From NCBI RefSeq assembly GCF_023715895.1, contig NZ_JAMBOO010000015.1, positions 1 to 64,000 of the forward strand: 64,000 bases of DNA, in the 5' to 3' direction. Position numbers and translations under genes: made by a program. Positions 1 through 64,000 of the stretch are shown one piece after another. Origin of the DNA: Domibacillus indicus (GTDB lineage: Bacteria > Bacillota > Bacilli > Bacillales > Domibacillaceae). Numbering within the stretch: the first letter of the stretch is position 1; each line of letters starts with the position of its first letter. The notes beneath the pieces are model-generated. The model worked only from the letters and a program-made list of their open reading frames with translations. It was not told the DNA's origin and ran no database searches.

Positions 1-118
1 AGATTTCCCATTACGCAAGTAAGTAAGATCCCTTGAAGATGACGAGGTAGATAGGTTCGAGGTGGAAGTGCGGCGACGCATGGAGCTGACGAATACTAAT
101 CGATCGAGGACTTAATCA
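1..118 (+). rRNA. 23S rRNA, 3' end (partial)
   Basis: The first ~118 bases match the conserved 3' end of bacillar 23S rRNA, including the segment that reads GACGAATACTAATCGATCGAGGACTTAA near 88-115 (given here only as a landmark). The gene begins before the window. A 5S gene follows after a ~75 base spacer, the normal 23S-5S order. The exact 3' end is estimated from the usual position just after the GAGGACTTAA motif. Confidence 0.95.
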
Positions 119-195
119 AGATTAACATGGCACGGTATGCCGTTACTTTACAGAGATTATCCAGTTTTGAAGGAACAATTTTGTTCCATATATAG

Positions 196-311
196 TCTGG
201 TGGCAATAGCGAAGAGGTCACACCCGTTCCCATCCCGAACACGGCCGTTAAGCTCTTCAGCGCCTATGGTAGTTGGGGGTTTCCCCCTGTGAGAGCAGGA
301 CGCCGCCAGGC
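196..311 (+). rRNA. 5S rRNA
   Basis: A complete Bacillus-type 5S rRNA of about 116 bases. It begins TCTGGTGGC and ends GCCGCCAGGC; these two ends pair to form helix I. The internal CCCGAACACG segment typical of 5S is present. It is the last gene of this rRNA operon; no tRNA follows before the terminator. A diverged second copy with the same upstream spacer lies at 51976-52090. Confidence 0.96.
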
Positions 312-320
312 AAACAGTGA

Positions 321-346
321 GGACAGCAAAAGCTGTCCTTTTTTGT
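321..346 (+). terminator. rRNA operon terminator
   Basis: The stem GGACAGC / GCTGTCC with an AAAA loop is followed directly by a run of Ts. It sits 10 bases after the 5S gene. Confidence 0.9.
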
Positions 347-623
347 ATTTTGTATAGGAATTGGTTTGCTGCTTCTTGTTTTAAGATTGGAAAATTAAAT
401 ATATTCATGATTTATATTTGTGATTTCAGAGACCGGTGTGTACGGCCTGTTATACTGTTTAGGCAGAAGGTATTTTCTTTAAAATATAACTGGGCAATGC
501 AGTTGACCAAAGTGTCGGAGCATGCAACACTGCTGTAGGATTAACTGTGGAATCTAAGGGTAATACTATTGTTATCGAAACTTTTTTACATAATAAGTGG
601 TATTTTAGAAAGGGGAGAGATGA

Positions 624-1397
624 ATGGAGTCAATCTGGCTAGAGTATGCTTGGGCATTGTTAATCCTAATTGGATTAGAAGGATTGTTATCGGCTGATAA
701 TGCCCTTGTATTAGCGGTTATAGCCAAGCATTTACCTGAAGATCAGAAAAAAAAGGCTATAAGTTACGGAATTATCATGGCTTTCTTTTTCCGATTTGCT
801 GCACTTTTTGCCATTTCTTTTATCGCAAACGTCTGGCAGGTACAAGCGATAGGAGCAGCTTATCTTCTTTACTTGGGCTTAAAGCATGTCATTCAGGCCC
901 GGTTCGGGAAGAAAAATGAGAATATTCGTGAGGAAGTTAAAGAGGAAGCCGCAGGGAAAGGTTTTTGGCCTACTGTTGGGAAGATTGGTTTAGCCGATCT
1001 TGCTTTTGCCATTGACTCGATTCTTGCTGCAGTTGCTCTAGCCCTCGGCCTTCCAGATTCGCCGCTCGGTGAATTCGGCGGGATGGATGGAGGTAAGTTT
1101 ATTGTTGTTCTTCTTGGAGGGATTGCTGGCCTGATTTTGATTAAGTATGCAGCAACCTGGTTTGTGCGGCTTCTCGATCAACGTCCAGCATTGGAAACAA
1201 CCGCCTATGCAATTGTTGCCTGGGTCGGTGTCAAGCTTGCTGTCATTACTCTTGCCCATGAGGATATTGGTGTCTTAGACCATGATTTTCCACACAGTAC
1301 CGCTTGGACGCTGGTCTTCTACGGAGTATTAGTTGGTATTGCTCTGCTTGGCTGGTTTGCACCCGCCAATAAGTCATTAGAAAAAGAGGATCTATAA
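624..1397 (+). CDS. TerC/YkoY-family integral membrane protein
   Basis: A 257-residue, multi-pass membrane protein of the TerC family, whose members are linked to metal handling, notably Mn(II) efflux or metalation of exported proteins. Two acidic signature motifs are visible inside membrane segments: SADNALVLA near residue 24 and ADLAFAIDSILA near residue 124. These are the family's presumed metal-binding sites. The ATG is preceded by AAAGGGGAGA, a strong ribosome binding site. The gene stands alone between the rRNA terminator and its own terminator at 1549. The 280-base upstream region was checked for the Mn-sensing yybP-ykoY riboswitch and no recognisable core was seen. The actual substrate is not shown by the sequence. 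Confidence 0.88.
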   Translation: MESIWLEYAWALLILIGLEGLLSADNALVLAVIAKHLPEDQKKKAISYGIIMAFFFRFAALFAISFIANVWQVQAIGAAYLLYLGLKHVIQARFGKKNENIREEVKEEAAGKGFWPTVGKIGLADLAFAIDSILAAVALALGLPDSPLGEFGGMDGGKFIVVLLGGIAGLILIKYAATWFVRLLDQRPALETTAYAIVAWVGVKLAVITLAHEDIGVLDHDFPHSTAWTLVFYGVLVGIALLGWFAPANKSLEKEDL

Positions 1398-1548
1398 AAG
1401 GTAAAAAAAGAAAAGGTGACAGTGAGTATAAGAACAGACGGGACTTTTATGAAAGATGAGCAGCTTACTATTCATTACTATTCATCTATTATAAAACTTG
1501 ACTTTCTAGTACATGAGAGATATTATGTTGCGTTCGGGATAACCCAAT

Positions 1549-1595
1549 AAAACAAGCGCTATCCTTTGAAAGACAAGGAATGGCGCTTGTTTTAG
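1549..1595 (+). terminator. terminator downstream of terC-like gene
   Basis: AACAAGCGC pairs with GCGCTTGTT across an inner imperfect stem and is followed by TTTTA. It lies 150 bases after the terC-like stop codon; no gene is visible in between. Confidence 0.75.
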
Positions 1596-1678
1596 TTAGA
1601 AGAAGAAGTTTCAACGTTACATATTGAATAATATATTCACGTTGAACGCGACATAACGAATAAAATAGGAGGGTCTTT

Positions 1679-1797
1679 TTGGCAGCAAAGCAAGGATAAA
1701 ATACGGTTGATCCGATTCGAGACCCGGAACAAATCCGGGCAATGAAAGAATATCTGCGAATTAAAGAGAAAAAAACAGAGAAAATCCTGTTATGTTA
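1679..1797 (+). pseudogene. tyrosine recombinase (integrase) N-terminal fragment
   Basis: After a GGAGG site at about 1669, a TTG codon opens a frame reading L-A-A-K-Q-G, then a TAA stop, then NTVDPIRDPEQIRAMKEYLR and a further short run before a second stop. This resembles the N-terminus of small XerC/D-like phage integrases in Bacillus, recognised from memory. An AAA-to-TAA change explains the first stop, and the catalytic region is entirely absent. It is read as the start of a lost integrase that belongs with the phage-like gene just downstream. Confidence is moderate because only about 35 codons remain. Confidence 0.6.
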
Positions 1798-2153
1798 ATG
1801 GATGTTCCAAAAATCAAGTCTGCACAAGATGCGGTAGAGCTTGCTGCGGAAATTGAGCGCATGGAGTCGTCACTAAAGATGCTGAAATCAGAGCTGAAAA
1901 GGTTTGTGGACCAAAACGGTGCGGTTGAAACAGCAGACAAAGTGTGGACTTACAAAGTGGCGGTCTCTTGGGAGTTTCATGAGTATGGCCTGAGAAACAT
2001 GGAAGACCAGCTGGCGGTTGAAGGTATAAATCCTTGGAAAGTCACGATGATCTCCGCGGCAAACCTGAAAAAATCGGCTGGGGTAAAGAGGTGCTGCGCC
2101 AATTTGGTCAAAAAAAGAGAAGAAACGCTTTTCGTCTCAAAACAGATAAATAG
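1792..2153 (+). pseudogene. phage-like hypothetical protein, frameshifted near C-terminus
   Basis: The open frame from 1792 gives a 123-residue product whose first ~90 residues look natural: a helical, charged region, then DKVWTYKVAVSWEFHEYGL. After a run of six As at 2069-2074 the frame becomes odd, rich in Cys and Arg. Restoring one A gives K-I-G-W-G-K-E-V-L-R-Q-F-G-Q and a stop at 2151-2153, which fits the family's style much better. I therefore read this as a one-base deletion in a homopolymer. The gene resembles small proteins of Bacillus prophages; no function is assigned. It follows the integrase fragment and is likely part of the same prophage remnant. Confidence 0.6.
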
Positions 2154-2233
2154 TGGTAAGTGATAGTGTAGCATATCCAAAATAAGCCCCTCTACGATAA
2201 GCTTATATAACTTACTATTAATTATTATAACAA

Positions 2234-2277
2234 ACTTTGTTTAGCTACTAGACAAACAAAGTAACCCCTGCTATACT
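2234..2277 (+). promoter_or_regulatory. xylF promoter with XylR operator
   Basis: ACTTTGTTT at 2234-2242 and AAACAAAGT at 2254-2262 form a perfect inverted repeat with 11 bases between the arms, the geometry of the Bacillus XylR operator. It overlaps a -35 box TAGACA (2249-2254) that is 17 bases from a -10 box TATACT (2272-2277). A repressor bound there would block RNA polymerase on the xylFGH operon. Confidence 0.85.
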
Positions 2278-2335
2278 CAATTCCAAGATTAAGAGTATTC
2301 AAATTCTTAACTAATAAAAAAAGGGGGGCAAGCAG

Positions 2336-3418
2336 ATGAATAAATGTAAGGGGTTTCTAAACGTTTTAATGGTATCGTTACTAGTATTTATCCTGGCAGC
2401 CTGCGGGCAAGATGCAGGAAAAAATGTAAGCGGTAGCGATTCAGAGCAAGCTGATAAGGAGATTAGAATTGGTCTTTCTGTATCTGACTTATCTTTAGAA
2501 AGATGGCAACATGACAGAGATATATTTGTTAAGAAGGCTGAAGAAATTGGTTCTAAAGTCTTAGTTCAATCTGCAGATGGTGATGAAGCAAAACAATTGT
2601 CACAAATTCAAAATATGCTTTCACAGGGAATTGATGTACTTGTTATTATTCCTATAAACTCTGATTCTTTAACACCGGTTGTCGATCAAGCAAAAGCGGA
2701 AGGTATTCCAGTATTGGCATACGATCGTTTAATCAATAATTCAGAAATAGATGCATATGTTTCCTTCGATAATATACGCGTTGGAGAAATGCAGGCAGAA
2801 TACTTGGTAAATAAAGTTCCCAAAGGTAAATACTTTTTAATGGGTGGATCACCGACGGATAACAATGCAAAGATGTTTAGGGAAGGACAAATGAACGTTA
2901 TCCAGCCTCTGGTAGATAAAGGTGACATTGAAATTGTAGGGGATCAATGGGCAAAGAACTGGGAAGCAAACGAAGCACTCAAAATAATGGAGAATGCGCT
3001 TACAGCTAATAAAAACCAAATTGATGCTGTTGTTGCTTCTAATGACAATACGGCTGGTGGCGCCATTCAAGCATTGTCAGGCCAAAACTTAGATGGAAAG
3101 GTAGCGGTTTCTGGGCAAGATGCTGACATTACAGGTGTCCAACGTATTGCAGAAGGTACACAATCAATGACAGTTTATAAGCCAATTAAAACTATTGCAG
3201 AAATGAGTGCAGAAGTCGCGGTTAAACTTGCGAAGGGTGAGAGTGTTCAAGCTGGGGGCTCTGTTAATAATGGGAAAATAGATGTGCCATTCATCAAACT
3301 AGATCCAATTATGGTAGGTAAAGAAAATATTGTTGATACTATTATAAAAGATGGTTTCCATTCCTATGATGAGATTTACAAAAATGTCCCTGAGAATGAG
3401 CGTCCACCGCGTCCATAA
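2336..3418 (+). CDS. xylF: D-xylose ABC transporter, substrate-binding lipoprotein
   Basis: A 360-residue periplasmic-binding-protein-like lipoprotein of the XylF/ChvE/RbsB fold. A signal peptide ends in the lipobox LAAC, with the lipidated Cys at residue 23, so the protein is anchored outside the membrane. The mature part starts with the typical IRIGLSVSDLSLERWQHDRD strand-helix and contains AVVASNDNTAGGAIQAL, characteristic of xylose-binding proteins. It delivers xylose to XylGH, whose genes follow at once. The ribosome binding site AAGGGGGG lies just before the ATG. An XylR operator controls the promoter at 2234-2277. Confidence 0.93.
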   Translation: MNKCKGFLNVLMVSLLVFILAACGQDAGKNVSGSDSEQADKEIRIGLSVSDLSLERWQHDRDIFVKKAEEIGSKVLVQSADGDEAKQLSQIQNMLSQGIDVLVIIPINSDSLTPVVDQAKAEGIPVLAYDRLINNSEIDAYVSFDNIRVGEMQAEYLVNKVPKGKYFLMGGSPTDNNAKMFREGQMNVIQPLVDKGDIEIVGDQWAKNWEANEALKIMENALTANKNQIDAVVASNDNTAGGAIQALSGQNLDGKVAVSGQDADITGVQRIAEGTQSMTVYKPIKTIAEMSAEVAVKLAKGESVQAGGSVNNGKIDVPFIKLDPIMVGKENIVDTIIKDGFHSYDEIYKNVPENERPPRP

Positions 3419-3438
3419 AAATAAGAGCTGAACAGGAT

Positions 3439-3457
3439 TAGGGGGGGAAGCCCCCTA
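3439..3457 (+). promoter_or_regulatory. hairpin between xylF and xylG
   Basis: TAGGGGG and CCCCCTA form a strong GC stem between the xylF stop and the xylG ribosome binding site. There is no T run, so it is less likely a full terminator. Such hairpins in binding-protein operons often protect the upstream message and raise the amount of binding protein relative to the ATPase; that role is inferred here. Confidence 0.6.
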
Positions 3458-3485
3458 TTCTTAATAAGATAAGGAGGCCATCAAC

Positions 3486-5024
3486 ATGGATACTTTCGCA
3501 CTTCAAATGAAGGGTATTACAAAAACCTTTCCTGGTGTAAAAGCATTAGATAACGTGACTTTTTCTGTACGTAAAGGGGAAATCCATGCATTGTGTGGTG
3601 AAAACGGGGCTGGGAAATCAACGTTAATGAAAATTTTAAGTGGTGTATATCCAGTGGGTACATACAGTGGCCAGATCTTAATTAACGGAGAGGCCGCGTT
3701 CTTTAAATCCATAAAAGAATCTAGACAAGCCGGCGTATCCATTATTTATCAAGAACTTGCACTTGTGGAGGAAATGACAGTCGCGGAAAACCTCTTTCTT
3801 AGTCATGACCTTATGAGACAAAAAGTGATTAATTGGAACAAGATAAATGCGGAAGCACAGAAGTGGCTTAGCAACATTGGATTAAATATTGATCCACAAA
3901 CAAAGGTTGGTGATTTAACAGTAGGAAAACAACAGTTAATCGAGATTGCGAAGGCTCTCACTAATAAAACAGATATTTTAATTTTAGATGAACCCACTGC
4001 TGCATTAACAGAGAGTGATGTTGAGATCTTAATAGGACTCTTAAAAGATTTGAGGTCAAAAGGTGTTACGTGTATTTATATCTCTCACAAACTTGGAGAA
4101 GTTATGACACTAGCTGATACCGTAACGATCTTGCGTGACGGGCAAACAATCAGCACGGATCCAATTAAAGAGCTTTCAGAGGATAAAATAGTAACAAAAA
4201 TGGTTGGAAGGGAACTGACGGAGCTTTTCCCTTATAAGGCTCGGCCGATAGGGAAACCAATCTTACAAGTAGAGAACTATTCTTCTTTTGAAGCACATAG
4301 TGGAAAATCAATCATAAAAAATGTGTCCTTTACATTGAAAAAAGGGGAAATTCTCGGGTTTTCTGGCTTGATGGGTGCTGGAAGAAGTGAACTATTCACC
4401 AGCCTGTTTGGAGGGCTTAAAGAGAAAAAGCAAGGCAAAGTGATTATTGACGGAAAAGAAACAAATATTCAAAAGCCGGCCGATGCCATTCAGGAAGGCT
4501 TAGCCTATGTTTCAGAAGATCGAAAAAGATACGGTCTTATCCTGGGGATGGACATTGCAAAAAACTCGACGCTTGTTGCGTTAAACAAAGTCATGAAGTT
4601 CAACATTATTGACGATGCGCTGGAAGTAAAGCGTGCAGATGAGATTACAAGAAAAATGAAATTAAAAGCCCCTAACCTTGAAACCAAGGTTGGTCAGTTG
4701 AGTGGAGGTAATCAGCAAAAGGTTGTCCTCAGCAAATGGATATTAAATAACCCCAAAGTCCTTATTTTAGATGAACCAACAAGGGGCATTGACGTAGGTG
4801 CAAAATATGAAATCTATAAAATTATTAATGAACTTGCAGAGCAAGGGGTTGGAATTGTCATTATATCCTCTGAATTGCCAGAAGTTCTTGGAATGTCAGA
4901 CCGAATATTAGTCATGACAGAAGGAAGTATTAGTGGTGAATTTACAAGGAAAGAAGCCACACAGGAAAAAATAATGGCATGTGCCACAGGAGGGAAGATT
5001 CGTGAACAATCCATTGCCTACTAA
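3486..5024 (+). CDS. xylG: D-xylose ABC transporter, tandem ATP-binding protein
   Basis: A 512-residue protein with two ABC domains, as usual for the ribose/xylose class. Domain 1 has Walker A GENGAGKST near residue 39 and Walker B ILILDEPTAAL; its signature is the reduced TVGKQQ form. Domain 2 has a degenerate Walker A (GLMGAGRSE), a normal signature LSGGNQQKV and Walker B VLILDEPTRGID. This pattern, one degenerate site per protein, is normal for the class. The ATG follows GGAGG by 7 bases. The end overlaps the start of xylH by 23 bases, indicating translational coupling. Confidence 0.94.
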   Translation: MDTFALQMKGITKTFPGVKALDNVTFSVRKGEIHALCGENGAGKSTLMKILSGVYPVGTYSGQILINGEAAFFKSIKESRQAGVSIIYQELALVEEMTVAENLFLSHDLMRQKVINWNKINAEAQKWLSNIGLNIDPQTKVGDLTVGKQQLIEIAKALTNKTDILILDEPTAALTESDVEILIGLLKDLRSKGVTCIYISHKLGEVMTLADTVTILRDGQTISTDPIKELSEDKIVTKMVGRELTELFPYKARPIGKPILQVENYSSFEAHSGKSIIKNVSFTLKKGEILGFSGLMGAGRSELFTSLFGGLKEKKQGKVIIDGKETNIQKPADAIQEGLAYVSEDRKRYGLILGMDIAKNSTLVALNKVMKFNIIDDALEVKRADEITRKMKLKAPNLETKVGQLSGGNQQKVVLSKWILNNPKVLILDEPTRGIDVGAKYEIYKIINELAEQGVGIVIISSELPEVLGMSDRILVMTEGSISGEFTRKEATQEKIMACATGGKIREQSIAY

Positions 5025-6171
5025 TACGAATGTAATTCCAAAAGAAAATAAAAAACTGAGTTTTAAACTTGATTTTCAAGCCTATACATTGATCATTGCC
5101 CTCGTTTTAATTGCACTCATTTTTGGGTTTTTTACAAATGGTGAATTTTTATCCTCCCGTAATCTATCAAATTTGTTCACACAGATGGCTGTGGTCGCTG
5201 TCCTTGCAATTGGAATGACTCTTATTATTGTCGCCGGACATATTGATTTATCTATTGGATCTTTAGTGGGTTTAACGGGTGGAATCACAGCGATTCTCCA
5301 AGTTTGGTTTGGAATGAATACAGTTGTTGTTGTCATTGTTGCCATTGCAGCTGGTGCTCTCGTAGGTTTATGGCAAGGCTGGTGGGTTGCCTATCGTGCT
5401 GTGCCCGCTTTTATTGTGACACTGGGTGGCATGTTGATTTTTCGTGGGATTTTAATTGGAATTAGTGAAGGACAGACAATTGCTCCGTTGAATGACAGCT
5501 TTAAACTCATTGGAAACAGTTACTTACCATACAGTATAGGTTATATTATTGCCGCTGTCAGTGTTGTCCTTCTTTTTGTGTCAACCGCACGTATGAGAGC
5601 GAAACGCCAAAGCATGGGCTTAGCCGTTCCGTCTACTATTGTTGATTATGGTAGAGTCACAGTTTATTCCTTTTTTACTCTATTAATTACTTATATGCTA
5701 AATCGTTATTTGGGAATCCCTATTTCAATGTTGATTGCTGTTTCATTTGCTGGATTGTTCCTTTTTGTATCTCTGAAAACGTCTTTCGGACGATATGTTT
5801 ATGCGATCGGCGGTAACGCTGAAGCTGCAGCGCTCTCAGGGATTAACATTAAACGAAATGTATTGTACGTCTTTATCTTAATGGGCGCACTAGCAGGAGT
5901 AGCAGGAGTGCTTTTAACAAGCAGATTAAATGCGGCAACGGTGAGTGCCGGTAACATGCTTGAATTAGATGTAATTGCCGCCTGTGTAATCGGTGGAACA
6001 AGTTTAATGGGTGGAAAAGGGAAAATTATGGGTGCGATTATTGGTGCACTTATCATGGCTAGTATTGATAACGGAATGAGCATGATGAATATTGAGACGT
6101 TTTGGCAATACATCGTTAAAGGCTCTATTTTAATTTTTGCTGTGTGGCTTGACATTTCAAGCAAAAAATAA
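5002..6171 (+). CDS. xylH: D-xylose ABC transporter, permease
   Basis: The membrane channel of the xylose importer, 389 residues from the chosen start, with about ten hydrophobic segments and the family motif GHIDLSIGSLVGLTGG near residue 77. The chosen start is GTG at 5002, because AGGAGGGA lies 7 bases upstream; an in-frame GTG at 4981 lacks a site. It overlaps the end of xylG. The cytoplasmic loop around RMRAKRQSMGL and the late IGGTSLMGGKGKIMGAIIGAL region are typical of XylH/RbsC. It is the last gene of the xylFGH operon. Confidence 0.93.
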   Translation: MNNPLPTNTNVIPKENKKLSFKLDFQAYTLIIALVLIALIFGFFTNGEFLSSRNLSNLFTQMAVVAVLAIGMTLIIVAGHIDLSIGSLVGLTGGITAILQVWFGMNTVVVVIVAIAAGALVGLWQGWWVAYRAVPAFIVTLGGMLIFRGILIGISEGQTIAPLNDSFKLIGNSYLPYSIGYIIAAVSVVLLFVSTARMRAKRQSMGLAVPSTIVDYGRVTVYSFFTLLITYMLNRYLGIPISMLIAVSFAGLFLFVSLKTSFGRYVYAIGGNAEAAALSGINIKRNVLYVFILMGALAGVAGVLLTSRLNAATVSAGNMLELDVIAACVIGGTSLMGGKGKIMGAIIGALIMASIDNGMSMMNIETFWQYIVKGSILIFAVWLDISSKK

Positions 6172-6298
6172 TAATCATTGTAAATTTTAAAAAATATAAG
6201 CTGCTATTAGTAGCAATATTTCATTCATACCAATAATCAAGCCTAGAATGAAAAAATAAAAAAGCCCAAGTGATTGGTCATATAATGTACCAAAGATT
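6172..6298. other. short spacer after xylH
   Basis: AT-rich spacer. No convincing T-tailed hairpin was seen, so transcription from xylFGH may read on into the downstream dehydrogenase cluster. Confidence 0.4.
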
Positions 6299-6400
6299 AT
6301 GGCTTCACTGACAATGACCAGCTTGCCGCTGCTACTTGTTTATTTCTTCGCGCAAGAAAAAATTGTAAAAGGTGTGGCTGCAGGTTCCGTAAAAGGATAA
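6299..6400 (+). pseudogene. fossil C-terminus of a MalG/AraQ-type sugar ABC permease
   Basis: An uninterrupted 33-codon frame ends in the residues KIVKGVAAGSVKG and a stop. This closely matches the C-terminus of the permease encoded at 26660-27562 (KIVEGMAAGSVKG) and is the hallmark end of this permease class. Only the last transmembrane segment (LTMTSLPLLLVYFFAQE) and the tail are left; nothing resembling the rest is present upstream. The gene appears to have been removed by a deletion ending here, and probably once headed the dehydrogenase cluster. Confidence 0.8.
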
Positions 6401-6432
6401 TATTGATTTCATTTTAGAAAGAAGGAAAAGAA

Positions 6433-7551
6433 ATGAAAAAAGTGCGTGTAGGATTAATTGGATGTGGATTCATCAGCGGCATTTACCTTGAAAATGCCAA
6501 AAAGTTTAATTTTTATGATATCACAGCATGTGCAGATTTAGATTTAAGCCGGGCGAAAGCAACTGCTGAAAAGCATAATATTGAAAAAGCCTATTCACCA
6601 GAAGAATTGATCCAGGACCCGGATATCGATCTTGTTCTAAACTTGACAATTCCGGCTGCTCATGCCGATATTGCTGTTCAGGCATTAAAAGCCGGCAAGC
6701 ATGTATACAGTGAAAAACCGCTTGCTGTAACACGTGAAGAAGGACAAGCCATTCAGGAAGCTGCAAAAGAAAGCGGCTGCTACGTCGGAAATGCGCCGGA
6801 TACATTTTTAGGCGGAGGCATTCAAACCGCGCGCAAGTTAATTGAAGATGGCTGGATCGGGCGACCTGTATCTGCAACCGCTTTTATGATGAATCATGGC
6901 CACGAGCATTGGCATCCAGATCCAGGCTTTTACTATCAAAAAGGCGGCGGCCCGATGTTTGATATGGGACCTTACTATATTACAGCGCTTATTTCAATGA
7001 TGGGTCCTGTGAAGCGGGTGACAGGCGCTGCAAGCGTGACATTCCCGGAACGGACCATTTTAAGCGAGCCAAAGTATGGAGAAAAAATCCAAGTCAATAC
7101 GCCTACACAAATTAACGGTATTATGGAGTTCCATCAAGGAGCCGTCGCTTCGATTATTACAAGCTTTGATACGTGGCATCATAATTTGCCGTACATTGAA
7201 GTGTACGGAGACGAGGGCAGTCTTGTCGTGCCAGACCCGAATACATTTGGCGGCCCTGTGCGGGTACGCCGAAAAGGGCAGGAACAGTGGTCAGACATTC
7301 CGCTGACACATGGTTTTTCAGAAAACAGCCGGGGCATTGGCCTTTCGGAAATGGCGTATGCCATTTTAGAAGGCCGCTCACCAAGAGCAAGCGGCGATCT
7401 TGCTTACCACGTACTTGATATTATGCATGGGTTTCATGACGCTGCCGAACAAGGAAAGCATTATGAATTGAGCAGTACATGTGACCAGCCAGCTCCGCTT
7501 CCAACAGGCATTGACCAGGATAATTTTCATGATCTCATGTCAGGAAAATAA
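6433..7551 (+). CDS. Gfo/Idh/MocA-family sugar oxidoreductase
   Basis: A 372-residue NAD(P)-dependent oxidoreductase. An N-terminal Rossmann fold shows VGLIGCGFISGIYLENAKKF, and the family's conserved EKP motif appears as YSEKPLAV near residue 95. The rest forms the GFO/IDH/MocA C-terminal sheet domain, with a likely active site histidine in the MNHGHEHWHPDPGFYYQ region. Substrates of such enzymes are sugars, inositols or their acids; the substrate is not known here. It heads a four-gene cluster with tight spacing (12, 24 and 26 bases), preceded by GAAAGAAGGA. The cluster lacks a visible XylR operator. Confidence 0.85.
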   Translation: MKKVRVGLIGCGFISGIYLENAKKFNFYDITACADLDLSRAKATAEKHNIEKAYSPEELIQDPDIDLVLNLTIPAAHADIAVQALKAGKHVYSEKPLAVTREEGQAIQEAAKESGCYVGNAPDTFLGGGIQTARKLIEDGWIGRPVSATAFMMNHGHEHWHPDPGFYYQKGGGPMFDMGPYYITALISMMGPVKRVTGAASVTFPERTILSEPKYGEKIQVNTPTQINGIMEFHQGAVASIITSFDTWHHNLPYIEVYGDEGSLVVPDPNTFGGPVRVRRKGQEQWSDIPLTHGFSENSRGIGLSEMAYAILEGRSPRASGDLAYHVLDIMHGFHDAAEQGKHYELSSTCDQPAPLPTGIDQDNFHDLMSGK

Positions 7552-7563
7552 GGAGGAATCGCT

Positions 7564-8607
7564 ATGCAGTCAGCCGTATTGCAGAAAACAAAAGAAATTG
7601 ATTTGCAGGAACAGAGCATTCCAGTTCCTGCTGACAATGAAGTCCTGATTAAAGTAAAAGCAGTTGGCTTATGCGGATCGGATATTCATTATTACGAACA
7701 TGGGAAAATCGGCGACTTTATCGTGGAAAAGCCGATTATTTTAGGCCATGAAGTGTCGGGGGAAATTGCAGAGCTTGGAAAGGATGTCCAGGGTCTTCAA
7801 AAAGGCCAGCGGGTTGCCATTGAACCCAGTAAAACATGCGATACATGCATTCATTGCCAAAGCGGGCGCTACAATCTTTGCAAGAAAGTGGAGTTTTTAG
7901 CAACGCCCCCATATGACGGTGCCTTCTGCCAGTACATTGTGATGCGCAGCGACCTTGTATTTCCAATTCCAGATGAAATGAGTGACGAAACGGGTGCATT
8001 AATTGAGCCATTTTCTGTCGGCCTTCATGCTTGCAGCCGGGGAGAAGTAAAGGCCGGTGATTCGGTGCTTATTTTAGGAATGGGCCCTATTGGCTTGCTG
8101 ACGGCTGCAGCAGCAAAAATGAGCGGCGCAGGACTAATTATTGGCGTTGATTTGGAACAGGCACGGCTGGATAAAGCAAAAGAGCTAGGTGCAGATGAGG
8201 TGATTAATGTAAAAACCGAATCGTTTGAGGAAAAGATCTCGGAGTATACAAATGGACTCGGCGTGGATGTGGCGATTGAAACAGCCGGAAGCCCGGCAGC
8301 ATTAAAGAGTATGATTTCAGGAGTGCGCCGTGGCGGCAAAGCAGTGATCGTTGGGATGTCTTCCGAGGATGAAGCGCCGCTTAACATTGCCCAAATCATT
8401 AGCAAAGAAATTGATATAAGAGGGGTATTTCGTTATCACCATACATACCCAAAAGCGATTCAGCTGTTATCAGAAAGCAAGATTGATATCGAGAAAATTA
8501 TAACAGATTATTATGATTCGCTTAATGAAATAGAGGCAGCGTTTAAAAAAGCTATTCAAGATAAGAAAAATACACTGAAAATTATGATTTATCCGAATGG
8601 ACGCTAA
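7564..8607 (+). CDS. zinc-dependent polyol (sorbitol/xylitol type) dehydrogenase
   Basis: A 347-residue medium-chain dehydrogenase of the L-iditol/sorbitol/xylitol dehydrogenase group. The catalytic zinc region has CGSDIHYYEHG and GHEVSGEI, the structural zinc loop has four cysteines (CDTCIHCQSGRYNLC), and the NAD site is GMGPIGLLTAAAAK followed by GVDLEQ, whose acidic residue favours NAD. It would interconvert a polyol and a ketose in the cytoplasm. A GGAGG site lies directly before the ATG. Beside xylose genes, xylitol/xylulose is a reasonable substrate pair, but a ketosugar linked to the flanking Gfo/Idh/MocA enzymes is equally possible. Confidence 0.85.
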   Translation: MQSAVLQKTKEIDLQEQSIPVPADNEVLIKVKAVGLCGSDIHYYEHGKIGDFIVEKPIILGHEVSGEIAELGKDVQGLQKGQRVAIEPSKTCDTCIHCQSGRYNLCKKVEFLATPPYDGAFCQYIVMRSDLVFPIPDEMSDETGALIEPFSVGLHACSRGEVKAGDSVLILGMGPIGLLTAAAAKMSGAGLIIGVDLEQARLDKAKELGADEVINVKTESFEEKISEYTNGLGVDVAIETAGSPAALKSMISGVRRGGKAVIVGMSSEDEAPLNIAQIISKEIDIRGVFRYHHTYPKAIQLLSESKIDIEKIITDYYDSLNEIEAAFKKAIQDKKNTLKIMIYPNGR

Positions 8608-8631
8608 TAAAAAGAGGGAGGGTATTCGTCA

Positions 8632-9792
8632 ATGAAAGAAGTTCGCATTGGCATGGTCGGTTATAAGTTTATGGGAAAAGCACATAGTCACGCATATCGT
8701 GATTTGCCGATGTTTTTCCCAGATCAGCCACGACCAGTAATGAAAGTGATTTGTGGAAGAAATGCAGAGAATGTTCAAAAAGCCGCTAAGCAGTTTGGAT
8801 GGGAACAGAGCAGTACGGATTGGCGAGAATTAATGGATAACCCTGATATTGACTTGATTGACATTAATGCACCAAGTGATGCCCATAAAGAAATTGCGCT
8901 GGCAGCTGCAGCAGCCGGAAAGCACATTTTTTGTGAAAAACCGCTGGCATTGACCTTGCAGGATTCCCGGGAAATTTTAGAAGCGACCGAAAAAGCAGGT
9001 GTTAAGCACATGATCGGTTTCAACTACCGATTCGCGCCAGCTGTTCTTTTGGCGAAGAAGCTGGTTGAAGAAGGCCGGCTCGGCGACATTCATCATTTCC
9101 GCGCCTGGTTTTTGCAGGACTGGCTTGTTGACCCAGATTTCCCACTGACGTGGCGCCTGCAGAAAGAAATTGCTGGATCAGGTTCACATGGAGATTTAGG
9201 CGCGCATTTAATTGACTTGGCTCATTTCCTTGTCGGCGGCATCTCAGAAGTCATCGGTATGAGTGAGACATTCGTGAAAGAGCGGCCTGTTCCAGACAAT
9301 ATGACAGGCTTAAGCGCCCAGGCAAGCAAAGATTCACCAAAAGAAAAAGTAACGGTTGATGACGCCACGCTGTTTATGGCCCGATTTGAAAATGGTGCGC
9401 TCGGAAGCTTTGAAGCAACACGCTATGCATCTGGCCACCGGTGTACAAATTCATTTGAAATTAACGGCAGCAAAGGAAGCGTGAAATTTGACTTTGAACG
9501 GATGAATGAACTGCAGGTATACTTCACGGACGACGCTGATGATGTGCAAGGATTCCGCCGTGTACTGGCCACCGATCCTGCCCATGCTTATGCAGATGCA
9601 TGGTGGCCGCCTGGACATACAATCGGCTATGAACATACATTTATTCATGAAGTGGTGGAGCTAATGCAGTCCTTTAAAGAAGATCGCCAGCCAATTCCTG
9701 ATTTTACAGACGGTGTAAAGTGCCAGCAAGTACTGGAAGCGGTAGATTTGTCTATTGAAGAACGCCGCTGGATCAAGCCGAGCGATTTGTAA
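8632..9792 (+). CDS. Gfo/Idh/MocA-family sugar oxidoreductase
   Basis: A 386-residue second member of the family, not a close duplicate of the gene at 6433. The Rossmann start is VRIGMVGYKFMGKAHSHAY and the EKP motif is FCEKPLAL near residue 104. The C-terminal domain has GSHGDLGAHLIDLAHFLVGG, where Asp and His are the usual catalytic pair. It shares the AGGAGG-type start and operon with its neighbours. Two such oxidoreductases plus a ThuA-like protein is a recurring gene set in sugar oxidation pathways that act through 3-keto sugars (ThuAB of rhizobia); the substrate here is unknown. Confidence 0.85.
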   Translation: MKEVRIGMVGYKFMGKAHSHAYRDLPMFFPDQPRPVMKVICGRNAENVQKAAKQFGWEQSSTDWRELMDNPDIDLIDINAPSDAHKEIALAAAAAGKHIFCEKPLALTLQDSREILEATEKAGVKHMIGFNYRFAPAVLLAKKLVEEGRLGDIHHFRAWFLQDWLVDPDFPLTWRLQKEIAGSGSHGDLGAHLIDLAHFLVGGISEVIGMSETFVKERPVPDNMTGLSAQASKDSPKEKVTVDDATLFMARFENGALGSFEATRYASGHRCTNSFEINGSKGSVKFDFERMNELQVYFTDDADDVQGFRRVLATDPAHAYADAWWPPGHTIGYEHTFIHEVVELMQSFKEDRQPIPDFTDGVKCQQVLEAVDLSIEERRWIKPSDL

Positions 9793-9818
9793 AGACAAAG
9801 ACAGAAGGAGCTAATAAT

Positions 9819-10568
9819 ATGAAGAAAAAAGCGCTAATCGTATGGGGAGGCTGGGACGGGCACGAGCCGGACCAGGTTGCCGAGATTTTTAAAGGCATAT
9901 TAGAAGACGAAAATTTCGAGGTGGACGTATCAGATACACTTGAATCCTATGCCGATCTGGAAAAGCTGAAGTCACTGGATTTAATTGTGCCACACTGGAC
10001 AATGGGTGAAATCAGCAAAAAGTATGTGTTGAATATTTCGGCAGCAGTTATGAGCGGTGTAGGAATTGCTGGCTGTCATGGGGGGATGTGTGATTCTTTC
10101 CGCAACAATGTTGATTGGCAGTTTATGACCGGCGGCAACTGGGTAGCGCATCCGGGAAATGACGGCGTAGAATATATGGTAAATATTAAGCATTCATCAA
10201 GTTCATTGTTAGAAGGATTTGACGATTTCAAAGTCGTTTCCGAACAATATTATCTTCATGTAGACCCGGCTGTGGAAGTATTAGCCACAACGAGATTCCC
10301 AGTTGTCGACGGGCCCTATAAAGCAAATGGAGCAGTTGATATGCCGGTTGTTTGGACAAAACGCTGGGGACTTGGCCGCGTGTTTTACAATGCACTTGGC
10401 CATAAAGCAGATATCGTAGCGATGCCAGAAGTTTCATCCATTATGCGCCGGGGCTTTTTATGGGCTTCTGAAGGAAAAGAACTTTACGGCCGTTCGGATG
10501 CACCGACATATGGAACATATGGGAATGGTAAAAATAAAGTATATACAGGTATGGGTGATAGTGAATAA
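9819..10568 (+). CDS. ThuA-like domain protein
   Basis: A 249-residue protein of the ThuA-like fold, related to class I glutamine amidotransferase folds. It starts KKALIVWGGWDGHEP, has a central GIAGCHGGMCDSF turn in the position of the family's conserved CHGG motif, and continues with MTGGNWVAHPG. ThuA in rhizobia works with ThuB (a Gfo/Idh/MocA enzyme) on trehalose and related disaccharides, so the pairing here is meaningful. The GGAG ribosome binding site is well placed. It is the last gene of its operon; a terminator follows at 10707. The reaction is not established. Confidence 0.85.
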   Translation: MKKKALIVWGGWDGHEPDQVAEIFKGILEDENFEVDVSDTLESYADLEKLKSLDLIVPHWTMGEISKKYVLNISAAVMSGVGIAGCHGGMCDSFRNNVDWQFMTGGNWVAHPGNDGVEYMVNIKHSSSSLLEGFDDFKVVSEQYYLHVDPAVEVLATTRFPVVDGPYKANGAVDMPVVWTKRWGLGRVFYNALGHKADIVAMPEVSSIMRRGFLWASEGKELYGRSDAPTYGTYGNGKNKVYTGMGDSE

Positions 10569-10706
10569 TAGTTAAAGACTGGTATCATTCACTCTATTAA
10601 TTGGGGGATGATATATGGAGTTCTAAGAATGGTTGTTTATTAAGATGAACGTACACGTTCTATGTTCTGCCTGCCTGTAAAACATATTCTAAAAATAGTT
10701 TTCATG

Positions 10707-10735
10707 AAAAAGGATGGTCTTTTCCCATCCTTTTT
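10707..10735 (+). terminator. terminator after ThuA-like gene
   Basis: AAAAAGGATGG pairs exactly with CCATCCTTTTT around a 7-base loop. The T run follows the stem. It closes the 6433-10568 operon. Confidence 0.85.
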
Positions 10736-11049
10736 CCTTATTATTGTAGACAAAATCATGTTTAGGTATTCATTTAATCTATATAGAAAAATATAAAACC
10801 AAACACTTTTTATCCTTTTCCTATCAGACCATTAAAAAAATAGAAAACACAGGGTTTTCGAAACCCTGTGGTATTAACTGAAGATACATAACAGTCAGGA
10901 ATACGTCGAGCTGCAAAAGCGCATTGTCTGTTTCACTGACATCAAAGAGCATTTTGGCAGTCTATTATAAAAGGATCTCTACCCTCATGCTAGCTATTCT
11001 ACCAAAAAAAGTAATAACAAAATCCATAATAAATAAGTTGCGGATTTCG
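10736..11049. other. spacer between convergent operons, with minus-strand terminator for xylR
   Basis: On the minus strand CACAGGGTTT (10848-10857) and AAACCCTGTG (10861-10870) form a perfect 10 base-pair stem with a 3-base loop. It is followed in the xylR direction by a T-rich tract (10833-10847), so it should terminate xylR. The rest of the spacer (10871-11049) shows no gene I can support. Confidence 0.75.
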
Positions 11050-12192
11050 TTAGGTAGTCAACCCATTAATAAAACGTCCAATCATCATTGAACATGCACC
11101 GAGCGCAGGCGCATTTTTGCCAAGGGAAGAAGGCAAGAAGGCACATTCCGCCTCAAACCGGATGTTCATTCGGGACGAAAGTGTGTTTTTGACAGCGTTT
11201 AGCACGAAAGGGTTTGACTCAATAAGTGGATTTCGTAAAATGATAGCTTCCGGATCAAATGTATTGGTAATGTTGACAAGGCCGATCCCTAGGTAATGGC
11301 CGAAATTTTCAAGTGCGGTGAACAGCTCGACATCATTTTGCTTGTAGCGTGCCTCTATCTCTGCATCATTCCATACAGCAGGCAGGGACTGGCGGAACGC
11401 TTTTTCAGAAGCGTACAGCTCCCAGCAGCCGCGATTTCCACAATTGCATTTTGGGCCGTTAAAATCAATCGTCATGTGGCCCATTTCGCCAGAAAAGCCA
11501 TGTATGCCCTTGTACAGTTTATTGTCTAGGACGAGACCGAGACCAATCCCAGTGCTGACACTCACATAGATGAAATTATTGTATGCTTTTGCAGCTCCAT
11601 ATATATTTTCTCCATAGGCGCCAGCATTTGCTTCATTTTCAATCGTAACGGGTACATGAAAGGCGTCTTCAACTATTTTTTTTAATTCAATGTTGTCCCA
11701 GTGCGAGTTTGGTGTTAAAACAATTTGTTCGGAGCGATTCACTAGACCTGGAACACAAATACCAATGCCGATAAGCCCGTACGGAGAACCAGGCATTTTA
11801 TCGGTCACTTGCTGAATGGTTTTTAAGAGAAGCTCAATTGTTTCATCTGGAGAAGACTGGTTTAAGTCAAAATAATGCTCGCTCACAATCGATCCGTCCA
11901 AATCCGTTAAAAGAACAGTCATATCGTCTACACCGATGTCTACGCCGATGGCATATCCCGCTTGTTTGTTAAACATAAGCATCACAGGCCGGCGTCCGCC
12001 GCTTGACTGACCCTGTCCGATTTCAAAAATAAATTTCTCATCAACCAGCTCTTGAATTTGAGCGGAAACCGTGGATTTGTTTAACCCGGTTGTTTTGGAC
12101 AAATTAGCGCGTGAGATAGGAGAGTGATGAATGACCTCCTGCAAAAGCCGCCGTTTATTCATTTTTTTTACTAAGTTTTGATCTGCTATCAT
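11050..12192 (-). CDS. xylR: xylose-responsive ROK-family repressor
   Basis: A 380-residue repressor with an N-terminal winged helix (LSKTTGLNKSTVSAQIQEL near residues 30-48) and a ROK sugar-binding domain. The latter has GVDIGVDDMTVLLTDLDG, the phosphate-loop-like segment, and the zinc motif CNCGNRGCWELYAS near residue 250. XylR binds its operators when xylose is absent and releases them with xylose. It is divergent from xylA with a ~140-base gap. Six sites of the expected TTAGTTT-N11-AAACTAA geometry lie in this window, consistent with it controlling a local regulon. Confidence 0.93.
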   Translation of the reverse strand: MIADQNLVKKMNKRRLLQEVIHHSPISRANLSKTTGLNKSTVSAQIQELVDEKFIFEIGQGQSSGGRRPVMLMFNKQAGYAIGVDIGVDDMTVLLTDLDGSIVSEHYFDLNQSSPDETIELLLKTIQQVTDKMPGSPYGLIGIGICVPGLVNRSEQIVLTPNSHWDNIELKKIVEDAFHVPVTIENEANAGAYGENIYGAAKAYNNFIYVSVSTGIGLGLVLDNKLYKGIHGFSGEMGHMTIDFNGPKCNCGNRGCWELYASEKAFRQSLPAVWNDAEIEARYKQNDVELFTALENFGHYLGIGLVNITNTFDPEAIILRNPLIESNPFVLNAVKNTLSSRMNIRFEAECAFLPSSLGKNAPALGACSMMIGRFINGLTT

Positions 12193-12254
12193 TATTCATA
12201 TCACTCACTTTGTTGTTTATTTAAATAAAGTTTAAATTAATTATAACAAAAAGC

Positions 12255-12318
12255 TTGAAAAATGAAAGCGGATTCTGTAATATATGAGTTAAGTTAGTTT
12301 ATCCAAGCAACAAACATG
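12255..12318 (+). promoter_or_regulatory. xylA promoter, cre site and XylR operator
   Basis: A -35 box TTGAAA (12255-12260) and -10 box TAATAT (12278-12283) are 17 bases apart. Between them, 12262-12276 matches the CcpA consensus WTGNAANCGNWNNCW at every fixed position, so glucose repression is expected. Downstream, TTAGTTT at 12294-12300 and AAACATG at 12312-12318 are spaced by 11 bases: a good left half and a weaker right half of the XylR operator. A xylose-induced, glucose-repressed promoter is inferred. Confidence 0.85.
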
Positions 12319-12333
12319 AAGGAGGAAAAAATA

Positions 12334-13650
12334 ATGACATACTTTGAAAATGTAAACAAGATTCAATTTGAAGGGGCAGATTCCAAAAATCCGTTTGCCT
12401 TTAAGTATTACAATCCGGAAGAAGTTGTAGGCGGCAAAACAATGGAGGAACAGCTTCGTTTTTCTATTGCTTACTGGCACACTTTTACAGCAGACGGCAG
12501 CGATCCATTTGGTGCCGGCACGATGCAGCGCCCATGGAATAAATATTCCGCTATGGATCTCGCCAAAGCGCGTGTTGAGGCGTCATTTGAATTATATGAA
12601 AAACTAGGTGCACCTTATTTTGCATTTCATGATCGGGATATTGCTCCTGAAGGCAGCAACTTAAAAGAAACCAATGAAAATCTGGATGTTATTGTTTCGA
12701 TGATCCAGGATTACATGAAAACAAGCAATGTGAAGCTTCTTTGGAATACAGCCAACATGTTTACCAATCCACGTTTTGTTCACGGGGCGGCAACAAGCAG
12801 TAATGCGGATGTTTTCGCTTATGCAGCAGCGCAGGTGAAAAAGGGATTGGAAACAGCGAAACTCCTTGGTGCTGAAAACTATGTGTTCTGGGGCGGCCGT
12901 GAAGGGTACGACACATTGTTAAACACGGACTTGAAACTGGAGCTTGATAACTTGGCGCGCTTCTTCCATATGGCGGTCGACTATGCAAAAGAAATCGGTT
13001 ACGACGGCCAATTTTTAATTGAGCCGAAGCCAAAAGAGCCGACAACACATCAGTATGATACGGATGCGGCGACAACATTGTCATTCCTGCGCCAATATGG
13101 ACTCGACAACCATTTTAAATTAAATCTGGAAGCAAACCACGCAACGCTTGCCGGACATACATTTGAGCATGAGCTTCGCACAGCCCGCATTAATGGCATG
13201 CTTGGTTCGGTTGATGCGAACCAGGGTGACCCGCTTATCGGCTGGGATACAGATGAATTTCCAACGGATCTTTATTCTACTACGCTTGCGATGTACGAGA
13301 TTTTGCAAAATGGCGGGCTTGGCAAAGGCGGCTTAAATTTTGATGCGAAAGTACGCCGTGCTTCCTTTGAAGCTGACGACTTGTTCTTGTCGCACATTGC
13401 CGGCATGGATGCATTCGCCATCGGTTTAAAAACAGCGCAACGATTAATTGAAGACAAAGCGTTTGAAAACGTGATCGCGGACCGTTACAGCAGCTATACA
13501 ACTGGCATTGGCCTTGAAATTGTAGAAGGGCGCGCTAATTTCCAATCGCTTGAAAAATATGCGCTTGAGAACAGCCAAATTCAAAATCGTTCAGGCCGCC
13601 AGGAAAATTTAAAAGCGATCTTGAATCAGTATTTGCTGGGCAGCAACTAA
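12334..13650 (+). CDS. xylA: xylose isomerase
   Basis: A 438-residue cytoplasmic enzyme that converts D-xylose to D-xylulose. The catalytic histidine lies in [12 protein letters not shown] near residue 100, the metal-binding Glu in [15 protein letters not shown], and further metal ligands in [17 protein letters not shown] and [24 protein letters not shown]. Length and motifs match class II xylose isomerases. The ATG at 12334 is chosen because AAGGAGGA lies 7 bases upstream; the in-frame ATG at 12316 precedes that site and overlaps the operator. It is the first gene of xylA-xylB-mutarotase. A truncated relative of its 5' end lies at 18835. Confidence 0.96.
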
Positions 13651-13667
13651 AAACGGCTTGAACGGCC

Positions 13668-13755
13668 GGAAAATATAAAATGGATCGGAGAATTAACTTG
13701 AACGGCCAGATTATTGCAAATCTGGTTGTTCGGGAGAAAATCCGATCCATTTTTC
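13668..13755 (+). promoter_or_regulatory. structured RNA spacer between xylA and xylB
   Basis: AAAATGGATCGGA (13677-13689) pairs with TCCGATCCATTTT (13741-13753), enclosing a second stem CCAGATT / AATCTGG (13706-13725). The outer stem ends in a T run just before the xylB ribosome binding site, so it resembles an internal terminator or attenuator that would lower xylB relative to xylA. The ten bases TTGAACGGCC occur twice here, at about 13668 and 13698. Confidence 0.7.
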
Positions 13756-13770
13756 AAAGGAGTGGGAAAA

Positions 13771-15267
13771 ATGAACTATGTGATTGGGGTTGACCTTGGA
13801 ACGAGTGCCGTCAAAACCATCTTAGTCAATGAAACAGGCGAAATTTGCGCGGAAACATCGAAAAGCTACCCGCTTTTTCATGAGCGGGCTGGCTGGAGTG
13901 AGCAAAATCCGGATGACTGGGTAACAGGGACGATTGACGCTTTGCAAGAAATGATGAAAGAGGCCAATGTTCCGGCAGAAAATATTAAGGGTATCAGCTA
14001 TTCCGGGCAAATGCATGGACTTGTCCTTCTGGACGAGCAGCGTAACGTCCTCAGAAAAGCGATTTTATGGAATGATACGCGGACGACAAAACAATGCGAA
14101 GAAATTACGGCAACGCTTGGAACAGAAATGCTTTCTATTACAAGGAACCGCGTATTGGAAGGCTTCACGCTTCCGAAAATTCGCTGGGTGCAGGAAAACG
14201 AGCCGGAGCTGTTTGAAAAAGCTGCCCTTTTTTTACTGCCAAAAGATTACGTCCGCTTGAAAATGACCGGCGAGGCGCATATGGATTACTCGGATGCGGC
14301 GGGTACACTGCTTCTCGATGTAGCGAAAAAAGAATGGAGTGCTGCTATTTGCAAAACGTTTGATATTCCCCTTTCTCTTTGCCCGCCACTTGTTGAGTCT
14401 ACTGGACAGACAGGCACACTGCTTTCATCCATTGCCGAAATAACCGGGCTGCGCGCGGAAACTCCTATTTTTGCGGGTGGAGCGGATAATGCTTGCGGAG
14501 CAATTGGCGCGGGTATTTTAAGTTCGGGAAAAACAATGTGCAGCATTGGAACGTCCGGTGTCATTTTAGCTCATGAAGACGATTCGTCCCGGGATTTTGA
14601 AGGGAAAGTTCACTTTTTTAACCATGGCAAAAAGAATGCATTTTATACGATGGGTGTCACGCTTTCTGCTGGACATAGCCTGCAATGGTTTAAAGAAACC
14701 TTTGCGAAGGATGAATCGTTTGATGAGATGCTGAAGGAGGTAGGCAGCATTCCACCGGGGGCGGCCGGGCTTCTATACACCCCATACTTGGTCGGTGAAC
14801 GCACCCCTCATCCCGATTCTGTGATTCGCGCGAGTTTCATTGGCATTGATAGTTCCCATACAAGAGCGCATTTTGCAAGGGCCGTAATGGAAGGGATTAC
14901 CTTCTCATTACAGGAATCAATCGACCTATTCCGGAAAGAAGGGAAAAATGTCGACACGGTCATTTCAATTGGCGGCGGGGCAAAAAACGATGTGTGGCTG
15001 CAAATGCAGGCGGATATTTTCGAGGCGAAAGTAGTAAAGCTGCAAAATGAGCAGGGACCGGCGATGGGAGCAGCGATGATCGCAGCGGCCGGCAGTGGGA
15101 TGTTTGAATCACTTGAACAGTGTGCGGAGGTCTTTATTAAAGAAGGCCAGACATTTTTACCGGATGCAGAACGGGCAAAGCAGTATAAATCATTGTTTTC
15201 TATTTATCAAACAGTATATGACCAAACAAAGCCGATTAACGAACAACTGCAGTCATTCCGTGTATAA
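13771..15267 (+). CDS. xylB: xylulokinase
   Basis: A 498-residue FGGY-family kinase that phosphorylates D-xylulose to xylulose 5-phosphate, which enters the pentose phosphate pathway. The N-terminal ATPase motif is GVDLGTSAVKTILV, the substrate region GISYSGQMHGLVLLD is typical of xylulokinases, and the C-terminal half has GGADNACGAIGAGIL and ISIGGGAKNDVWLQMQAD. The ATG at 13771 is preceded by AAAGGAGTG. It lies 120 bases after xylA across a structured spacer and is followed by the mutarotase gene after 12 bases. Confidence 0.95.
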   Translation: MNYVIGVDLGTSAVKTILVNETGEICAETSKSYPLFHERAGWSEQNPDDWVTGTIDALQEMMKEANVPAENIKGISYSGQMHGLVLLDEQRNVLRKAILWNDTRTTKQCEEITATLGTEMLSITRNRVLEGFTLPKIRWVQENEPELFEKAALFLLPKDYVRLKMTGEAHMDYSDAAGTLLLDVAKKEWSAAICKTFDIPLSLCPPLVESTGQTGTLLSSIAEITGLRAETPIFAGGADNACGAIGAGILSSGKTMCSIGTSGVILAHEDDSSRDFEGKVHFFNHGKKNAFYTMGVTLSAGHSLQWFKETFAKDESFDEMLKEVGSIPPGAAGLLYTPYLVGERTPHPDSVIRASFIGIDSSHTRAHFARAVMEGITFSLQESIDLFRKEGKNVDTVISIGGGAKNDVWLQMQADIFEAKVVKLQNEQGPAMGAAMIAAAGSGMFESLEQCAEVFIKEGQTFLPDAERAKQYKSLFSIYQTVYDQTKPINEQLQSFRV

Positions 15268-15279
15268 AGGAGTTTTATA

Positions 15280-16203
15280 ATGATTAAACAGGTGCTGTTT
15301 GACGGGCAAGAAGCGATACAAGCATCAAATGGACAGCTTGAAATGATACTGATTCCGTCGTTCGGAAGCAACGTCATTTCGCTCGTTGATGTAAAAACAG
15401 GCCGGGAATTGCTGGTCAAGCCGGATTCTTTTGCAACCTTAAAGGAAAGCCCGATTTTGCATGGCATTCCGGTGTTGTTTCCGCCAAATCGGATCAAAGG
15501 TGGGACATTCCAATTTAACGGCGTTACCCATGAGTTTCCGATCAATGAAATCGGAAAACATCATATTCACGGTTTTGTGTATGACAAACCCTGGGTCGTA
15601 ACAGCTCAAAACGAAAGAAATGGCATAATTACAATTGAAACCGCGATTCAACTCGAAAAGCCGGCGATTTATAAAAATGCGTCGATTCATTTAAACTATG
15701 AGCTTGACGGGAGTGTCCTGCGTCAGAAAGCAGTCGTGAAAAACAATGGCAACGAGGCATTTCCCTGGGGAATTGGCTACCATACTGCTCTGTTATTTGA
15801 CGAAAAAAATTCGGTATTTTCTTTAACGAAAAAAAGCCAATGGGCGTTAACTGATGAAGCCATTCCGACAGGTGAACAGGTTCCGGGTGAGCCGATAGAA
15901 AAGAAAAACTTGCAGGGCGTCCCGCTTGACGACGCGTTTGCCGCTGTGGAACAAGGAAATGAAGCTGTGCTCCATAACAAGGAAACAGGCTGCACCATCA
16001 CGTATCGAACGGATTCTGCGTTTAAACATTGGGTTGTTTACAATGGAAATGGCCGTGAGGGTTTCCTTTGTCCAGAACCGTATACGTGCATCACTAACGC
16101 GTTTAATATGGATGTGCCGGCTGAAGTAACTGGCCTCCGTGTGCTGGAGCCGGGTAAAGAAGATGTCGTAACAGCTGAAATAGAAGTAACCCATCTGCAG
16201 TGA
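15280..16203 (+). CDS. aldose 1-epimerase (mutarotase)
   Basis: A 307-residue galactose-mutarotase-like protein. The likely catalytic His lies in GKHHIHGFVYDKPW near residue 92, and a second conserved stretch WGIGYHTALLF follows near residue 165; the catalytic Glu is probably in FLCPEPYTCITNAF. It would interconvert alpha and beta xylose so that XylA gets its preferred anomer. AAAGGAG lies 7 bases before the ATG. It is the last gene of the xylose operon: the terminator stem begins inside its last codons. Confidence 0.9.
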   Translation: MIKQVLFDGQEAIQASNGQLEMILIPSFGSNVISLVDVKTGRELLVKPDSFATLKESPILHGIPVLFPPNRIKGGTFQFNGVTHEFPINEIGKHHIHGFVYDKPWVVTAQNERNGIITIETAIQLEKPAIYKNASIHLNYELDGSVLRQKAVVKNNGNEAFPWGIGYHTALLFDEKNSVFSLTKKSQWALTDEAIPTGEQVPGEPIEKKNLQGVPLDDAFAAVEQGNEAVLHNKETGCTITYRTDSAFKHWVVYNGNGREGFLCPEPYTCITNAFNMDVPAEVTGLRVLEPGKEDVVTAEIEVTHLQ

Positions 16204-16223
16204 TATCACTGCAGATTTTTTTG
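16193..16223 (+). terminator. terminator overlapping the mutarotase stop codon
   Basis: A perfect 24-base palindrome (16193-16216, centre GTGATATCAC) is followed by seven Ts. The stop codon TGA at 16201-16203 lies in its left arm, so ribosomes finishing the gene would cover the stem. Confidence 0.9.
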
Positions 16224-16283
16224 GTGAGGGGAAGAAGGGGATTGAGGAGTTTTTATATCAATAGCCAGCTGGAACAAAAAAAT

Positions 16284-16340
16284 AGCGCCTAACCCTCACT
16301 AAATCAAAGATTTTAAAGGGGAATGCGGCGCTCATTTTTT
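16284..16340 (-). repeat. dispersed hairpin repeat, copy 1
   Basis: TAGCGCCTAACCC at 16284-16296 pairs imperfectly with GCGGCGCT near 16325-16334, and the middle reads CACTAAATCAAAG. The same unit occurs in reverse orientation at 37853-37904. One side ends in a T run (16336-16341), so this copy may also terminate transcription between the convergent mutarotase and aldo/keto reductase genes. Confidence 0.65.
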
Positions 16341-16383
16341 GTTCAAAAACTCATAAATATTCACTAAATGAAAGAGGCTAAAC

Positions 16384-17223
16384 TTATATTTTATTAAACT
16401 CATCAGGATCTGCAAACATACGTTTATCCTGGTTAAGAGCATTTATTTTGTCCATATCTTCTTGTGAAAGTTCAAAATCAAATATATCCACATTTTCAGC
16501 AATACGATGTGGTTTTGTTGACTTCGGTATGGTCACTACTCCAGTTTGTAAATCCCAGCGGATAATGATTTGAGCAGTTGATTTATTATATTTGTTTGCA
16601 ATTTCGACTAAAGCGGATTCGTTAAGAAGGCCGCCTTGCATTAATGGAGACCACGCTTCAAGCTGAATTTCATTTTTTCTACAAAAATCATGTAATTCCT
16701 TTTGGTTAAATCGCGGATGGTATTCAACTTGATTGACCATCGGTTTAATTTCACAGTTTGCCATAATGCTTTCAAGGTGATGAATTTTAAAATTACTAAC
16801 GCCGATTGCACGAACACGCCCATCCTTATAAAGCTTTTCAAGCGCTTTCCATGTCTCTACATATTGCCCTTTGGAAGGCAGAGGCCAATGAATTAAATAA
16901 AGATCTAAATAATCTAAGCCCAATTTCTCCATACTCTCATCGAAAGCTGCTAATGTAGAGTCAAATCCATGATGAGCGTTCCAAACTTTAGTTGTGATAA
17001 ATAGCTCTTCTCGAGGTACATTTGATTCAGCAATTGCTCTGCCTACGCCATCTTCATTTCCATAAATTGCTGCGGTATCAATGCTTCTATAGCCAACTTC
17101 AAGAGCAGCTTTTACTGAACTAACAACTTCCTCTCCGTCTTGTACTTTAAAAACCCCTAAGCCAATCCATGGCATTTCTACACCATTATATAATGTTGTC
17201 GTGCTTTGTAAATTCTTCAGCAT
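16384..17223 (-). CDS. aldo/keto reductase
   Basis: A 279-residue NADPH-dependent aldo/keto reductase of the YvgN/YtbE type. The catalytic tetrad can be seen: Asp and Tyr in DTAAIYGNEDGVG near residue 49, Lys in TTKVWNAHHG, and His in LYLIHWPLP. The late IPKSTKPHRIAENVDIFDF segment binds the NADPH phosphate. It lies 49 bases after the epimerase gene on the same strand, and both follow an XylR operator at 18244. A role in reducing a pentose or a reactive aldehyde formed during pentose use is possible but not shown. Confidence 0.87.
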   Translation of the reverse strand: MLKNLQSTTTLYNGVEMPWIGLGVFKVQDGEEVVSSVKAALEVGYRSIDTAAIYGNEDGVGRAIAESNVPREELFITTKVWNAHHGFDSTLAAFDESMEKLGLDYLDLYLIHWPLPSKGQYVETWKALEKLYKDGRVRAIGVSNFKIHHLESIMANCEIKPMVNQVEYHPRFNQKELHDFCRKNEIQLEAWSPLMQGGLLNESALVEIANKYNKSTAQIIIRWDLQTGVVTIPKSTKPHRIAENVDIFDFELSQEDMDKINALNQDKRMFADPDEFNKI

Positions 17224-17272
17224 AGTTTTTTGCCCCTTTATCAGTTAGTAGTAAAATACTAAAAAGCAAGAG

Positions 17273-18121
17273 TTAAAGCTCTACGTAATTTCTCCATTCG
17301 TGAATGGGCTTCCAATTTAAAAGCTTTTTAGCTTTTTCATTGTTTAACAATGTTTCAAAACCTGATAAATCTTTGCGAAAATCTTTTACAGTGGGAAAAC
17401 AAGTTTCCATTAGTTGTTTACTCTCAATATTCATACTCGTATCATCAGCCGCAATATTAAGGGCGACTGAACCAAGTCCGTCTGTCTCAACTGCTAATCT
17501 AAAAGCTGTTGCTGCGTCTCTTGTGTCAATATAACTCCACAGAATTGTTTTTCTTTGCTCAGGATCATGGATGAAATTCGGGAAATTTTTGTACATTTCA
17601 GGAGAAATAACATTTCCTAATCTCATTGATACTACCTGCATACCTTTTCTTTGGTAGATCATATCAGCTGTTTTCTCATTTACAATCTTAGATAATCCAT
17701 AACTTTCTTCCGGCATTTGTGGGTGGTCTTCGTCTATAGGTACATACTGTGGTGTTAAGCCTTGCTTTGAAAAGCAAATACCATAAGAAGACTCACTAGA
17801 AGAGATAACAGCCTTTTTAATTCCTAGGTTCCCAGCAGCTTCTAAAATATTATAGGTGGACATGACATTATTTTGAAAGGTTACTTCATTTGGGTGTGAG
17901 TAAGCAACTGGAATTGCAGCAAGATGTACAACTGCATCAGCACCTGCTAATACTCCGTATACTTCACCAAGGTTTGTTAAATCTGTTATTACCGTTTTAC
18001 AAAGAGCTTCTTTTGGATGTTTAATATCTGCATTGACAACATGATAATCATGTTCTAAAAATTCTTTTATTACTGCTGGACCAAGAAGGCCGCTTCCACC
18101 TGTTACGATAACATTTTTCAT
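17273..18121 (-). CDS. NAD-dependent epimerase/dehydratase (extended SDR)
   Basis: A 282-residue extended short-chain dehydrogenase. The cofactor loop is GGSGLLGPAV at residues 8-17 and the active site is Ser in ISSSESSYG with Tyr and Lys in ESYGLSKIVNEK. It resembles the group that includes uronate dehydrogenases and UDP-sugar epimerases but cannot be assigned a substrate. GGAGG lies before the ATG. It heads a two-gene unit with the aldo/keto reductase, and its upstream XylR operator (18244-18272) suggests a function in pentose or uronate metabolism. Confidence 0.82.
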   Translation of the reverse strand: MKNVIVTGGSGLLGPAVIKEFLEHDYHVVNADIKHPKEALCKTVITDLTNLGEVYGVLAGADAVVHLAAIPVAYSHPNEVTFQNNVMSTYNILEAAGNLGIKKAVISSSESSYGICFSKQGLTPQYVPIDEDHPQMPEESYGLSKIVNEKTADMIYQRKGMQVVSMRLGNVISPEMYKNFPNFIHDPEQRKTILWSYIDTRDAATAFRLAVETDGLGSVALNIAADDTSMNIESKQLMETCFPTVKDFRKDLSGFETLLNNEKAKKLLNWKPIHEWRNYVEL

Positions 18122-18243
18122 TTTTATACCTCCATTCTTAACTAAATAGCCTGTCGATTTTCCATCATTTCACAACCAGGGTGCAACTTCCAAAATATCG
18201 GCTGAAATCTAAAATAAGTAACTAAAATTGAAAGTAGTTCTCA

Positions 18244-18272
18244 ACTTAGTTTGTTGTATGACAAAACTAAGT
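18244..18272 (-). promoter_or_regulatory. XylR operator upstream of epimerase/aldo-keto reductase pair
   Basis: ACTTAGTTT (18244-18252) and AAACTAAGT (18264-18272) are perfect inverted arms 11 bases apart, the same geometry as the other sites. It is about 125 bases upstream of the minus-strand epimerase gene. Confidence 0.85.
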
Positions 18273-18717
18273 ATAAATAGATGATTCTTAGATTTCAAGT
18301 AATTCATCTCATGAATTTTTTGAAAGTGGCCAGCCATGGTGATTAGCTATTATTTACATAATGCAAGAGCTCTGTAATATTGCCTGTCACATGATTTATT
18401 GGATCGTGAAAAAATGCAAAGCTTAAAGAATGATTTATCTACCCAAACTGCTTTTTCTGTTTATCTTTAATTAAGTAGGTATACTAGAGCAATTTAAATC
18501 GGGTTTTCAAGGTTTTAGAGAGAACACTTCAAGTAAAATAGAGCCTGCAGGTAAAAAACTTTTCCGATTTTTTATCTGACTCTTTATACAGTCTTCCCAT
18601 CAAGTTGGAGTGTTTTTTCTAGTTTTTTGTAATTCAGGAAAAAGAAAATACTTAAAAAATTTTTTATAAATTAAAAATTTTGTTGAAAAAAGTATTTTTT
18701 TTTTGTAAGATGGAACC
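18273..18717. other. AT-rich intergenic region
   Basis: About 445 bases lie between two divergent XylR operators. No gene, hairpin with a T run or repeat is supported. Scattered short frames may be debris. Confidence 0.4.
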
Positions 18718-18748
18718 AAATTAGTTTGTTGAATCGATAAACTAATTT
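18718..18748 (+). promoter_or_regulatory. XylR operator upstream of xylA fossil and xynPB
   Basis: Ten-base arms AAATTAGTTT (18718-18727) and AAACTAATTT (18739-18748) are perfectly inverted with an 11-base gap. This is one of the best XylR operators in the window. Confidence 0.9.
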
Positions 18749-18834
18749 AACTTATGCTGTTAGTGAATAGCTCATTCTAAATATGAGCTGTTCATTTTAA
18801 AGTTTATCGCATCTAGAAGAAGGAGGAAAACAAC

Positions 18835-18966
18835 ATGGCCCAATCTTACGCTGGTATAAGTCAATGTTTTGGAAGCGTAAACAAATTTATTTATGAAGGA
18901 ATAGATTCTAATAATCCGTTACCCTTTAAACACTATAACCCTGAAGAAGTTATAGGCGGAAAATGA
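18835..18966 (+). pseudogene. fossil 5' end of xylA (43 codons)
   Basis: The frame reads M-A-Q-S-Y-A-G-I and then SVNKFIYEGIDSNNPLPF-KHYNPEEVIGGK before a TGA. It aligns with the XylA start at 12334 ([30 protein letters not shown]). After the stop, about 14 more codons continue the match in one frame (KTMKEQ-type residues), then it ends. The ribosome binding site AAGGAGG and XylR operator are intact. It is therefore a truncated extra xylA whose control region now serves xynPB. It may still be translated as a short leader peptide. Confidence 0.85.
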
Positions 18967-19127
18967 TGAAAGAACAGTATTGCTTTTCGATGAGTGGAAA
19001 TTTTTTTAGTAAAGAAAATTAACCATTCAAACCAGAAAAGAGTATAAGAGATTTTGTGAAATTAAATCAAAGATAATCAAGTTATTAAGAATCATCTTTT
19101 ATCCATATTATTTCTTATAATTTTATT

Positions 19128-19141
19128 TGAAAGTGCTTTCA
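19128..19141 (+). promoter_or_regulatory. possible CcpA (cre) site before xynP
   Basis: TGAAAGTGCTTTCA has palindromic six-base arms and differs from the cre consensus at one central base (TG in place of CG). It is 77 bases before the xynP start. Confidence 0.5.
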
Positions 19142-19217
19142 GATGAACAGAGCATTTTTCGCTCACAAGCACATTTAGAGGCATTTAGTTTTTGTGATCT
19201 ATAAAGGAGGAAAAATC

Positions 19218-20609
19218 ATGTCTAGTGAAAATTTAAAGAAGGTTAGCATGATTGAAAAGGTTGGATACGCTTCCGGAGATTTTGCGTGTAATTTAATTTA
19301 TGCAACCGTTTCTACATATCTTTTATTTTTTTATACCGATGTATTTGGTTTATCGGCAGCAGCTGCCGGTACGATGTTCTTGGTTGTTAGAATAGTTGAT
19401 GCTCTTGCTGACCCTTTTATTGGAACGTTAGTGGATAGAACAAACAGTAGATTTGGGCGTTTTAGACCGTATCTTTTATTTGGAGCATTCCCATTTGCTA
19501 TTCTAGCAATACTTTGTTTTACAACTCCAGACTTTTCAGATATGGGAAAATTAATATATGCCTATATTACTTATGTTGGTTTGTCGCTCACATACACAAC
19601 TATAAATGTTCCGTATGGTGCATTAACTTCTGCCATGACCAGGAATAATCAAGAAGTTGTTAGTATTACATCTGTTCGTATGTTCTTTGCCAATCTTGGT
19701 GGATTAATCGTTGCTTTTTTTGTTCCATTATTATCTACTTACTTACGGGATACGACTGGAAACGCAGTTCTTGGCTGGCAATTAACCATGAGTATTTTAG
19801 GTATAATTGGTGCATGTTTATTAATATTCTGTTTTAAAAGCACAAAAGAACGTGTAGTGCTTCAAAAGTCTGAAGAGAAAATTAAATTCTCAGATTTATT
19901 TGAGCAATTTAGAGTTAATCGTCCATTAGTTGTACTAAGCATTTTCTTTATTATTATCTTCGGCGTCAATTCAATAAGTAATTCTGTTGGGATCTATTAT
20001 GTTACGTATAACTTAGGCAGAGAGGATTTAGTAAAGTGGTATGGTTTATTGGGAAGTTTGCCTGCTTTGGTTATTCTGCCGTTTCTACCGAAAATTAATA
20101 AACGGCTAGGAAAGAAAAAATTACTGAATTATGCCTTATTACTAAATATTGTTGGTCTTTTAGCTCTCCTAATTATACCACCAAGCAATGTATTTCTTGT
20201 GCTCCTTTTTCGTTTAATTGCAGCTGCAGGAAGCCTTACAGCTGGAGGATTTATGTGGGCACTTATTCCCGAAACAATCGAATACGGGGAGTATAAGACA
20301 GGAAAACGAATGGGTGGATTGATTTATGCTATTATTGGATTCTTTTTTAAATTTGGTATGGCACTCGGCGGGATTGTGCCAGGGTTAGTATTGGATAAGT
20401 TTGGATATGTTGCGAATCAGGTACAGACTCCTGAGGCATTAACAGGAATTTTAATTACGACAACAGTTGTCCCTGTTATTTTCCTTATTTTGGCTATGAT
20501 TGATATTAACTTCTATAATTTAGATGAAAAAAAATATGCAAAAATGGTACGCGAATTAGAAAATAGAGATAAAGTATATTTGGATAATATTCATGAATTT
20601 AAGAGTTAA
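19218..20609 (+). CDS. xynP: GPH-family xyloside/xylo-oligosaccharide symporter
   Basis: A 463-residue, 12-segment transporter of the glycoside-pentoside-hexuronide family. The GPH motifs are seen in ADPFIGTLVDRTNSRFGRFRPYLLFGAFPFA (residues ~55-85) and in NVPYGALTSAMT. Its place directly before a GH43 xylosidase matches the B. subtilis xynPB operon, in which XynP takes up beta-xylosides such as xylobiose. ATG 19218 is chosen because AAAGGAGGA lies just upstream; an in-frame GTG at 19194 lacks one. Expression is probably driven from the XylR operator at 18718 through the xylA fossil. Confidence 0.88.
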   Translation: MSSENLKKVSMIEKVGYASGDFACNLIYATVSTYLLFFYTDVFGLSAAAAGTMFLVVRIVDALADPFIGTLVDRTNSRFGRFRPYLLFGAFPFAILAILCFTTPDFSDMGKLIYAYITYVGLSLTYTTINVPYGALTSAMTRNNQEVVSITSVRMFFANLGGLIVAFFVPLLSTYLRDTTGNAVLGWQLTMSILGIIGACLLIFCFKSTKERVVLQKSEEKIKFSDLFEQFRVNRPLVVLSIFFIIIFGVNSISNSVGIYYVTYNLGREDLVKWYGLLGSLPALVILPFLPKINKRLGKKKLLNYALLLNIVGLLALLIIPPSNVFLVLLFRLIAAAGSLTAGGFMWALIPETIEYGEYKTGKRMGGLIYAIIGFFFKFGMALGGIVPGLVLDKFGYVANQVQTPEALTGILITTTVVPVIFLILAMIDINFYNLDEKKYAKMVRELENRDKVYLDNIHEFKS

Positions 20610-20692
20610 AAAATAGATATCATCATCAATGATAATATGGATAAAGCTCTATGTTGTGTGCTTAGTAAATGACCATTTAAGGAGAAATTCAG

Positions 20693-22297
20693 ATGAAAAT
20701 CATTAATCCAGTACTTAGAGGTTTCAATCCTGACCCAAGTATATGTAGAGTAGGAGAAGATTATTATATTGCTGTATCTACATTTGAATGGTTTCCAGGT
20801 GTTCAAATCCATTATTCAAAGGATCTGGTAAACTGGCGTCTTATATCACGTCCATTAAATCGAGTTTCCCTGATCGATATGAAAGGGAATCCCAACTCCG
20901 GGGGTGTTTGGGCACCATGCTTAACTTACGCCGAAGGTAAGTTCTGGCTTATTTATTCGGATGTCAAAATGCACACGGGAGCATGGAAGGATACACACAA
21001 TTACTTGACCACCTGTGACACCATTGATGGTGAGTGGAGCGATCCAATCTATTTGAATAGCTCTGGCTTCGATCCTTCCTTGTTCCATGATGTGGACGGA
21101 AGAAAATATATCGTTAATATGCTTTGGGACCAAAGAGCTTATAAACACTCTTTTGGAGGAATCGTTTTACAAGAATACTCCCATGAGGAAAGACGTTTAA
21201 TTGGAAAGCCAAAAGTGATTTTTGAAGGAACAGATATTAGGCTGACAGAGGGACCGCATTTATATCATATCAACGGTTATTATTATCTGCTGACAGCAGA
21301 AGGTGGAACAAGATATGCTCATGCTGCAACTCTGGCAAGATCGAAAAATATTGAGGGACCTTATGAATTGCATCCTGATAATCCTTTGCTCACTTCCTGG
21401 CACGACCCTCGAAATCCATTGCAAAAATGCGGACATGCCTCTATCGTTCACACACATACCGATGAATGGTATTTGGCACACTTAACCGGCAGACCACTGC
21501 CTCACGAAGACAAACCAGTACTTGATTATCGCGGTTTTTGTCCGCTGGGAAGAGAGACTGCCATTCAAAAACTTGAATGGAGAGACGGTTGGCCATATGT
21601 TGTTGACGGGAAACAGGGGTCTGTTGAAGTAGATGCGCCTAAAATGGAAGAAGTGAAATGGGAGCGGGATTACGATGAGGTTGAACATTTTGATAGCACA
21701 ACCTTGAACCATCATTATCAGACATTACGTATTCCCTTAACTGGGGATATTATGTCTTTGACTGACAGGCCGGGAAATTTGCGCCTTTATGGGAAAGAGT
21801 CACTAACATCTTGCTTTATCCAGGCATTGGTTGCGCGTCGTTGGCAGTCATTACATTTTGATGCCAGCACAGCAGTTGCCTTCCAGCCAAATACATTCCA
21901 ACAGGCTGCAGGCTTGGTATGCTATTACAATACCGAGAATTGGACATCTGTTCAAATTACCTGGAATGAAAAAAGGGGCAGGATTATTGATATTGTAAGA
22001 TGTGATAACTTTACTTTTTCACAGCCGTTACATGGTTCAGAAATCCAAATTCCGGAATCGGTCGAATATGTTCATTTAAAAGTGAAGGTCAGGGAACATA
22101 CCTATCAATTTGCTTATTCTTTTGATAACGAAACTTGGACTGATATTCCGATAACTTTTGAATCTTATAAGTTATCGGATGAATATGTCCAGTTAAACGG
22201 ATTTACTGGGGCGTTTGTTGGCATGCATTGTCAAGACACTAGCGGAACGAATCATCCTGCTGATTTTGACCATTTTACCTATAAAGAACTAAAGTAA
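20693..22297 (+). CDS. xynB: GH43 beta-xylosidase
   Basis: A 534-residue intracellular enzyme that releases xylose from xylo-oligosaccharides. The GH43 propeller shows its three acids: Asp in [11 protein letters not shown] near residue 14, Asp in [14 protein letters not shown] near residue 128, and Glu in [12 protein letters not shown] near residue 187. A C-terminal beta-sandwich of about 200 residues follows, as in B. subtilis XynB (about 533 residues). There is no signal peptide, consistent with uptake of oligomers by XynP, encoded 84 bases upstream. AAGGAGA precedes the ATG. Confidence 0.93.
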
Positions 22298-22403
22298 AAT
22301 ACAAGTAATACAAAAAATGATGGCATGGGGAAATTGCCAAAAATCGTTCTCAAAAGGCACATAGTAATACAGTTTTAATAAAGGTAGAATAAAGGGAGTA
22401 TGA

Positions 22404-22444
22404 AGGAGAACGGTTCGAGAAAGTGGCCGTTCTCTTGCTTTTTT
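22404..22444 (+). terminator. terminator after xynB
   Basis: AGGAGAACGG pairs with CCGTTCTCTT around a 13-base loop and is followed by GCTTTTTT. Confidence 0.8.
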
Positions 22445-22612
22445 GTGTTGTAGTGCCTAGTTATTATTGGGACAGTCTGGAGTAAAAAGTATATTTAATC
22501 ATATTCTATAAAATATATTTGAAAAGTTAGTTGTTTCGATATACAAAGATAGCTAGCATCAGCTATAATAAATTTGTAAGTATTCAAACTATTTTAATGG
22601 AGAGAGACTATT

Positions 22613-23596
22613 ATGAAAAATTCAAAACCGAATGAACCTTTAGTTACGCATATTTTTACCGCAGATCCTTCCGCGCATGTCTTTGAAGGAAAGCTTTATA
22701 TTTATCCTTCTCATGACCTTGATCACGATGAACCTTCTAATGACAATGGTGATCAATATAAGATGGAAGATTATCATGTTTTATCCATGGAGGATGTGGA
22801 TGCACCATGTGTAGACCATGGGGAAGCGCTTCACTTAAAAGATATTCCTTGGGCAAGTAAGCAGCTCTGGGCACCCGACACAGCTTACAAAAATGATAAG
22901 TATTATTTATTTTTCCCTGCAAGAGATAAAGATGGGATTTTCAGGATTGGTGTCGCAACAAGCCCTAATCCTGCAGGACCATTTACGCCAGAGGAAAATT
23001 ATATACCCGGCAGCTTCAGTATTGACCCCGCTGTTTTAGTTGATGATGATGACAGAGCCTATGTTTATTTTGGCGGCCTTTGGGGAGGACAATTAGAAAA
23101 ATGGCAGACAGGGACATTTAATCCAGATGCTGAAGGTCCCGCTCCAACAGAACCAGCTTTAGGACCAAGAGTAGCTGAATTAAGCAACGATATGCTGACT
23201 TTTAAAAACGAGCCGCAGGAAATCTCCATTGTAGATGAAAACGGCAATCCTATTCTTGCAAGTGACGAAGATCGCAGATATTTTGAAGGACCATGGGTTC
23301 ATAAATACAATGGTCTTTACTATCTATCTTATTCAACGGGTACAACTCATAAAATTGTTTATGCTGTAAGTGAAAATCCACAAGGACCATTTGTGTTCAA
23401 AGGAACGATTCTTACTCCTGTCATTGGCTGGACCACGCATCATTCAATTGTTCAATTTAAGGATAAGTGGTATCTGTTCTATCATGATTGCTCATTATCA
23501 GATGGTGTGAACCATAAGCGCTCGGTGAAATTCACTGAATTAAAATATAATGATGACGGAAGCATTCAAACGATTGACCCTTATGCAGATAAATAA
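22613..23596 (+). CDS. GH43 glycosidase (xylosidase/arabinofuranosidase)
   Basis: A 327-residue single-domain GH43 enzyme without signal peptide. Acids seen: Asp in FTADPSAHVFEGKLYIYPSHD near residue 17, Asp in FSIDPAVLVDDDDRAYVYFG near residue 137, and Glu in RRYFEGPWVHKYNG near residue 224. Members of this shorter GH43 group act as beta-xylosidases or alpha-L-arabinofuranosidases on short oligomers; which one cannot be settled from the sequence. It has its own spacer of 300 bases after xynB with a weak half-like operator (GTTAGTTG near 22526). The ribosome binding site is GGAGAGA. Confidence 0.88.
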   Translation: MKNSKPNEPLVTHIFTADPSAHVFEGKLYIYPSHDLDHDEPSNDNGDQYKMEDYHVLSMEDVDAPCVDHGEALHLKDIPWASKQLWAPDTAYKNDKYYLFFPARDKDGIFRIGVATSPNPAGPFTPEENYIPGSFSIDPAVLVDDDDRAYVYFGGLWGGQLEKWQTGTFNPDAEGPAPTEPALGPRVAELSNDMLTFKNEPQEISIVDENGNPILASDEDRRYFEGPWVHKYNGLYYLSYSTGTTHKIVYAVSENPQGPFVFKGTILTPVIGWTTHHSIVQFKDKWYLFYHDCSLSDGVNHKRSVKFTELKYNDDGSIQTIDPYADK

Positions 23597-23703
23597 TAAA
23601 ATTGACGGCTGGAACGGTATTTTGACTTTGAGCTTAATACCAAAGCAGATACTGGGGAGTTTTTTCTATATTATTCGTTTGACTAAACTACGTTAATAGG
23701 ACA

Positions 23704-24294
23704 AGGCTCAGGCGGCTCTGACTACAAAGTAAATTTAGATTTAGACAAAAAAACCCATTGGTCACATTAACGAATCATTCCTATTTTAATCTAAGTGGCA
23801 ATCTGAAGAGAGATATCTTGAACTACACATGGGGAATAAAAAGCGATAAATTTCTTGAAATTGATCAGGAATTTATTTCAACCGGCAAATTTATGGAAGT
23901 GGGTAACACGTCATTTGATTTTAGAAGTGCAAGGGTGATAAACACTGGAACAAGATCCAGCCATCCTTAAAACGTACTGGTAGGGGAAGGCTGCGATTAC
24001 TCGTTTCTTTTAGATACAAATCATGATTCGGAAATTGTCTTAAAGGACAACGAAAGCGGTCGTACTTTAACAATTGAAATGGATCAGGCCGGTGTTGTGG
24101 TATACTCGGGAAATTCCTTGAAACCAGATGGTGAATTCCGAAGTACGCTATCCAGAAAATATCTGGGTATTTGCCTTGAGACGCAGGCTTTACCTGATGC
24201 CATCCACCATCCTCATTTTCCATCAACGATTCTGGATATCGATCAGAAGTATTCTTCTGTAGCAGTATATAAGTTTGGAGTTAAACAGAATTAA
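23704..24294 (+). pseudogene. aldose 1-epimerase, 5'-truncated with in-frame stop
   Basis: From about 23758 the frame reads VTLTNHSYFNLSGNLKRDIL, a hallmark of galactose mutarotases. It runs to a TAA at 23968-23970, then continues in the same frame with GEGCDYSFLLDTN, EMDQAGVVVYSGN, GICLETQALPDAIHHPHFPS. The N-terminal ~120 residues, including the first conserved region, are absent or scrambled upstream of 23758. A single-base change could explain the stop, but the lost 5' end makes the gene dead. The fragment belongs to the long GalM type, distinct from the intact mutarotase at 15280. Confidence 0.88.
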
Positions 24295-24311
24295 AATAAG
24301 GAGTGATGAAC

Positions 24312-25295
24312 ATGAATTATCGTGAACTGGGTAATACAGGGATCCTGATCAGTGAGGTCAGTTTTGGAACATGGGCAATCGGCGGTTCATGGGGAAAGAC
24401 AAACGACACAGAAGCACTGAAATCTTTAGAGTATTCAATTGAGCAGGGTGTTAACTTTTTTGATACAGCGGATGTATATGGGGACGGACATAGTGAAGAG
24501 TTATTAGCCAAGGCCACTAAAGGCAAGGAAGACAAGATTTATATTGCTACAAAGTTTTGCCGCCAGGGTGATATTTTTGACCCGAAAAATTATAGCTATG
24601 AAACCGTTAGCTCTTATTGTGAAGACAGCCTCCGCCGTTTAAATAGAGAAGCGATTGATTTGTATCAAATTCATTGCCCGGCAACGGAGATTTTGAAAGA
24701 TGGCGGTGTATTTGAAGTACTGGATCGTCTGAAGAAAGAAGGAAAAATCCGTCACTATGGAGTAAGTGTGGAAACCGTTGAAGAGGGCCTTATTTGCCTG
24801 GAATATCCAAATGTTAAGAGCCTGCAAATCATCTTTAATATGTTCCGCCAAAAGCCATTGGAAAAATTAATCCCTGAAGCTTATCAAAAAGGTGTGGGAC
24901 TTCTAGTCAGATTGCCGCTTGCAAGCGGGCTGCTAACTGGTAAATTTACCAATGATCATGTATTTGAGGAAGATGACCACCGCCGTTTTAATGAAAATGG
25001 AGAGGCTTTTAATGTCGGGGAAACCTTTGCAGGCCTTGGGTTCCGCAAAGGTGTTGAATTGGCTGACCAGTTAAAGTGGATTGCAGAAGGCCGGAAAACT
25101 ATGTCTAGTGCAGCATTGCGCTGGATTTTGGATCAAAAAGAAATTACATGTATTATTCCTGGTTTTAAAAACGTTAAACAGGTCGAGGATAATCTTTCAG
25201 CATTGGAAACAAAACCATTCTCAGAAGAAGAAAAGCAAGAGATTCAACGTTTTTATCATGAAAAGGTAAAGGATTTTATCAGAGGTCCTTATTGA
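24312..25295 (+). CDS. aldo/keto reductase (AKR, general)
   Basis: A 327-residue aldo/keto reductase of the longer YccK/IolS-like type. Tetrad residues appear in FFDTADVYGDGHSEELL (Asp, Tyr), IATKFCRQGD (Lys) and LYQIHCPATE (His). The C-terminal CIIPGFKNVKQVEDNLSAL binds the cofactor phosphate. ATG 24312 is preferred because the AAGGAG site is 8 bases upstream; ATG 24306 is too close. It directly follows the broken mutarotase, probably once the same operon. The substrate is unknown; IolS-like enzymes and pentose-related ketoreductases are options. Confidence 0.85.
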   Translation: MNYRELGNTGILISEVSFGTWAIGGSWGKTNDTEALKSLEYSIEQGVNFFDTADVYGDGHSEELLAKATKGKEDKIYIATKFCRQGDIFDPKNYSYETVSSYCEDSLRRLNREAIDLYQIHCPATEILKDGGVFEVLDRLKKEGKIRHYGVSVETVEEGLICLEYPNVKSLQIIFNMFRQKPLEKLIPEAYQKGVGLLVRLPLASGLLTGKFTNDHVFEEDDHRRFNENGEAFNVGETFAGLGFRKGVELADQLKWIAEGRKTMSSAALRWILDQKEITCIIPGFKNVKQVEDNLSALETKPFSEEEKQEIQRFYHEKVKDFIRGPY

Positions 25296-25802
25296 TAAAC
25301 GGGGTTTAAACTTCACAAAAAGCGGAAGCCACTACCTTTGATGATCGCTCAAATTCTATCTATACGCTACAAGTATTAAAAGCATTTACGAAAGCAAAGG
25401 AAAAGCAACTTTCTTTATGTCAGTGAGCAAATGGCGAAACATCCCGAGATTAATTAACTTCACAAGGCTATCAACTTGTGACCGTAAGTAAACTATAAAA
25501 ATAATCTGATTTAAAGTAAGGGAAGCACAATAATTACTTTTGTGCTTTCCTTTGTTTTTGTTTGAAAAGGTTTATCTGTTGGAGAAATTAAATTTTGTGA
25601 TTTTTTCACGTTTTGCTTAGTGCATTTTCAAAGGATAGAAGAAAGAGTAACCAAAAAAGAATATCCTCCATGATTATCCAGGGGAAAAAATTATGGAGAA
25701 AGGCCCCATAGAGGAAAACTGCTATATAATAGAAGCAGGTGTTTTTTTATTATAATAATTGGTTGGAATAAATCTAAGAGGTTTCTAGTTTGGAGGGATT
25801 AG
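25296..25802 (+). other. intergenic region with terminator
   Basis: A terminator at 25518-25559 has the stem AAGGGAAGCACAA / TTGTGCTTTCCTT with a following T-rich tract. No gene is supported in the remainder (25296-25517 and 25560-25800); a short frame near 25330-25430 is probably decayed sequence. Confidence 0.6.
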
Positions 25803-26426
25803 ATGAATAATGCGGCAAATCGAGCCTATGTTGCTGTGGAATGGATTGCAAAATTTGCGTATATTAACCTATTATGGATTGGTTTTTCTTTGATAGGTCT
25901 GGTTATCCTTGGGTTTTTCCCAGCGACGATTTCGATGTTTACGATCATTCGTAAATGGCTAATGGGGGACACAGACATTCCGATTTTTCGAACCTTTTGG
26001 ACTACCTATAAATCGGAGTTTATACGAAGTAATGGTTTAGGTTTACTCGTAGCGGTTGTAGCGGGACTTATTGTACTTGACTTAGTTTTTATGAAGAATT
26101 CGGGAAACAGTTTTATAAGTGTTATTCAAATTCCTTTATATATAATGATGTTTGCAGCAGTCATGACTATGTTCTATCTATTCCCAGTCTACGTTCATTA
26201 TGAGTTAAAACTGGCTCAAATAATCAAAAATTCATTCTTAATGATGCTTATTAACCCGCTTGAAAACCTTACGATGATTGCTGGAATTGTTGCCGTATTC
26301 TTTGTGGTGAAGGTCATTCCAGGTTTGGGCTTTTTCTTCGGGGGCAGTCTAACGGCAGCTATTATAATGGCTGCATGCTATCATGTTTTTGAAAAAATGG
26401 AAAAAAAGCGGCGGACCCATTCTTAG
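25803..26426 (+). CDS. YesL-family (DUF624) membrane protein
   Basis: A 207-residue protein with five or six membrane segments, matching the YesL/DUF624 family: LLWIGFSLIGLVILGFFPATISMF near residues 24-48, then KWLMGDTDIPIFRTFWTTYKSEFIRSN. In B. subtilis yesL is next to yesMN (two-component) and yesOPQ (ABC importer). Here the same partners lie across a convergent gap on the other strand. The molecular function is unknown. GGAGG lies 7 bases before the ATG. Confidence 0.83.
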   Translation: MNNAANRAYVAVEWIAKFAYINLLWIGFSLIGLVILGFFPATISMFTIIRKWLMGDTDIPIFRTFWTTYKSEFIRSNGLGLLVAVVAGLIVLDLVFMKNSGNSFISVIQIPLYIMMFAAVMTMFYLFPVYVHYELKLAQIIKNSFLMMLINPLENLTMIAGIVAVFFVVKVIPGLGFFFGGSLTAAIIMAACYHVFEKMEKKRRTHS

Positions 26427-26455
26427 GCAAGTTCTTTAAATGAATCCTCTTAAAT

Positions 26456-26594
26456 AAAATGGACCGCATTTTAGCGGTCCTATGATTAGAAGAGGTAACA
26501 AAAAAGGCAGAAAGGGAAGTTTCGCTTGTAAAAGGAAACTTCCCTTTCTGCCTTTTAACTGGCTTATAAGAAAGTATAAACTTTCTTATAAGCC
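26456..26594. terminator. three stacked hairpins between convergent genes
   Basis: First, GGACCGC / GCGGTCC at 26461-26480, with T-rich flanking in the minus direction. Second, a perfect 22 base-pair stem with an 11-base loop at 26502-26556. Third, a perfect 15 base-pair stem with a 4-base loop at 26561-26594. The second stem has A and T tracts on its two sides, so it can act in both directions. Together they insulate the YesL-like gene from the ABC permease. Confidence 0.85.
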
Positions 26595-26659
26595 AAGGAC
26601 AAATACGTCTCTGTCTTCGCCTTGCGTCTCGCTAACCGGCGAGCTTTCTTTAAATCAAA

Positions 26660-27562
26660 TTAACCTTTTACAGAACCAGCTGCCATTCCCTCAACAATCT
26701 TATTGCTTAGGAATAAGAAGGTGAGCAGAATTGGAACAATACTGATGACTAAAGTGGCACCAATAGCACCCCAATCTGTTAAATATTGACCAACGAAGTT
26801 GTTAATTCCAACAGTCAATGTTTTCCACTGATCAGAACTAATGAATGTATTAACAAATACGAATTCATTCCAGTTGTAAATCATGTTAATGATCGCTGTT
26901 GTTGAAAGAACCGGTACGGTCATCGGGAGCGTAACTTGGAAGAAAATTCGGTGTACCGAGCATCCATCCATAACAGCCGCTTCTTCAATTTCACGAGGAA
27001 AAGCTTTATAAAAACCTAATAAAATCATAATAGTTAACGGTAAATTAAAGGTTGTTTGAGACAAGATAATCGATAATGGATTATCAATTAAACCTATATT
27101 GTTATAAAAATTAAACAATGGGATTAACGTTGAATGGAGCGGAATCATATATCCTATCATGAATAATCCAAGGACAAGTCCGCTTAATTTCCAGTGCATC
27201 CGAGTAATTGCAAATGTAACAAAGCTAGCCAGAATAACTGTTAGAAATACAGATAAAACAGTCATCCATACACTATTAAAAAAGTAAAGTCCAATATTTC
27301 CTTGAGTCCATACTTTCACATAGTTTCCCCATTGCGGGTCCTGCGGCAAGGAGAAAGGGGACATGCCAAATACTTCTTGATTGTTTTTTAATGAAAAGAA
27401 GACCAGCCAAATTAGTGGATAAATCTGAATAATGGCGAAAACGCTTAAAACTAAGTAAAGAAGGCCATATCCTAATTTGCTCCAGTAAGATTTCTTTGAT
27501 CCTTCGGTCATAGAAAGGTTCGGTGTTGTTCGTCTTTCTCTCGCAAGCTCGCTCATCTTCAT
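26660..27562 (-). CDS. carbohydrate ABC transporter permease (MalG type)
   Basis: A 300-residue inner-membrane permease with six segments. The coupling loop for the ATPase is EEAAVMDGCSVHRIFFQVTLPMTVPVL near residues 193-220, the EAA motif of the class. The C-terminus is EGMAAGSVKG. No dedicated ATPase gene is nearby, so a shared MsmX-type ATPase is expected, as in B. subtilis. It is the last gene of the minus-strand operon kinase, regulator, binding protein, permease, permease. Its C-terminus resembles the fossil at 6299-6400. Xylo-oligosaccharide uptake is inferred from context. Confidence 0.88.
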   Translation of the reverse strand: MKMSELARERRTTPNLSMTEGSKKSYWSKLGYGLLYLVLSVFAIIQIYPLIWLVFFSLKNNQEVFGMSPFSLPQDPQWGNYVKVWTQGNIGLYFFNSVWMTVLSVFLTVILASFVTFAITRMHWKLSGLVLGLFMIGYMIPLHSTLIPLFNFYNNIGLIDNPLSIILSQTTFNLPLTIMILLGFYKAFPREIEEAAVMDGCSVHRIFFQVTLPMTVPVLSTTAIINMIYNWNEFVFVNTFISSDQWKTLTVGINNFVGQYLTDWGAIGATLVISIVPILLTFLFLSNKIVEGMAAGSVKG

Positions 27563-27573
27563 TCACTCCCCCT

Positions 27574-28452
27574 TTAATATTGAACATCATCATTAGATTT
27601 CGTTAATCTTGAAGTCAACCATGTCATTCCAAGACAAATGACCAATAAACCAAAGCCAATTGCACTTGCATAACCAAAATTGTTAAGTTCAAACGCTTCT
27701 TTGTACATATATGAAGCCATTACTTCACTCGCCCCATTTGGGCCTCCGCCAGTCATTACATAAATTAAATCAAAATACTTTAAGGAACCAACGACGGCAA
27801 GCATAATCGTAACTTTAAACACAGCTGAGATCATAGGTAACTTAATTTTAAATGCGATTTGAAGTGGAGTAGCACCATCAATTTTTGCAGCTTCGATAAT
27901 TTCTTCTGGGACATTTTTCAAGGCTGCGTAATAAATAAGAATGTAAAAACCTGCATATTGCCAAACAATTGGAACGAAAATAGCATATAAGGCAGTACTT
28001 GGATCTGCCAGCCAAACTGGCGTATTTTCCACTCCAAACGTCTCAAGCAATTTATTTAACATCCCATTCGAAGGGTCAAAAATTTTCAACCAAAGCTGAG
28101 CAATGGCAACAGATGATAATAGCATGGGAATTAAGTAAATCTTTCTGAATAAATCTGAACCTTTTATTTTACTAACTAAAACGAGTGAAACAGCTAAATA
28201 AAATAGTAAGCTAACCGCGGAGAAAAGCCCTAACAAGAAAGAATGGCCTGCACTAGCCCAGAACTTTTCATCTTTCATCAAGTTTATATAGTTTTCTAAC
28301 CCGATAAACTGCATTTGACCTATTCCAGTCCAATCCATTAGACCGTAATATCCTGATAAAGCAATAGGAACATAAACTAGAACGAGAAGAAGAAGTAAAG
28401 CTGGGAGTGTATAAAGGGTAATAATGTATTTATTGGACATAACGTTTCTCAT
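27574..28452 (-). CDS. carbohydrate ABC transporter permease (MalF type)
   Basis: A 292-residue permease with six membrane segments. The EAA loop is EEIIEAAKIDGATPLQIAFKIKLPMI near residues 186-211, and LPALLLLLVLVYVPI forms the first segment. It forms a heterodimer with the MalG-type partner that starts 11 bases downstream. Two starts are possible, residues 1 or 5 (both Met); the first is listed. It follows the binding protein gene after 69 bases. Confidence 0.88.
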   Translation of the reverse strand: MRNVMSNKYIITLYTLPALLLLLVLVYVPIALSGYYGLMDWTGIGQMQFIGLENYINLMKDEKFWASAGHSFLLGLFSAVSLLFYLAVSLVLVSKIKGSDLFRKIYLIPMLLSSVAIAQLWLKIFDPSNGMLNKLLETFGVENTPVWLADPSTALYAIFVPIVWQYAGFYILIYYAALKNVPEEIIEAAKIDGATPLQIAFKIKLPMISAVFKVTIMLAVVGSLKYFDLIYVMTGGGPNGASEVMASYMYKEAFELNNFGYASAIGFGLLVICLGMTWLTSRLTKSNDDVQY

Positions 28453-28521
28453 GTTTTTATTCCACTACCTTTCTATGAAGAAGAGGACATATTCAGCAAT
28501 ATGCCCTCTCTATTACAATTT

Positions 28522-29841
28522 TTATTTCTCCTCAGCAGCAAGAGCCTCTTCTTGAGCTTTAGCGAATTCTTTAGGGGATACCTCGCCGCCATATAATGCC
28601 TGAATCTGATTCAAGTGAACATCTGCTACCCTAGCAGACATTTGAACATCTGCATATAATGTAATATTTGAAGCATTTCCTAAATCGTTAAGAATATCAA
28701 TGTACATTTGAGCAAGTTCTGTATTAGAAGTATCCACTTTTGTAGCTGGAATAACACCGGCTTCTGTTACGGAGCGCTTACCCCACTCTTGAACTAAGTA
28801 TGAAACAAAATCTTTTGTTTCATCTTTCACTTTAGAAGCTTCAGATACAAACAAACCAACTCCAGGTCCACCAACAAAGCTATCGATGTTTCCTTTTCCG
28901 CCTTCATACGCAGGGAATTTGAAGTAACCAACTTTATCTTTAAATTCCTGTGCAACATCAGGGCTTGTTGTATAGTTTGGCAATTCCCAAGTACCCATCA
29001 TATACATAGCTGCCTGCTCGTTCATAAAGTAACCTTTTGCTTCATCATTTGAAAATCCGTTATACCCTTTAACGAATGCACCCATATCAACCAGTTTTTT
29101 GATTTCCTGACCAGCTTTCACCAAAGCTGGATCTTCAAAGCTGCCTGTACGATTAATTGCTTTATTTAAAGTTTCAGGTCCGCCAATACGATCGGCAAGA
29201 TACATATACCACATAGAACCTGTCCAGCGGTCTTTGTTTCCTACTGTAATTGGAGTAACCTTGTTATCCGCAAGGGTTTCAACTACGTTTAAAAATTCAT
29301 CATATGTTTTTGGTACTTCAAGGTTATACTTTTTAAAGATTTCCTTATTGTAATAAACAGGTGCGATGTTCAATTCAAGAGGTAATCCGTAAGTCTTACT
29401 ATCCATTTGAAAAGCCTCGAGAGTACCTGGAACAAATTGCTCTTTAAGCCCGCCATCAAGAACATCATCTAATGGTGCAAGCATATTACCTTCTACGAAT
29501 GGCTGCATATAACCAGCTGCCCAAGTGATCCCAAGGTCTGGAAGCTCATTAGATGCTGACAAAACCTTGATTTTTTCTTTGTATTGTTCATTTGCTAAAA
29601 TTTCTGTTTGGATATCTATATCAGGATGTTCTTTTTCATAAGTCTTGATAATGTCATCCACAATGGTATACTGTGCCTTTGCACTTCCTTCAGGCCATAA
29701 ATGCATCATTTTGACAACTGTTTTGTCACCGCCAGAACTACTTGAATCCTCCGATGTACTAGAGGAGGATGAACAACCTCCTAAAACCAACCCGCCTACT
29801 AATGCCAAAGAAGCCACGGTAGAAAACGCTTTCTTCTTCAT
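28522..29841 (-). CDS. carbohydrate ABC transporter, substrate-binding lipoprotein
   Basis: A 439-residue family 1 extracellular solute-binding protein. The signal peptide ends in the lipobox LGGC, followed by a Ser-rich linker and a mature domain beginning VVKMMHLWPEGSAKAQYTIVDDII. The start at 29841 is chosen because AAGGGGG precedes it and the signal peptide begins there; a longer frame upstream has no signal logic. Within the first codons, 29821-29835 differs from the CcpA consensus at a single position on the minus strand. It probably captures xylo-oligosaccharides, judged by the neighbouring xylanase, but the ligand is inferred. Confidence 0.9.
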   Translation of the reverse strand: MKKKAFSTVASLALVGGLVLGGCSSSSSTSEDSSSSGGDKTVVKMMHLWPEGSAKAQYTIVDDIIKTYEKEHPDIDIQTEILANEQYKEKIKVLSASNELPDLGITWAAGYMQPFVEGNMLAPLDDVLDGGLKEQFVPGTLEAFQMDSKTYGLPLELNIAPVYYNKEIFKKYNLEVPKTYDEFLNVVETLADNKVTPITVGNKDRWTGSMWYMYLADRIGGPETLNKAINRTGSFEDPALVKAGQEIKKLVDMGAFVKGYNGFSNDEAKGYFMNEQAAMYMMGTWELPNYTTSPDVAQEFKDKVGYFKFPAYEGGKGNIDSFVGGPGVGLFVSEASKVKDETKDFVSYLVQEWGKRSVTEAGVIPATKVDTSNTELAQMYIDILNDLGNASNITLYADVQMSARVADVHLNQIQALYGGEVSPKEFAKAQEEALAAEEK

Positions 29842-29950
29842 GCAGCACAACCCCCTTAATGTGTGTTTGTCTATCCTTGCAACTAAGTCTAGTTTACCAT
29901 CGGGAATATAATAAAAAAAGGAACTGTGATTAGGAAAAATACTACTATTT

Positions 29951-30736
29951 TTAGAAAGCCCTTTCATTGTATGTTTTTCGGTATGCGCTTGGTGTCATCC
30001 CCTCAATTTCCTTAAAGATTTTAATAAAGTATTTAGAAGTCTTATAGCCGGCCTCTTCAGCAATTTCATTTATCGGAAGATTGGTTGTAATCACTAATTC
30101 CTTTGCACGCTGAATTCTGCGTCTTGTAACATATTCACTAAAATTCATATTCACTTGCTCCTTGAACAACACGCTAAAATAACTCGGATTTAAATGAACG
30201 TGGGCAGCAACGTCTTTTAGGGTGAATTCATCCTTTAAATGCTGGTCAATATAGCTAATAGCCTTGCGAATGGTACCTTTGGATGAATCCATTTTGTTGT
30301 TGGCATCGACTATTTTTTCATCCACTACTTTTTCGATCATCCCAGCCCGTACTTGCTTTTCCATAATCTTAACGGCTTCTTCAACCGCTTCTATCAGCTT
30401 CTTTTTTCCTATCGGTTTTAAAAGATAATTCACTACACCGAGTCTTAACGCTTCCTGAGCATACTCAAACTCGGAGTAAGCGGAAATAATAATGACCACT
30501 GGAGATATACCTTTTTCTTTCAAAGTTTTTAATAGTTGTAAACCAGTCATTTCGGGCATCCGGATATCGGAAAGCAAAATATGAATCTTTTTGTCCTCCG
30601 CAATCCGGAGGACATCCTCACCGCTTTCCGCAGTGAGGACGGTAAATTCACCATTATTCCAATTTTCCAGCGTTCTTTGCAAACCTTGTCTTGTTCTTGG
30701 TTCATCATCAACGATTATGATATTTCTAGAATACAT
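29951..30736 (-). CDS. YesN-type response regulator (REC plus AraC HTH)
   Basis: A 261-residue regulator. The receiver domain has DDEPRTRQGL at the N-terminus, the phosphorylated Asp in HILLSDIRMPEMTG near residue 54, and Lys in NYLLKPIGKKKLIEA. The C-terminal two helix-turn-helix AraC domain contains DEFTLKDVAAHVHLNPSYFSVLFKEQ and INEIAEEAGYKTSKYFIKIFKE. The start at 30736 follows GGAGGGG and lies one base after the kinase stop; an in-frame ATG at 30766 lies inside the kinase gene. It likely activates the adjacent binding protein-permease genes in response to oligosaccharide. Confidence 0.9.
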   Translation of the reverse strand: MYSRNIIIVDDEPRTRQGLQRTLENWNNGEFTVLTAESGEDVLRIAEDKKIHILLSDIRMPEMTGLQLLKTLKEKGISPVVIIISAYSEFEYAQEALRLGVVNYLLKPIGKKKLIEAVEEAVKIMEKQVRAGMIEKVVDEKIVDANNKMDSSKGTIRKAISYIDQHLKDEFTLKDVAAHVHLNPSYFSVLFKEQVNMNFSEYVTRRRIQRAKELVITTNLPINEIAEEAGYKTSKYFIKIFKEIEGMTPSAYRKTYNERAF

Positions 30737-30737
30737 T

Positions 30738-32480
30738 TTATTCCCCTCCATCAATCGGTAGTTCAAACGAAATCCTTGTCCCTTCGTTTACTTTACTCTC
30801 AATCAAAAGGTCTGAATGTAAAATCCCTTTGTAATATAGCTGCAGGCGCTTGTAGACATTCGAAATAGCCATTCCTTTCCCGGTCGCGGAGGATGTCCCG
30901 CCAGTTTTCATGGCTTGAATGATCCATTCAAGCCGCTCTTTATCCATCCCGGAGCCATCATCTTGTACAGAGATGCGAATCCGTTCTTTATCTTCTCGTT
31001 TCACTGGTTCAACTGTTACGGAAATTTGGCATTTTCCTGCTTTTTTTCCGGCTCCATGCAAGGTTGCATTTTCTACCAAAGGCTGTATGATCAGTTTTGG
31101 TATTCTTACAAACTCATATTCTGCAGGAACAGAGACATGCCATTGTAATCTTTCATCAAAACGCATTTTCATAATTTCCATATAGTCACCGATATGCTTG
31201 ATTTCGTCTTTTAAGAACACCCAATCGTCATCGGTTTCTTTTGTAATGGTATAACGAAATAAATCGGACATGGCTACAACAAGTTCAGCCAGCTCTTCCT
31301 CGTCCTTTTCTTCAAGTGACCAATGAAGCGCATCCAATGTATTAAAGAGAAAATGCGGGTTTATTTGTGCCTGAAGCGCTTTTAATTCACTTTGGCTGCG
31401 TAAAATCTCTTTTTGATAAACCATCTGGATCAAATGATTGGTTTCTTTTACAAGCTGATTATACGTACTGTTTAATTCAATAATTTCATTTACCGAAGAA
31501 ATATCCGGATTCAGTGTTAATGAACCTTCTCCGGCACGCTGCATGGTTTTCGTTAACCTTACTATTGGTCTTGTAATGATTGTTGAAAGGAAAAAGGAAC
31601 TAATGGTAAAAATAAATACGCCAACAACTCCCGAAAAAATAATTCCTGTTCGGATCCCTGACATTCCTTCCGTTAGTTCACTTACGGGGGTTAAAATAAG
31701 AACGGTCCAGCCTGTTAGGCCAGATGATTGCTTTGTCACCATATAATCCCGTTGATTTAATTCAATAATGCTTTCATCGTTTTCAATAATGCTCGTTATA
31801 TCTCCCGTGAAATTTTGGATAATCGGTTTTTCGTATTGATCTAACAAAATGGAGTATTGATCGTTTTCATACTTTTCATTTGCAAAGTTAAAATGATCGC
31901 GGTTAATACTAATTAAAAGATAACCACCATTGCTATACTGTCGCTCTATTAAATTGACTCTGCGGATGGCCAGAAAGTAATTTTTATCATGAGGGTCTTC
32001 ACCGATCCAAACCATTCTTCCTCTTGCTCGATTCGCTTCTTCAATCCACCTGCTGCCAATTCGGTTTTTTAACTCATCTTCATCAAGGGGAAGAACGCGC
32101 TGATGCTTTCCAGAAAAAAGTTGAAAGGAAAAGATTCCATCTGTATTTCCCATAATTCTATTAATATGTCCCATTAATTTTTGACGGTCGTTAAAGGTTA
32201 CTTGTTTTCCTTCATAGACATTCGTTAAAACACGCTGGACTTCTTCATCCGTGATTACAAGCTTTGAATTCATATTGATTTGCTCGTAAAGGGATTCAAT
32301 TCGGCCGTTTGCTTCAATGGCTACTTGCTGAATTTGTTTTTCCGCATTATTTTTCAACAAAGAGGAAACTTGTCTCAACGTAAGGAGACTGACAATCAAT
32401 AAAACTATGATCATAACAAGTAAAAAAATAAACAAAATCTGGTTGCGTAATGTATTCCATTTTTTTAGTTGCTTCCGCAT
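30738..32480 (-). CDS. YesM-type sensor histidine kinase
   Basis: A 580-residue membrane kinase. A first membrane helix at about residues 14-35 and a second near 278-300 enclose an extracellular sensor domain of roughly 240 residues. A HAMP linker follows (TIITRPIVRLTKTMQRAGEGSL). The phosphorylated His is in LQAQINPHFLFNTLDALHW, and the ATPase region has LIIQPLVENATLHGAGKKAG and VQDDGSGM. This is the His_kinase/YesM type that partners AraC-like regulators, whose gene follows directly. In Geobacillus, comparable pairs (XynDC) regulate a xylo-oligosaccharide importer, a fitting parallel. Confidence 0.9.
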   Translation of the reverse strand: MRKQLKKWNTLRNQILFIFLLVMIIVLLIVSLLTLRQVSSLLKNNAEKQIQQVAIEANGRIESLYEQINMNSKLVITDEEVQRVLTNVYEGKQVTFNDRQKLMGHINRIMGNTDGIFSFQLFSGKHQRVLPLDEDELKNRIGSRWIEEANRARGRMVWIGEDPHDKNYFLAIRRVNLIERQYSNGGYLLISINRDHFNFANEKYENDQYSILLDQYEKPIIQNFTGDITSIIENDESIIELNQRDYMVTKQSSGLTGWTVLILTPVSELTEGMSGIRTGIIFSGVVGVFIFTISSFFLSTIITRPIVRLTKTMQRAGEGSLTLNPDISSVNEIIELNSTYNQLVKETNHLIQMVYQKEILRSQSELKALQAQINPHFLFNTLDALHWSLEEKDEEELAELVVAMSDLFRYTITKETDDDWVFLKDEIKHIGDYMEIMKMRFDERLQWHVSVPAEYEFVRIPKLIIQPLVENATLHGAGKKAGKCQISVTVEPVKREDKERIRISVQDDGSGMDKERLEWIIQAMKTGGTSSATGKGMAISNVYKRLQLYYKGILHSDLLIESKVNEGTRISFELPIDGGE

Positions 32481-32591
32481 TGATGGTTCGCCTTTCTATA
32501 GTAAAATAATATCCAATTTTTATTAGGAACTAAAAAAGAACAGGAGCTTAGTCTAGGGCTATTTTATCATATTTTCGGAAATGTTTAAATT

Positions 32592-32618
32592 CTTAGTTTA
32601 TTTAGTGGATAAACTAAG
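32592..32618 (+). promoter_or_regulatory. XylR operator upstream of xylanase
   Basis: CTTAGTTTAT (32592-32601) and ATAAACTAAG (32609-32618) are perfect ten-base arms; the TTAGTTT and AAACTAA cores are 11 bases apart. It lies about 170 bases before the xylanase start, so the transcript would have a long leader. Confidence 0.9.
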
Positions 32619-32754
32619 TTTGATGCTGTTATAATTAATTTGAGGTCAGGCCAGCAGGCTGCGAAAAATATGAAAGCCCTTACTTATTTTCCTGACTAGT
32701 AAACTAGAGTAAAGGGGGGAAGCTAGAGTTTTTTCAGGTTTTATAAAATACTAA

Positions 32755-33942
<1,188 letters not shown>

Positions 33943-34124
33943 AGCCGTTGGGAATGGAGGCCATTGGATCGGTGCATGGCCAGCCAGTCAAGCAGGCTGA
34001 ATTAATCAATCTTTCCGGTTCCGGGAAGCCATTGAATAGAAAGCCAGGTGTGGATCAGTAAGATAATGAATCTCTTTTCGTTATTGAACTGCATATAATT
34101 CCTTTCGTACTATAATTGTTCACA

Positions 34125-34159
34125 CCCGCTTAGTTTGGGAAGGCGACAAACTAAGCGGG
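34125..34159 (+). promoter_or_regulatory. XylR operator embedded in a 13 base-pair hairpin
   Basis: CCCGCTTAGTTTG (34125-34137) and CAAACTAAGCGGG (34147-34159) are perfect arms. The inner TTAGTTT and AAACTAA cores keep the 11-base XylR spacing. A weak T-rich tract follows (34160-34178), so the same sequence could also terminate xynA transcription. It lies 53 bases before the deacetylase-like gene. Confidence 0.8.
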
Positions 34160-34211
34160 TTAAATTAGGTTTTTGTTATTTCTTTCCATTTTTCGAATGT
34201 AGAAAGGATGA

Positions 34212-34979
34212 ATGTTAATGATAAGAATATTGGGCATTGTTTTTTCCTTCTTGTTACTACTCGTTTCTAACACGGATTATATGTCAACAGCAAGCGCAAA
34301 ACAATCACAAAACGTTGAAATTCCTGTCTTACTATATCATGTTGTAAAGCCTGACCCTGACCCGAACAATCCATATCAATTTAGCCTTGAAGAATTTGAA
34401 AAACATATGGCTTATCTTCATGAGAATGGCTATCGGACCTTAACGATGAAGCAATATTTCAACATCCTCGATAAAAAAGCAGCAATGCCAGAAAAGCCTA
34501 TCCTGCTAACATTTGATGATAATTCCAATGATTTTTATCCTTATGTTTATCCAGTCTTACAGAAATACGGGATGAAGGCAACTCAATTTACTGTTTCAGA
34601 TTGGGTAAATGGCAGCTGGAATATGACATCAAACGAGATCTTAGCTGTAATGGAAAATGGTATTGATATCCAAAATCATTCGGTATCATATCCTTTCCTT
34701 GCTGATTTAAGCAGAGAACAGCAATACGAAGAAATAAATGATACAACGACCGCTCTTAAAGAGTTAACAGGCAGGGAGACAAATGTCTTTGCTTATCCTT
34801 ATGGAAATTATAATGCGGATACAATTTCTATTCTGGAAGAATTAGGGTTTAAAGGAGCTTTTAAAGTAGGCGGCGGGCTCAGTACAGACCAGAGCGACCG
34901 ATATGAATTACCTCGTATTATGATTCTTCAAAACCACACTTTAGATGACTTTATTAGAATGGTTAAAACAGGATATTAG
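34212..34979 (+). CDS. secreted polysaccharide deacetylase-like protein (CE4 fold)
   Basis: A 255-residue protein with a signal peptide (about residues 1-28) and a NodB/CE4 domain. The catalytic motif 1 is LLTFDDNSNDFYPYV near residue 97, where the second Asp normally binds metal. Motif 2, normally His-Ser/Thr-x-x-His, reads HSVSYP near residue 158, so the second His is Tyr. VFAYPYGNYN and late IMILQNHTLDDF match the remaining CE4 motifs. Lying after the xylanase behind an XylR operator, it might remove acetyl groups from xylan, but the altered metal site makes activity uncertain. ATG 34218 is an alternative start. Confidence 0.8.
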   Translation: MLMIRILGIVFSFLLLLVSNTDYMSTASAKQSQNVEIPVLLYHVVKPDPDPNNPYQFSLEEFEKHMAYLHENGYRTLTMKQYFNILDKKAAMPEKPILLTFDDNSNDFYPYVYPVLQKYGMKATQFTVSDWVNGSWNMTSNEILAVMENGIDIQNHSVSYPFLADLSREQQYEEINDTTTALKELTGRETNVFAYPYGNYNADTISILEELGFKGAFKVGGGLSTDQSDRYELPRIMILQNHTLDDFIRMVKTGY

Positions 34980-35030
34980 ACACATTTTCTTTAAGGATTA
35001 TAAAAAAAGGTACATTGTTAAAAAATGAGG

Positions 35031-35077
35031 CTGACTCAAAAGGTCGTTGATTTACGACTCTTTTGAGTCAGTTTTTT
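35031..35077 (+). terminator. terminator after deacetylase-like gene
   Basis: CTGACTCAAAAGGTCG pairs with CGACTCTTTTGAGTCAG (one bulge) and is followed by TTTTTTG. Confidence 0.9.
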
Positions 35078-35110
35078 GTTGTGTAATAATTTTCGATGAG
35101 AAATTCACAT

Positions 35111-35467
35111 TCATATTGAAATATAAGGGCAAGTATATTGAAATCTATCAGATTTTACTGAAAGAGTACCCCTGCTTCCATACTTAATGGGAAACTGAAA
35201 TCGATGAACGTATTTTTCCAGGTAGGAAATAACCTTTGATCTTGCCGGGTATCGGTCTGCTTTGCCAGGGAACTTCATACCGGGCAGGGACGAAAAGCCA
35301 GCTGGTGAGAACAGCTTCAGCAAATCATAATAGGTGGACCAGGAGCTGTGATCCTGTAAACCCTGTAAACCCTGTTTCAGAATTAAAAACTGAAGACCTG
35401 CTTTTTGCAAATAGTAACCAACTGCTAAGCCGGATTGTCCTGTATAGATCACAATGATACCCAACAT
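35111..35467 (-). pseudogene. flavin monooxygenase (ArsO/CzcO-like) N-terminal fragment
   Basis: The 118-residue frame holds the FAD-binding start IVIYTGQSGLAVGYYLQKAGLQFLIL and the stretch SSWSTYYDLLKLFSPAGFSSLPGMKFPG, typical of the CzcO/ArsO class of flavin monooxygenases, which are normally about 350 residues. The first Gly of the FAD loop is replaced (I-Y-T-G), and two thirds of the protein is missing. ArsO genes are common in ars operons, and this fragment is divergent from arsR, so it is likely a dead member of the same resistance locus. Confidence 0.75.
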
Positions 35468-35565
35468 ACGCTCTTACAGGGTCATTCCTCTTAAAAATAT
35501 TTTGCTATATGTAGCGTATTGAAAAGAAGCATTTTGTAATCAATTAATCAATTTTTTTGATAAAA

Positions 35566-35603
35566 GTATGTACTTATATAAGTATATTATTATATACTGA
35601 TAC
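35566..35603 (+). promoter_or_regulatory. probable ArsR operator
   Basis: The AT-rich stretch contains the imperfect dyad TACTTATATAAGTATA followed by TTATATACTGATA, in the usual place for an ArsR operator, 20-57 bases before the arsR start. It probably overlaps the promoter. Confidence 0.6.
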
Positions 35604-35622
35604 CGGAATGGGGGGATCATAC

Positions 35623-35970
35623 ATGAATGTCGATACAAAGTTAGATGTGCAGGAAGTATCCCAAATCATGAAGCTGCTTGGTGATAAGACGCGCCTGACC
35701 ATGATGAAAATGCTTCAATCGCAGGATTTCTGTGTATGTGAGTTTGTTGAACTTTTTAACATGAGCCAGCCAGCTATCAGCCAGCATTTGCGCAAGCTAA
35801 AGGACATTGGATTGGTAAAGGAAAGCCGGAAAAGACAGTGGATTTTCTACTCCTTTAACCGGGACCATGACTGTGCTTTTTTGGTCGAAGATTTATTAAA
35901 GCATCTTCCAGACCAAAGAGAACGATTAGCTGAACTGGAAGCGCAGGGATTGCGTATTTCCTGTGACTAG
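35623..35970 (+). CDS. arsR: arsenite-responsive repressor ArsR
   Basis: A 115-residue winged-helix repressor. The metal-binding pair of cysteines lies in QSQDFCVCEFVELFNMSQ, the classical CVC motif, and recognition helix residues are SQPAISQHLRKLKDIGLV. Arsenite binding to the cysteines releases DNA and switches on arsB and arsC. ATG 35623 is chosen because GGGGGAT lies upstream; a frame from 35557 would include the operator. The stop is 15 bases before arsB. Confidence 0.93.
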   Translation: MNVDTKLDVQEVSQIMKLLGDKTRLTMMKMLQSQDFCVCEFVELFNMSQPAISQHLRKLKDIGLVKESRKRQWIFYSFNRDHDCAFLVEDLLKHLPDQRERLAELEAQGLRISCD

Positions 35971-35985
35971 AAAGGAGTAAGAGGT

Positions 35986-37284
35986 TTGTTTTCTATTATT
36001 GCAGCATCCATTATTTTTCTCGTGACGCTCATCTTTGTCATCTGGCAGCCGAAAGGGTTATCTATTGGCTGGTCAGCCTGTGTAGGTGCTGTAGTTGCTT
36101 TACTGGCAGGGGTGGTAGACTTTGGAGACGTCATCGATGTAACATCGATTGTTTGGAATGCCACATTGGCGTTTATTGCAATCATTATTATTTCTCTCAT
36201 CCTCGATGAAATTGGTTTCTTTGAATGGTCGGCTCTACATATGGCCCGCATGGCCAAAGGAAACGGCGTCAGAATGTTTGTATATGTATCTATACTGGGC
36301 GCTCTAGTTGCGGCTTTCTTTGCGAATGATGGGGCGGCACTTATTTTAACGCCGATTGTACTGGCAATGGTCCGAAACCTGAAATTTGAGGAAAAGATGG
36401 TGTTTCCTTTTATCATCGCTAGTGGATTTATTGCCGATACAACGGCACTGCCATTAGTCGTCAGCAACCTTGTAAATATCGTTTCAGCCGACTACTTTAA
36501 CATTGGATTTGCGGAGTACGCATCCCGGATGGTTGTACCGAACTTATTTTCATTAATAGCCAGCATCACGGTGTTGTATCTTTATTTCCGCAAAAACATC
36601 CCGAAACAGTATGACATGTCCATGTTAAAAGAACCGGATGAAGCGATCAAAGATCATAAGATGTTTCGCTTGTCCTGGCTTGTGCTGGGCATCCTGCTGA
36701 TTGGTTATTTCGCCAGTGAGTTTCTGGACGTTCCGGTATCCATTATTGCCAGCATCGTCGCTGTGTTCTTTTTGGCGATGGCACGAAAAAGCCCGGCTGT
36801 TCACACGAAAAACGTCATTAAAGGCGCACCGTGGGCAATTGTCTTTTTCTCGATTGGCATGTATGTAGTCGTTTACGGACTGCGCAATGCCGGTTTAACA
36901 TCGGTTCTGGCAGATGCCATTCAAGCAACGGCAGAACAGGGTCTATTCGCTGCCACAATCGGTATGGGCTTTATCGCTGCTATTCTATCGTCGATCATGA
37001 ATAACATGCCAACTGTCATGATCAATGCATTGGCGATCTCTGATACGGCTACATCCCCAATGATCAGGGAAGCCTTAATTTATGCGAACGTTGTTGGCTC
37101 AGACTTAGGTCCAAAGATTACGCCAATTGGATCACTTGCTACACTATTGTGGCTTCACGTCCTTAGTTTGAAAGGCGTAAAAATTTCATGGGGTACTTAT
37201 TTTAAAACAGGTATCATCTTAACCATTCCAACCTTGTTTATCACGCTGGTTGGCTTATATGTATGGTTATTATTGATTCATTAA
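35986..37284 (+). CDS. arsB: arsenite efflux permease ArsB
   Basis: A 432-residue, 10-12 segment antiporter of the ArsB/NhaD superfamily. It has the family's [21 protein letters not shown] start, [20 protein letters not shown] near residue 106, and [17 protein letters not shown] near 340, where the Asn residues are conserved. It exports arsenite or antimonite. The start is TTG at 35986, preceded by AAAGGAG. It is the second gene of arsRBC. Confidence 0.94.
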
Positions 37285-37318
37285 TCTAACTAATCGAATG
37301 TAAAAGGAGAACATGATT

Positions 37319-37738
37319 ATGTCTAAAAAAACAATCTACTTCCTATGCACAGGCAACTCTTGCCGCAGCCAGATGGCAGAAGGATGGGCGAAAAAACATT
37401 TAGGTGATGAGTGGGAAGTGAAAAGTGCCGGATTAGAAGCACATGGATTAAACCCAAATGCGGTAAAAGCCATGAAAGAAGCAGGCATTGATATTTCAAA
37501 CCAAACATCAGATGTGATTGATCCTGAAATTCTAAACAATGCGGAATTAATCGTTACATTATGCGGGCATGCGGCGGACAACTGCCCGGTAACACCGTCT
37601 CACATTAAGCGTGTTCACTGGGGATTTGATGATCCTGCAAAAGCAGAAGGAACAGAAGAAGAAAAATGGGCATTCTTCCAGCGTGTTCGCGATGAAATCG
37701 GTGAGCGTATCGAACGTTTTGCAAAAACAGGCGAATAA
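37319..37738 (+). CDS. arsC: thioredoxin-coupled arsenate reductase
   Basis: A 139-residue reductase of the low-molecular-weight tyrosine phosphatase fold. The P-loop is [15 protein letters not shown] with catalytic Cys at about residue 10, and the resolving cysteines lie in [15 protein letters not shown] near residues 80-87. It reduces arsenate to arsenite, which ArsB exports. Two starts are possible, 37313 and 37319; the second fits the spacing from AGGAG and the usual length. A terminator follows. Confidence 0.94.
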
Positions 37739-37746
37739 TAGAAAAG

Positions 37747-37777
37747 AAAAAGCCGTGAGACATTCTCGCGGCTTTTT
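37747..37777 (+). terminator. arsRBC terminator
   Basis: AAAAAGCCGTGAGA pairs with TCTCGCGGCTTTTT around a 3-base loop. Confidence 0.9.
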
Positions 37778-37852
37778 CTATCCTCTCCTTATAGGTACAT
37801 GATTATATATGGAGTATAGAAGCTGTATGACAATTAAGAAAATTGAATAAAA

Positions 37853-37904
37853 ATTAGCGCCTAGCTCCTTCAAAACCTTTGATTTAGTGGGGTTAGGCGC
37901 TAAG
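37853..37904 (+). repeat. dispersed hairpin repeat, copy 2
   Basis: TTAGCGCCTA (37853-37862) and TAGGCGCTAA (37895-37904) are inverted arms. Read on the minus strand the unit is TTAGCGCCTAACCC, CACTAAATCAAAG, GTTTTGAAGGAG, GGCGCTAA, which matches copy 1 at 16284-16340 with few changes and opposite orientation. The region 37905-38203 beyond it contains no gene I can support. Confidence 0.7.
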
Positions 37905-38203
37905 GTTTCTATTCTCTCTGTTCTTCTATATATATCTTCATTATATCGATTGCCGCTTCTTATTTATCATCACCCATATCCATTCTCTTTTTTTATAGTG
38001 ATTTTGCCACAATCATGCTGTTATTTTTCCCATATGATAATAATGAGCAATAACGTGAATGATCTGGCTCTTTACGATGTTATACGGTTAAAAATGTTTT
38101 TGCAAAGAATAGGCGCCACTTTCTTATTTAAAGAAAAACAATCCCTTTATCTGTAAAACAATATGTATTCACCAAAAGAGCACAGAAATTAAAAAGAAGG
38201 AAG

Positions 38204-38698
38204 ATGGAAAACATGCGATTTTATCCTCCGAATCCAAGACCAAGACCATTTGACCCGTTTTTCGGACCATTTCCATCCAATCGAAGATCATTTCATCGAT
38301 ATTCCAGTCTCATCTATCAGGATCCGAGATATTTTTCACAAGGTCTGACTCAAATACCTCCTCAGGGAGCTCCAATTCCCCCTCAGAGACCTGGTATATT
38401 GGGGAGTTTTTTACAGGGGCTGACTCAAGGACCTTCTCTGGGATTTGTTCCTTCACCGCAGATACCAGGTATACCGGGGAGTACCAACCAAGTACCGTCT
38501 CAAGAAGAAGCTGCGTCTCCTCTGCAGACTGATCTTTTAGAAAATGCTGATCAATTGCCGACTCAGGCGGGAGCTAGTGATCCGCCACAGACACCTGGCA
38601 TGTGGGAAAATATAAATCAAATGCTTACGTACGCCGAGGAATTATCCAGAGGAATAGAGACCTTTAGAAAGATAGGCTTAGTTTTCACTAAAAGTTAA
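38204..38698 (+). CDS. proline-rich hypothetical protein
   Basis: A 164-residue protein with no recognised enzyme domain. The N-terminus is YPPNPRPRPFDPFFGPFPSNR, followed by loosely repeated units with the pattern LTQ-PP-G-P-PPQ-PGI-GS (about residues 47-100). The C-terminal 45 residues are more helical. Low complexity of this kind is seen in spore coat or YppG-like proteins of Bacillus; this is only a resemblance. GAAGGA lies 6 bases before ATG 38204; ATG 38213 is an alternative. It lies in an otherwise decayed stretch but its frame is intact. Confidence 0.6.
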   Translation: MENMRFYPPNPRPRPFDPFFGPFPSNRRSFHRYSSLIYQDPRYFSQGLTQIPPQGAPIPPQRPGILGSFLQGLTQGPSLGFVPSPQIPGIPGSTNQVPSQEEAASPLQTDLLENADQLPTQAGASDPPQTPGMWENINQMLTYAEELSRGIETFRKIGLVFTKS

Positions 38699-38782
38699 GG
38701 GTCAGTAAGGTATGAGATAAAACAGTAATAATCCACCGGCAACAACTCCAATTAAAAAGTTATTAAGCACAGGTACACTTTT

Positions 38783-39303
38783 GTTGTTGATAAGGCAGCC
38801 ACACTCAAAGGTTTCCGAAGCAAGCGAGAGATGGAAACCTTTGATCATGATGTGCGAAAAATGGTGTACCTTGAAACAACGAAGAAAGAAGCGGAAGCCG
38901 TATTTACAAAACGAATGAACGATGAAGCATTAACTGAGCAGGACATTCTCCGCTACCGCTCATTCCTATTAAAAGAGCTCGGTAAAATGTACGCCGAAAA
39001 AGAGTGGGTCATGCAGCTTCATATAGGCGCGATGCGTAATAACGATACACCGATGAAAGAAAAAATTGGCCCGGAAGCCGGATTTGATTCGCCCGGAGAC
39101 GGCGATATAGCAGAAGGGCTGTCACGATTCCTTTGATGCATTGGAAACAGACGAAAGCCTGCCAGGAACAGTCCTATTTAAAAAGACAATCCTGTGCTTG
39201 CGGGCATGACTGGCAACTTTTCTGAAGCAGGTGTGCCGGGGAAAATTCAATTTGGTTCCGCGTGGTGGTTTAACGATCATATAGACGGGATGGAGCAGCA
39301 GAT
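38783..39303 (+). pseudogene. glucuronate isomerase (uxaC) fragment, frameshifted
   Basis: Residues such as METFDHDVRKMVYLETTKKEAE and EKEWVMQLHIGAMRNNDTPM, then GFDSPGDGDIAEGLSRF, belong to glucuronate isomerase. The frame breaks near 39130, continues in another as FDALETDESLPGTVLF, then after a small deletion near 39185 resumes with [11 protein letters not shown] and [18 protein letters not shown], also UxaC. Both ends of the ~470-residue enzyme are missing. UxaC converts glucuronate to fructuronate, a branch product of glucuronoxylan use. The gene is dead. Confidence 0.88.
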
Positions 39304-39552
39304 GGTTTGTGCGCCGACGAAAATTGCGCCGACTCTTGCAAACGATCGAGAAGCGATTAAAGCCGCCATTAAAACGTGCAACATTCTAGATTTCACCAAG
39401 GTAAAAATGGTCCGCATTAAAAACACACTTGAAATCGGTGAAATTGAAGTGTCGGCAGCATTGCATGATTATGTGAAAAACCATCCGCAGCTTGAAGTTC
39501 TAACCGAATCGGCGGAATGGATATTTGACAAAGATGGCAATTTAACGAAGTA
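39304..39552 (+). pseudogene. C-terminal fragment of a LarA/DUF2088-like protein fused to the uxaC remnant
   Basis: Directly after the UxaC residues, the same frame reads [19 protein letters not shown], then [20 protein letters not shown] and ending DKDGNLTK. This is not UxaC. It resembles the C-terminus of nickel-dependent lactate racemase-like (DUF2088) proteins, recognised from memory of the DREAI and VRIxNTLxLxEI pattern. The open frame 39194-39553 is therefore a chance in-frame joint of two dead genes by deletion, not a real 119-residue gene. Confidence 0.65.
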
Positions 39553-39566
39553 ACGAAGGAGAAAAA

Positions 39567-39790
39567 GTAAATACACTATTTGATTTGAGCGGAAAAACAG
39601 TGGTTGCAATTGGCGGGAGACGCTTGTGAGCCGAAACCTTGAGAAAGCAAATCAGCTCGTTGAAGAAATTGAGGAAAGTGGCCGTGAAGCGAAGGCATTT
39701 CAAGCAGATGTCATATCCAGAGAAGCACTCGAACAAGCCGCTGCGATATTGAAGCATGGAAAAGAACTAGCCTTGCTATGCATCGCATAG
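39567..39790 (+). pseudogene. SDR-family (mannonate/fructuronate oxidoreductase-like) remnant
   Basis: The start reads V-NTLFDLSGKTVVAIGG, a typical cofactor strand with Gly loop, then jumps after a deletion to SRNLEKANQLVEEIEESG and AFQADVISREALEQAA, the next parts of a short-chain dehydrogenase, and stops. The start codon position has GTA. SDR-type fructuronate reductases often follow uxaC in Bacillaceae, so this completes a collapsed glucuronate operon. Confidence 0.75.
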
Positions 39791-40469
39791 ATTAAAGAAA
39801 AGGCGGGCAGATAGCTCAAAGATAGTAGATTCTTAAAAAGAACGGATGAAACTGTATTTCACTCTGTCCAATAACGGATAACACTCAAAACCGATTGATT
39901 CCTTAGAGATGAGATCGGTTTTTTGTGTTTACAAAGCAAATAGGTTCGATCATTAAAGGCGTGTTTATCTCTTTAGGTAGGGGCGCTTTCGGCAGGAAAG
40001 GGTATTTTTAAAATGGAAAAAGCACTTGTTTTTCCTTAGGAACAGAAGTCATTGATCTGGGCATCGCTGTGCTTTCTTTAAAATGATACTCATTACTTCA
40101 TGCTCCTTTCAATAAAAGTTTAAAGCCCTAAAGGCTAATAAACACAAATCATTTAAATTTCTGTTTAATAGGACAAAAAAATATAACGTAGGGTCAAGTT
40201 TTGTCCCTGTTGATTAAAAATCAAAAATATTATTTTGACATCCCTTAATTTACCCAAAAAGTTTAAAGTCTCTAACATGAAATTTTATTTTGGTTAGCTG
40301 AGTAAATTCAAAGGAAATCAGACCAGAGAGCGGTTTTATGCTTGGAAAACCTTGATAATATAAAGTTTTTTAAATGAGCCCTTCTTATCTATTTAAAAAG
40401 AAAAAGGGTTTCTCATTTATAGAAAACAGATGTAAAATAAATAAAGTGGGAATTTTTTGTCCCAATCAC
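39791..40469. other. intergenic region with one terminator
   Basis: A hairpin with stem AAAACCGAT / ATCGGTTTT followed by TTTG occurs at 39886-39925. The rest of this ~680-base stretch is AT-rich with no gene I can support. Confidence 0.6.
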
Positions 40470-40520
40470 TTGATTCATCCTCTAATTTGTATTATGATAA
40501 ATTCAAATAAAAAACGCTTT
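40470..40520 (+). promoter_or_regulatory. promoter of SR1-like RNA, with near-cre site
   Basis: A -35 box TTGATT (40470-40475) and -10 box TATGAT (40493-40498) are 17 bases apart. Around 40510-40522, AAAACGCTTTCAA is close to the CcpA consensus. In B. subtilis SR1 is repressed by CcpN and CcpA under glucose; similar control is inferred. Confidence 0.7.
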
Positions 40521-40544
40521 CAAAAAAGCTGGGAGGAATACACA

Positions 40545-40661
40545 ATGGGTACTATCGTTTGTCAAACTTGTCTAGAAACTATGGAACATTTCGAAGAAGA
40601 AAAGGTAACATTGTTGTATGCAGATTGCGGTTGCGGCCATGAAAATGGCAGCAATGAATAA
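40545..40661 (+). CDS. sr1P: SR1P, GapA-binding peptide
   Basis: A 38-residue peptide beginning MGTIVCQTCLETMEHFEEEKV and ending YADCGCGHENGSNE. The order of cysteines (Cys6, Cys9, then CGC near residues 28-30) and MGTIVCQ start match SR1P, the peptide encoded on the dual-function small RNA SR1 of B. subtilis, which binds GapA and stabilises gapA mRNA. GGGAGGA lies 8 bases before the ATG. The short transcript probably runs from the promoter at 40470 to the palindrome at 40702. Confidence 0.87.
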   Translation: MGTIVCQTCLETMEHFEEEKVTLLYADCGCGHENGSNE

Positions 40662-40701
40662 CCAGTTTAAAATTAAAATTTTACCACTATAAAATAGGCT
40701 G

Positions 40702-40745
40702 CATAAATCTGCCCGGATGAATGAATTCATCCGGGCAGATTTATG
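40702..40745 (+). terminator. large perfect hairpin at the end of the SR1-like RNA
   Basis: The arms at 40702-40722 and 40725-40745 are perfect 21-base inverted repeats with a 2-base loop and a GC-rich core (GCCCGGATG). The downstream T run is short (TTATC), so the stem itself is the main signal. Confidence 0.75.
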
Positions 40746-40807
40746 TTATCGAATTTGAGTGAGTTGGTGAATTTTTAAAAGAAACCGATTCATATGATCT
40801 ACGATCC

Positions 40808-40884
40808 AGTACCTATGCTAGCATAGGTACTTAACAAAAGTGTACTTGAGCAAAAGTGTATATTCGCTCAAGTACACTTTTGTT
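40808..40884. repeat. two further perfect palindromes
   Basis: 40808-40831 is a 24-base perfect palindrome centred on GCTAGC. Immediately after, 40833-40851 and 40866-40884 are perfect 19-base inverted arms with a 14-base loop that itself begins with AAAAGTGTA, a partial repeat of the arm. No gene uses them obviously. The remaining sequence to 41250 carries an 84-codon frame without a convincing ribosome binding site, not called. Confidence 0.75.
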
Positions 40885-41250
40885 AGTATGGGATTTATTC
40901 ATCTCCAAAGCCTCTTCTAATATTTTAATAATTCCCACGACAATATTTTAAATTCTCTTGCTTGCCTGTATGTTCTCCTTTATTATGCAGCCAATCCTTT
41001 ATATTCACTGAAAGGGAAACCGGCAGCAATTCCTTTGCTCTTTGTAAGACAAAGGCTAGAAAATTTTCCGACAATGAAGAGAAAGTAAATTATTTAAAAG
41101 TTGGACTGTATCTGAAAACTTTCTATAAAAATCCAAATAAGATAAAAGAAAACCCTGAAATGGGAATGATTATTAATCACACAATAAAAAAATTTATTTA
41201 TATTATCAGAATATAATGTATAATAAAATAATTGAAAATAGATTGAAAAG

Positions 41251-42231
41251 GTGGTTTGTAAGAATTTACTAGCAAGAATTAGTACAGTAGCAGGTAATAC
41301 TTTTATCTACTGGGTTCTCCTATTCACGGCTTTAGCCATGATGTTTCCGGGCGGTTTTACCTGGATCGCTCCTTACATCCCCATCCTGCTTGGAATTATT
41401 ATGTTTGGGATGGGATTAACGTTATCTGTAGAAGATTTCAAAGCCGTATTTAAACAACCTCTCGCGGTGTTTGTAGGGGTTGCGGCCCAATATATCATAA
41501 TGCCGGGTATAGCTTACCTTTTGGCCGTTGGGTTGAAACTCCCTCCTGAAGTAGCCGTTGGTGTTATATTGGTCGGTTGCTGCCCTGGAGGAACAGCATC
41601 TAATGTAATGGCGTATCTGGCAAGAGCAAATGTGGCTCTGTCAGTTGCTGTTTCATCGGTTGCAACCTTAGTATCACCTATTCTAACTCCTGCTCTTATT
41701 TATTTATTAGCTAGCCAGTGGCTTCCTGTGTCAGGAAAAGATATGCTTCTCTCAACGGTTCAAATTGTCCTTCTTCCTATTATTCTTGGTATCGTCTTCA
41801 AATGGGTCTTAAAGGACAAGGCAGAAGAAGGAGCGAAAATCCTGCCGCTTGTTTCTGTAATTGGAATCGTTGGTGTCATTTCAGCAGTCGTGGCCGGTAA
41901 TAAAGATAATATCTTAGATTCAGGTTTAGCAATCCTTGGTATGGTTGTTATACACAATTTTGTTGGTTTGGCCTTAGGCTTCCTTATTTCAAAGTGGTGC
42001 AAATTTCCGTATGCCGATCAGAAAGCTATCTCAATTGAGGTCGGGATGCAAAATTCAGGGCTTGCTGCAGCACTAGCTACTGCTCACTTCTCTCCACTCA
42101 CGGCTGTTCCAAGTGCGATCTTCTCAGTGTGGCATAATATTTCTGGACCGTTGATTGCCACTTACTGGGCGAAAAAGGCTGTAAAAAAAGAGAAAATGAA
42201 GCAGGCGAATCATAAGAAGCAGGTCTCTTAA
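41251..42231 (+). CDS. bile acid:sodium symporter (BASS) family transporter
   Basis: A 326-residue membrane protein with about ten segments. It shows the family signatures LLGIIMFGMGLTLSVEDFKAV near residue 47, GVILVGCCPGGTASNVMAYLARANVALSVAVSS near 105, and SIEVGMQNSGLAAALATAHF near 262, the last a conserved crossover motif. Bacillus members (YocS type) import small organic acids with sodium; the substrate here is unknown. The start is uncertain: GTG 41251 lies inside a possible ribosome binding site AAAGGTGG. A terminator follows at 42319. Confidence 0.85.
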   Translation: MVCKNLLARISTVAGNTFIYWVLLFTALAMMFPGGFTWIAPYIPILLGIIMFGMGLTLSVEDFKAVFKQPLAVFVGVAAQYIIMPGIAYLLAVGLKLPPEVAVGVILVGCCPGGTASNVMAYLARANVALSVAVSSVATLVSPILTPALIYLLASQWLPVSGKDMLLSTVQIVLLPIILGIVFKWVLKDKAEEGAKILPLVSVIGIVGVISAVVAGNKDNILDSGLAILGMVVIHNFVGLALGFLISKWCKFPYADQKAISIEVGMQNSGLAAALATAHFSPLTAVPSAIFSVWHNISGPLIATYWAKKAVKKEKMKQANHKKQVS

Positions 42232-42318
42232 AACATTGAGATAGAAATCTTTAGTGCTTAACTTCTAAAAAGGATGTTATTTAATACCGTTATATCAATA
42301 AAAAATAATCGACCTGAA

Positions 42319-42363
42319 AGAGCCTTGCTACATGATTTTGTAGCAAGGCTCTAGCTGTTTTTA
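42319..42363 (+). terminator. terminator after BASS transporter
   Basis: AGAGCCTTGCTAC and GTAGCAAGGCTCT are perfect 13-base arms, followed by GTTTTTAA. From 42364 to 42792 no intact gene is supported; the end of the stretch (42620-42720) hints at a lost membrane protein C-terminus. Confidence 0.85.
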
Positions 42364-42792
42364 ATCTAAAATCAAACGATTTTATTCTCTGTATACACAA
42401 AATCTTCTAAGATCAGTCCCATGAGCTCATCGTTGGATGAACCAGCCATGCAGTTCAGGTATGCCCTGCATCCGGGTTAAATAGGCCTTCTATTCTTGTT
42501 CTGGATTAAGCACCGGCAATATCCCAGCATGCCCGGTTATAGACTTGACTACCATGTCTTTTACAATCGATTCAAATGCATCGCTAAAATACCATTCATT
42601 ATTATCTGGGTTCTCCTGCTAATCAACATAAACTTGGGGCAATGATCTATCAGCCAATTCCTTCTGGTATACTATTTACTATTCTTGCACTGCTTTTCAC
42701 CTTTAGAGACCGTAAATAGTCGTTGTTTTTAATGTGCCATAATACGGTAGATCTGAAACACTGTTGTAGCAACGAATAAGAGGAACATAAGC

Positions 42793-43116
42793 TTAATCAT
42801 TTGGATTTTCCTCTTTCGTGGCATCGGATAATTCAATATGTACAATCCGATCAGGCCTTTTCTTGTCGCCAGCTATAAAGTCGATATCATATTTTTTATC
42901 TTCCATAAGAAAGGAATCTTTATAGTCGTCCCAGTAAAGCTCTCGTCTTACACCATTGGGCTGCCTAAAAACCAAAATCACATCATTCTTAATCTCTGTT
43001 TTCTTCACGTATGTCATATTGTTTAATGTTCTTATACTATAACTTTTTTTATCGTAACTGCAGCCGGTAGTAAGGAGTAGAATTGCTCCTATCCATAAGA
43101 TTATTTTCTTCATCAT
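42793..43116 (-). CDS. small lipoprotein of unknown function
   Basis: A 107-residue protein with a signal peptide (KKIILWIGAILLLTTGC) and lipobox LTTGC, so Cys is about residue 18 and the protein is tethered outside the membrane. The mature ~88 residues have charged and aromatic beta-rich stretches (NDVILVFRQPNGVRRELYWDDYKDSF) and end in a Glu/Asn-rich tail. No family is recognised. The start at 43116 is chosen because GAGGG lies 5 bases upstream; a longer frame to 43152 has no such site. Confidence 0.7.
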   Translation of the reverse strand: MMKKIILWIGAILLLTTGCSYDKKSYSIRTLNNMTYVKKTEIKNDVILVFRQPNGVRRELYWDDYKDSFLMEDKKYDIDFIAGDKKRPDRIVHIELSDATKEENPND

Positions 43117-43427
43117 ATTTCCCTCATTTAATCGATTCTTAATTTCCTGCATCTATTTGTACGGATTACCTCATCAAAGGAGCAGTAAAACCTAAATATA
43201 GATGTATTTTCGAATCCATTTATACTTTATGCTTCATCCATACTCTCACTATCGTATTCACAATCATAATATTCAATGAGGATAATTTTATTTGAGAGCT
43301 ATTGGGTTTTAAAAACAAAGCCTATATATATTCTTTTTAGAAAATATGCACATAGAACGATTAAAAGACCGCTGTATCATTCACATGAAGTAAGAGAGCA
43401 TCATCATAAACCATTATCTCTATCAAA

Positions 43428-43830
43428 AGTGGGATTGATTTCAAAGCTTACTAGAATCAAGACGCGAATTAGCTTGAAAGGGTGCAGAACTTCTAGTAAT
43501 GCCTATTGCATGGCCGTTGGAATCTATCGGTGCTGATCCGGACGTTCTTTTTACGAATTGTTCGATTGGGTGAGAGCTGCTGAAAATAGCTGCTGGTTTA
43601 TTTCATCAAATATTGTAGGGATAACAACGATCAGGCCTATTTAGGATGCAGCAAATCGTTGCACCGGGGAGAGATGTTAAAAAGTCAACGGGCTACCATG
43701 AAGGAATTGTTTTTGCAGAAGTAGATATGAGGTGCGAAATTTTAAGAGCTCGGACTGAAGACCACTTGGGGGGTATAATGTTAAAGACAGGAGACCGCAT
43801 GCTTAAAAAAACAGGGGAAACAAATATGAA
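43428..43830 (+). pseudogene. carbon-nitrogen hydrolase (nitrilase-type), multiply broken
   Basis: Pieces of one protein lie in shifting frames: ESRRELA, stop, KGAELLVMPIAWP at 43455-43510; then VRAAENSCWFISSNIVG near 43569; then QIVAPGRDV, STGYHEGIVFAEVDM at 43650-43735. These match the middle and C-terminal parts of nitrilase-superfamily hydrolases (ELALKGAELLVMP, ARAMEN, GEGIVFAEVD). At least one nonsense change and two frame changes are present and the N-terminal catalytic Glu and Lys region is missing. The open frame 43646-44080 is a mix of this tail and unrelated sequence. Confidence 0.75.
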
Positions 43831-44176
43831 TGTAATTTCTAGGGGAAAATCTTTAATAGAACAAGAGAAATATCTTCTCTTCCAAGTACCAAAGACGGTC
43901 CAAAGAAAATGTCCATCTAAGGCGTTTTCTTGGGCTGCCTATTCAATTTCAGGTAATGAGCAGGCGGTTATGGTTGCTGGTGATAAAAATCTGCGTAAAA
44001 TCTCTTTTTTCCGTATGAACTTCCATAGAGGTTTATGCAAACAACATTACCAATATGAAGATGTATCATTACAGGGCTGAGAAAAGTAAATTTGGCATTA
44101 CTAAAACAATCGTAATGCTTTTTTTCTGCGAGTAACGCGCAGGTTAGTTTAAGTATAGAAGTTACCGAGGATAATA

Positions 44177-44219
44177 AGAAAACCCACTCTTCATTTCTAT
44201 AAGAAAATTGGGTTTTCAT
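44177..44219. terminator. terminator downstream of aldo/keto reductase
   Basis: AAAACCCA and TGGGTTTT form the base of an imperfect stem that extends through CTCTTC / AAGA. T-rich sequence follows in both directions. Confidence 0.65.
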
Positions 44220-44250
44220 TTATTTATAATCAAAGAAATCTAGTAGTTCT

Positions 44251-45120
<870 letters not shown>

Positions 45121-45185
45121 TTATTTTCGCCCTTTATATCCTTTGTGATAGATATTCACAACTTCAGTACACTTGGGCTATTATG

Positions 45186-45216
45186 AGGCTATCACCTTCG
45201 AGTAACACGAAGTCAA
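45186..45216 (-). promoter_or_regulatory. MerR-type promoter for aldo/keto reductase
   Basis: On the minus strand, -35 TTGACT (45216-45211) and -10 TAGCCT (45191-45186) are 19 bases apart, the long spacing typical of MerR-activated promoters. Between them is the dyad CTTCGTGTTACTCGAAG (45212-45196). The MFS promoter at 46007 has the same plan. Confidence 0.85.
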
Positions 45217-45362
45217 TAGGTTTCGAACAATTTAAAAACGGCACAAATTACAATTCAAACTGAAGGCTGCCATTTTCTTATCTTCATTTCCTCTAACATG
45301 TAAAGTGTTTTCCACCAGCTTTACTCAGCAGTTTCGGTCAACTAGTAAATACATTAGGAAAA

Positions 45363-45515
45363 AAAGAGTTCACGATTATGTATAAAGTCATCATGAGCTC
45401 TTTTGTTTTTATTTAAAACAACCGTAGTCATAACTTTACAGTTTTGAAGAAGCTTATTTTAAAAACAAAAAAAGCTCATGATTATGAACCAGATAATCGC
45501 GAGCTTTTTTATACT
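45363..45515. terminator. two similar hairpins between aldo/keto reductase promoter and merR-like gene
   Basis: AAAAGAGTTCACGATTATG ... TCATCATGAGCTCTTTT (about 45360-45408) and AAAAGCTCATGATTAT ... ATAATCGCGAGCTTTTTT (about 45468-45510) share the same stem pattern and look like duplicated terminators. The second directly follows the MerR-type gene on its strand. Confidence 0.7.
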
Positions 45516-45525
45516 TGTACTGAAA

Positions 45526-45960
45526 TTATGAATGCAGTGTTTCATGGGGGATATGGTTTTTGTTTTTTGTCCACTTTCCAGGATTCATGTCATCCGAAGC
45601 CACTTGATTGATAATGTCAAGATAGTGGCTTGCTTTGTCTTCCATAAATTTGGCTATTCGTTTAGCTTCCTCCAACTGAGCCAGAGCAACGGCTTTTTGT
45701 TCCAAAATGATTTCGTAGCGTTGCGGAATGGTAGCGTCTCCTTCCAAACACAAATCTATATAGGCTTTAACGGCTTCAACTGACATACCAGCCTGTCTCA
45801 GATTTTTCACACCCCTAAGCCAATTGATGGATTCGTCATCAAAAAGACGAATATTGTTTTTGTCACGCTGTACACTCGGAACTAATCCCTTATCTGTGTA
45901 ATAGCGAACGGAGTGTTCGGTCAGATCAAGCAGCCTGGCCGCTTCTTTTACAGTATACAT
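45526..45960 (-). CDS. MerR-family regulator (AdhR/NmlR-like)
   Basis: A 144-residue MerR regulator. The DNA-binding half starts MYTVKEAARLLDLTEHSVRYYTDKGLVPSVQRDKNN, followed by FDDESINWLRGVKNLRQAGMSVEAVKAYIDLCLEGDATIPQR. That last stretch, with its single Cys, is characteristic of the aldehyde-responsive AdhR/NmlR group. A coiled dimerisation helix follows (YEIILEQKAVALAQLEEAKRI). It is divergent from the MFS gene and neighbours the aldo/keto reductase; both have promoters with the same dyad. Sensing of an electrophile such as formaldehyde or methylglyoxal is inferred. Confidence 0.88.
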   Translation of the reverse strand: MYTVKEAARLLDLTEHSVRYYTDKGLVPSVQRDKNNIRLFDDESINWLRGVKNLRQAGMSVEAVKAYIDLCLEGDATIPQRYEIILEQKAVALAQLEEAKRIAKFMEDKASHYLDIINQVASDDMNPGKWTKNKNHIPHETLHS

Positions 45961-46006
45961 TTGTAAGTCCTCCCCGAAAAAAATGGTTTTTAATTATTCG
46001 AAACCC

Positions 46007-46037
46007 TTGACTTCGAGTTACTCGAAGATGGTAACCT
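46007..46037 (+). promoter_or_regulatory. MerR-type promoter for MFS gene
   Basis: -35 TTGACT (46007-46012) and -10 TAACCT (46032-46037) are 19 bases apart. Between them CTTCGAGT-T-ACTCGAAG (46011-46027) is a perfect 8-base dyad. It matches the promoter at 45186-45216. Confidence 0.87.
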
Positions 46038-46156
46038 CATCATAGTCTAAGGATACGGAAGTTGTAAACCCATCAATGAGTAGGGGAAATGGCTTGGTAA
46101 CACAGCGGAATAAAGCACGGATAAACCAATCTAATGAAAGTAGGGAATGTATTTGT

Positions 46157-47329
46157 ATGGATAAGCAAAATAATTTACTGACATTAATATTGACCATAGG
46201 AGTTTTCGGTATCCTCACTACTGAAATGGGGGTTATTGGGATACTGCCCTTAATTGCTGATCACTTTCAAATCAGCGTATCCCAAGCAGGGCTGTTAGTG
46301 AGTCTCTTTGCCCTTGCTGTTGCCGTTTCCGGCCCCATTATGCCGTTATTGTTTTCGGGTATAAACCGCAAGGCGGTTATGCTGCTTGTACTTGGCATTT
46401 TCGTTGTAGGCAATGTTGTCTCCATGTTTGCATCAAGCTTTACCGTTTTGCTTATTGCTCGTGTGATTCCAGCCATTTTCCATCCAGTTTATTGTTCATT
46501 GGCTTTGACAGTAGCCGCTGCATCTGTCAGCCAGGAAGAAGCTCCAAGAGCTGTTTCTAAAGTAATTTTGGGAGTAACTGCAGGTATGATACTGGGTGTG
46601 CCAATTACCAATTATATTGCTGGGGCCACTTCTTTAGAAATGGCGATGTTATTCTTTGCTATCGTTAACGCAGTTGCATTCATAGCTACATTGGTATTTG
46701 TTCCATCTATGCCTGTTACAGAAAGACTTTCTTATGGAGCTCAAGTAAGCGTATTGAAAAAACCTCTTGCTTGGCTGGCTATTGCGACTGTCATATTTAT
46801 AGGTTCTGCCATTTCAAGTATTAATACTTTTATTGCAGAATATCTTGAAACCGTTACGAATGTATCGGGGAACACCTTAACTTTGGCGTTACTTATATTA
46901 GGCCTAGCCAGTTTAGTTGGAAACCTTGTAGGCGGCAGGTTACTTACGAGAAATGCCATGAAAACGGCAATAGCTTTTCCAGTTGTATTGGGAATCGTTC
47001 ATCTATTGTCATTCCTTACGGGGACCTCTGTTGGACCTATGATGATTACGATTTTGTTATGGGGAATCTTATTTGCTATAGGAAATAATGTTAGCCAATA
47101 TTGGATTACCTCTGCGGCTCCAGAAGCTCCTGATTTCGCAAATGGATTGTTTTTATCATGTGGTAATTTAGGGGTCACAATTGGTACAGCAGTAGGTGGA
47201 TTATTTATATCAGGGATGGGTGTACAATACATCGTATTAGGTGGAGTAGTGTTCTTGATATTAAGTCTAATATCTATTTTACTGAGAAGTTACTTGTATA
47301 ATCCTGCAAAAAAACAACTTACTAACTAA
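46157..47329 (+). CDS. MFS transporter (DHA1 drug/sugar efflux type)
   Basis: A 390-residue, 12-segment exporter. The first half has FGILTTEMGVIGILPLIADHFQISVSQAGLLVSLFALAVAVSGPIMPLL, and the antiporter motif GVTAGMILGVPITNYI lies near residue 137, typical of the AraJ/YbcL/DHA1 group. ATG 46157 is chosen as the start because the membrane domain begins there; upstream frame (46076) overlaps the regulatory region. Its MerR-type promoter links it to the aldo/keto reductase. The exported compound is unknown. Confidence 0.87.
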   Translation: MDKQNNLLTLILTIGVFGILTTEMGVIGILPLIADHFQISVSQAGLLVSLFALAVAVSGPIMPLLFSGINRKAVMLLVLGIFVVGNVVSMFASSFTVLLIARVIPAIFHPVYCSLALTVAAASVSQEEAPRAVSKVILGVTAGMILGVPITNYIAGATSLEMAMLFFAIVNAVAFIATLVFVPSMPVTERLSYGAQVSVLKKPLAWLAIATVIFIGSAISSINTFIAEYLETVTNVSGNTLTLALLILGLASLVGNLVGGRLLTRNAMKTAIAFPVVLGIVHLLSFLTGTSVGPMMITILLWGILFAIGNNVSQYWITSAAPEAPDFANGLFLSCGNLGVTIGTAVGGLFISGMGVQYIVLGGVVFLILSLISILLRSYLYNPAKKQLTN

Positions 47330-47371
47330 GGTATAAAGCAGGCTTAAATAACTGGAGTCTATGAAATACAT

Positions 47372-47424
47372 GAAAAGTGCAAGGTAAATCACGAAAATCG
47401 TGAAATACTTGCGCTTTTCTTTTC
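47372..47424 (+). terminator. terminator after MFS gene
   Basis: GAAAAGTGCAAG pairs with CTTGCGCTTTTC around an inner CACGA / CGTG stem, followed by TTTTC. Confidence 0.85.
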
Positions 47425-47446
47425 ATTATAAAAGGGAGATATTACA

Positions 47447-48607
47447 ATGACTGAAAAAAATGCAGGAAAGGGTAGGTTCCCGAGTGAATCAATCAATGAC
47501 AAGTTTACCGAATCCATTCAAGAAGCAGACAAATCTGCTTTAGTTGTGGGTGCGTCGCTTTCTGGACTAATGGCAGGGATTACTCTTGCGCGGGCTGGAT
47601 TCATTGTGACAATTTTAGAGAGAGCTGCAGAAGAACGGCGTAGCGGCGCTGGTCTTCAAGTTGACAGTGGAGAAATTGACCGAAATAAAACAGCGAAATT
47701 CTTGAGAAACCTTGCTTCAGGTGGAATGAGGTCTGTTGAGGCTTGGTCATCTATAGAGTTTCGACTGCGAACAGAAGCTAAAGCCGATCCTAGAATTGAC
47801 CTGCGTTATGATACTCGCGTTCAAACTGTTAATCAGGACAGCGACTCTGCTTGGATTGTGACGGATAAAGGGGAGACATTTCGCGGAGATATTTTGATTG
47901 GTGCTGACGGTCATCGCAGTGTTGTGCGTCGTCATGTTGCACCGCGCAAACCGAACGCAACTTTTGCAGGATACTTGATATGGGTAGCTATTCTAGGTGA
48001 GACTGACATACCTGAAGAACATCGGCCTAGCCTTTACGCCCCGAAGTTTACTATGCCAGATGGTATTGGTGACTTTTTACTCGGTTCTATTATTGCTGGA
48101 GAAGACGGTTCCTATGATTTAGGAGATCGACGATTGGCGTGGGCTTGGTACGATAACACTCGAAATGACTTGTTACGTCGTCTTGGGTGTGTAGAAGGAA
48201 ACGTTGTGCGGCATTCGCTTAATGCTCCTGACATTCCAGAACAGACACTGATTGAGCTGGCTGAACAAGCTTCTGTTAGATGGCCTCAGCCATGGCTAGC
48301 CGCGACTCTTCATAGCATTCAAACACGTAACCTTATAGGAATACCAATAGCCGAATACCTTCCTGACAATCTTGTGAGAGGGCGTATAGCATTGGTTGGA
48401 GATGCTGCCCATGTACTTACACCCCTAACGGCAAAGGGATTTAATACTTCATTACAAGATGCTGCTACTTTGGCAGAATGTGTGGCAAAGGGGATACAAG
48501 GAACTGCGGCAGCTGGGGCTCTTTCGGAATATGAGTCTCGCCGTTTAAAGATTGTACGTGAGATTGTGGAATCTGGACAATCTTTCAGTCGCTCTTTTGG
48601 GCGATAA
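47447..48607 (+). CDS. FAD-dependent monooxygenase (PHBH-like)
   Basis: A 386-residue class A flavoprotein. The FAD loop is ALVVGASLSGLMAGITLARAGFIVTILERA near residues 31-60, the second motif GDILIGADGHRSVVRRHV near 146, and the third ALVGDAAHVLTPLTAKGFNTSLQDAATLAECVAKG near 315. Such enzymes hydroxylate aromatic or heterocyclic compounds with NAD(P)H and oxygen; the substrate is unknown. A GGGAGA site precedes the ATG. The ~28-residue polar N-terminal extension before the FAD loop is longer than usual. It stands alone between terminators. Confidence 0.85.
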   Translation: MTEKNAGKGRFPSESINDKFTESIQEADKSALVVGASLSGLMAGITLARAGFIVTILERAAEERRSGAGLQVDSGEIDRNKTAKFLRNLASGGMRSVEAWSSIEFRLRTEAKADPRIDLRYDTRVQTVNQDSDSAWIVTDKGETFRGDILIGADGHRSVVRRHVAPRKPNATFAGYLIWVAILGETDIPEEHRPSLYAPKFTMPDGIGDFLLGSIIAGEDGSYDLGDRRLAWAWYDNTRNDLLRRLGCVEGNVVRHSLNAPDIPEQTLIELAEQASVRWPQPWLAATLHSIQTRNLIGIPIAEYLPDNLVRGRIALVGDAAHVLTPLTAKGFNTSLQDAATLAECVAKGIQGTAAAGALSEYESRRLKIVREIVESGQSFSRSFGR

Positions 48608-49193
48608 ATATAGATATTTTAAATGTATGAATACGATACCGAAAAAGAAGCAAAAGCTGCTTTTGAAAAGATAAGAGAGTATAAGATCCTTTCTGAAGTT
48701 ATTTATTACAATGACATTCCTCTAGCCTCACAACTACGTTAGTTGGAGTGTTTCTAGAATTTTGTCGTAGATGGAAAGCTTATAACAATTTTTTGTTCAA
48801 GGGAGATATTGTCTCTAACCCAATTAAAAAAATATATATCAAACTCCAGTATGTTTTGAAAACAAGGAGATTGCCTCTTTTTCTGGATAAAACAGGATGA
48901 TAAATTAGAAGTTTAATGAAATAAAGTAAGACTTATGCAATCGATCAAAATATAAAAGGTAAAGGAAAGCCCTATAAGTCATAGGGCTTTCCTTTTTTTG
49001 ATTCTTGACAATATTCTCATCATTTTCTGATTTTTTTATTATTTTCCTCTAATTTAAGTACCGTAAAGTAAAAGTAAGCCTAAATTAAAGGGTAATGCTC
49101 AGAACCTGCCTTTTTATTTAGCCTTTAGCAGGATAATTACTGTTAATTTTTTGAATGGAGAGAAAAAACGAAAATGAGAAAGGGAGGAGTACA
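48608..49193 (+). other. intergenic region with a small frame and a terminator
   Basis: A 39-codon frame at 48623-48742 (MYEYDTEKEAKAAFEKIREY...) has no ribosome binding site and is likely a fragment. A terminator at 48961-48999 has the perfect stem AAAGGAAAGCCCTAT / ATAGGGCTTTCCTTT and a T run. Nothing else is supported. Confidence 0.6.
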
Positions 49194-49325
49194 ATGAATA
49201 TTATTTCGAGAATTTTAAATTTCAACAGTGCTTTTGTAGAGCAAAAAGAATATCAAGAATTCAACACCACGAAATATCCAGACAAGAAGCTCCAAAAAGG
49301 AAAATTAAAGAATGTAACAATATAG
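49194..49325 (+). pseudogene. beta-carbonic anhydrase N-terminal fragment
   Basis: The 43-codon frame reads MNIISRILNFNSAFVEQKEY-QEFNTTKYPDKKL and ends shortly after. It matches the N-terminus of Bacillus beta-carbonic anhydrases (YtiB/YbcF type: FV-KKEY---TTK-PDKK), whose next residues should be the zinc-binding VVLSCMDTR; these are missing. The following KLKNVTI may be from the LKNGDAK region 25 residues later, which suggests an internal deletion. The ribosome binding site AGGGAGGAG is intact. The remaining ~140 residues are gone. Confidence 0.7.
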
Positions 49326-49650
49326 AGGTAAGGCTAAAGAAAAATTGTTTCTTCACACTATGTGTTAAATTCAAATATGTATTTTATTGAAAAATATATC
49401 AACATGACTTATAGGAGATAAAATGTAGAGCGTAGTTTTTTTGTAGAAAACTTGAATTAAATATCGCTCTGCTACTTACTAGTTTCTTGATGACAATCAT
49501 GCTAAAAGAGCCTGATACCCAAAGTGCTCAACAAGAAAAAATAATCGATTCATCTAAGGAAGACAAGAATGTAATGTAATCCATTAAAGATGTACGGCTG
49601 TTGGAAAAATTCCAACAGCCTTATTTTGAGTCCTTGGAAAGGTTGATGAA
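49326..49650 (+). other. debris with terminator
   Basis: A frame at about 49462-49577 encodes one hydrophobic stretch and an acidic tail (LLLTSFLMTIMLKEPDTQ...), start unclear. A terminator at 49596-49627 has the perfect stem GGCTGTTGGA / TCCAACAGCC. Confidence 0.6.
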
Positions 49651-49935
49651 GATGAATCTTGAATTAGATTTAACGTTATTTATTGTTTTAATGATCTTCG
49701 GCTTTTTGCTGCCTTTATTGATTCCGTTGGCGGGGGAGGAGGGCTGATTACATTGCCGGTCCTGTTGTTTACCGGGATGAGCCCAGGAGCAGCGATCGCG
49801 ATGAATAAATTAGTGGGAACGATGGGCTCTTTAACGAGTACGTTAGCGTTTTACCGTTTGGGAAAACTTGATTTAACGTCCGTGTATAGATCCCTTCTAT
49901 ACAGCCGAGTGTATCATCCATACCAGGTATCATAA
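49651..49935 (+). pseudogene. TauE/SafE (TSUP) sulfite exporter-type permease, frameshifted and truncated
   Basis: ATG 49654 opens MNLELDLTLFIVLMIFGFL, then one base is missing near 49705; in the next frame the protein continues AAFIDSVGGGGGLITLPVLL and TGMSPGAAIAMNKLVGTMGSLTSTLAFYRLGKLD. This is the first third of a TSUP permease with its canonical GGGGLI motif. After VYRS the match ends at 49895 or so; the other ~170 residues are missing. Confidence 0.85.
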
Positions 49936-50434
49936 AATACCATACCCTAAACTTTTGCACATAAGCCTGGCTGCTAAAATTGAGAGAAGAAGGGAAAACA
50001 CATGACGGGTGAGCGCTAGTTTTTTAGAATAGGCTCGATGCCTATTTCGAAAGCGGGAAAGAAATTGAGAAAAAAAACACGCAACATTTACGCAGAGAAT
50101 AGGATGTATGAAGAGCTTCCAGCCAGCCCTCTTAAGCCCTAATGCCTGAAAGAAATGCTGTACAGATTGGTTTAGGAAACTAGGAGGGAGGGGGTTATAT
50201 AGTTCTTAGCCTCCGTACTTAAGCATCTTCTATTGCTTATATAAAAGCAGATTTGTTTTCGGTAAGTACCTTTTAAGGACGGGATAGAGACAAATTCTCA
50301 CAGCTGGCTGGCTGTTTAAGGACATCCTTGTTTTCGCTCGCTGAAAGTGCCATGAAACATGTTTCTGGAAGCGGCGTTGAACAGTGGTCATGGTGGAAAT
50401 TTATGATTACATTGTGAGGGGAAGGGGCATTAAA
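49936..50434. other. intergenic region
   Basis: Five hundred bases with no gene, repeat or hairpin I can support. It includes the promoter of the nucleotidyltransferase, which I could not place. Confidence 0.4.
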
Positions 50435-51469
50435 TTGAAAGGAATACTTCTATGCGCTGGGAATGGTACGCGGATGCAGCCATTTACTTTTTCATTGCCA
50501 AAACCGCTATTGCCGGTAATGAACCGCCCGCTTATCGATCACGCGATTGAAAAGTTTCAGGCGGCCGGCATACAAGAGATTGGGTTGGTCATCAATCCTT
50601 CTCAGCAGGCAATTGCCGATCATATAAACACTGCTTACAAAGGCCAGAAAATTGAGTTGCTGGTTCAAAGAAAGCAACTGGGTATTGCACATGCGCTTCG
50701 TTCCGTGCAAGATTTTATTGGAGAAGAGACATTCGCATTGCTTCTCGGCGACAACCTTTTAACCGGCCCGCTGCGTGCATTAGTTCAGTCAGCAGCGGAC
50801 GGAAAGTCGTCTCTTCTTTTAAAGCGGGTACCGAACCCGCAGGAATTTGGTGTTGCGTTAGTCGACAAGAAACAGAGCCGTATTTTAAAACTGGAAGAAA
50901 AACCTTCCGTACCAAAAAGTGATCTGGCCGTGATGGGTGCTTATGTATTTCAGCCTGCTATTTTCGATGCAATCAATGCTATTCAACCATCAGGACGTGG
51001 TGAATACGAGATTACAGATGCTATTCAGTGGCTGATCGACCATGATTATCCGGTGACGTATCGTGAAACACTTTTACCCATTTTTGACGTTGGGACGCAC
51101 AGCCGCTGGCTAGAGGCGAACACATGGATGATGGCTGAACAGGGACAGGGAGAAGTTAGCATTGGACGAAATACAAGTGTTGAAAAGTGTGTGTTTCTTG
51201 GGAACGTACATGTTGGAGATGACTGTATCCTGGAAAATGCAGTGATAGGGCCAAACGTATCTTTGCAAAATGGCTGTGTGGTGAAAGAGTGCCGTATCGA
51301 AAACAGTATTTTGCTGGCGGGTGCAGCTGTTCAAACTCGTCAATCCATTCGTGATAGCATTTTAGGGCAGGGGGCAGTCGTGAAAGGGGATACGATTAGA
51401 GGTGTAGTTCGCTGTATCCTTGGAGACAAATCGGTATATGAACTATATGAGCAGGAATCAGATACATGA
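50435..51469 (+). CDS. sugar-1-phosphate nucleotidyltransferase (YtdA/long RmlA-like)
   Basis: A 344-residue enzyme with an N-terminal nucleotidyltransferase domain and a C-terminal left-handed helix domain. The nucleotide loop is LCAGNGTRMQPFTFSLPKPLLPVMNRPLIDHA, where GNGTRM-P replaces the usual GGGTRL-P; the metal site is LLLGDNLL near residue 104. The C-terminal half has hexapeptide-like turns (IGRNTSVEKCVFLGNVHVGDDCILENAVIGPNVSL). It makes dTDP- or UDP-glucose for the glycosyltransferase cluster downstream. The start is TTG 50435, 7 bases after GAGGGGAAGGGG; a frame from 50384 lacks a site. Confidence 0.85.
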   Translation: MKGILLCAGNGTRMQPFTFSLPKPLLPVMNRPLIDHAIEKFQAAGIQEIGLVINPSQQAIADHINTAYKGQKIELLVQRKQLGIAHALRSVQDFIGEETFALLLGDNLLTGPLRALVQSAADGKSSLLLKRVPNPQEFGVALVDKKQSRILKLEEKPSVPKSDLAVMGAYVFQPAIFDAINAIQPSGRGEYEITDAIQWLIDHDYPVTYRETLLPIFDVGTHSRWLEANTWMMAEQGQGEVSIGRNTSVEKCVFLGNVHVGDDCILENAVIGPNVSLQNGCVVKECRIENSILLAGAAVQTRQSIRDSILGQGAVVKGDTIRGVVRCILGDKSVYELYEQESDT

Positions 51470-51713
51470 GCAATTTGTAGAATCGGACAAAAAGATTTCT
51501 ATCATAAAGGAGAATAGGAACGGTATTGCAATGGGGTACAAAACTTTATGTTTCCAATCCAGGTGAATCTTTTTGCCCAGTAAAGTACAGTGAGGAAAAG
51601 GCTTGCGGGGGCTTTTAACAGTTCTGCATTTAGGACTCTAACATTTAAAAATTTCTAGACATTGGCGATATTTTTAAATGAAAAATGTCTGTGTCTTTGC
51701 CGACAGGCAGTCT
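51470..51713 (+). other. intergenic region after nucleotidyltransferase
   Basis: A 33-codon frame from TTG near 51530 (LQWGTKLYVSNPGESF...CGGF) follows AAAGGAG at a long spacing. I cannot confirm it as a gene. Confidence 0.35.
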
Positions 51714-51745
51714 AAGCTTTTGCTCTTAAGAGCAAAAGCTTTTTA
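51714..51745. terminator. perfect-palindrome terminator
   Basis: 51714-51741 is a perfect 28-base palindrome (outer AAGCTTTTGC, centre CTTAAG) followed by TTT. It can work in both directions, and it ends just before the rRNA scar. Confidence 0.85.
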
Positions 51746-51775
51746 CATCACGCTCTATAATCTCTCTTAAGATTC

Positions 51776-51901
51776 CAGATCGACGGGGAGGTTTGGCACC
51801 TCGGTGTCGGCTCATCGCATCTTGGGGCTGTAGTCAGTCCCAAGAGTTGGGCTGTTCGCCCATTAAAGCGGTACGCAAGCTGGGAACGATGACTTAATTA
51901 A
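51776..51901 (+). pseudogene. 23S rRNA remnant (domain V piece joined to 3' end)
   Basis: 51776-51887 is a copy of the conserved domain V stretch of 23S rRNA with several changes: landmarks are GACGGGGAGGTTTGGCACC, TGTCGGCTCATCGCATC, GGGCTGTTCGCCCATTAAAG and GGTACGCAAGCTGGG. Right after GCTGGGA the sequence jumps to GATGACTTAATTA, a changed copy of the 23S 3' end (GAGGACTTAATCA at 107-119). About 400 bases between the two parts have been deleted, and nothing of 23S is left 5' of the piece. Confidence 0.93.
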
Positions 51902-51975
51902 AACATATGTGGTACGGTATGCTGTTACTTTACAGAGATTATCCAGTTTTGAAGGAACAGTTTTGTTCCATATAG
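51902..51975 (+). repeat. 23S-5S spacer duplicate
   Basis: This spacer repeats 121-195 almost exactly: GGTATG, CGTT/TGTTACTTTACAGAG, ATTATCCAGTTTTGAAGGAAC and TTTTGTTCCATATAG occur in both, with a few changes. Confidence 0.9.
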
Positions 51976-52090
51976 TCTGGTGGCAATAGCGAAGAGATCA
52001 CACCCGTTCCCATCCCGAACACGGTCGTTAAGCTCTTCAGCGCCCGTGATAGTTAGGACTTTCTCCTGCGAGAGCAGGAAGTCGCCTGCC
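51976..52090 (+). pseudogene. diverged 5S rRNA copy
   Basis: It starts TCTGGTGGCAATAGCGAAGAG like the copy at 196 and keeps CCCGAACACG. The 3' half has diverged, but some changes pair with each other: the helix TGGGGG/CCCCC has become AGGA/TCCT, and helix I keeps wobble pairs at most positions. No upstream intact rRNA gene or strong terminator is present. It is listed as a pseudogene, though folding may be preserved. Confidence 0.8.
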
Positions 52091-52155
52091 CCCATTATAT
52101 TTTTATTACATCCTTCATCTATTCAATCCATTGGACGTAAACAACTTGGACAGAT

Positions 52156-53241
52156 CTACTTTGCTTGAAAAGGTGTCAGTTTCAATATTTGTTCATATAT
52201 GTCAGGCAAATCCATCAGAGATTTTCCCGACAGCATTTTCATCGATTGAGCTACAATGTCTGCCCCATGATGAGGTACTTTGCTGAAGGCTGCTTCGTAA
52301 TACTGTTTTTGGCTGATCATTTGTTTTATTCTTGCCTCCAGTTCCGGCAAGGGCATGTCATGCTCCGCGACACAAGAATCATCCCCCGCAAGCTCCTTCA
52401 GCATCATATTTTTAACTTCTCGTTCCTTTGTATCTGCAGGCAATGCCAGCAAAGGAGTTCCTGTAGAGATGCAGTCCATCAAGATGCCCATTCCAGGTTT
52501 GCTTATCACGAGGTCAGCTGCATTCACTAATTCGCGGCCGTTTTCGAATAGCGGCGCCTGGACTATTTTTGAATTGAATAGAAAGTCCGCACCCCCGAGC
52601 TGACCTGCAACAACAATCCGATATGTTGCTTTCAACTGATTGATTTTTTCATACCATTCATCCATATAGCGGTATCGGAATTTTCCAATCCCTCCTCCCA
52701 TTTGAACGAGGATGAATGGTTCATCTGCCGGAATTCCCAGTCGTGACTTCACCTGTTCCGGTTGCATGGTGATATTTCGGGCTATGATTGGGATTGGCAC
52801 ATATAAAGTAGTCAATTCCGGAATTTCCTTTGGCTGTGTAAGATTGATGTGAAAAAAGATATCTGTTGATCTTTGGGAAACCGCACGGATTTGTTCTTTA
52901 AACTTTTTCGTCTGATCTGTATCTTCATCAGATACACTCATATCACTATGATAAATTCCGCCTATGATGGGTCTCTGGCCTTTCCGCTGCTTTTTTGTCG
53001 CCTTCACTTCATCTCTCCAATCATGAATAAGTAAGCTGGCATTAAGAAGCTGGTCGGCTTCTTTTCTAAAACGTACGGAATCATGTATTTCTGTATCAGT
53101 GAGATTCGACTTCAACCATTCGTGTGTATGTGAAAAAGCAAAAATTTTCACCTCTTCACCGCTTATTTCCTTGAACTTTGAAATATTGGCCACACAGGGA
53201 TTCAAATGACCCAGGTTTTTTCCGACAATATAATGAATCAA
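52156..53241 (-). CDS. MurG/GT28-like glycosyltransferase
   Basis: A 361-residue GT-B glycosyltransferase. The N-terminus MIHYIVGKNLGHLNPCVANISKFKEI resembles the glycine loop of GT28 enzymes with GH. The C-terminal donor half has FILVQMGGGIGKFRYRYM near residue 182 and ADLVISKPGMGILMDCISTGTPLLALPAD near 255, the usual nucleotide-sugar site. It is divergent from the next glycosyltransferase and joins the polysaccharide cluster. The acceptor and sugar are unknown. Confidence 0.8.
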   Translation of the reverse strand: MIHYIVGKNLGHLNPCVANISKFKEISGEEVKIFAFSHTHEWLKSNLTDTEIHDSVRFRKEADQLLNASLLIHDWRDEVKATKKQRKGQRPIIGGIYHSDMSVSDEDTDQTKKFKEQIRAVSQRSTDIFFHINLTQPKEIPELTTLYVPIPIIARNITMQPEQVKSRLGIPADEPFILVQMGGGIGKFRYRYMDEWYEKINQLKATYRIVVAGQLGGADFLFNSKIVQAPLFENGRELVNAADLVISKPGMGILMDCISTGTPLLALPADTKEREVKNMMLKELAGDDSCVAEHDMPLPELEARIKQMISQKQYYEAAFSKVPHHGADIVAQSMKMLSGKSLMDLPDIYEQILKLTPFQAK

Positions 53242-53553
53242 TCCTGCTCCGCCTTCCTTTCCTGCCGTCTAAGATATTCTATTATATATGTTCCGCACAT
53301 CCTTTAGTACTTGGCTTTTACCCAAAAAGGCGAAAAATGAGGATATTCCATGATCATCCTGACCATACTTCTAACCTTTTAATCTGCAGCCTCTCTCCTC
53401 AGAAAAAAATCAGAGAATACTGTTTATACACCCATGAACACATCAAACAAGACTTTCATAAAATATAGTGATTGCAGCATGGAAGAACAGGTTGTGTCGC
53501 TTCCCGCTGCTAATTTACAGCTCCGATAGAGGTGGTGAAAAACCATATTACGT

Positions 53554-54615
53554 GTGGCAGTTGTCAGAGGACGGTACCTTCCGATCAGTGAAACATTCAT
53601 TTACTCTGAATTGGTAAATGTCAAATCGGTTTCCCCTATCGTTTGTTGCAAGAAGATCATGAACCTTGTGCATTTTCCTTTTGAGACCATCCATGAATAC
53701 AAGGATAATGATGATCTGATAGACATCCTCCGCGCCCAAAAAATCAGCCTGATTCACGCAAGGTTTGGCGTAACTGGAGCTGATTTGCTTGAAGTCAAAA
53801 AAGAACTCGGGATCCCGATGTTGACTTCTTTTCATGGTTTTGACCTGCCGACAAATGTAAAGTCCATGCGAAGATATGGTGATCGGCTGCAGCATTTATT
53901 TGAACATGGAGATGCATTCACGGTTACTTCAGAGAACATGAAGGAAATCCTTATCAAATACGGATGTTCTCCGGATAAAATATTCGTCCATCACAGCGGA
54001 ATCAATGTAAGTAAGTTTTCATACAAAAAGCGCACAGCACCAGAGAATGGAATCATCACGGTCTTGACGGTCGGGAGGCTCGTTGAAAAGAAAGGAATGG
54101 AATACCTAATTGAAGCTGTTCATCGGGTTCACCAGCATTACCCAGGCATCAGGCTGCGTATTGCCGGAGATGGGAAGTTAAGACCGACGCTTGAAAAACA
54201 GGTAGAACAGCTGCAATTGGATGGAATCGTCAAGTTCCTCGGGGAAGTTTCCCATCAGGCTGTAGTAGAAGAAATGGAAAAAGCCCATTTATTCGCCCTC
54301 GCCAGTACGACTGACAACATCGGAAATCAAGAAGGAATTCCAAATGTTTTAAAAGAAGCCATGGCATGTGGTTTGCCTGTGCTTTCGACAAAACATGCAG
54401 GGATACCGGAGCTTGTAGAGGATGGAAAATCGGGATTTCTCGTCCCGGAACGCGATCCCGTCGTATTGGCCGAGCGCTTGCTGCATCTTGTTCAGCACTC
54501 CGAGGATTGGGAAAGGTTCGGTACACACGGCAGAGAAACCGTTGAACAGTTCTTTAACATAGATAAACAAATTGAAAATTTAGAAAGAATATACAGCTTG
54601 CTGCTGTCAAAATAA
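53554..54615 (+). CDS. GT4-family glycosyltransferase
   Basis: A 353-residue retaining glycosyltransferase. The donor domain shows TVGRLVEKKGMEYLIEAVHRV near residue 172 and the E-x7-E motif EGIPNVLKEAMACGLPVLSTKHAGIPELVEDGKSGFLV near 265. A GTG start at 53554 is taken, with GAGGTGGTGAA about 13 bases upstream; the true start may be an upstream non-standard codon, because the protein begins abruptly at the first strand (VAVVRGRYLPISETFIYSEL). It leads the five-gene plus-strand operon of this cluster. Confidence 0.85.
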   Translation: MAVVRGRYLPISETFIYSELVNVKSVSPIVCCKKIMNLVHFPFETIHEYKDNDDLIDILRAQKISLIHARFGVTGADLLEVKKELGIPMLTSFHGFDLPTNVKSMRRYGDRLQHLFEHGDAFTVTSENMKEILIKYGCSPDKIFVHHSGINVSKFSYKKRTAPENGIITVLTVGRLVEKKGMEYLIEAVHRVHQHYPGIRLRIAGDGKLRPTLEKQVEQLQLDGIVKFLGEVSHQAVVEEMEKAHLFALASTTDNIGNQEGIPNVLKEAMACGLPVLSTKHAGIPELVEDGKSGFLVPERDPVVLAERLLHLVQHSEDWERFGTHGRETVEQFFNIDKQIENLERIYSLLLSK

Positions 54616-54638
54616 GTTTACGTAAGAGGTGATGAGTT

Positions 54639-55454
54639 TTGCCCAAGATAAGTGTCGTTATTCCCACTTATAACCGGGGAGAGTTTACCGTACATGCAGT
54701 CGAGAGTGTCCTTGCTCAAACGTACAAGGATTATGAAATCATCGTTGTCGACGATGGTTCAACAGATAATACGGAAGAGCTATTGCAGCCATATAAGGAT
54801 CGGGTCCGCTATGTAAAGCAGAAAAATCAAGGCCCTTCAGCTGCCAGGAATACCGGTATCCGCCTTGCGGAAGGTGAATATATCGCCTTTTGTGATTCGG
54901 ATGACAGATTTCTACCTGAGAAGCTCGAAAAACAAATGGAATTTATCGAAAAGAACCCTGACTGCAAATTTTTATATACCTGGTATTACAATGTGAATGA
55001 TCAAGGGGAATACACGAAACTACGGAAACCGAATACCTGTGAGAATAAAGAGCAGTTACAATATTTTTTGTTTATCCGCAAATTTACGATCAGAACCTCC
55101 ACTTTGTTGATTCACAAGAGCTGCTTTGAAAAGACGGGGCTTTTTATCGAAAAATATTGGTATTCCCAGGATTGGGATATGTGGCTTCGGCTGGCTGCCT
55201 ATTATCGTGGTTATTGTCTGGAAGAGCCTTTAGCTGAATATTGGCTCCATGAGGATAATCGCAGCAGCCTCAGGGTTAGAATCTACCATCCTGAAATTAT
55301 TGAGTCCACGCTAAAGCTTTATGGATGGGATGAGAAGAAGATTGCTAAATTAGAAGAAAAGTACGGGAAAAGGGAGAGTCAAGAGGTGCAATACCCGTCA
55401 AAAAATCCCGGAAACGGATCAGACAGCACTGATGTCAACGGGGGTAGCTCTTGA
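54639..55454 (+). CDS. GT2-family glycosyltransferase
   Basis: A 271-residue inverting GT-A enzyme. It has the canonical start ISVVIPTYNRGEFTVHAVESVLAQTYKDYEIIVVDDGSTDNTEELL, the metal motif IAFCDSDDRF near residue 88, and a late WSQDWDMWLRLAAYY acceptor region. Its start is TTG at 54639 after GAGGTGATG. The last codons (PSKNPGNGSDSTDVNGGSS) form a flexible tail, and the stop overlaps the next start. It is of the type used for capsule, spore coat or glycoprotein sugars. Confidence 0.87.
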   Translation: MPKISVVIPTYNRGEFTVHAVESVLAQTYKDYEIIVVDDGSTDNTEELLQPYKDRVRYVKQKNQGPSAARNTGIRLAEGEYIAFCDSDDRFLPEKLEKQMEFIEKNPDCKFLYTWYYNVNDQGEYTKLRKPNTCENKEQLQYFLFIRKFTIRTSTLLIHKSCFEKTGLFIEKYWYSQDWDMWLRLAAYYRGYCLEEPLAEYWLHEDNRSSLRVRIYHPEIIESTLKLYGWDEKKIAKLEEKYGKRESQEVQYPSKNPGNGSDSTDVNGGSS

Positions 55455-56623
55455 TGAAAATTGCTTTAATATGTTCAGACAGGGGCCCCGCCCCCCCTGT
55501 GAGGGGCGGAGCCATCCAATTATTAATCAGCAAAATTGCACCATTGCTTGCCAAAACATATGAAGTTACGGTTTTTTCTGTCACTGATCCTTCCCTCCCC
55601 GATACAGAATGTACAAATGGTGTTTACTTCGAACGCTATGATAAGGACCAGTTTTTCCAGCAAGTGTGTGAAAGGGTAAAACAAGTTCAGTTTGATGTGA
55701 TCCAGGTTTACAACAGGCCGGGCTATATTCCATTGATTCGGGAGGCCTCCCCCCGGTCCAAAATCATCCTGTCACTCCACAACCTTGTATATAACACATT
55801 AAAAGTAGAAAGCCCTCTTGCCGAAGCAGCATTCAGGGAAGCGGATTGGATTTTTACGGTCAGCAGGTTCATCGCTGAAGATACGGCCGAAAAGTTCCCG
55901 GAAGCTTCCGCTAAAATCCAGCCCCTTTACACTGGTGTAGATTTGGATGATTACTCACCCATTTGGTCAAAGACAGGACGAAAATGGCGAAATGAAATTC
56001 GCTCATTGTATAATCTCGATTCAAAAGATCCCGTCATTCTCTTTGTAGGCCGTCTTGTTCCAGACAAAGGGTGCCACCTTGTTTTAGCTGCAATGAACGA
56101 GATTCTGAAAAACGTCAAACATGCAAAATTGCTGATAGTTGGAAGCAAGTGGTATGCAGATGGATCCACAAGCAAATATATAGAGGGACTGAAGCAACTA
56201 GCGAGAGAACATGAACACAGTATCGTATTCGCTTCCTATGTACCAGTAGAAGAAATTCCAAAGTATTACGCAGCCGCAGACCTTTTCATCTGTCCATCGC
56301 AATGGAAAGAGCCGCTTGCAAGAGTGCATTATGAAGCAATGGCGGCAGGATTGCCCATCGTTACAACCAGACGGGGCGGCAATCATGAGGTAGTTCAGAC
56401 CGGGAAAAATGGGATTGTGATAGATGATTATAAAAATCCAGCGGCCTTCGCAGCTGCTTCGATTGACATCCTTAATGATCCACATAAAGCTATCACAATG
56501 GGGAAAGCGGGCCGAAAAGACGCCAAAAAGATATATAACTTTGACCGGGTCACCTCTGATATTGCACTCCTTTATACAAAACTCTTTGAAAGCAATGAGC
56601 AAGGGCCAAATTCGTCCTCATAA
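55454..56623 (+). CDS. GT4-family glycosyltransferase, CotSA/YtcC-like
   Basis: A 389-residue GT4 enzyme. The start KIALICSDRGPAPPVRGGAIQLLISKIAPLLAKTYEVTVFS, the middle ILFVGRLVPDKGCHLVLAAMNEI, and SQWKEPLARVHYEAMAAGLPIVTTRRGGNHEVV are closely similar in my recollection to B. subtilis CotSA, a spore coat protein with a glycosyltransferase domain, and its paralog YtcC. It overlaps the previous gene by the ATGATG at 55451-55456; the second ATG is chosen. A spore coat role is inferred from this resemblance and the neighbours. The ~20-base stretch at 55480-55510 is unusually GC-rich. Confidence 0.85.
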   Translation: MKIALICSDRGPAPPVRGGAIQLLISKIAPLLAKTYEVTVFSVTDPSLPDTECTNGVYFERYDKDQFFQQVCERVKQVQFDVIQVYNRPGYIPLIREASPRSKIILSLHNLVYNTLKVESPLAEAAFREADWIFTVSRFIAEDTAEKFPEASAKIQPLYTGVDLDDYSPIWSKTGRKWRNEIRSLYNLDSKDPVILFVGRLVPDKGCHLVLAAMNEILKNVKHAKLLIVGSKWYADGSTSKYIEGLKQLAREHEHSIVFASYVPVEEIPKYYAAADLFICPSQWKEPLARVHYEAMAAGLPIVTTRRGGNHEVVQTGKNGIVIDDYKNPAAFAAASIDILNDPHKAITMGKAGRKDAKKIYNFDRVTSDIALLYTKLFESNEQGPNSSS

Positions 56624-56642
56624 AACGGAGGACTTTGAAAGG

Positions 56643-57962
56643 ATGAAATGGATCATGAAAGTTACTGTGATTGGTTCCGGATATGTTGGAACCACGACAG
56701 CTGCAGTATTGGCTGCTTTAGGCCATCACGTAATCGGTGCGGATGTGGATTCCGCAAAGGTAAAAAAGTTATCGGCCGGGATACTTCCATTTGTAGAGCC
56801 TGGTTTGGACAAAATGCTGAATGATAATAACACGAGGGGCACATTAAAATTTACCGATCAGATCAAGGAAGCGATTCAGGCAAGTGACATCTTGTTTATT
56901 GCCGTCGGGACTCCTTCTCTTGAGGATGGTACTGCCGATTTAAAATATCTCCGTTCAGTAGCCGATGCAATTGCCGCTTCCATTAATGATTACAAAGTCA
57001 TTGTCATCAAAAGTACGGTCCCCATTGGCACCAATCGCTGGTTATCGGATTATCTAGAGAAAAAAATCTCTGACTGCACCCTATTCGATGTTATCTCCAA
57101 TCCGGAATTTCTGCGGGAAGGTCATGCCGTCTATGATTCTCTTAATCCTGATAGGATCATCATTGGCGGAAACAATCAGGGGGCCATTACCATTATAAAA
57201 AAACTGTATCACCAGCTTAACAGTAAATACGTTATATGTGATTGGGAAACAGCTGAATTAATTAAGTACGCCTCGAATGCTTACCTTGCAGCCAAAATTT
57301 CCTTTATCAATGAAATAGCCCAAATCGCAGACAAGACAGGAGCCGATATCCTTCAAGTCGCTTACGGAGTCGGACTAGATTCACGGATAGGCGCAGAATT
57401 TCTTAAATCGGGAATTGGCTATGGCGGCTCTTGTTTTCCTAAGGATGTAAAAGCGTTGATTTCTACAGCGGACCTAATAGGTGTTAAAACCCACATTTTG
57501 AAAGAAATAGAATCCGTTAATGAAGCAATGCCTGATGTGTATCTGGCGAAATTGGCTGCTTCTTTAAAAAAGAAACCCTGGACAATCTCCATACTCGGCC
57601 TCACTTTTAAGCCTGAAACGGATGACCAAAGAGAATCTCCTGCCATTAAAATTGTGAACAAACTTCTGCCTGCATGCAAAGAGATCCGCATCCTTGATCC
57701 TACCATTCAATCAAACCTGCAAACTCCATGGCCTCATGACAGTAAAGTCAAAGTCTGCCAAACAATCGAAGAGACATTGGCCAGAACTGATGCAGCAATC
57801 CTATGTACAGCATGGGATACCTTCACCGGCATTGATTGGAATAAGGCAAAGGATTTTATGAAAAACCCGGTCCTGTTGGATGGGCGGAACCTTTATGATC
57901 CAAACATAATGAAGGCAGCCGGCATAACCTATCTAGCATTAGGGAGGGGAAATCAAACATGA
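56643..57962 (+). CDS. UDP-glucose 6-dehydrogenase (YtcA/TuaD type)
   Basis: A 439-residue UDP-glucose/GDP-mannose dehydrogenase that makes UDP-glucuronate. The NAD loop is VIGSGYVGTTTAAVLAALGHHVIGADVD at residues 8-35, and the catalytic Cys is in GIGYGGSCFPKDVKAL near residue 260. The C-terminal domain has ILGLTFKPETDDQRESPA. Starts at 56643 or 56655 both fit GGAGG/AAAGG sites. A frame reaching back to 56424 is open only by chance and overlaps the previous gene. In B. subtilis ytcA lies beside ytdA, ytcB and ytcC, the same set as here. Confidence 0.9.
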   Translation: MKWIMKVTVIGSGYVGTTTAAVLAALGHHVIGADVDSAKVKKLSAGILPFVEPGLDKMLNDNNTRGTLKFTDQIKEAIQASDILFIAVGTPSLEDGTADLKYLRSVADAIAASINDYKVIVIKSTVPIGTNRWLSDYLEKKISDCTLFDVISNPEFLREGHAVYDSLNPDRIIIGGNNQGAITIIKKLYHQLNSKYVICDWETAELIKYASNAYLAAKISFINEIAQIADKTGADILQVAYGVGLDSRIGAEFLKSGIGYGGSCFPKDVKALISTADLIGVKTHILKEIESVNEAMPDVYLAKLAASLKKKPWTISILGLTFKPETDDQRESPAIKIVNKLLPACKEIRILDPTIQSNLQTPWPHDSKVKVCQTIEETLARTDAAILCTAWDTFTGIDWNKAKDFMKNPVLLDGRNLYDPNIMKAAGITYLALGRGNQT

Positions 57963-58900
57963 AGGTACTGGTTACTGGTGCAGCTGGTTTCATAGGCTCT
58001 CACCTATGTGAACGGCTGTTGGCTGAAGGACACGACGTGGTAGGTGTTGATATGTTCCTGTTCAAAGAACGGGAACGCTTTACGCAATATAACATAAAAG
58101 AACTTTTACAGCATCCTAACTTTAAGTTAGTCAACGGCAATCTTCTCGAGCTTGATTTAAAAGAACTCCTTGAGGGGATCGAAGTCATCTTCCACCAGGC
58201 AGCGATCCCAGGCGTCAGGAATAGCTGGGGAACTAACTTTCGGCAGTACGTGGAACTGAATATCCTAATGACTCAGAGGCTCTTGGAAGTATGCAAGGAT
58301 CTGCCTCTCAAAAAATTCGTGTACGCATCGACTTCTTCCATTTACGGTATAACGGACGGCAGAACCTCTGAAGACAAACCTGCAATGCCGATTTCTCCAT
58401 ATGGTACAAGTAAATTGGCCGGTGAGCACTTAGTTCGTATGTATCACCTGAATTTTGGGCTGCCGGTAACTTCGCTGAGATACTTTACCGTATATGGTCC
58501 AAGGCAGCGTCCTGACATGGCCTTTCACAAATTCTTAAAAGCAATCCTAAGAGACGAATCCATCCCCCTCTTTGGAGACGGCCAGCAAACCCGGGATTTC
58601 ACGTATGTGAGTGATGCCGTTGAAGCAAATATACTGGCAATGAATCACCCGGAGCATGGAAATGCGTTCAATATCGGCGGCGCGGCAAGGTCTTCCGTGA
58701 ATCAAGTCCTTACTGTGATGGAAGCTGTCACAGGAAAGAAAATAAAAATCGATTACCAGTCCAGGCAGCCAGGCGATCCGCTCCATACATGGGCTGATAT
58801 ATCTCGGGCGCGTGAAAAGCTGGGATATAACCCAAAAATCACCTTGCATGAGGGCATCCAAAATGAATGGGATTACATCAAGAAAATGTATCAACCCTAA
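57959..58900 (+). CDS. NAD-dependent UDP-sugar 4-epimerase (YtcB-like)
   Basis: A 313-residue extended SDR. NAD loop VTGAAGFIGSHLCERLLAEGHDVVGVDMF at the start, active site Ser in YASTSSIYG and Tyr/Lys in SPYGTSKLAGEHLVRMYH. It resembles UDP-glucuronate or UDP-glucose 4-epimerases and probably acts on the product of the dehydrogenase upstream. Its ATG overlaps that gene's TGA (ATGA at 57959-57962), indicating coupling. It is the last gene of the operon. Confidence 0.88.
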   Translation: MKVLVTGAAGFIGSHLCERLLAEGHDVVGVDMFLFKERERFTQYNIKELLQHPNFKLVNGNLLELDLKELLEGIEVIFHQAAIPGVRNSWGTNFRQYVELNILMTQRLLEVCKDLPLKKFVYASTSSIYGITDGRTSEDKPAMPISPYGTSKLAGEHLVRMYHLNFGLPVTSLRYFTVYGPRQRPDMAFHKFLKAILRDESIPLFGDGQQTRDFTYVSDAVEANILAMNHPEHGNAFNIGGAARSSVNQVLTVMEAVTGKKIKIDYQSRQPGDPLHTWADISRAREKLGYNPKITLHEGIQNEWDYIKKMYQP

Positions 58901-59653
58901 ACAATATCAAAAGATTGTGGAGCGGAACCGGATCATATGTTTACAAACACAGCACCATATAAGGCTGCTGGTTGATCGACATCTAGAGGAATACAGATGT
59001 TAGAAAAAGTATCTGGTCTGATGCCCTGCAAACCAGATCACAGGGTCAGAAATGTTTTATGTAAATTCATTAAATTTCGTGTGAGAATTTAAAATTCTGA
59101 ACAAGTTTTTGGATTCGATTTATAAATGTTTTAAGCGCTATTTTGCACGTTCTTACCAGAGAAAAAGTAAAGCTCTACACCAGAAAAATTGCTTTTATAC
59201 TTATTTGATTTTAATCATTAAGCTGTCATGTATAGCCTTATAATATAGTATTAATGACAGTTAAGTTCATGTTATATGGAAAGAATAGAGGATATAAAAT
59301 CAATCCCTATATCCATGGGTTTACATGTAAACAACCGGCAGCAAAAATTAATAAAACAATTGGATTTGTTATAACCGCTATATAAATCAGGACTCGAGGT
59401 AATTAATTCTATTACATGTAGAGCCCAATTAATACATGTAGTAAAGCAGGAATGGAAACAAGAAAACCCCCAGAATGTTCTGGGGGAAATGGAAAAAAAG
59501 AAAAAGCAGGAAGAGTAGAAAAAGCAGGATGTTTGTTCCATCACTATTTTATTTTTGCCCAATAAGTGTAAACATAATTACTTTCATCCTAATTTATTTT
59601 GGACTGTTATGGGCAGTCCTTTTTTCATTTTCCTTGTTCTGATTGTTCACAGG
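58901..59653. other. intergenic region with minus-strand terminator
   Basis: CCCCCAGAA (59467-59475) and TTCTGGGGG (59478-59486) form a stem with TTTTCTTG after it on the minus strand, so it likely ends mnxG transcription, 170 bases after that stop. A 96-codon minus frame at 59272 covers this hairpin and is not considered a gene. Nothing else is supported. Confidence 0.7.
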
Positions 59654-62600
59654 TCATTTATCCAGCAAAGGTAAATGAGGCTGGAGCTGATCATAGACCC
59701 GAATGATTCCCCACATACCCTGCTCAATGCCCCAGCGGATGTTGCCGGACCGGTACATATAGTCGCCAGGATAGTTATAAGTCCCTCCGGCACCGCCGAT
59801 TAAAAATAGATCTTCTGCTGCGCCCGGCGCCACATGGCCGACATAGGAATCAATCCGGGCATCAATGTCTCTTGGGTCAAACTTCCAGTTGTGGCCATGG
59901 AGGTGAAAGGTATTGGTTCTTCTTCGTTCCGATGGATTGGTAAGGCGGACAATGACGGGTTCACCCGGATACGCTTCAAAAACCTGTGTGGCTGGATCTC
60001 CGTGAACCTTCGAGCTGAATAAGTCACCTAAAACAGGATGTTTTTTAAAGCGGTTAATTAATCGTTCTGTCCGGTAATTAAAGCCCCGTGAGCCAAAATC
60101 ATAGGTGTCTACTTCATCGTCTTCAGGATCAGGTTTTGGAATCACGCCATCAAGTGGATCAACAATGACTTTACGACGCTTATTCTCAAGCCGGACACCA
60201 TCATGCATGATCAAGACAAATTCTCTATAATCAATTCCAAGTGGATTGCGGAGCACTACATTAGTGCCAGTTTGAACTGATTTAAGCGTCTGCGGATCGT
60301 GGTAAGTCGTAAAGCGCGGCTCCGCAATAAAAGCGCCGAATGTACCAAACGACCGGTGGTTCCGTAAATCTGCCATGTCCCACATGGCACAAGTACCTAT
60401 GCTTTCTTGTACATGCCAGCGGTACGTAATAGATTCTCCAGGCCCAACCGTTTGATCGGGGTTGAATCCAACCGTACCGCCGCTTGAAGTGGTAACATCG
60501 TAATCCAGCATACTGACGTGCAGCGAGATGCGCAAAGACGGCGGGTAAAATGCCTGCTCTTTTACCGGTGGGTACGGATGAATGCCGTTAGGGAACGGAA
60601 ATAACTTAGCTTTCAGCCGGCTGGTCAGGGTGACTTCAACCAGGTCGCCGGCATTCCCTCTCAGTACCAGCGGCTCCGGTTTCTTTATGCCACGCAGAAT
60701 ATCAGCCACGTCTTTCTCTAAAGCAAACACAATGCCGTACGGGTCGTGGTCTCCAAATGAGTTATATAAAATGGGCGTTTGAAAAGCAACAACGCTGTAC
60801 TTTCGGATCGGCGGCTGATGGGTTGCTTCAGGCGGCAATGTATGCTGTGGTTTGGCCGGCTTTGGCGGCTTTCCGGTCACTTTGGGCAATCGCTTTGTCT
60901 GCGGTGGGGGCAGCGGGCGGTCCGAAAGGGGCATTAAATCATCAACGGCTTCACCAAATGCGCGGATCAGCCCCCATGTGCCGTTCCAAATATCTTCTTC
61001 ATCTTCAAAGGCCCACAAATAATCTCCAGCCTTCGGTATAGCTGTTTCAAGCGTAAACGACTCTGAAATGCTGATGTGCTGCTGTGAACGGATTTGTGAA
61101 TCCTTGCTGGGCCGTTCTGCTTTCCAGCTTAGTCCGTGCACATTAAAACTATGGGAATCTTCATGCGCACCCTGCAGCAGCCGGATACGGACCGGATCTC
61201 CTTCATATGCCTCCAAAATAGGCGTAACGGGGTCTCCGTGCACATAAGAACTGAAGGAATAGGCTGGATCCTTATCTTTTCCGAGCCGGAACTGCAGCGG
61301 TTCGGTTTTATAATTAACCGCAAAAATGCCGGGATCATCCAAGGAACCTGGAAATTGCGGCGGCTGAATCGGACAGCCGTCTTTATCAAACAGAAGAGCG
61401 AAATCCTGGACAAATAGCGCGAAATCGCGATAATCCGGAATAATCGGATGAGTAACGGTAATCTGTGTGCCGTGATCCAATTCCTCACCGGTTTTTGAAT
61501 TTAAAAACTTGGAAAAACGGGGCTGAATCACACAAGAGCCAAAAATTCCGTGCTGCTGATGAGTCGTTGGGAACAGGTGATCGTGAAAGAAAAAGGCTTT
61601 TAATTCAGTGTCGGCATACCACTCATACCGGCCAGTTTCACCAGGCAAAATACCACTATCATAGTTCCAGCCTACATTCGCACCATCGGACACAAGAACG
61701 TCAAACTTTACGAAATGAACATGAAAGCCCACTTCATAGGTTCGTGTGACCAGCTGAAAGGCGTCACCATCGAGAACATGAGTCAGCCGGTTTGTAAAGT
61801 TTAGCCTGATGCAGGAACCAGCTGGCGCGTGCAGCACAAGCGGTTCCGGCTCTTTTTTTCCGGACAGCACATCAGCCAGATCTTCATCTGCCACATACAT
61901 TCTTCCTTTTGGATCATGCCAGCCCTGTTTATTGTAAACAAGCGGCAGGTCAATAACGGACACGTTAAATTCCAGGACAACCGGATTGCCCAGGCAGGAA
62001 TCAGCAAAAACAGCCCCTGGCCTTGCATTCGGTACAGCGGCATTTTTTTCGAGTTCCGTCATGCCCCTGCCGCCCACAATGCCAAACGGCGGCCTTGGCG
62101 CTTTGCAGCCAACTTTTCCAGGAATGAAGTTGGGAAACCCTGGTTTTTCTTTTGTCGGCAGAGGCGGACAGGGACGGTCCGGCAGCGGCTGGAGAGGGGC
62201 AATTGGTACGCCGTTTGGGTAACACTGGCTGCCGTCCTGCAAGGTGTCAAAAATGCGGTTCATCCCCCACATTCCGGCTTCAAAATGCGGATAAAGATGG
62301 CAGTGAATAACCACATCTCCAATTGCACCCTGAAGGCTGCCAAGTCCATATAAAGGCTGAACGGTGTAGTGAGACTGCGGGCTGATCGCCTGTGCATCCA
62401 CAATTTCTGAATGAATGTTGCCGGGGTCTCTCAGCCATTGATGGACATGGTAATGAAACGCATGTGTTTCTTTGGATCCTCCATGGATCAGGCGGATCAC
62501 AGCCGGGTCGTCCCGGTAGCCGCGCAGAATCGGCGTAGCTGGATCCCCAAATACCCACGAGTCATGATGAACTTCCTCGCCTTCTAATTCAGGGGATACG

Positions 62601-63304
62601 ACCCCTTCTTCAATCAGCTTAATTCGGTTATGAAGCGGTTCATACCGGTAGTTAACGCCATGAAAGGATTCACTTTCTTGATTGGTCATCGGATTAAGCG
62701 GCCGATTGCCGGTTAAGTCTTTTACTTCCATTTCATCACTAAAAAACCAAGCATACTCACGGAAGGAGGGAAGGAAAGGGTGGTGGACATCCGCGAACAC
62801 GCCGCTGTTGATTGGTTTGCCTGTTACAGGATCTGTCCACCAGGAGCCTCTTTTTTCAACCAGCAATGTGCCGAAAAGGCCCTGGATGCTGGACCCTTCT
62901 TCAGTACTGGATACATTGCCAAGATCGGTAAAGTAACAAATGCCTTCATACGTGGCATCCAGCTTGTAAAGAAGCTTTTCACCGCAATCAGCCAGTGAGC
63001 TTGGATTAAAGCCAACGTTGGCTCCGTCTGACGTTAACACGTTATAATCGAGATCTTGAAAATGCATACCCGCTGCAAAAGGAAGCTGGTTTTCAAAAAG
63101 AATTTCAACAACGTCACCTTCGTTCGCTCTGATCGTAAGCGGCTGTACGAGTTCCACAGGAAGAAAAGGGTTTTTACGTACAAGTTCTTTTACTTTTGTT
63201 TCATTTTCCTTTAAGACATACACTCTGCCATTTGGATTGTGGTCGCCAAAGTTGTTAAGGACAATGCGGATCGGGATGGCGACCACATGATAACGCCGTA
63301 TCAT
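59654..63304 (-). CDS. mnxG: MnxG-type giant multicopper oxidase (Mn(II) oxidase)
   Basis: A 1216-residue multicopper oxidase, the size of MnxG from marine Bacillus spores (about 1217 residues), far larger than CotA laccase. It has about six cupredoxin domains. Copper-site motifs: MHFQDLDYNVLTSDGANVGFNP near residue 80, HAFHYHVHQW at 281-290, and HCHLYPHFEAGMWG at 334-347 (His-Cys-His with axial Met), then HVHFVKFDVLVSDGANVGW and FFFHDHLFP in the middle, and NTFHLHGHNW near the end. The N-terminus has no signal peptide, in line with assembly into the outer spore layer from the mother cell. MnxG oxidises Mn(II) to Mn oxides. It has one small upstream neighbour instead of a full mnxA-F set. Confidence 0.9.
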   Translation of the reverse strand: MIRRYHVVAIPIRIVLNNFGDHNPNGRVYVLKENETKVKELVRKNPFLPVELVQPLTIRANEGDVVEILFENQLPFAAGMHFQDLDYNVLTSDGANVGFNPSSLADCGEKLLYKLDATYEGICYFTDLGNVSSTEEGSSIQGLFGTLLVEKRGSWWTDPVTGKPINSGVFADVHHPFLPSFREYAWFFSDEMEVKDLTGNRPLNPMTNQESESFHGVNYRYEPLHNRIKLIEEGVVSPELEGEEVHHDSWVFGDPATPILRGYRDDPAVIRLIHGGSKETHAFHYHVHQWLRDPGNIHSEIVDAQAISPQSHYTVQPLYGLGSLQGAIGDVVIHCHLYPHFEAGMWGMNRIFDTLQDGSQCYPNGVPIAPLQPLPDRPCPPLPTKEKPGFPNFIPGKVGCKAPRPPFGIVGGRGMTELEKNAAVPNARPGAVFADSCLGNPVVLEFNVSVIDLPLVYNKQGWHDPKGRMYVADEDLADVLSGKKEPEPLVLHAPAGSCIRLNFTNRLTHVLDGDAFQLVTRTYEVGFHVHFVKFDVLVSDGANVGWNYDSGILPGETGRYEWYADTELKAFFFHDHLFPTTHQQHGIFGSCVIQPRFSKFLNSKTGEELDHGTQITVTHPIIPDYRDFALFVQDFALLFDKDGCPIQPPQFPGSLDDPGIFAVNYKTEPLQFRLGKDKDPAYSFSSYVHGDPVTPILEAYEGDPVRIRLLQGAHEDSHSFNVHGLSWKAERPSKDSQIRSQQHISISESFTLETAIPKAGDYLWAFEDEEDIWNGTWGLIRAFGEAVDDLMPLSDRPLPPPQTKRLPKVTGKPPKPAKPQHTLPPEATHQPPIRKYSVVAFQTPILYNSFGDHDPYGIVFALEKDVADILRGIKKPEPLVLRGNAGDLVEVTLTSRLKAKLFPFPNGIHPYPPVKEQAFYPPSLRISLHVSMLDYDVTTSSGGTVGFNPDQTVGPGESITYRWHVQESIGTCAMWDMADLRNHRSFGTFGAFIAEPRFTTYHDPQTLKSVQTGTNVVLRNPLGIDYREFVLIMHDGVRLENKRRKVIVDPLDGVIPKPDPEDDEVDTYDFGSRGFNYRTERLINRFKKHPVLGDLFSSKVHGDPATQVFEAYPGEPVIVRLTNPSERRRTNTFHLHGHNWKFDPRDIDARIDSYVGHVAPGAAEDLFLIGGAGGTYNYPGDYMYRSGNIRWGIEQGMWGIIRVYDQLQPHLPLLDK

Positions 63305-63319
63305 TGGCTTTCCTCCTTG

Positions 63320-63559
63320 TTACAGCATGTCATTCAGCTCTGGGATGCGCGGCTGACCGGGAGCCTCGATATAAAACACTTCGATATTATGGACATAGAC
63401 CAGCCAATTTCTTTTTTCAAGTTGAGAAAAACGTGTGGTTTCAGCGAATATCTCAACTTGATTCCTTAGCATGGAAACTATTTCGCCAACAAACATAAAT
63501 GGATAAGAAGGCCTCATGATAAAGGTTTTTATGCCAATGGCTGCCCTAAAATGCTCCAC
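63320..63559 (-). CDS. MnxE/MnxF-like small protein, start uncertain
   Basis: A 79-residue frame that ends 15 bases before mnxG: FRAAIGIKTFIMRPSYPFMFVGEIVSMLRNQVEIFAETT and WLVYVHNIEVFYIEAPG. In SG-1-type operons, MnxE and MnxF, small proteins that form the active complex with MnxG, are encoded just upstream; position, size and coupling fit, but I cannot confirm homology. The only initiator in frame is GTG 63559, without a ribosome binding site. An ideal AGGAGG site (about 63614-63620) lies further up, and the frame stays open to it but has no ATG, GTG or TTG near it. Confidence 0.55.
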   Translation of the reverse strand: MEHFRAAIGIKTFIMRPSYPFMFVGEIVSMLRNQVEIFAETTRFSQLEKRNWLVYVHNIEVFYIEAPGQPRIPELNDML

Positions 63560-63937
63560 AAGTGCGGCATCATGCCTAACGTTATTGGAATTTACAGCAG
63601 AAGATCTAGGCGTCCTCCTTTTTACACTTCCTTTCTTGCCTATCTAAAGTGAGCGGGATTTGGCTTTATAGTCGAGGAGAGGCCCGGTTAAGCGGCCTGC
63701 CCCAACTACAAACTAAACAATGGAAAATGTATGTTGTAAAAGGATGCAATATTCCTTAAAGTGAACGGTATGTGATAAAAAGATAAGATGAATACCACAT
63801 TATAGTAATGGCTGAACTAGCCATCATAATTTTTAATATATGAGCATAAGCCCTGCCGGTTCATCGTATAGTTCTTTTACAAAGGTCTCGCCAGCCTTTT
63901 GTTTTTGCTTCGTTTTCTTTAACACATACATTTGCAG
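63560..63937. other. region upstream of mnxG
   Basis: It contains the AGGAGG on the minus strand at about 63614-63620 and the probable mnx promoter region. No other gene is supported. I could not assign a sigma-K promoter with confidence. Confidence 0.4.
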
Positions 63938-63979
63938 AAAAAGCAGCTATCCCCTTGGGGAAGGGACAGCTGCTTTTTT
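63938..63979. terminator. terminator at the window end
   Basis: AAAAAGCAGCT ... TCCCC / GGGGA ... AGCTGCTTTTTT form a long stem with T and A tracts on both sides. It may serve a gene to the right of the window. Confidence 0.8.
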
Positions 63980-64000
63980 GATTTTTATGACCCCTTTTAA

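Follow-up and report, generated by a model that had tools for sequence, protein, structure and literature searches.

In a 64,000-nt stretch of Domibacillus indicus DNA (hereafter the window), positions 51714-52090, lying between a YtdA-like nucleotidyltransferase gene and a glycosyltransferase gene, very probably represent the remnant of an rRNA operon that was lost by stepwise deletion in the descendants of an ancestor. The rRNA scar was confirmed as real, with pieces in operon order over 51760-52090 and a hairpin at 51714-51744 that probably goes with them. As remnants at graded stages of decay were found in relatives, the order of loss can be read. This graded series of orthologous scars, together with further rRNA relics in the genus, is new beyond the initial annotation, the main reading of which is supported, and strengthened, by the orthologous intermediate states.

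Composition of the rRNA scar

The scar consists of ~125 nt of 23S domain V joined to the final 17 nt of the 23S, after which come the 23S-5S spacer and a diverged 5S (Table 1). Its parts were delimited by reading alignments against the operons of G006, a genome listed under the window's own species. Homology and order are established by the Rfam matches to LSU_rRNA_bacteria at 51745-51900 (+ strand, 118.9 bits vs. a gathering threshold of 50, E 9.3e-35, model positions 2474-2632 of 2925) and to 5S at 51976-52090 (+ strand, 81.6 bits vs. 38, E 8.5e-16); in addition, a BLAST comparison of 51714-52090 with an intact operon gave a best score of 252 bits vs. a maximum of 27.4 among shuffled sequences (n = 100, shuffled in 2-nt blocks). 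The rRNA homology of the scar, in operon order and strand, is thus far above chance, as expected of a relic. The initial description of a domain V piece fused to the end of the 23S, followed by spacer and diverged 5S, was confirmed by the Rfam matches and operon alignments, with the internal 23S junction at 51884/51885 and 51885-51901 corresponding to the 23S 3' end. The 16S, the promoters and most of the 23S are missing. Within the 64,000 nt, the only other rRNA match by Rfam is an operon end at 1-311, and no tRNA was found across the whole window.

Table 1. Parts of the scar and flanking genes (window coordinates)
Feature	Position	Strand	Evidence or remark
Terminator-like hairpin with T run	51714..51744	+	Left edge of scar; read as remnant of the operon's upstream flank
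Ambiguous stretch	51745..51759	+	Weakly alignable to 23S or to the post-hairpin sequence of contig C127
23S rRNA domain V remnant	51760..51884	+	Rfam 118.9 bits; 10/123 differences vs. G006 operons
Final 17 nt of 23S, joined via an internal deletion common to G010	51885..51901	+	Alignments to G006 operons
23S-5S spacer, type A (of two G006 spacer classes)	51902..51975	+	2/56 differences over the conserved part
5S rRNA pseudogene	51976..52090	+	Rfam 81.6 bits; 15 substitutions and 1 deleted nt vs. one G006 operon
Nucleotidyltransferase gene with hexapeptide-type C-terminus ("YtdA-like" in the initial annotation)	50384..51469	+	PF00483, 2.3e-44
Glycosyltransferase gene (family 28 C-terminal domain), convergent with the YtdA-like gene	52156..53241	-	PF04101, 8.7e-6

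The extent initially given for the element, 51776-52090, is right as to its content, but the 5' limit probably lies further left, as the hairpin accompanies rRNA sequence. The 15 nt between hairpin and domain V are ambiguous: Rfam aligns them to the 23S with a 4-nt insertion, and the motifs ACGCT and then CTATA follow the hairpin on contig C127 of the window's genome in the same order as here (by eye). Allowing at most 3 mismatches, the hairpin occurs at 8 sites in the 13 genomes of the genus, six of which border rRNA remnants, namely this scar in four genomes and, in two of them (the window's genome and G006), a second relic located behind an aldolase-like gene. The remaining two lie upstream of an rRNA operon, on C127, ~0.5 kb before the 16S start, and on its counterpart C80 in G010 (Domibacillus sp. 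PGB-M46), where we infer the operon because neither contig extends past the start of the 16S, each stopping there or within the leader. In the corresponding leader of G006 (best 40 of 46-76 candidates per genome compared), a full 16S follows and the hairpin is absent, as judged by eye and by a search for its core. These data suggest that the hairpin probably belongs to the scar and that some operons of this family may have it at their upstream edge. The idea that it flanks rRNA operons in general was rejected, the exact core CTCTTAAGAG being present in 0/20 of the 1.36-1.47 kb stretches fetched upstream of the G006 16S genes. To the left of the hairpin, ~60 nt at window 51648-51706 recur at 80% identity in G007:C6:105735-105795, possibly as an intergenic repeat.

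Orthologous scars in four genomes and a model of decay

Our search covered 13 Domibacillus genomes, the window's own (G000) included. Some match to 51400-51975 was obtained in 8 of these, several to ordinary rRNA genes only (for G006, among the best 40 of 66 candidates), and the orthologous scar is present in four: the window's genome, G006, G010 and G009 (D. robiginosus). The same four are the only ones of the 13 to carry the adjacent glycosyltransferase gene and the only ones with a YtdA-like protein of at least 91% identity, the next best-scoring match elsewhere being 35%. As the window's assembly comprises 180 contigs, with many rRNA matches at contig ends, one might ask if the scar is a chimera arising from collapsed repeats in a draft, but three other assemblies have the scar flanked by the same genes, and its divergence from the operons amounts to 8% for domain V and 27% for the 3' part of the 5S, making such an origin barely conceivable.

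The left edge of the scar is identical in the window, G006 and G010, and these orthologues display different degrees of loss. The G006 scar runs from domain V through the 23S 3' end with small deletions, followed by a spacer insert of ~115 nt and a 5S missing 21 nt, and it is free of the window's deletion between domain V and the 23S 3' end. In G010, the 23S deletion has the same junction as in the window, a common junction at which no direct repeat was seen, and the 5S is missing the same 21 nt as in G006; in G009, the 23S is gone altogether, whereas the hairpin, a portion of the spacer and a diverged 5S are still present. This series, comprising one scar without the deletion, two with a shared junction and one devoid of 23S, fits well with the original proposal that an operon was lost by internal deletion.

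Based on these states, the four genomes very probably descend from an ancestor in which an rRNA operon, oriented as the scar is now, stood between the YtdA-like gene and the glycosyltransferase gene that converges with it. A first deletion probably removed the promoters, the 16S, the 16S-23S spacer and most of the 23S up to domain V. After the lineages split, G006 retained the rest of the 23S, the window and G010 probably lost the segment between domain V and the 23S 3' end in one shared event, and G009 lost all of its 23S; the 5S became a pseudogene, with 21 nt lost between two CCGTT repeats in G006 and G010. We infer this ancestral state because none of the genomes examined has an intact operon at the site. 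The ancestral copy was presumably a complete working operon, the hairpin may derive from its upstream flank, and redundancy, as illustrated by the 20 16S genes of G006, may have rendered the loss neutral.

Compared with the operon consensus, 20 substitutions are common to the window and G010, of which 9 are also found in G006 and 11 are absent there, with 1 common to the window and G006 only and 1 to G010 and G006 only; some of these columns adjoin the spacer insert, and their assignment varies with how the sequences are aligned. Identity of the flanks is 94.2% between the window and G010, and 92.6% and 91.9% between the window and G006. Over another 15-kb region the window and G006 are 94.3% identical, yet the window is nearer to G010 at the scar locus. 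The shared substitutions, like flank identity, group the window with G010. In conflict with this grouping is the 21-nt deletion in the 5S, which is common to G006 and G010 but not the window, a discrepancy that requires either that this repeat gave rise to a deletion twice or that gene conversion partly restored the copy in the window. As the deletion spans two copies of CCGTT that are 21 nt apart in an operon, a recurrent deletion is plausible.

Outside the genus, we scanned a genome collection for patterns of the glycosyltransferase, an approach that finds close relatives only, and obtained 8 loci. In Peribacillus glennii, the cluster is collinear over window 52144-59066 with 88.5% DNA identity, the similarity beginning at 52144 by BLAST and ~52097 by eye, and therefore the shared sequence begins just to the right of the scar. 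No rRNA match was found in the 13 kb locus of P. glennii, and a different nucleotidyltransferase (32% identical) occupies the place of the YtdA-like gene, which therefore need not be an original member of the cluster. The scar had initially been described as separating the YtdA-like gene from its cluster; it does lie between them, but original membership is now less supported given the arrangement in P. glennii. The glycosyltransferase cluster at 52144-59066 has likely been transferred between genera. As to other parts of the window, there is an SR1 RNA match at 40501-40682 (52 bits, gathering 45). The names "KDPG aldolase" and "RmlA" are our own readings of the protein letters.

The coincidence of the P. 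glennii boundary with the right side of the 5S end, together with the difference in the left gene, would also be in keeping with a rearrangement, in which recombination at rRNA operons brought two segments of the chromosome together, the remnant then marking their junction instead of an operon that had been inserted between neighbouring genes. We consider this origin, which is compatible with the decay model, rather unlikely, since a single operon with later deletions accounts for all the pieces and the alternative junction was found in none of the 13 genus genomes.

Divergence of the scar and state of its 5S

Two classes of 23S-5S spacer and 5S end were discerned among the 19 operon ends read in G006, comprising 9 and 10 operons, and we used the consensus of the 9 type-A operons as reference for divergence. 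The window copy differs from this consensus at 10/123 positions in domain V, 3/15 in the 23S 3' end, 2/56 in the spacer, 2/66 in 5S nt 1-66 and 13/49 in 5S nt 67-116. The contrast drawn in the initial annotation, of a spacer and 5S 5' half matching an intact operon almost base for base vs. a diverged 3' half, is therefore well founded for the window copy (2/56 and 2/66 vs. 13/49; Fisher p = 2e-5); the same unevenness is weak in G006 (p 0.03) and G010 (p 0.06) and absent in G009 (p 0.83). Changes from GC to AT vs. those from AT to GC numbered 20:5 in the window, 16:6 in G010, 19:2 in G006 and 20:16 in G009, showing a GC-to-AT bias in three of the four copies and no clear bias in G009.

The 5S portion still scores 81.6 bits with Rfam, its 5' half is nearly unchanged and 28-29 of 34 model pairs form (28 in the window copy vs. 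30 in an intact copy), features that would also be consistent with selection maintaining a diverged 5S that still functions, or an RNA derived from it. Against this, the G006 and G010 orthologues are missing 21 nt that comprise the inner hairpin of the first arm of the Rfam model, and for this reason we regard the scar 5S as a pseudogene. Pairing is no better retained than with random placement of changes in G010 (P 0.80), G006 (P 0.71) and G009 (P 0.34); in the window copy, P was 0.046 for the whole 5S and 0.26 when matched by half, so that pairing is not clearly above chance. A conserved structure of the 5S relic was rejected as unsupported, with the nominal P of 0.046 in one copy as the exception. 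As for the compensating changes suggested at first, one double change keeps pairing (G-C to A-U) and one mismatch is restored, but helix I has lost two of its pairs; the P values of 0.046 and 0.26 are those just given. In addition, only 15 nt separate the hairpin from the 23S piece, and thus the promoter region of the operon is gone. With 13 changes in the 49 nt of the 3' part, two broken helix I pairs and the 21-nt deletion in two of the three other scar genomes, the 5S is not conserved; the deletions and the random-level pairing in three orthologues demonstrate relaxed constraint, and retention of a working 5S appears highly improbable from these comparisons.

Other relics and rRNA operon number in the genus

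G006, a 5.1 Mb genome in two contigs, has 20 full 16S genes (all candidates scored) and a 163-nt 16S fragment of 84% identity at C1:958784-958946 that starts at the stop codon of a gene. At E <= 0.001 and with all candidates scored, its 23S sequence comprises 19 full genes, one running into N, and this scar. At least 23 matches to 5S were found in G006, 19 of them in operons, 1 in the scar and 3 without an adjacent 23S (best 150 of 163-221 candidates per genome). Full-scoring 5S genes without an adjacent 23S, among the matches listed, are G006:C1:1265005, C1:895580 and C2:987396 as well as G000:C55:29381 and C93:234207, and two of those in G006 seem to have counterparts in the window's genome as judged by equal match figures. 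The 23S-5S spacer of some operons harbors all or part of a GC-rich insert of ~115 nt (G006:C2:1918050-1919100, or L099, together with L108 and L097), and the insert in the G006 scar is 92% identical to that of an operon with full 23S (C2:1918 kb).

Further relics were recognized. A second orthologous relic, consisting of the hairpin and 58 nt of 23S-5S spacer, lies behind the aldolase-like gene at G000:C55:52189-52278 and G006:C1:918605-918694, and a diverged 5S (63 bits) with spacer and without 23S at G009:C71:7611-7726 is probably another. G010 carries a second domain V relic (C59:3270-3577), which precedes a full-scoring 5S (100.6 bits). We rejected G006:C2:2687501-2690457 as a truncated 16S-23S relic, since its 23S runs into a stretch of N and another operon matches both its 16S and its 23S part at 99% identity.

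The C59 relic bears on the question of whether the scar is a short repeat, mobile or dispersed, in which rRNA pieces are included by chance, as its 23S piece is nearly the same as that of the scar, with left edges one nt apart, and the spacer insert recurs across several operons. The C59 relic, though, is without the substitutions common to three of the scars (by eye), and its 3' junction fits a modelled deletion between ACGCGAGCTG in the 23S and a second copy of this 10-nt sequence within the spacer insert; on both grounds, the substitutions and this repeat of its own, a common cause for the domain V relics on C56 and C59 of G010 was rejected. Moreover, the insert occurs only beside 5S or in relics (four genomes; best 40 of 59 candidates in G006, all in the others), and both the window's genome and G010 gave a single full-length match to the scar rather than matches at several sites as for a mobile element. 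The short element at many non-rRNA sites that would have spoken against an operon scar was not seen in G006, where a single 23S scar lies beyond the genes (E <= 0.001). Taken together, a mobile repeat has very little to recommend it compared with a decayed operon.

Decay of protein-coding pseudogenes proceeds by AT-biased substitutions and by deletions between short direct repeats. The scar resembles them in both respects, but what decays here is an operon for structural RNA, which exists in multiple copies and can undergo gene conversion. An unlinked 119-bp 5S sequence outside the operons has been described in Francisella (PMC3479022). The scar 5S is likewise away from any intact operon, and G006 has at least three full-scoring 5S genes without an adjacent 23S; in contrast to the orphan 5S as that report presents it, the Domibacillus scar keeps 23S pieces and spacer, and its 5S is broken in relatives. 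Loss of a chromosomal rrn operon has been described for Persicobacteraceae and others (PMC10645730), likewise with an rRNA operon lost from a chromosomal site, but the remnant in Domibacillus, a word not used in the main text of that report, is visible and graded, and 20 full 16S genes are left in G006. This number exceeds the maximum of 15 rRNA operons that a 2018 review (PMC6002687) gives for some species, from which newer surveys may differ.

Among the papers listed in full-text searches of the open-licence literature, none was seen, by title or opening lines of the abstract, to treat rRNA operon relics in Bacillaceae, which does not prove the absence of such reports. Tentatively, the birth and death of rRNA operons might be legible in Domibacillus as a kind of fossil record, in which an rrn-rich genome carries relics that have reached different stages, some of them orthologous between genomes, some arising by short-repeat deletion between 23S and spacer insert and some perhaps surviving as orphan 5S, and with the 3' edge of one operon possibly serving as the joint for a glycosyltransferase island. 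As for annotation, Rfam scores such relics above gathering (5S 81.6 and 23S 118.9 bits), resulting in inflated rRNA gene counts. The process described is an ordinary one that can here be seen unusually clearly; the scar is a good molecular fossil and no new kind of system. To our knowledge, loss of rRNA operons has mostly been inferred from copy numbers; here, one such loss can be followed base by base in four genomes, including the order and sizes of the deletions and the way in which rRNA mutates once selection no longer acts on it.
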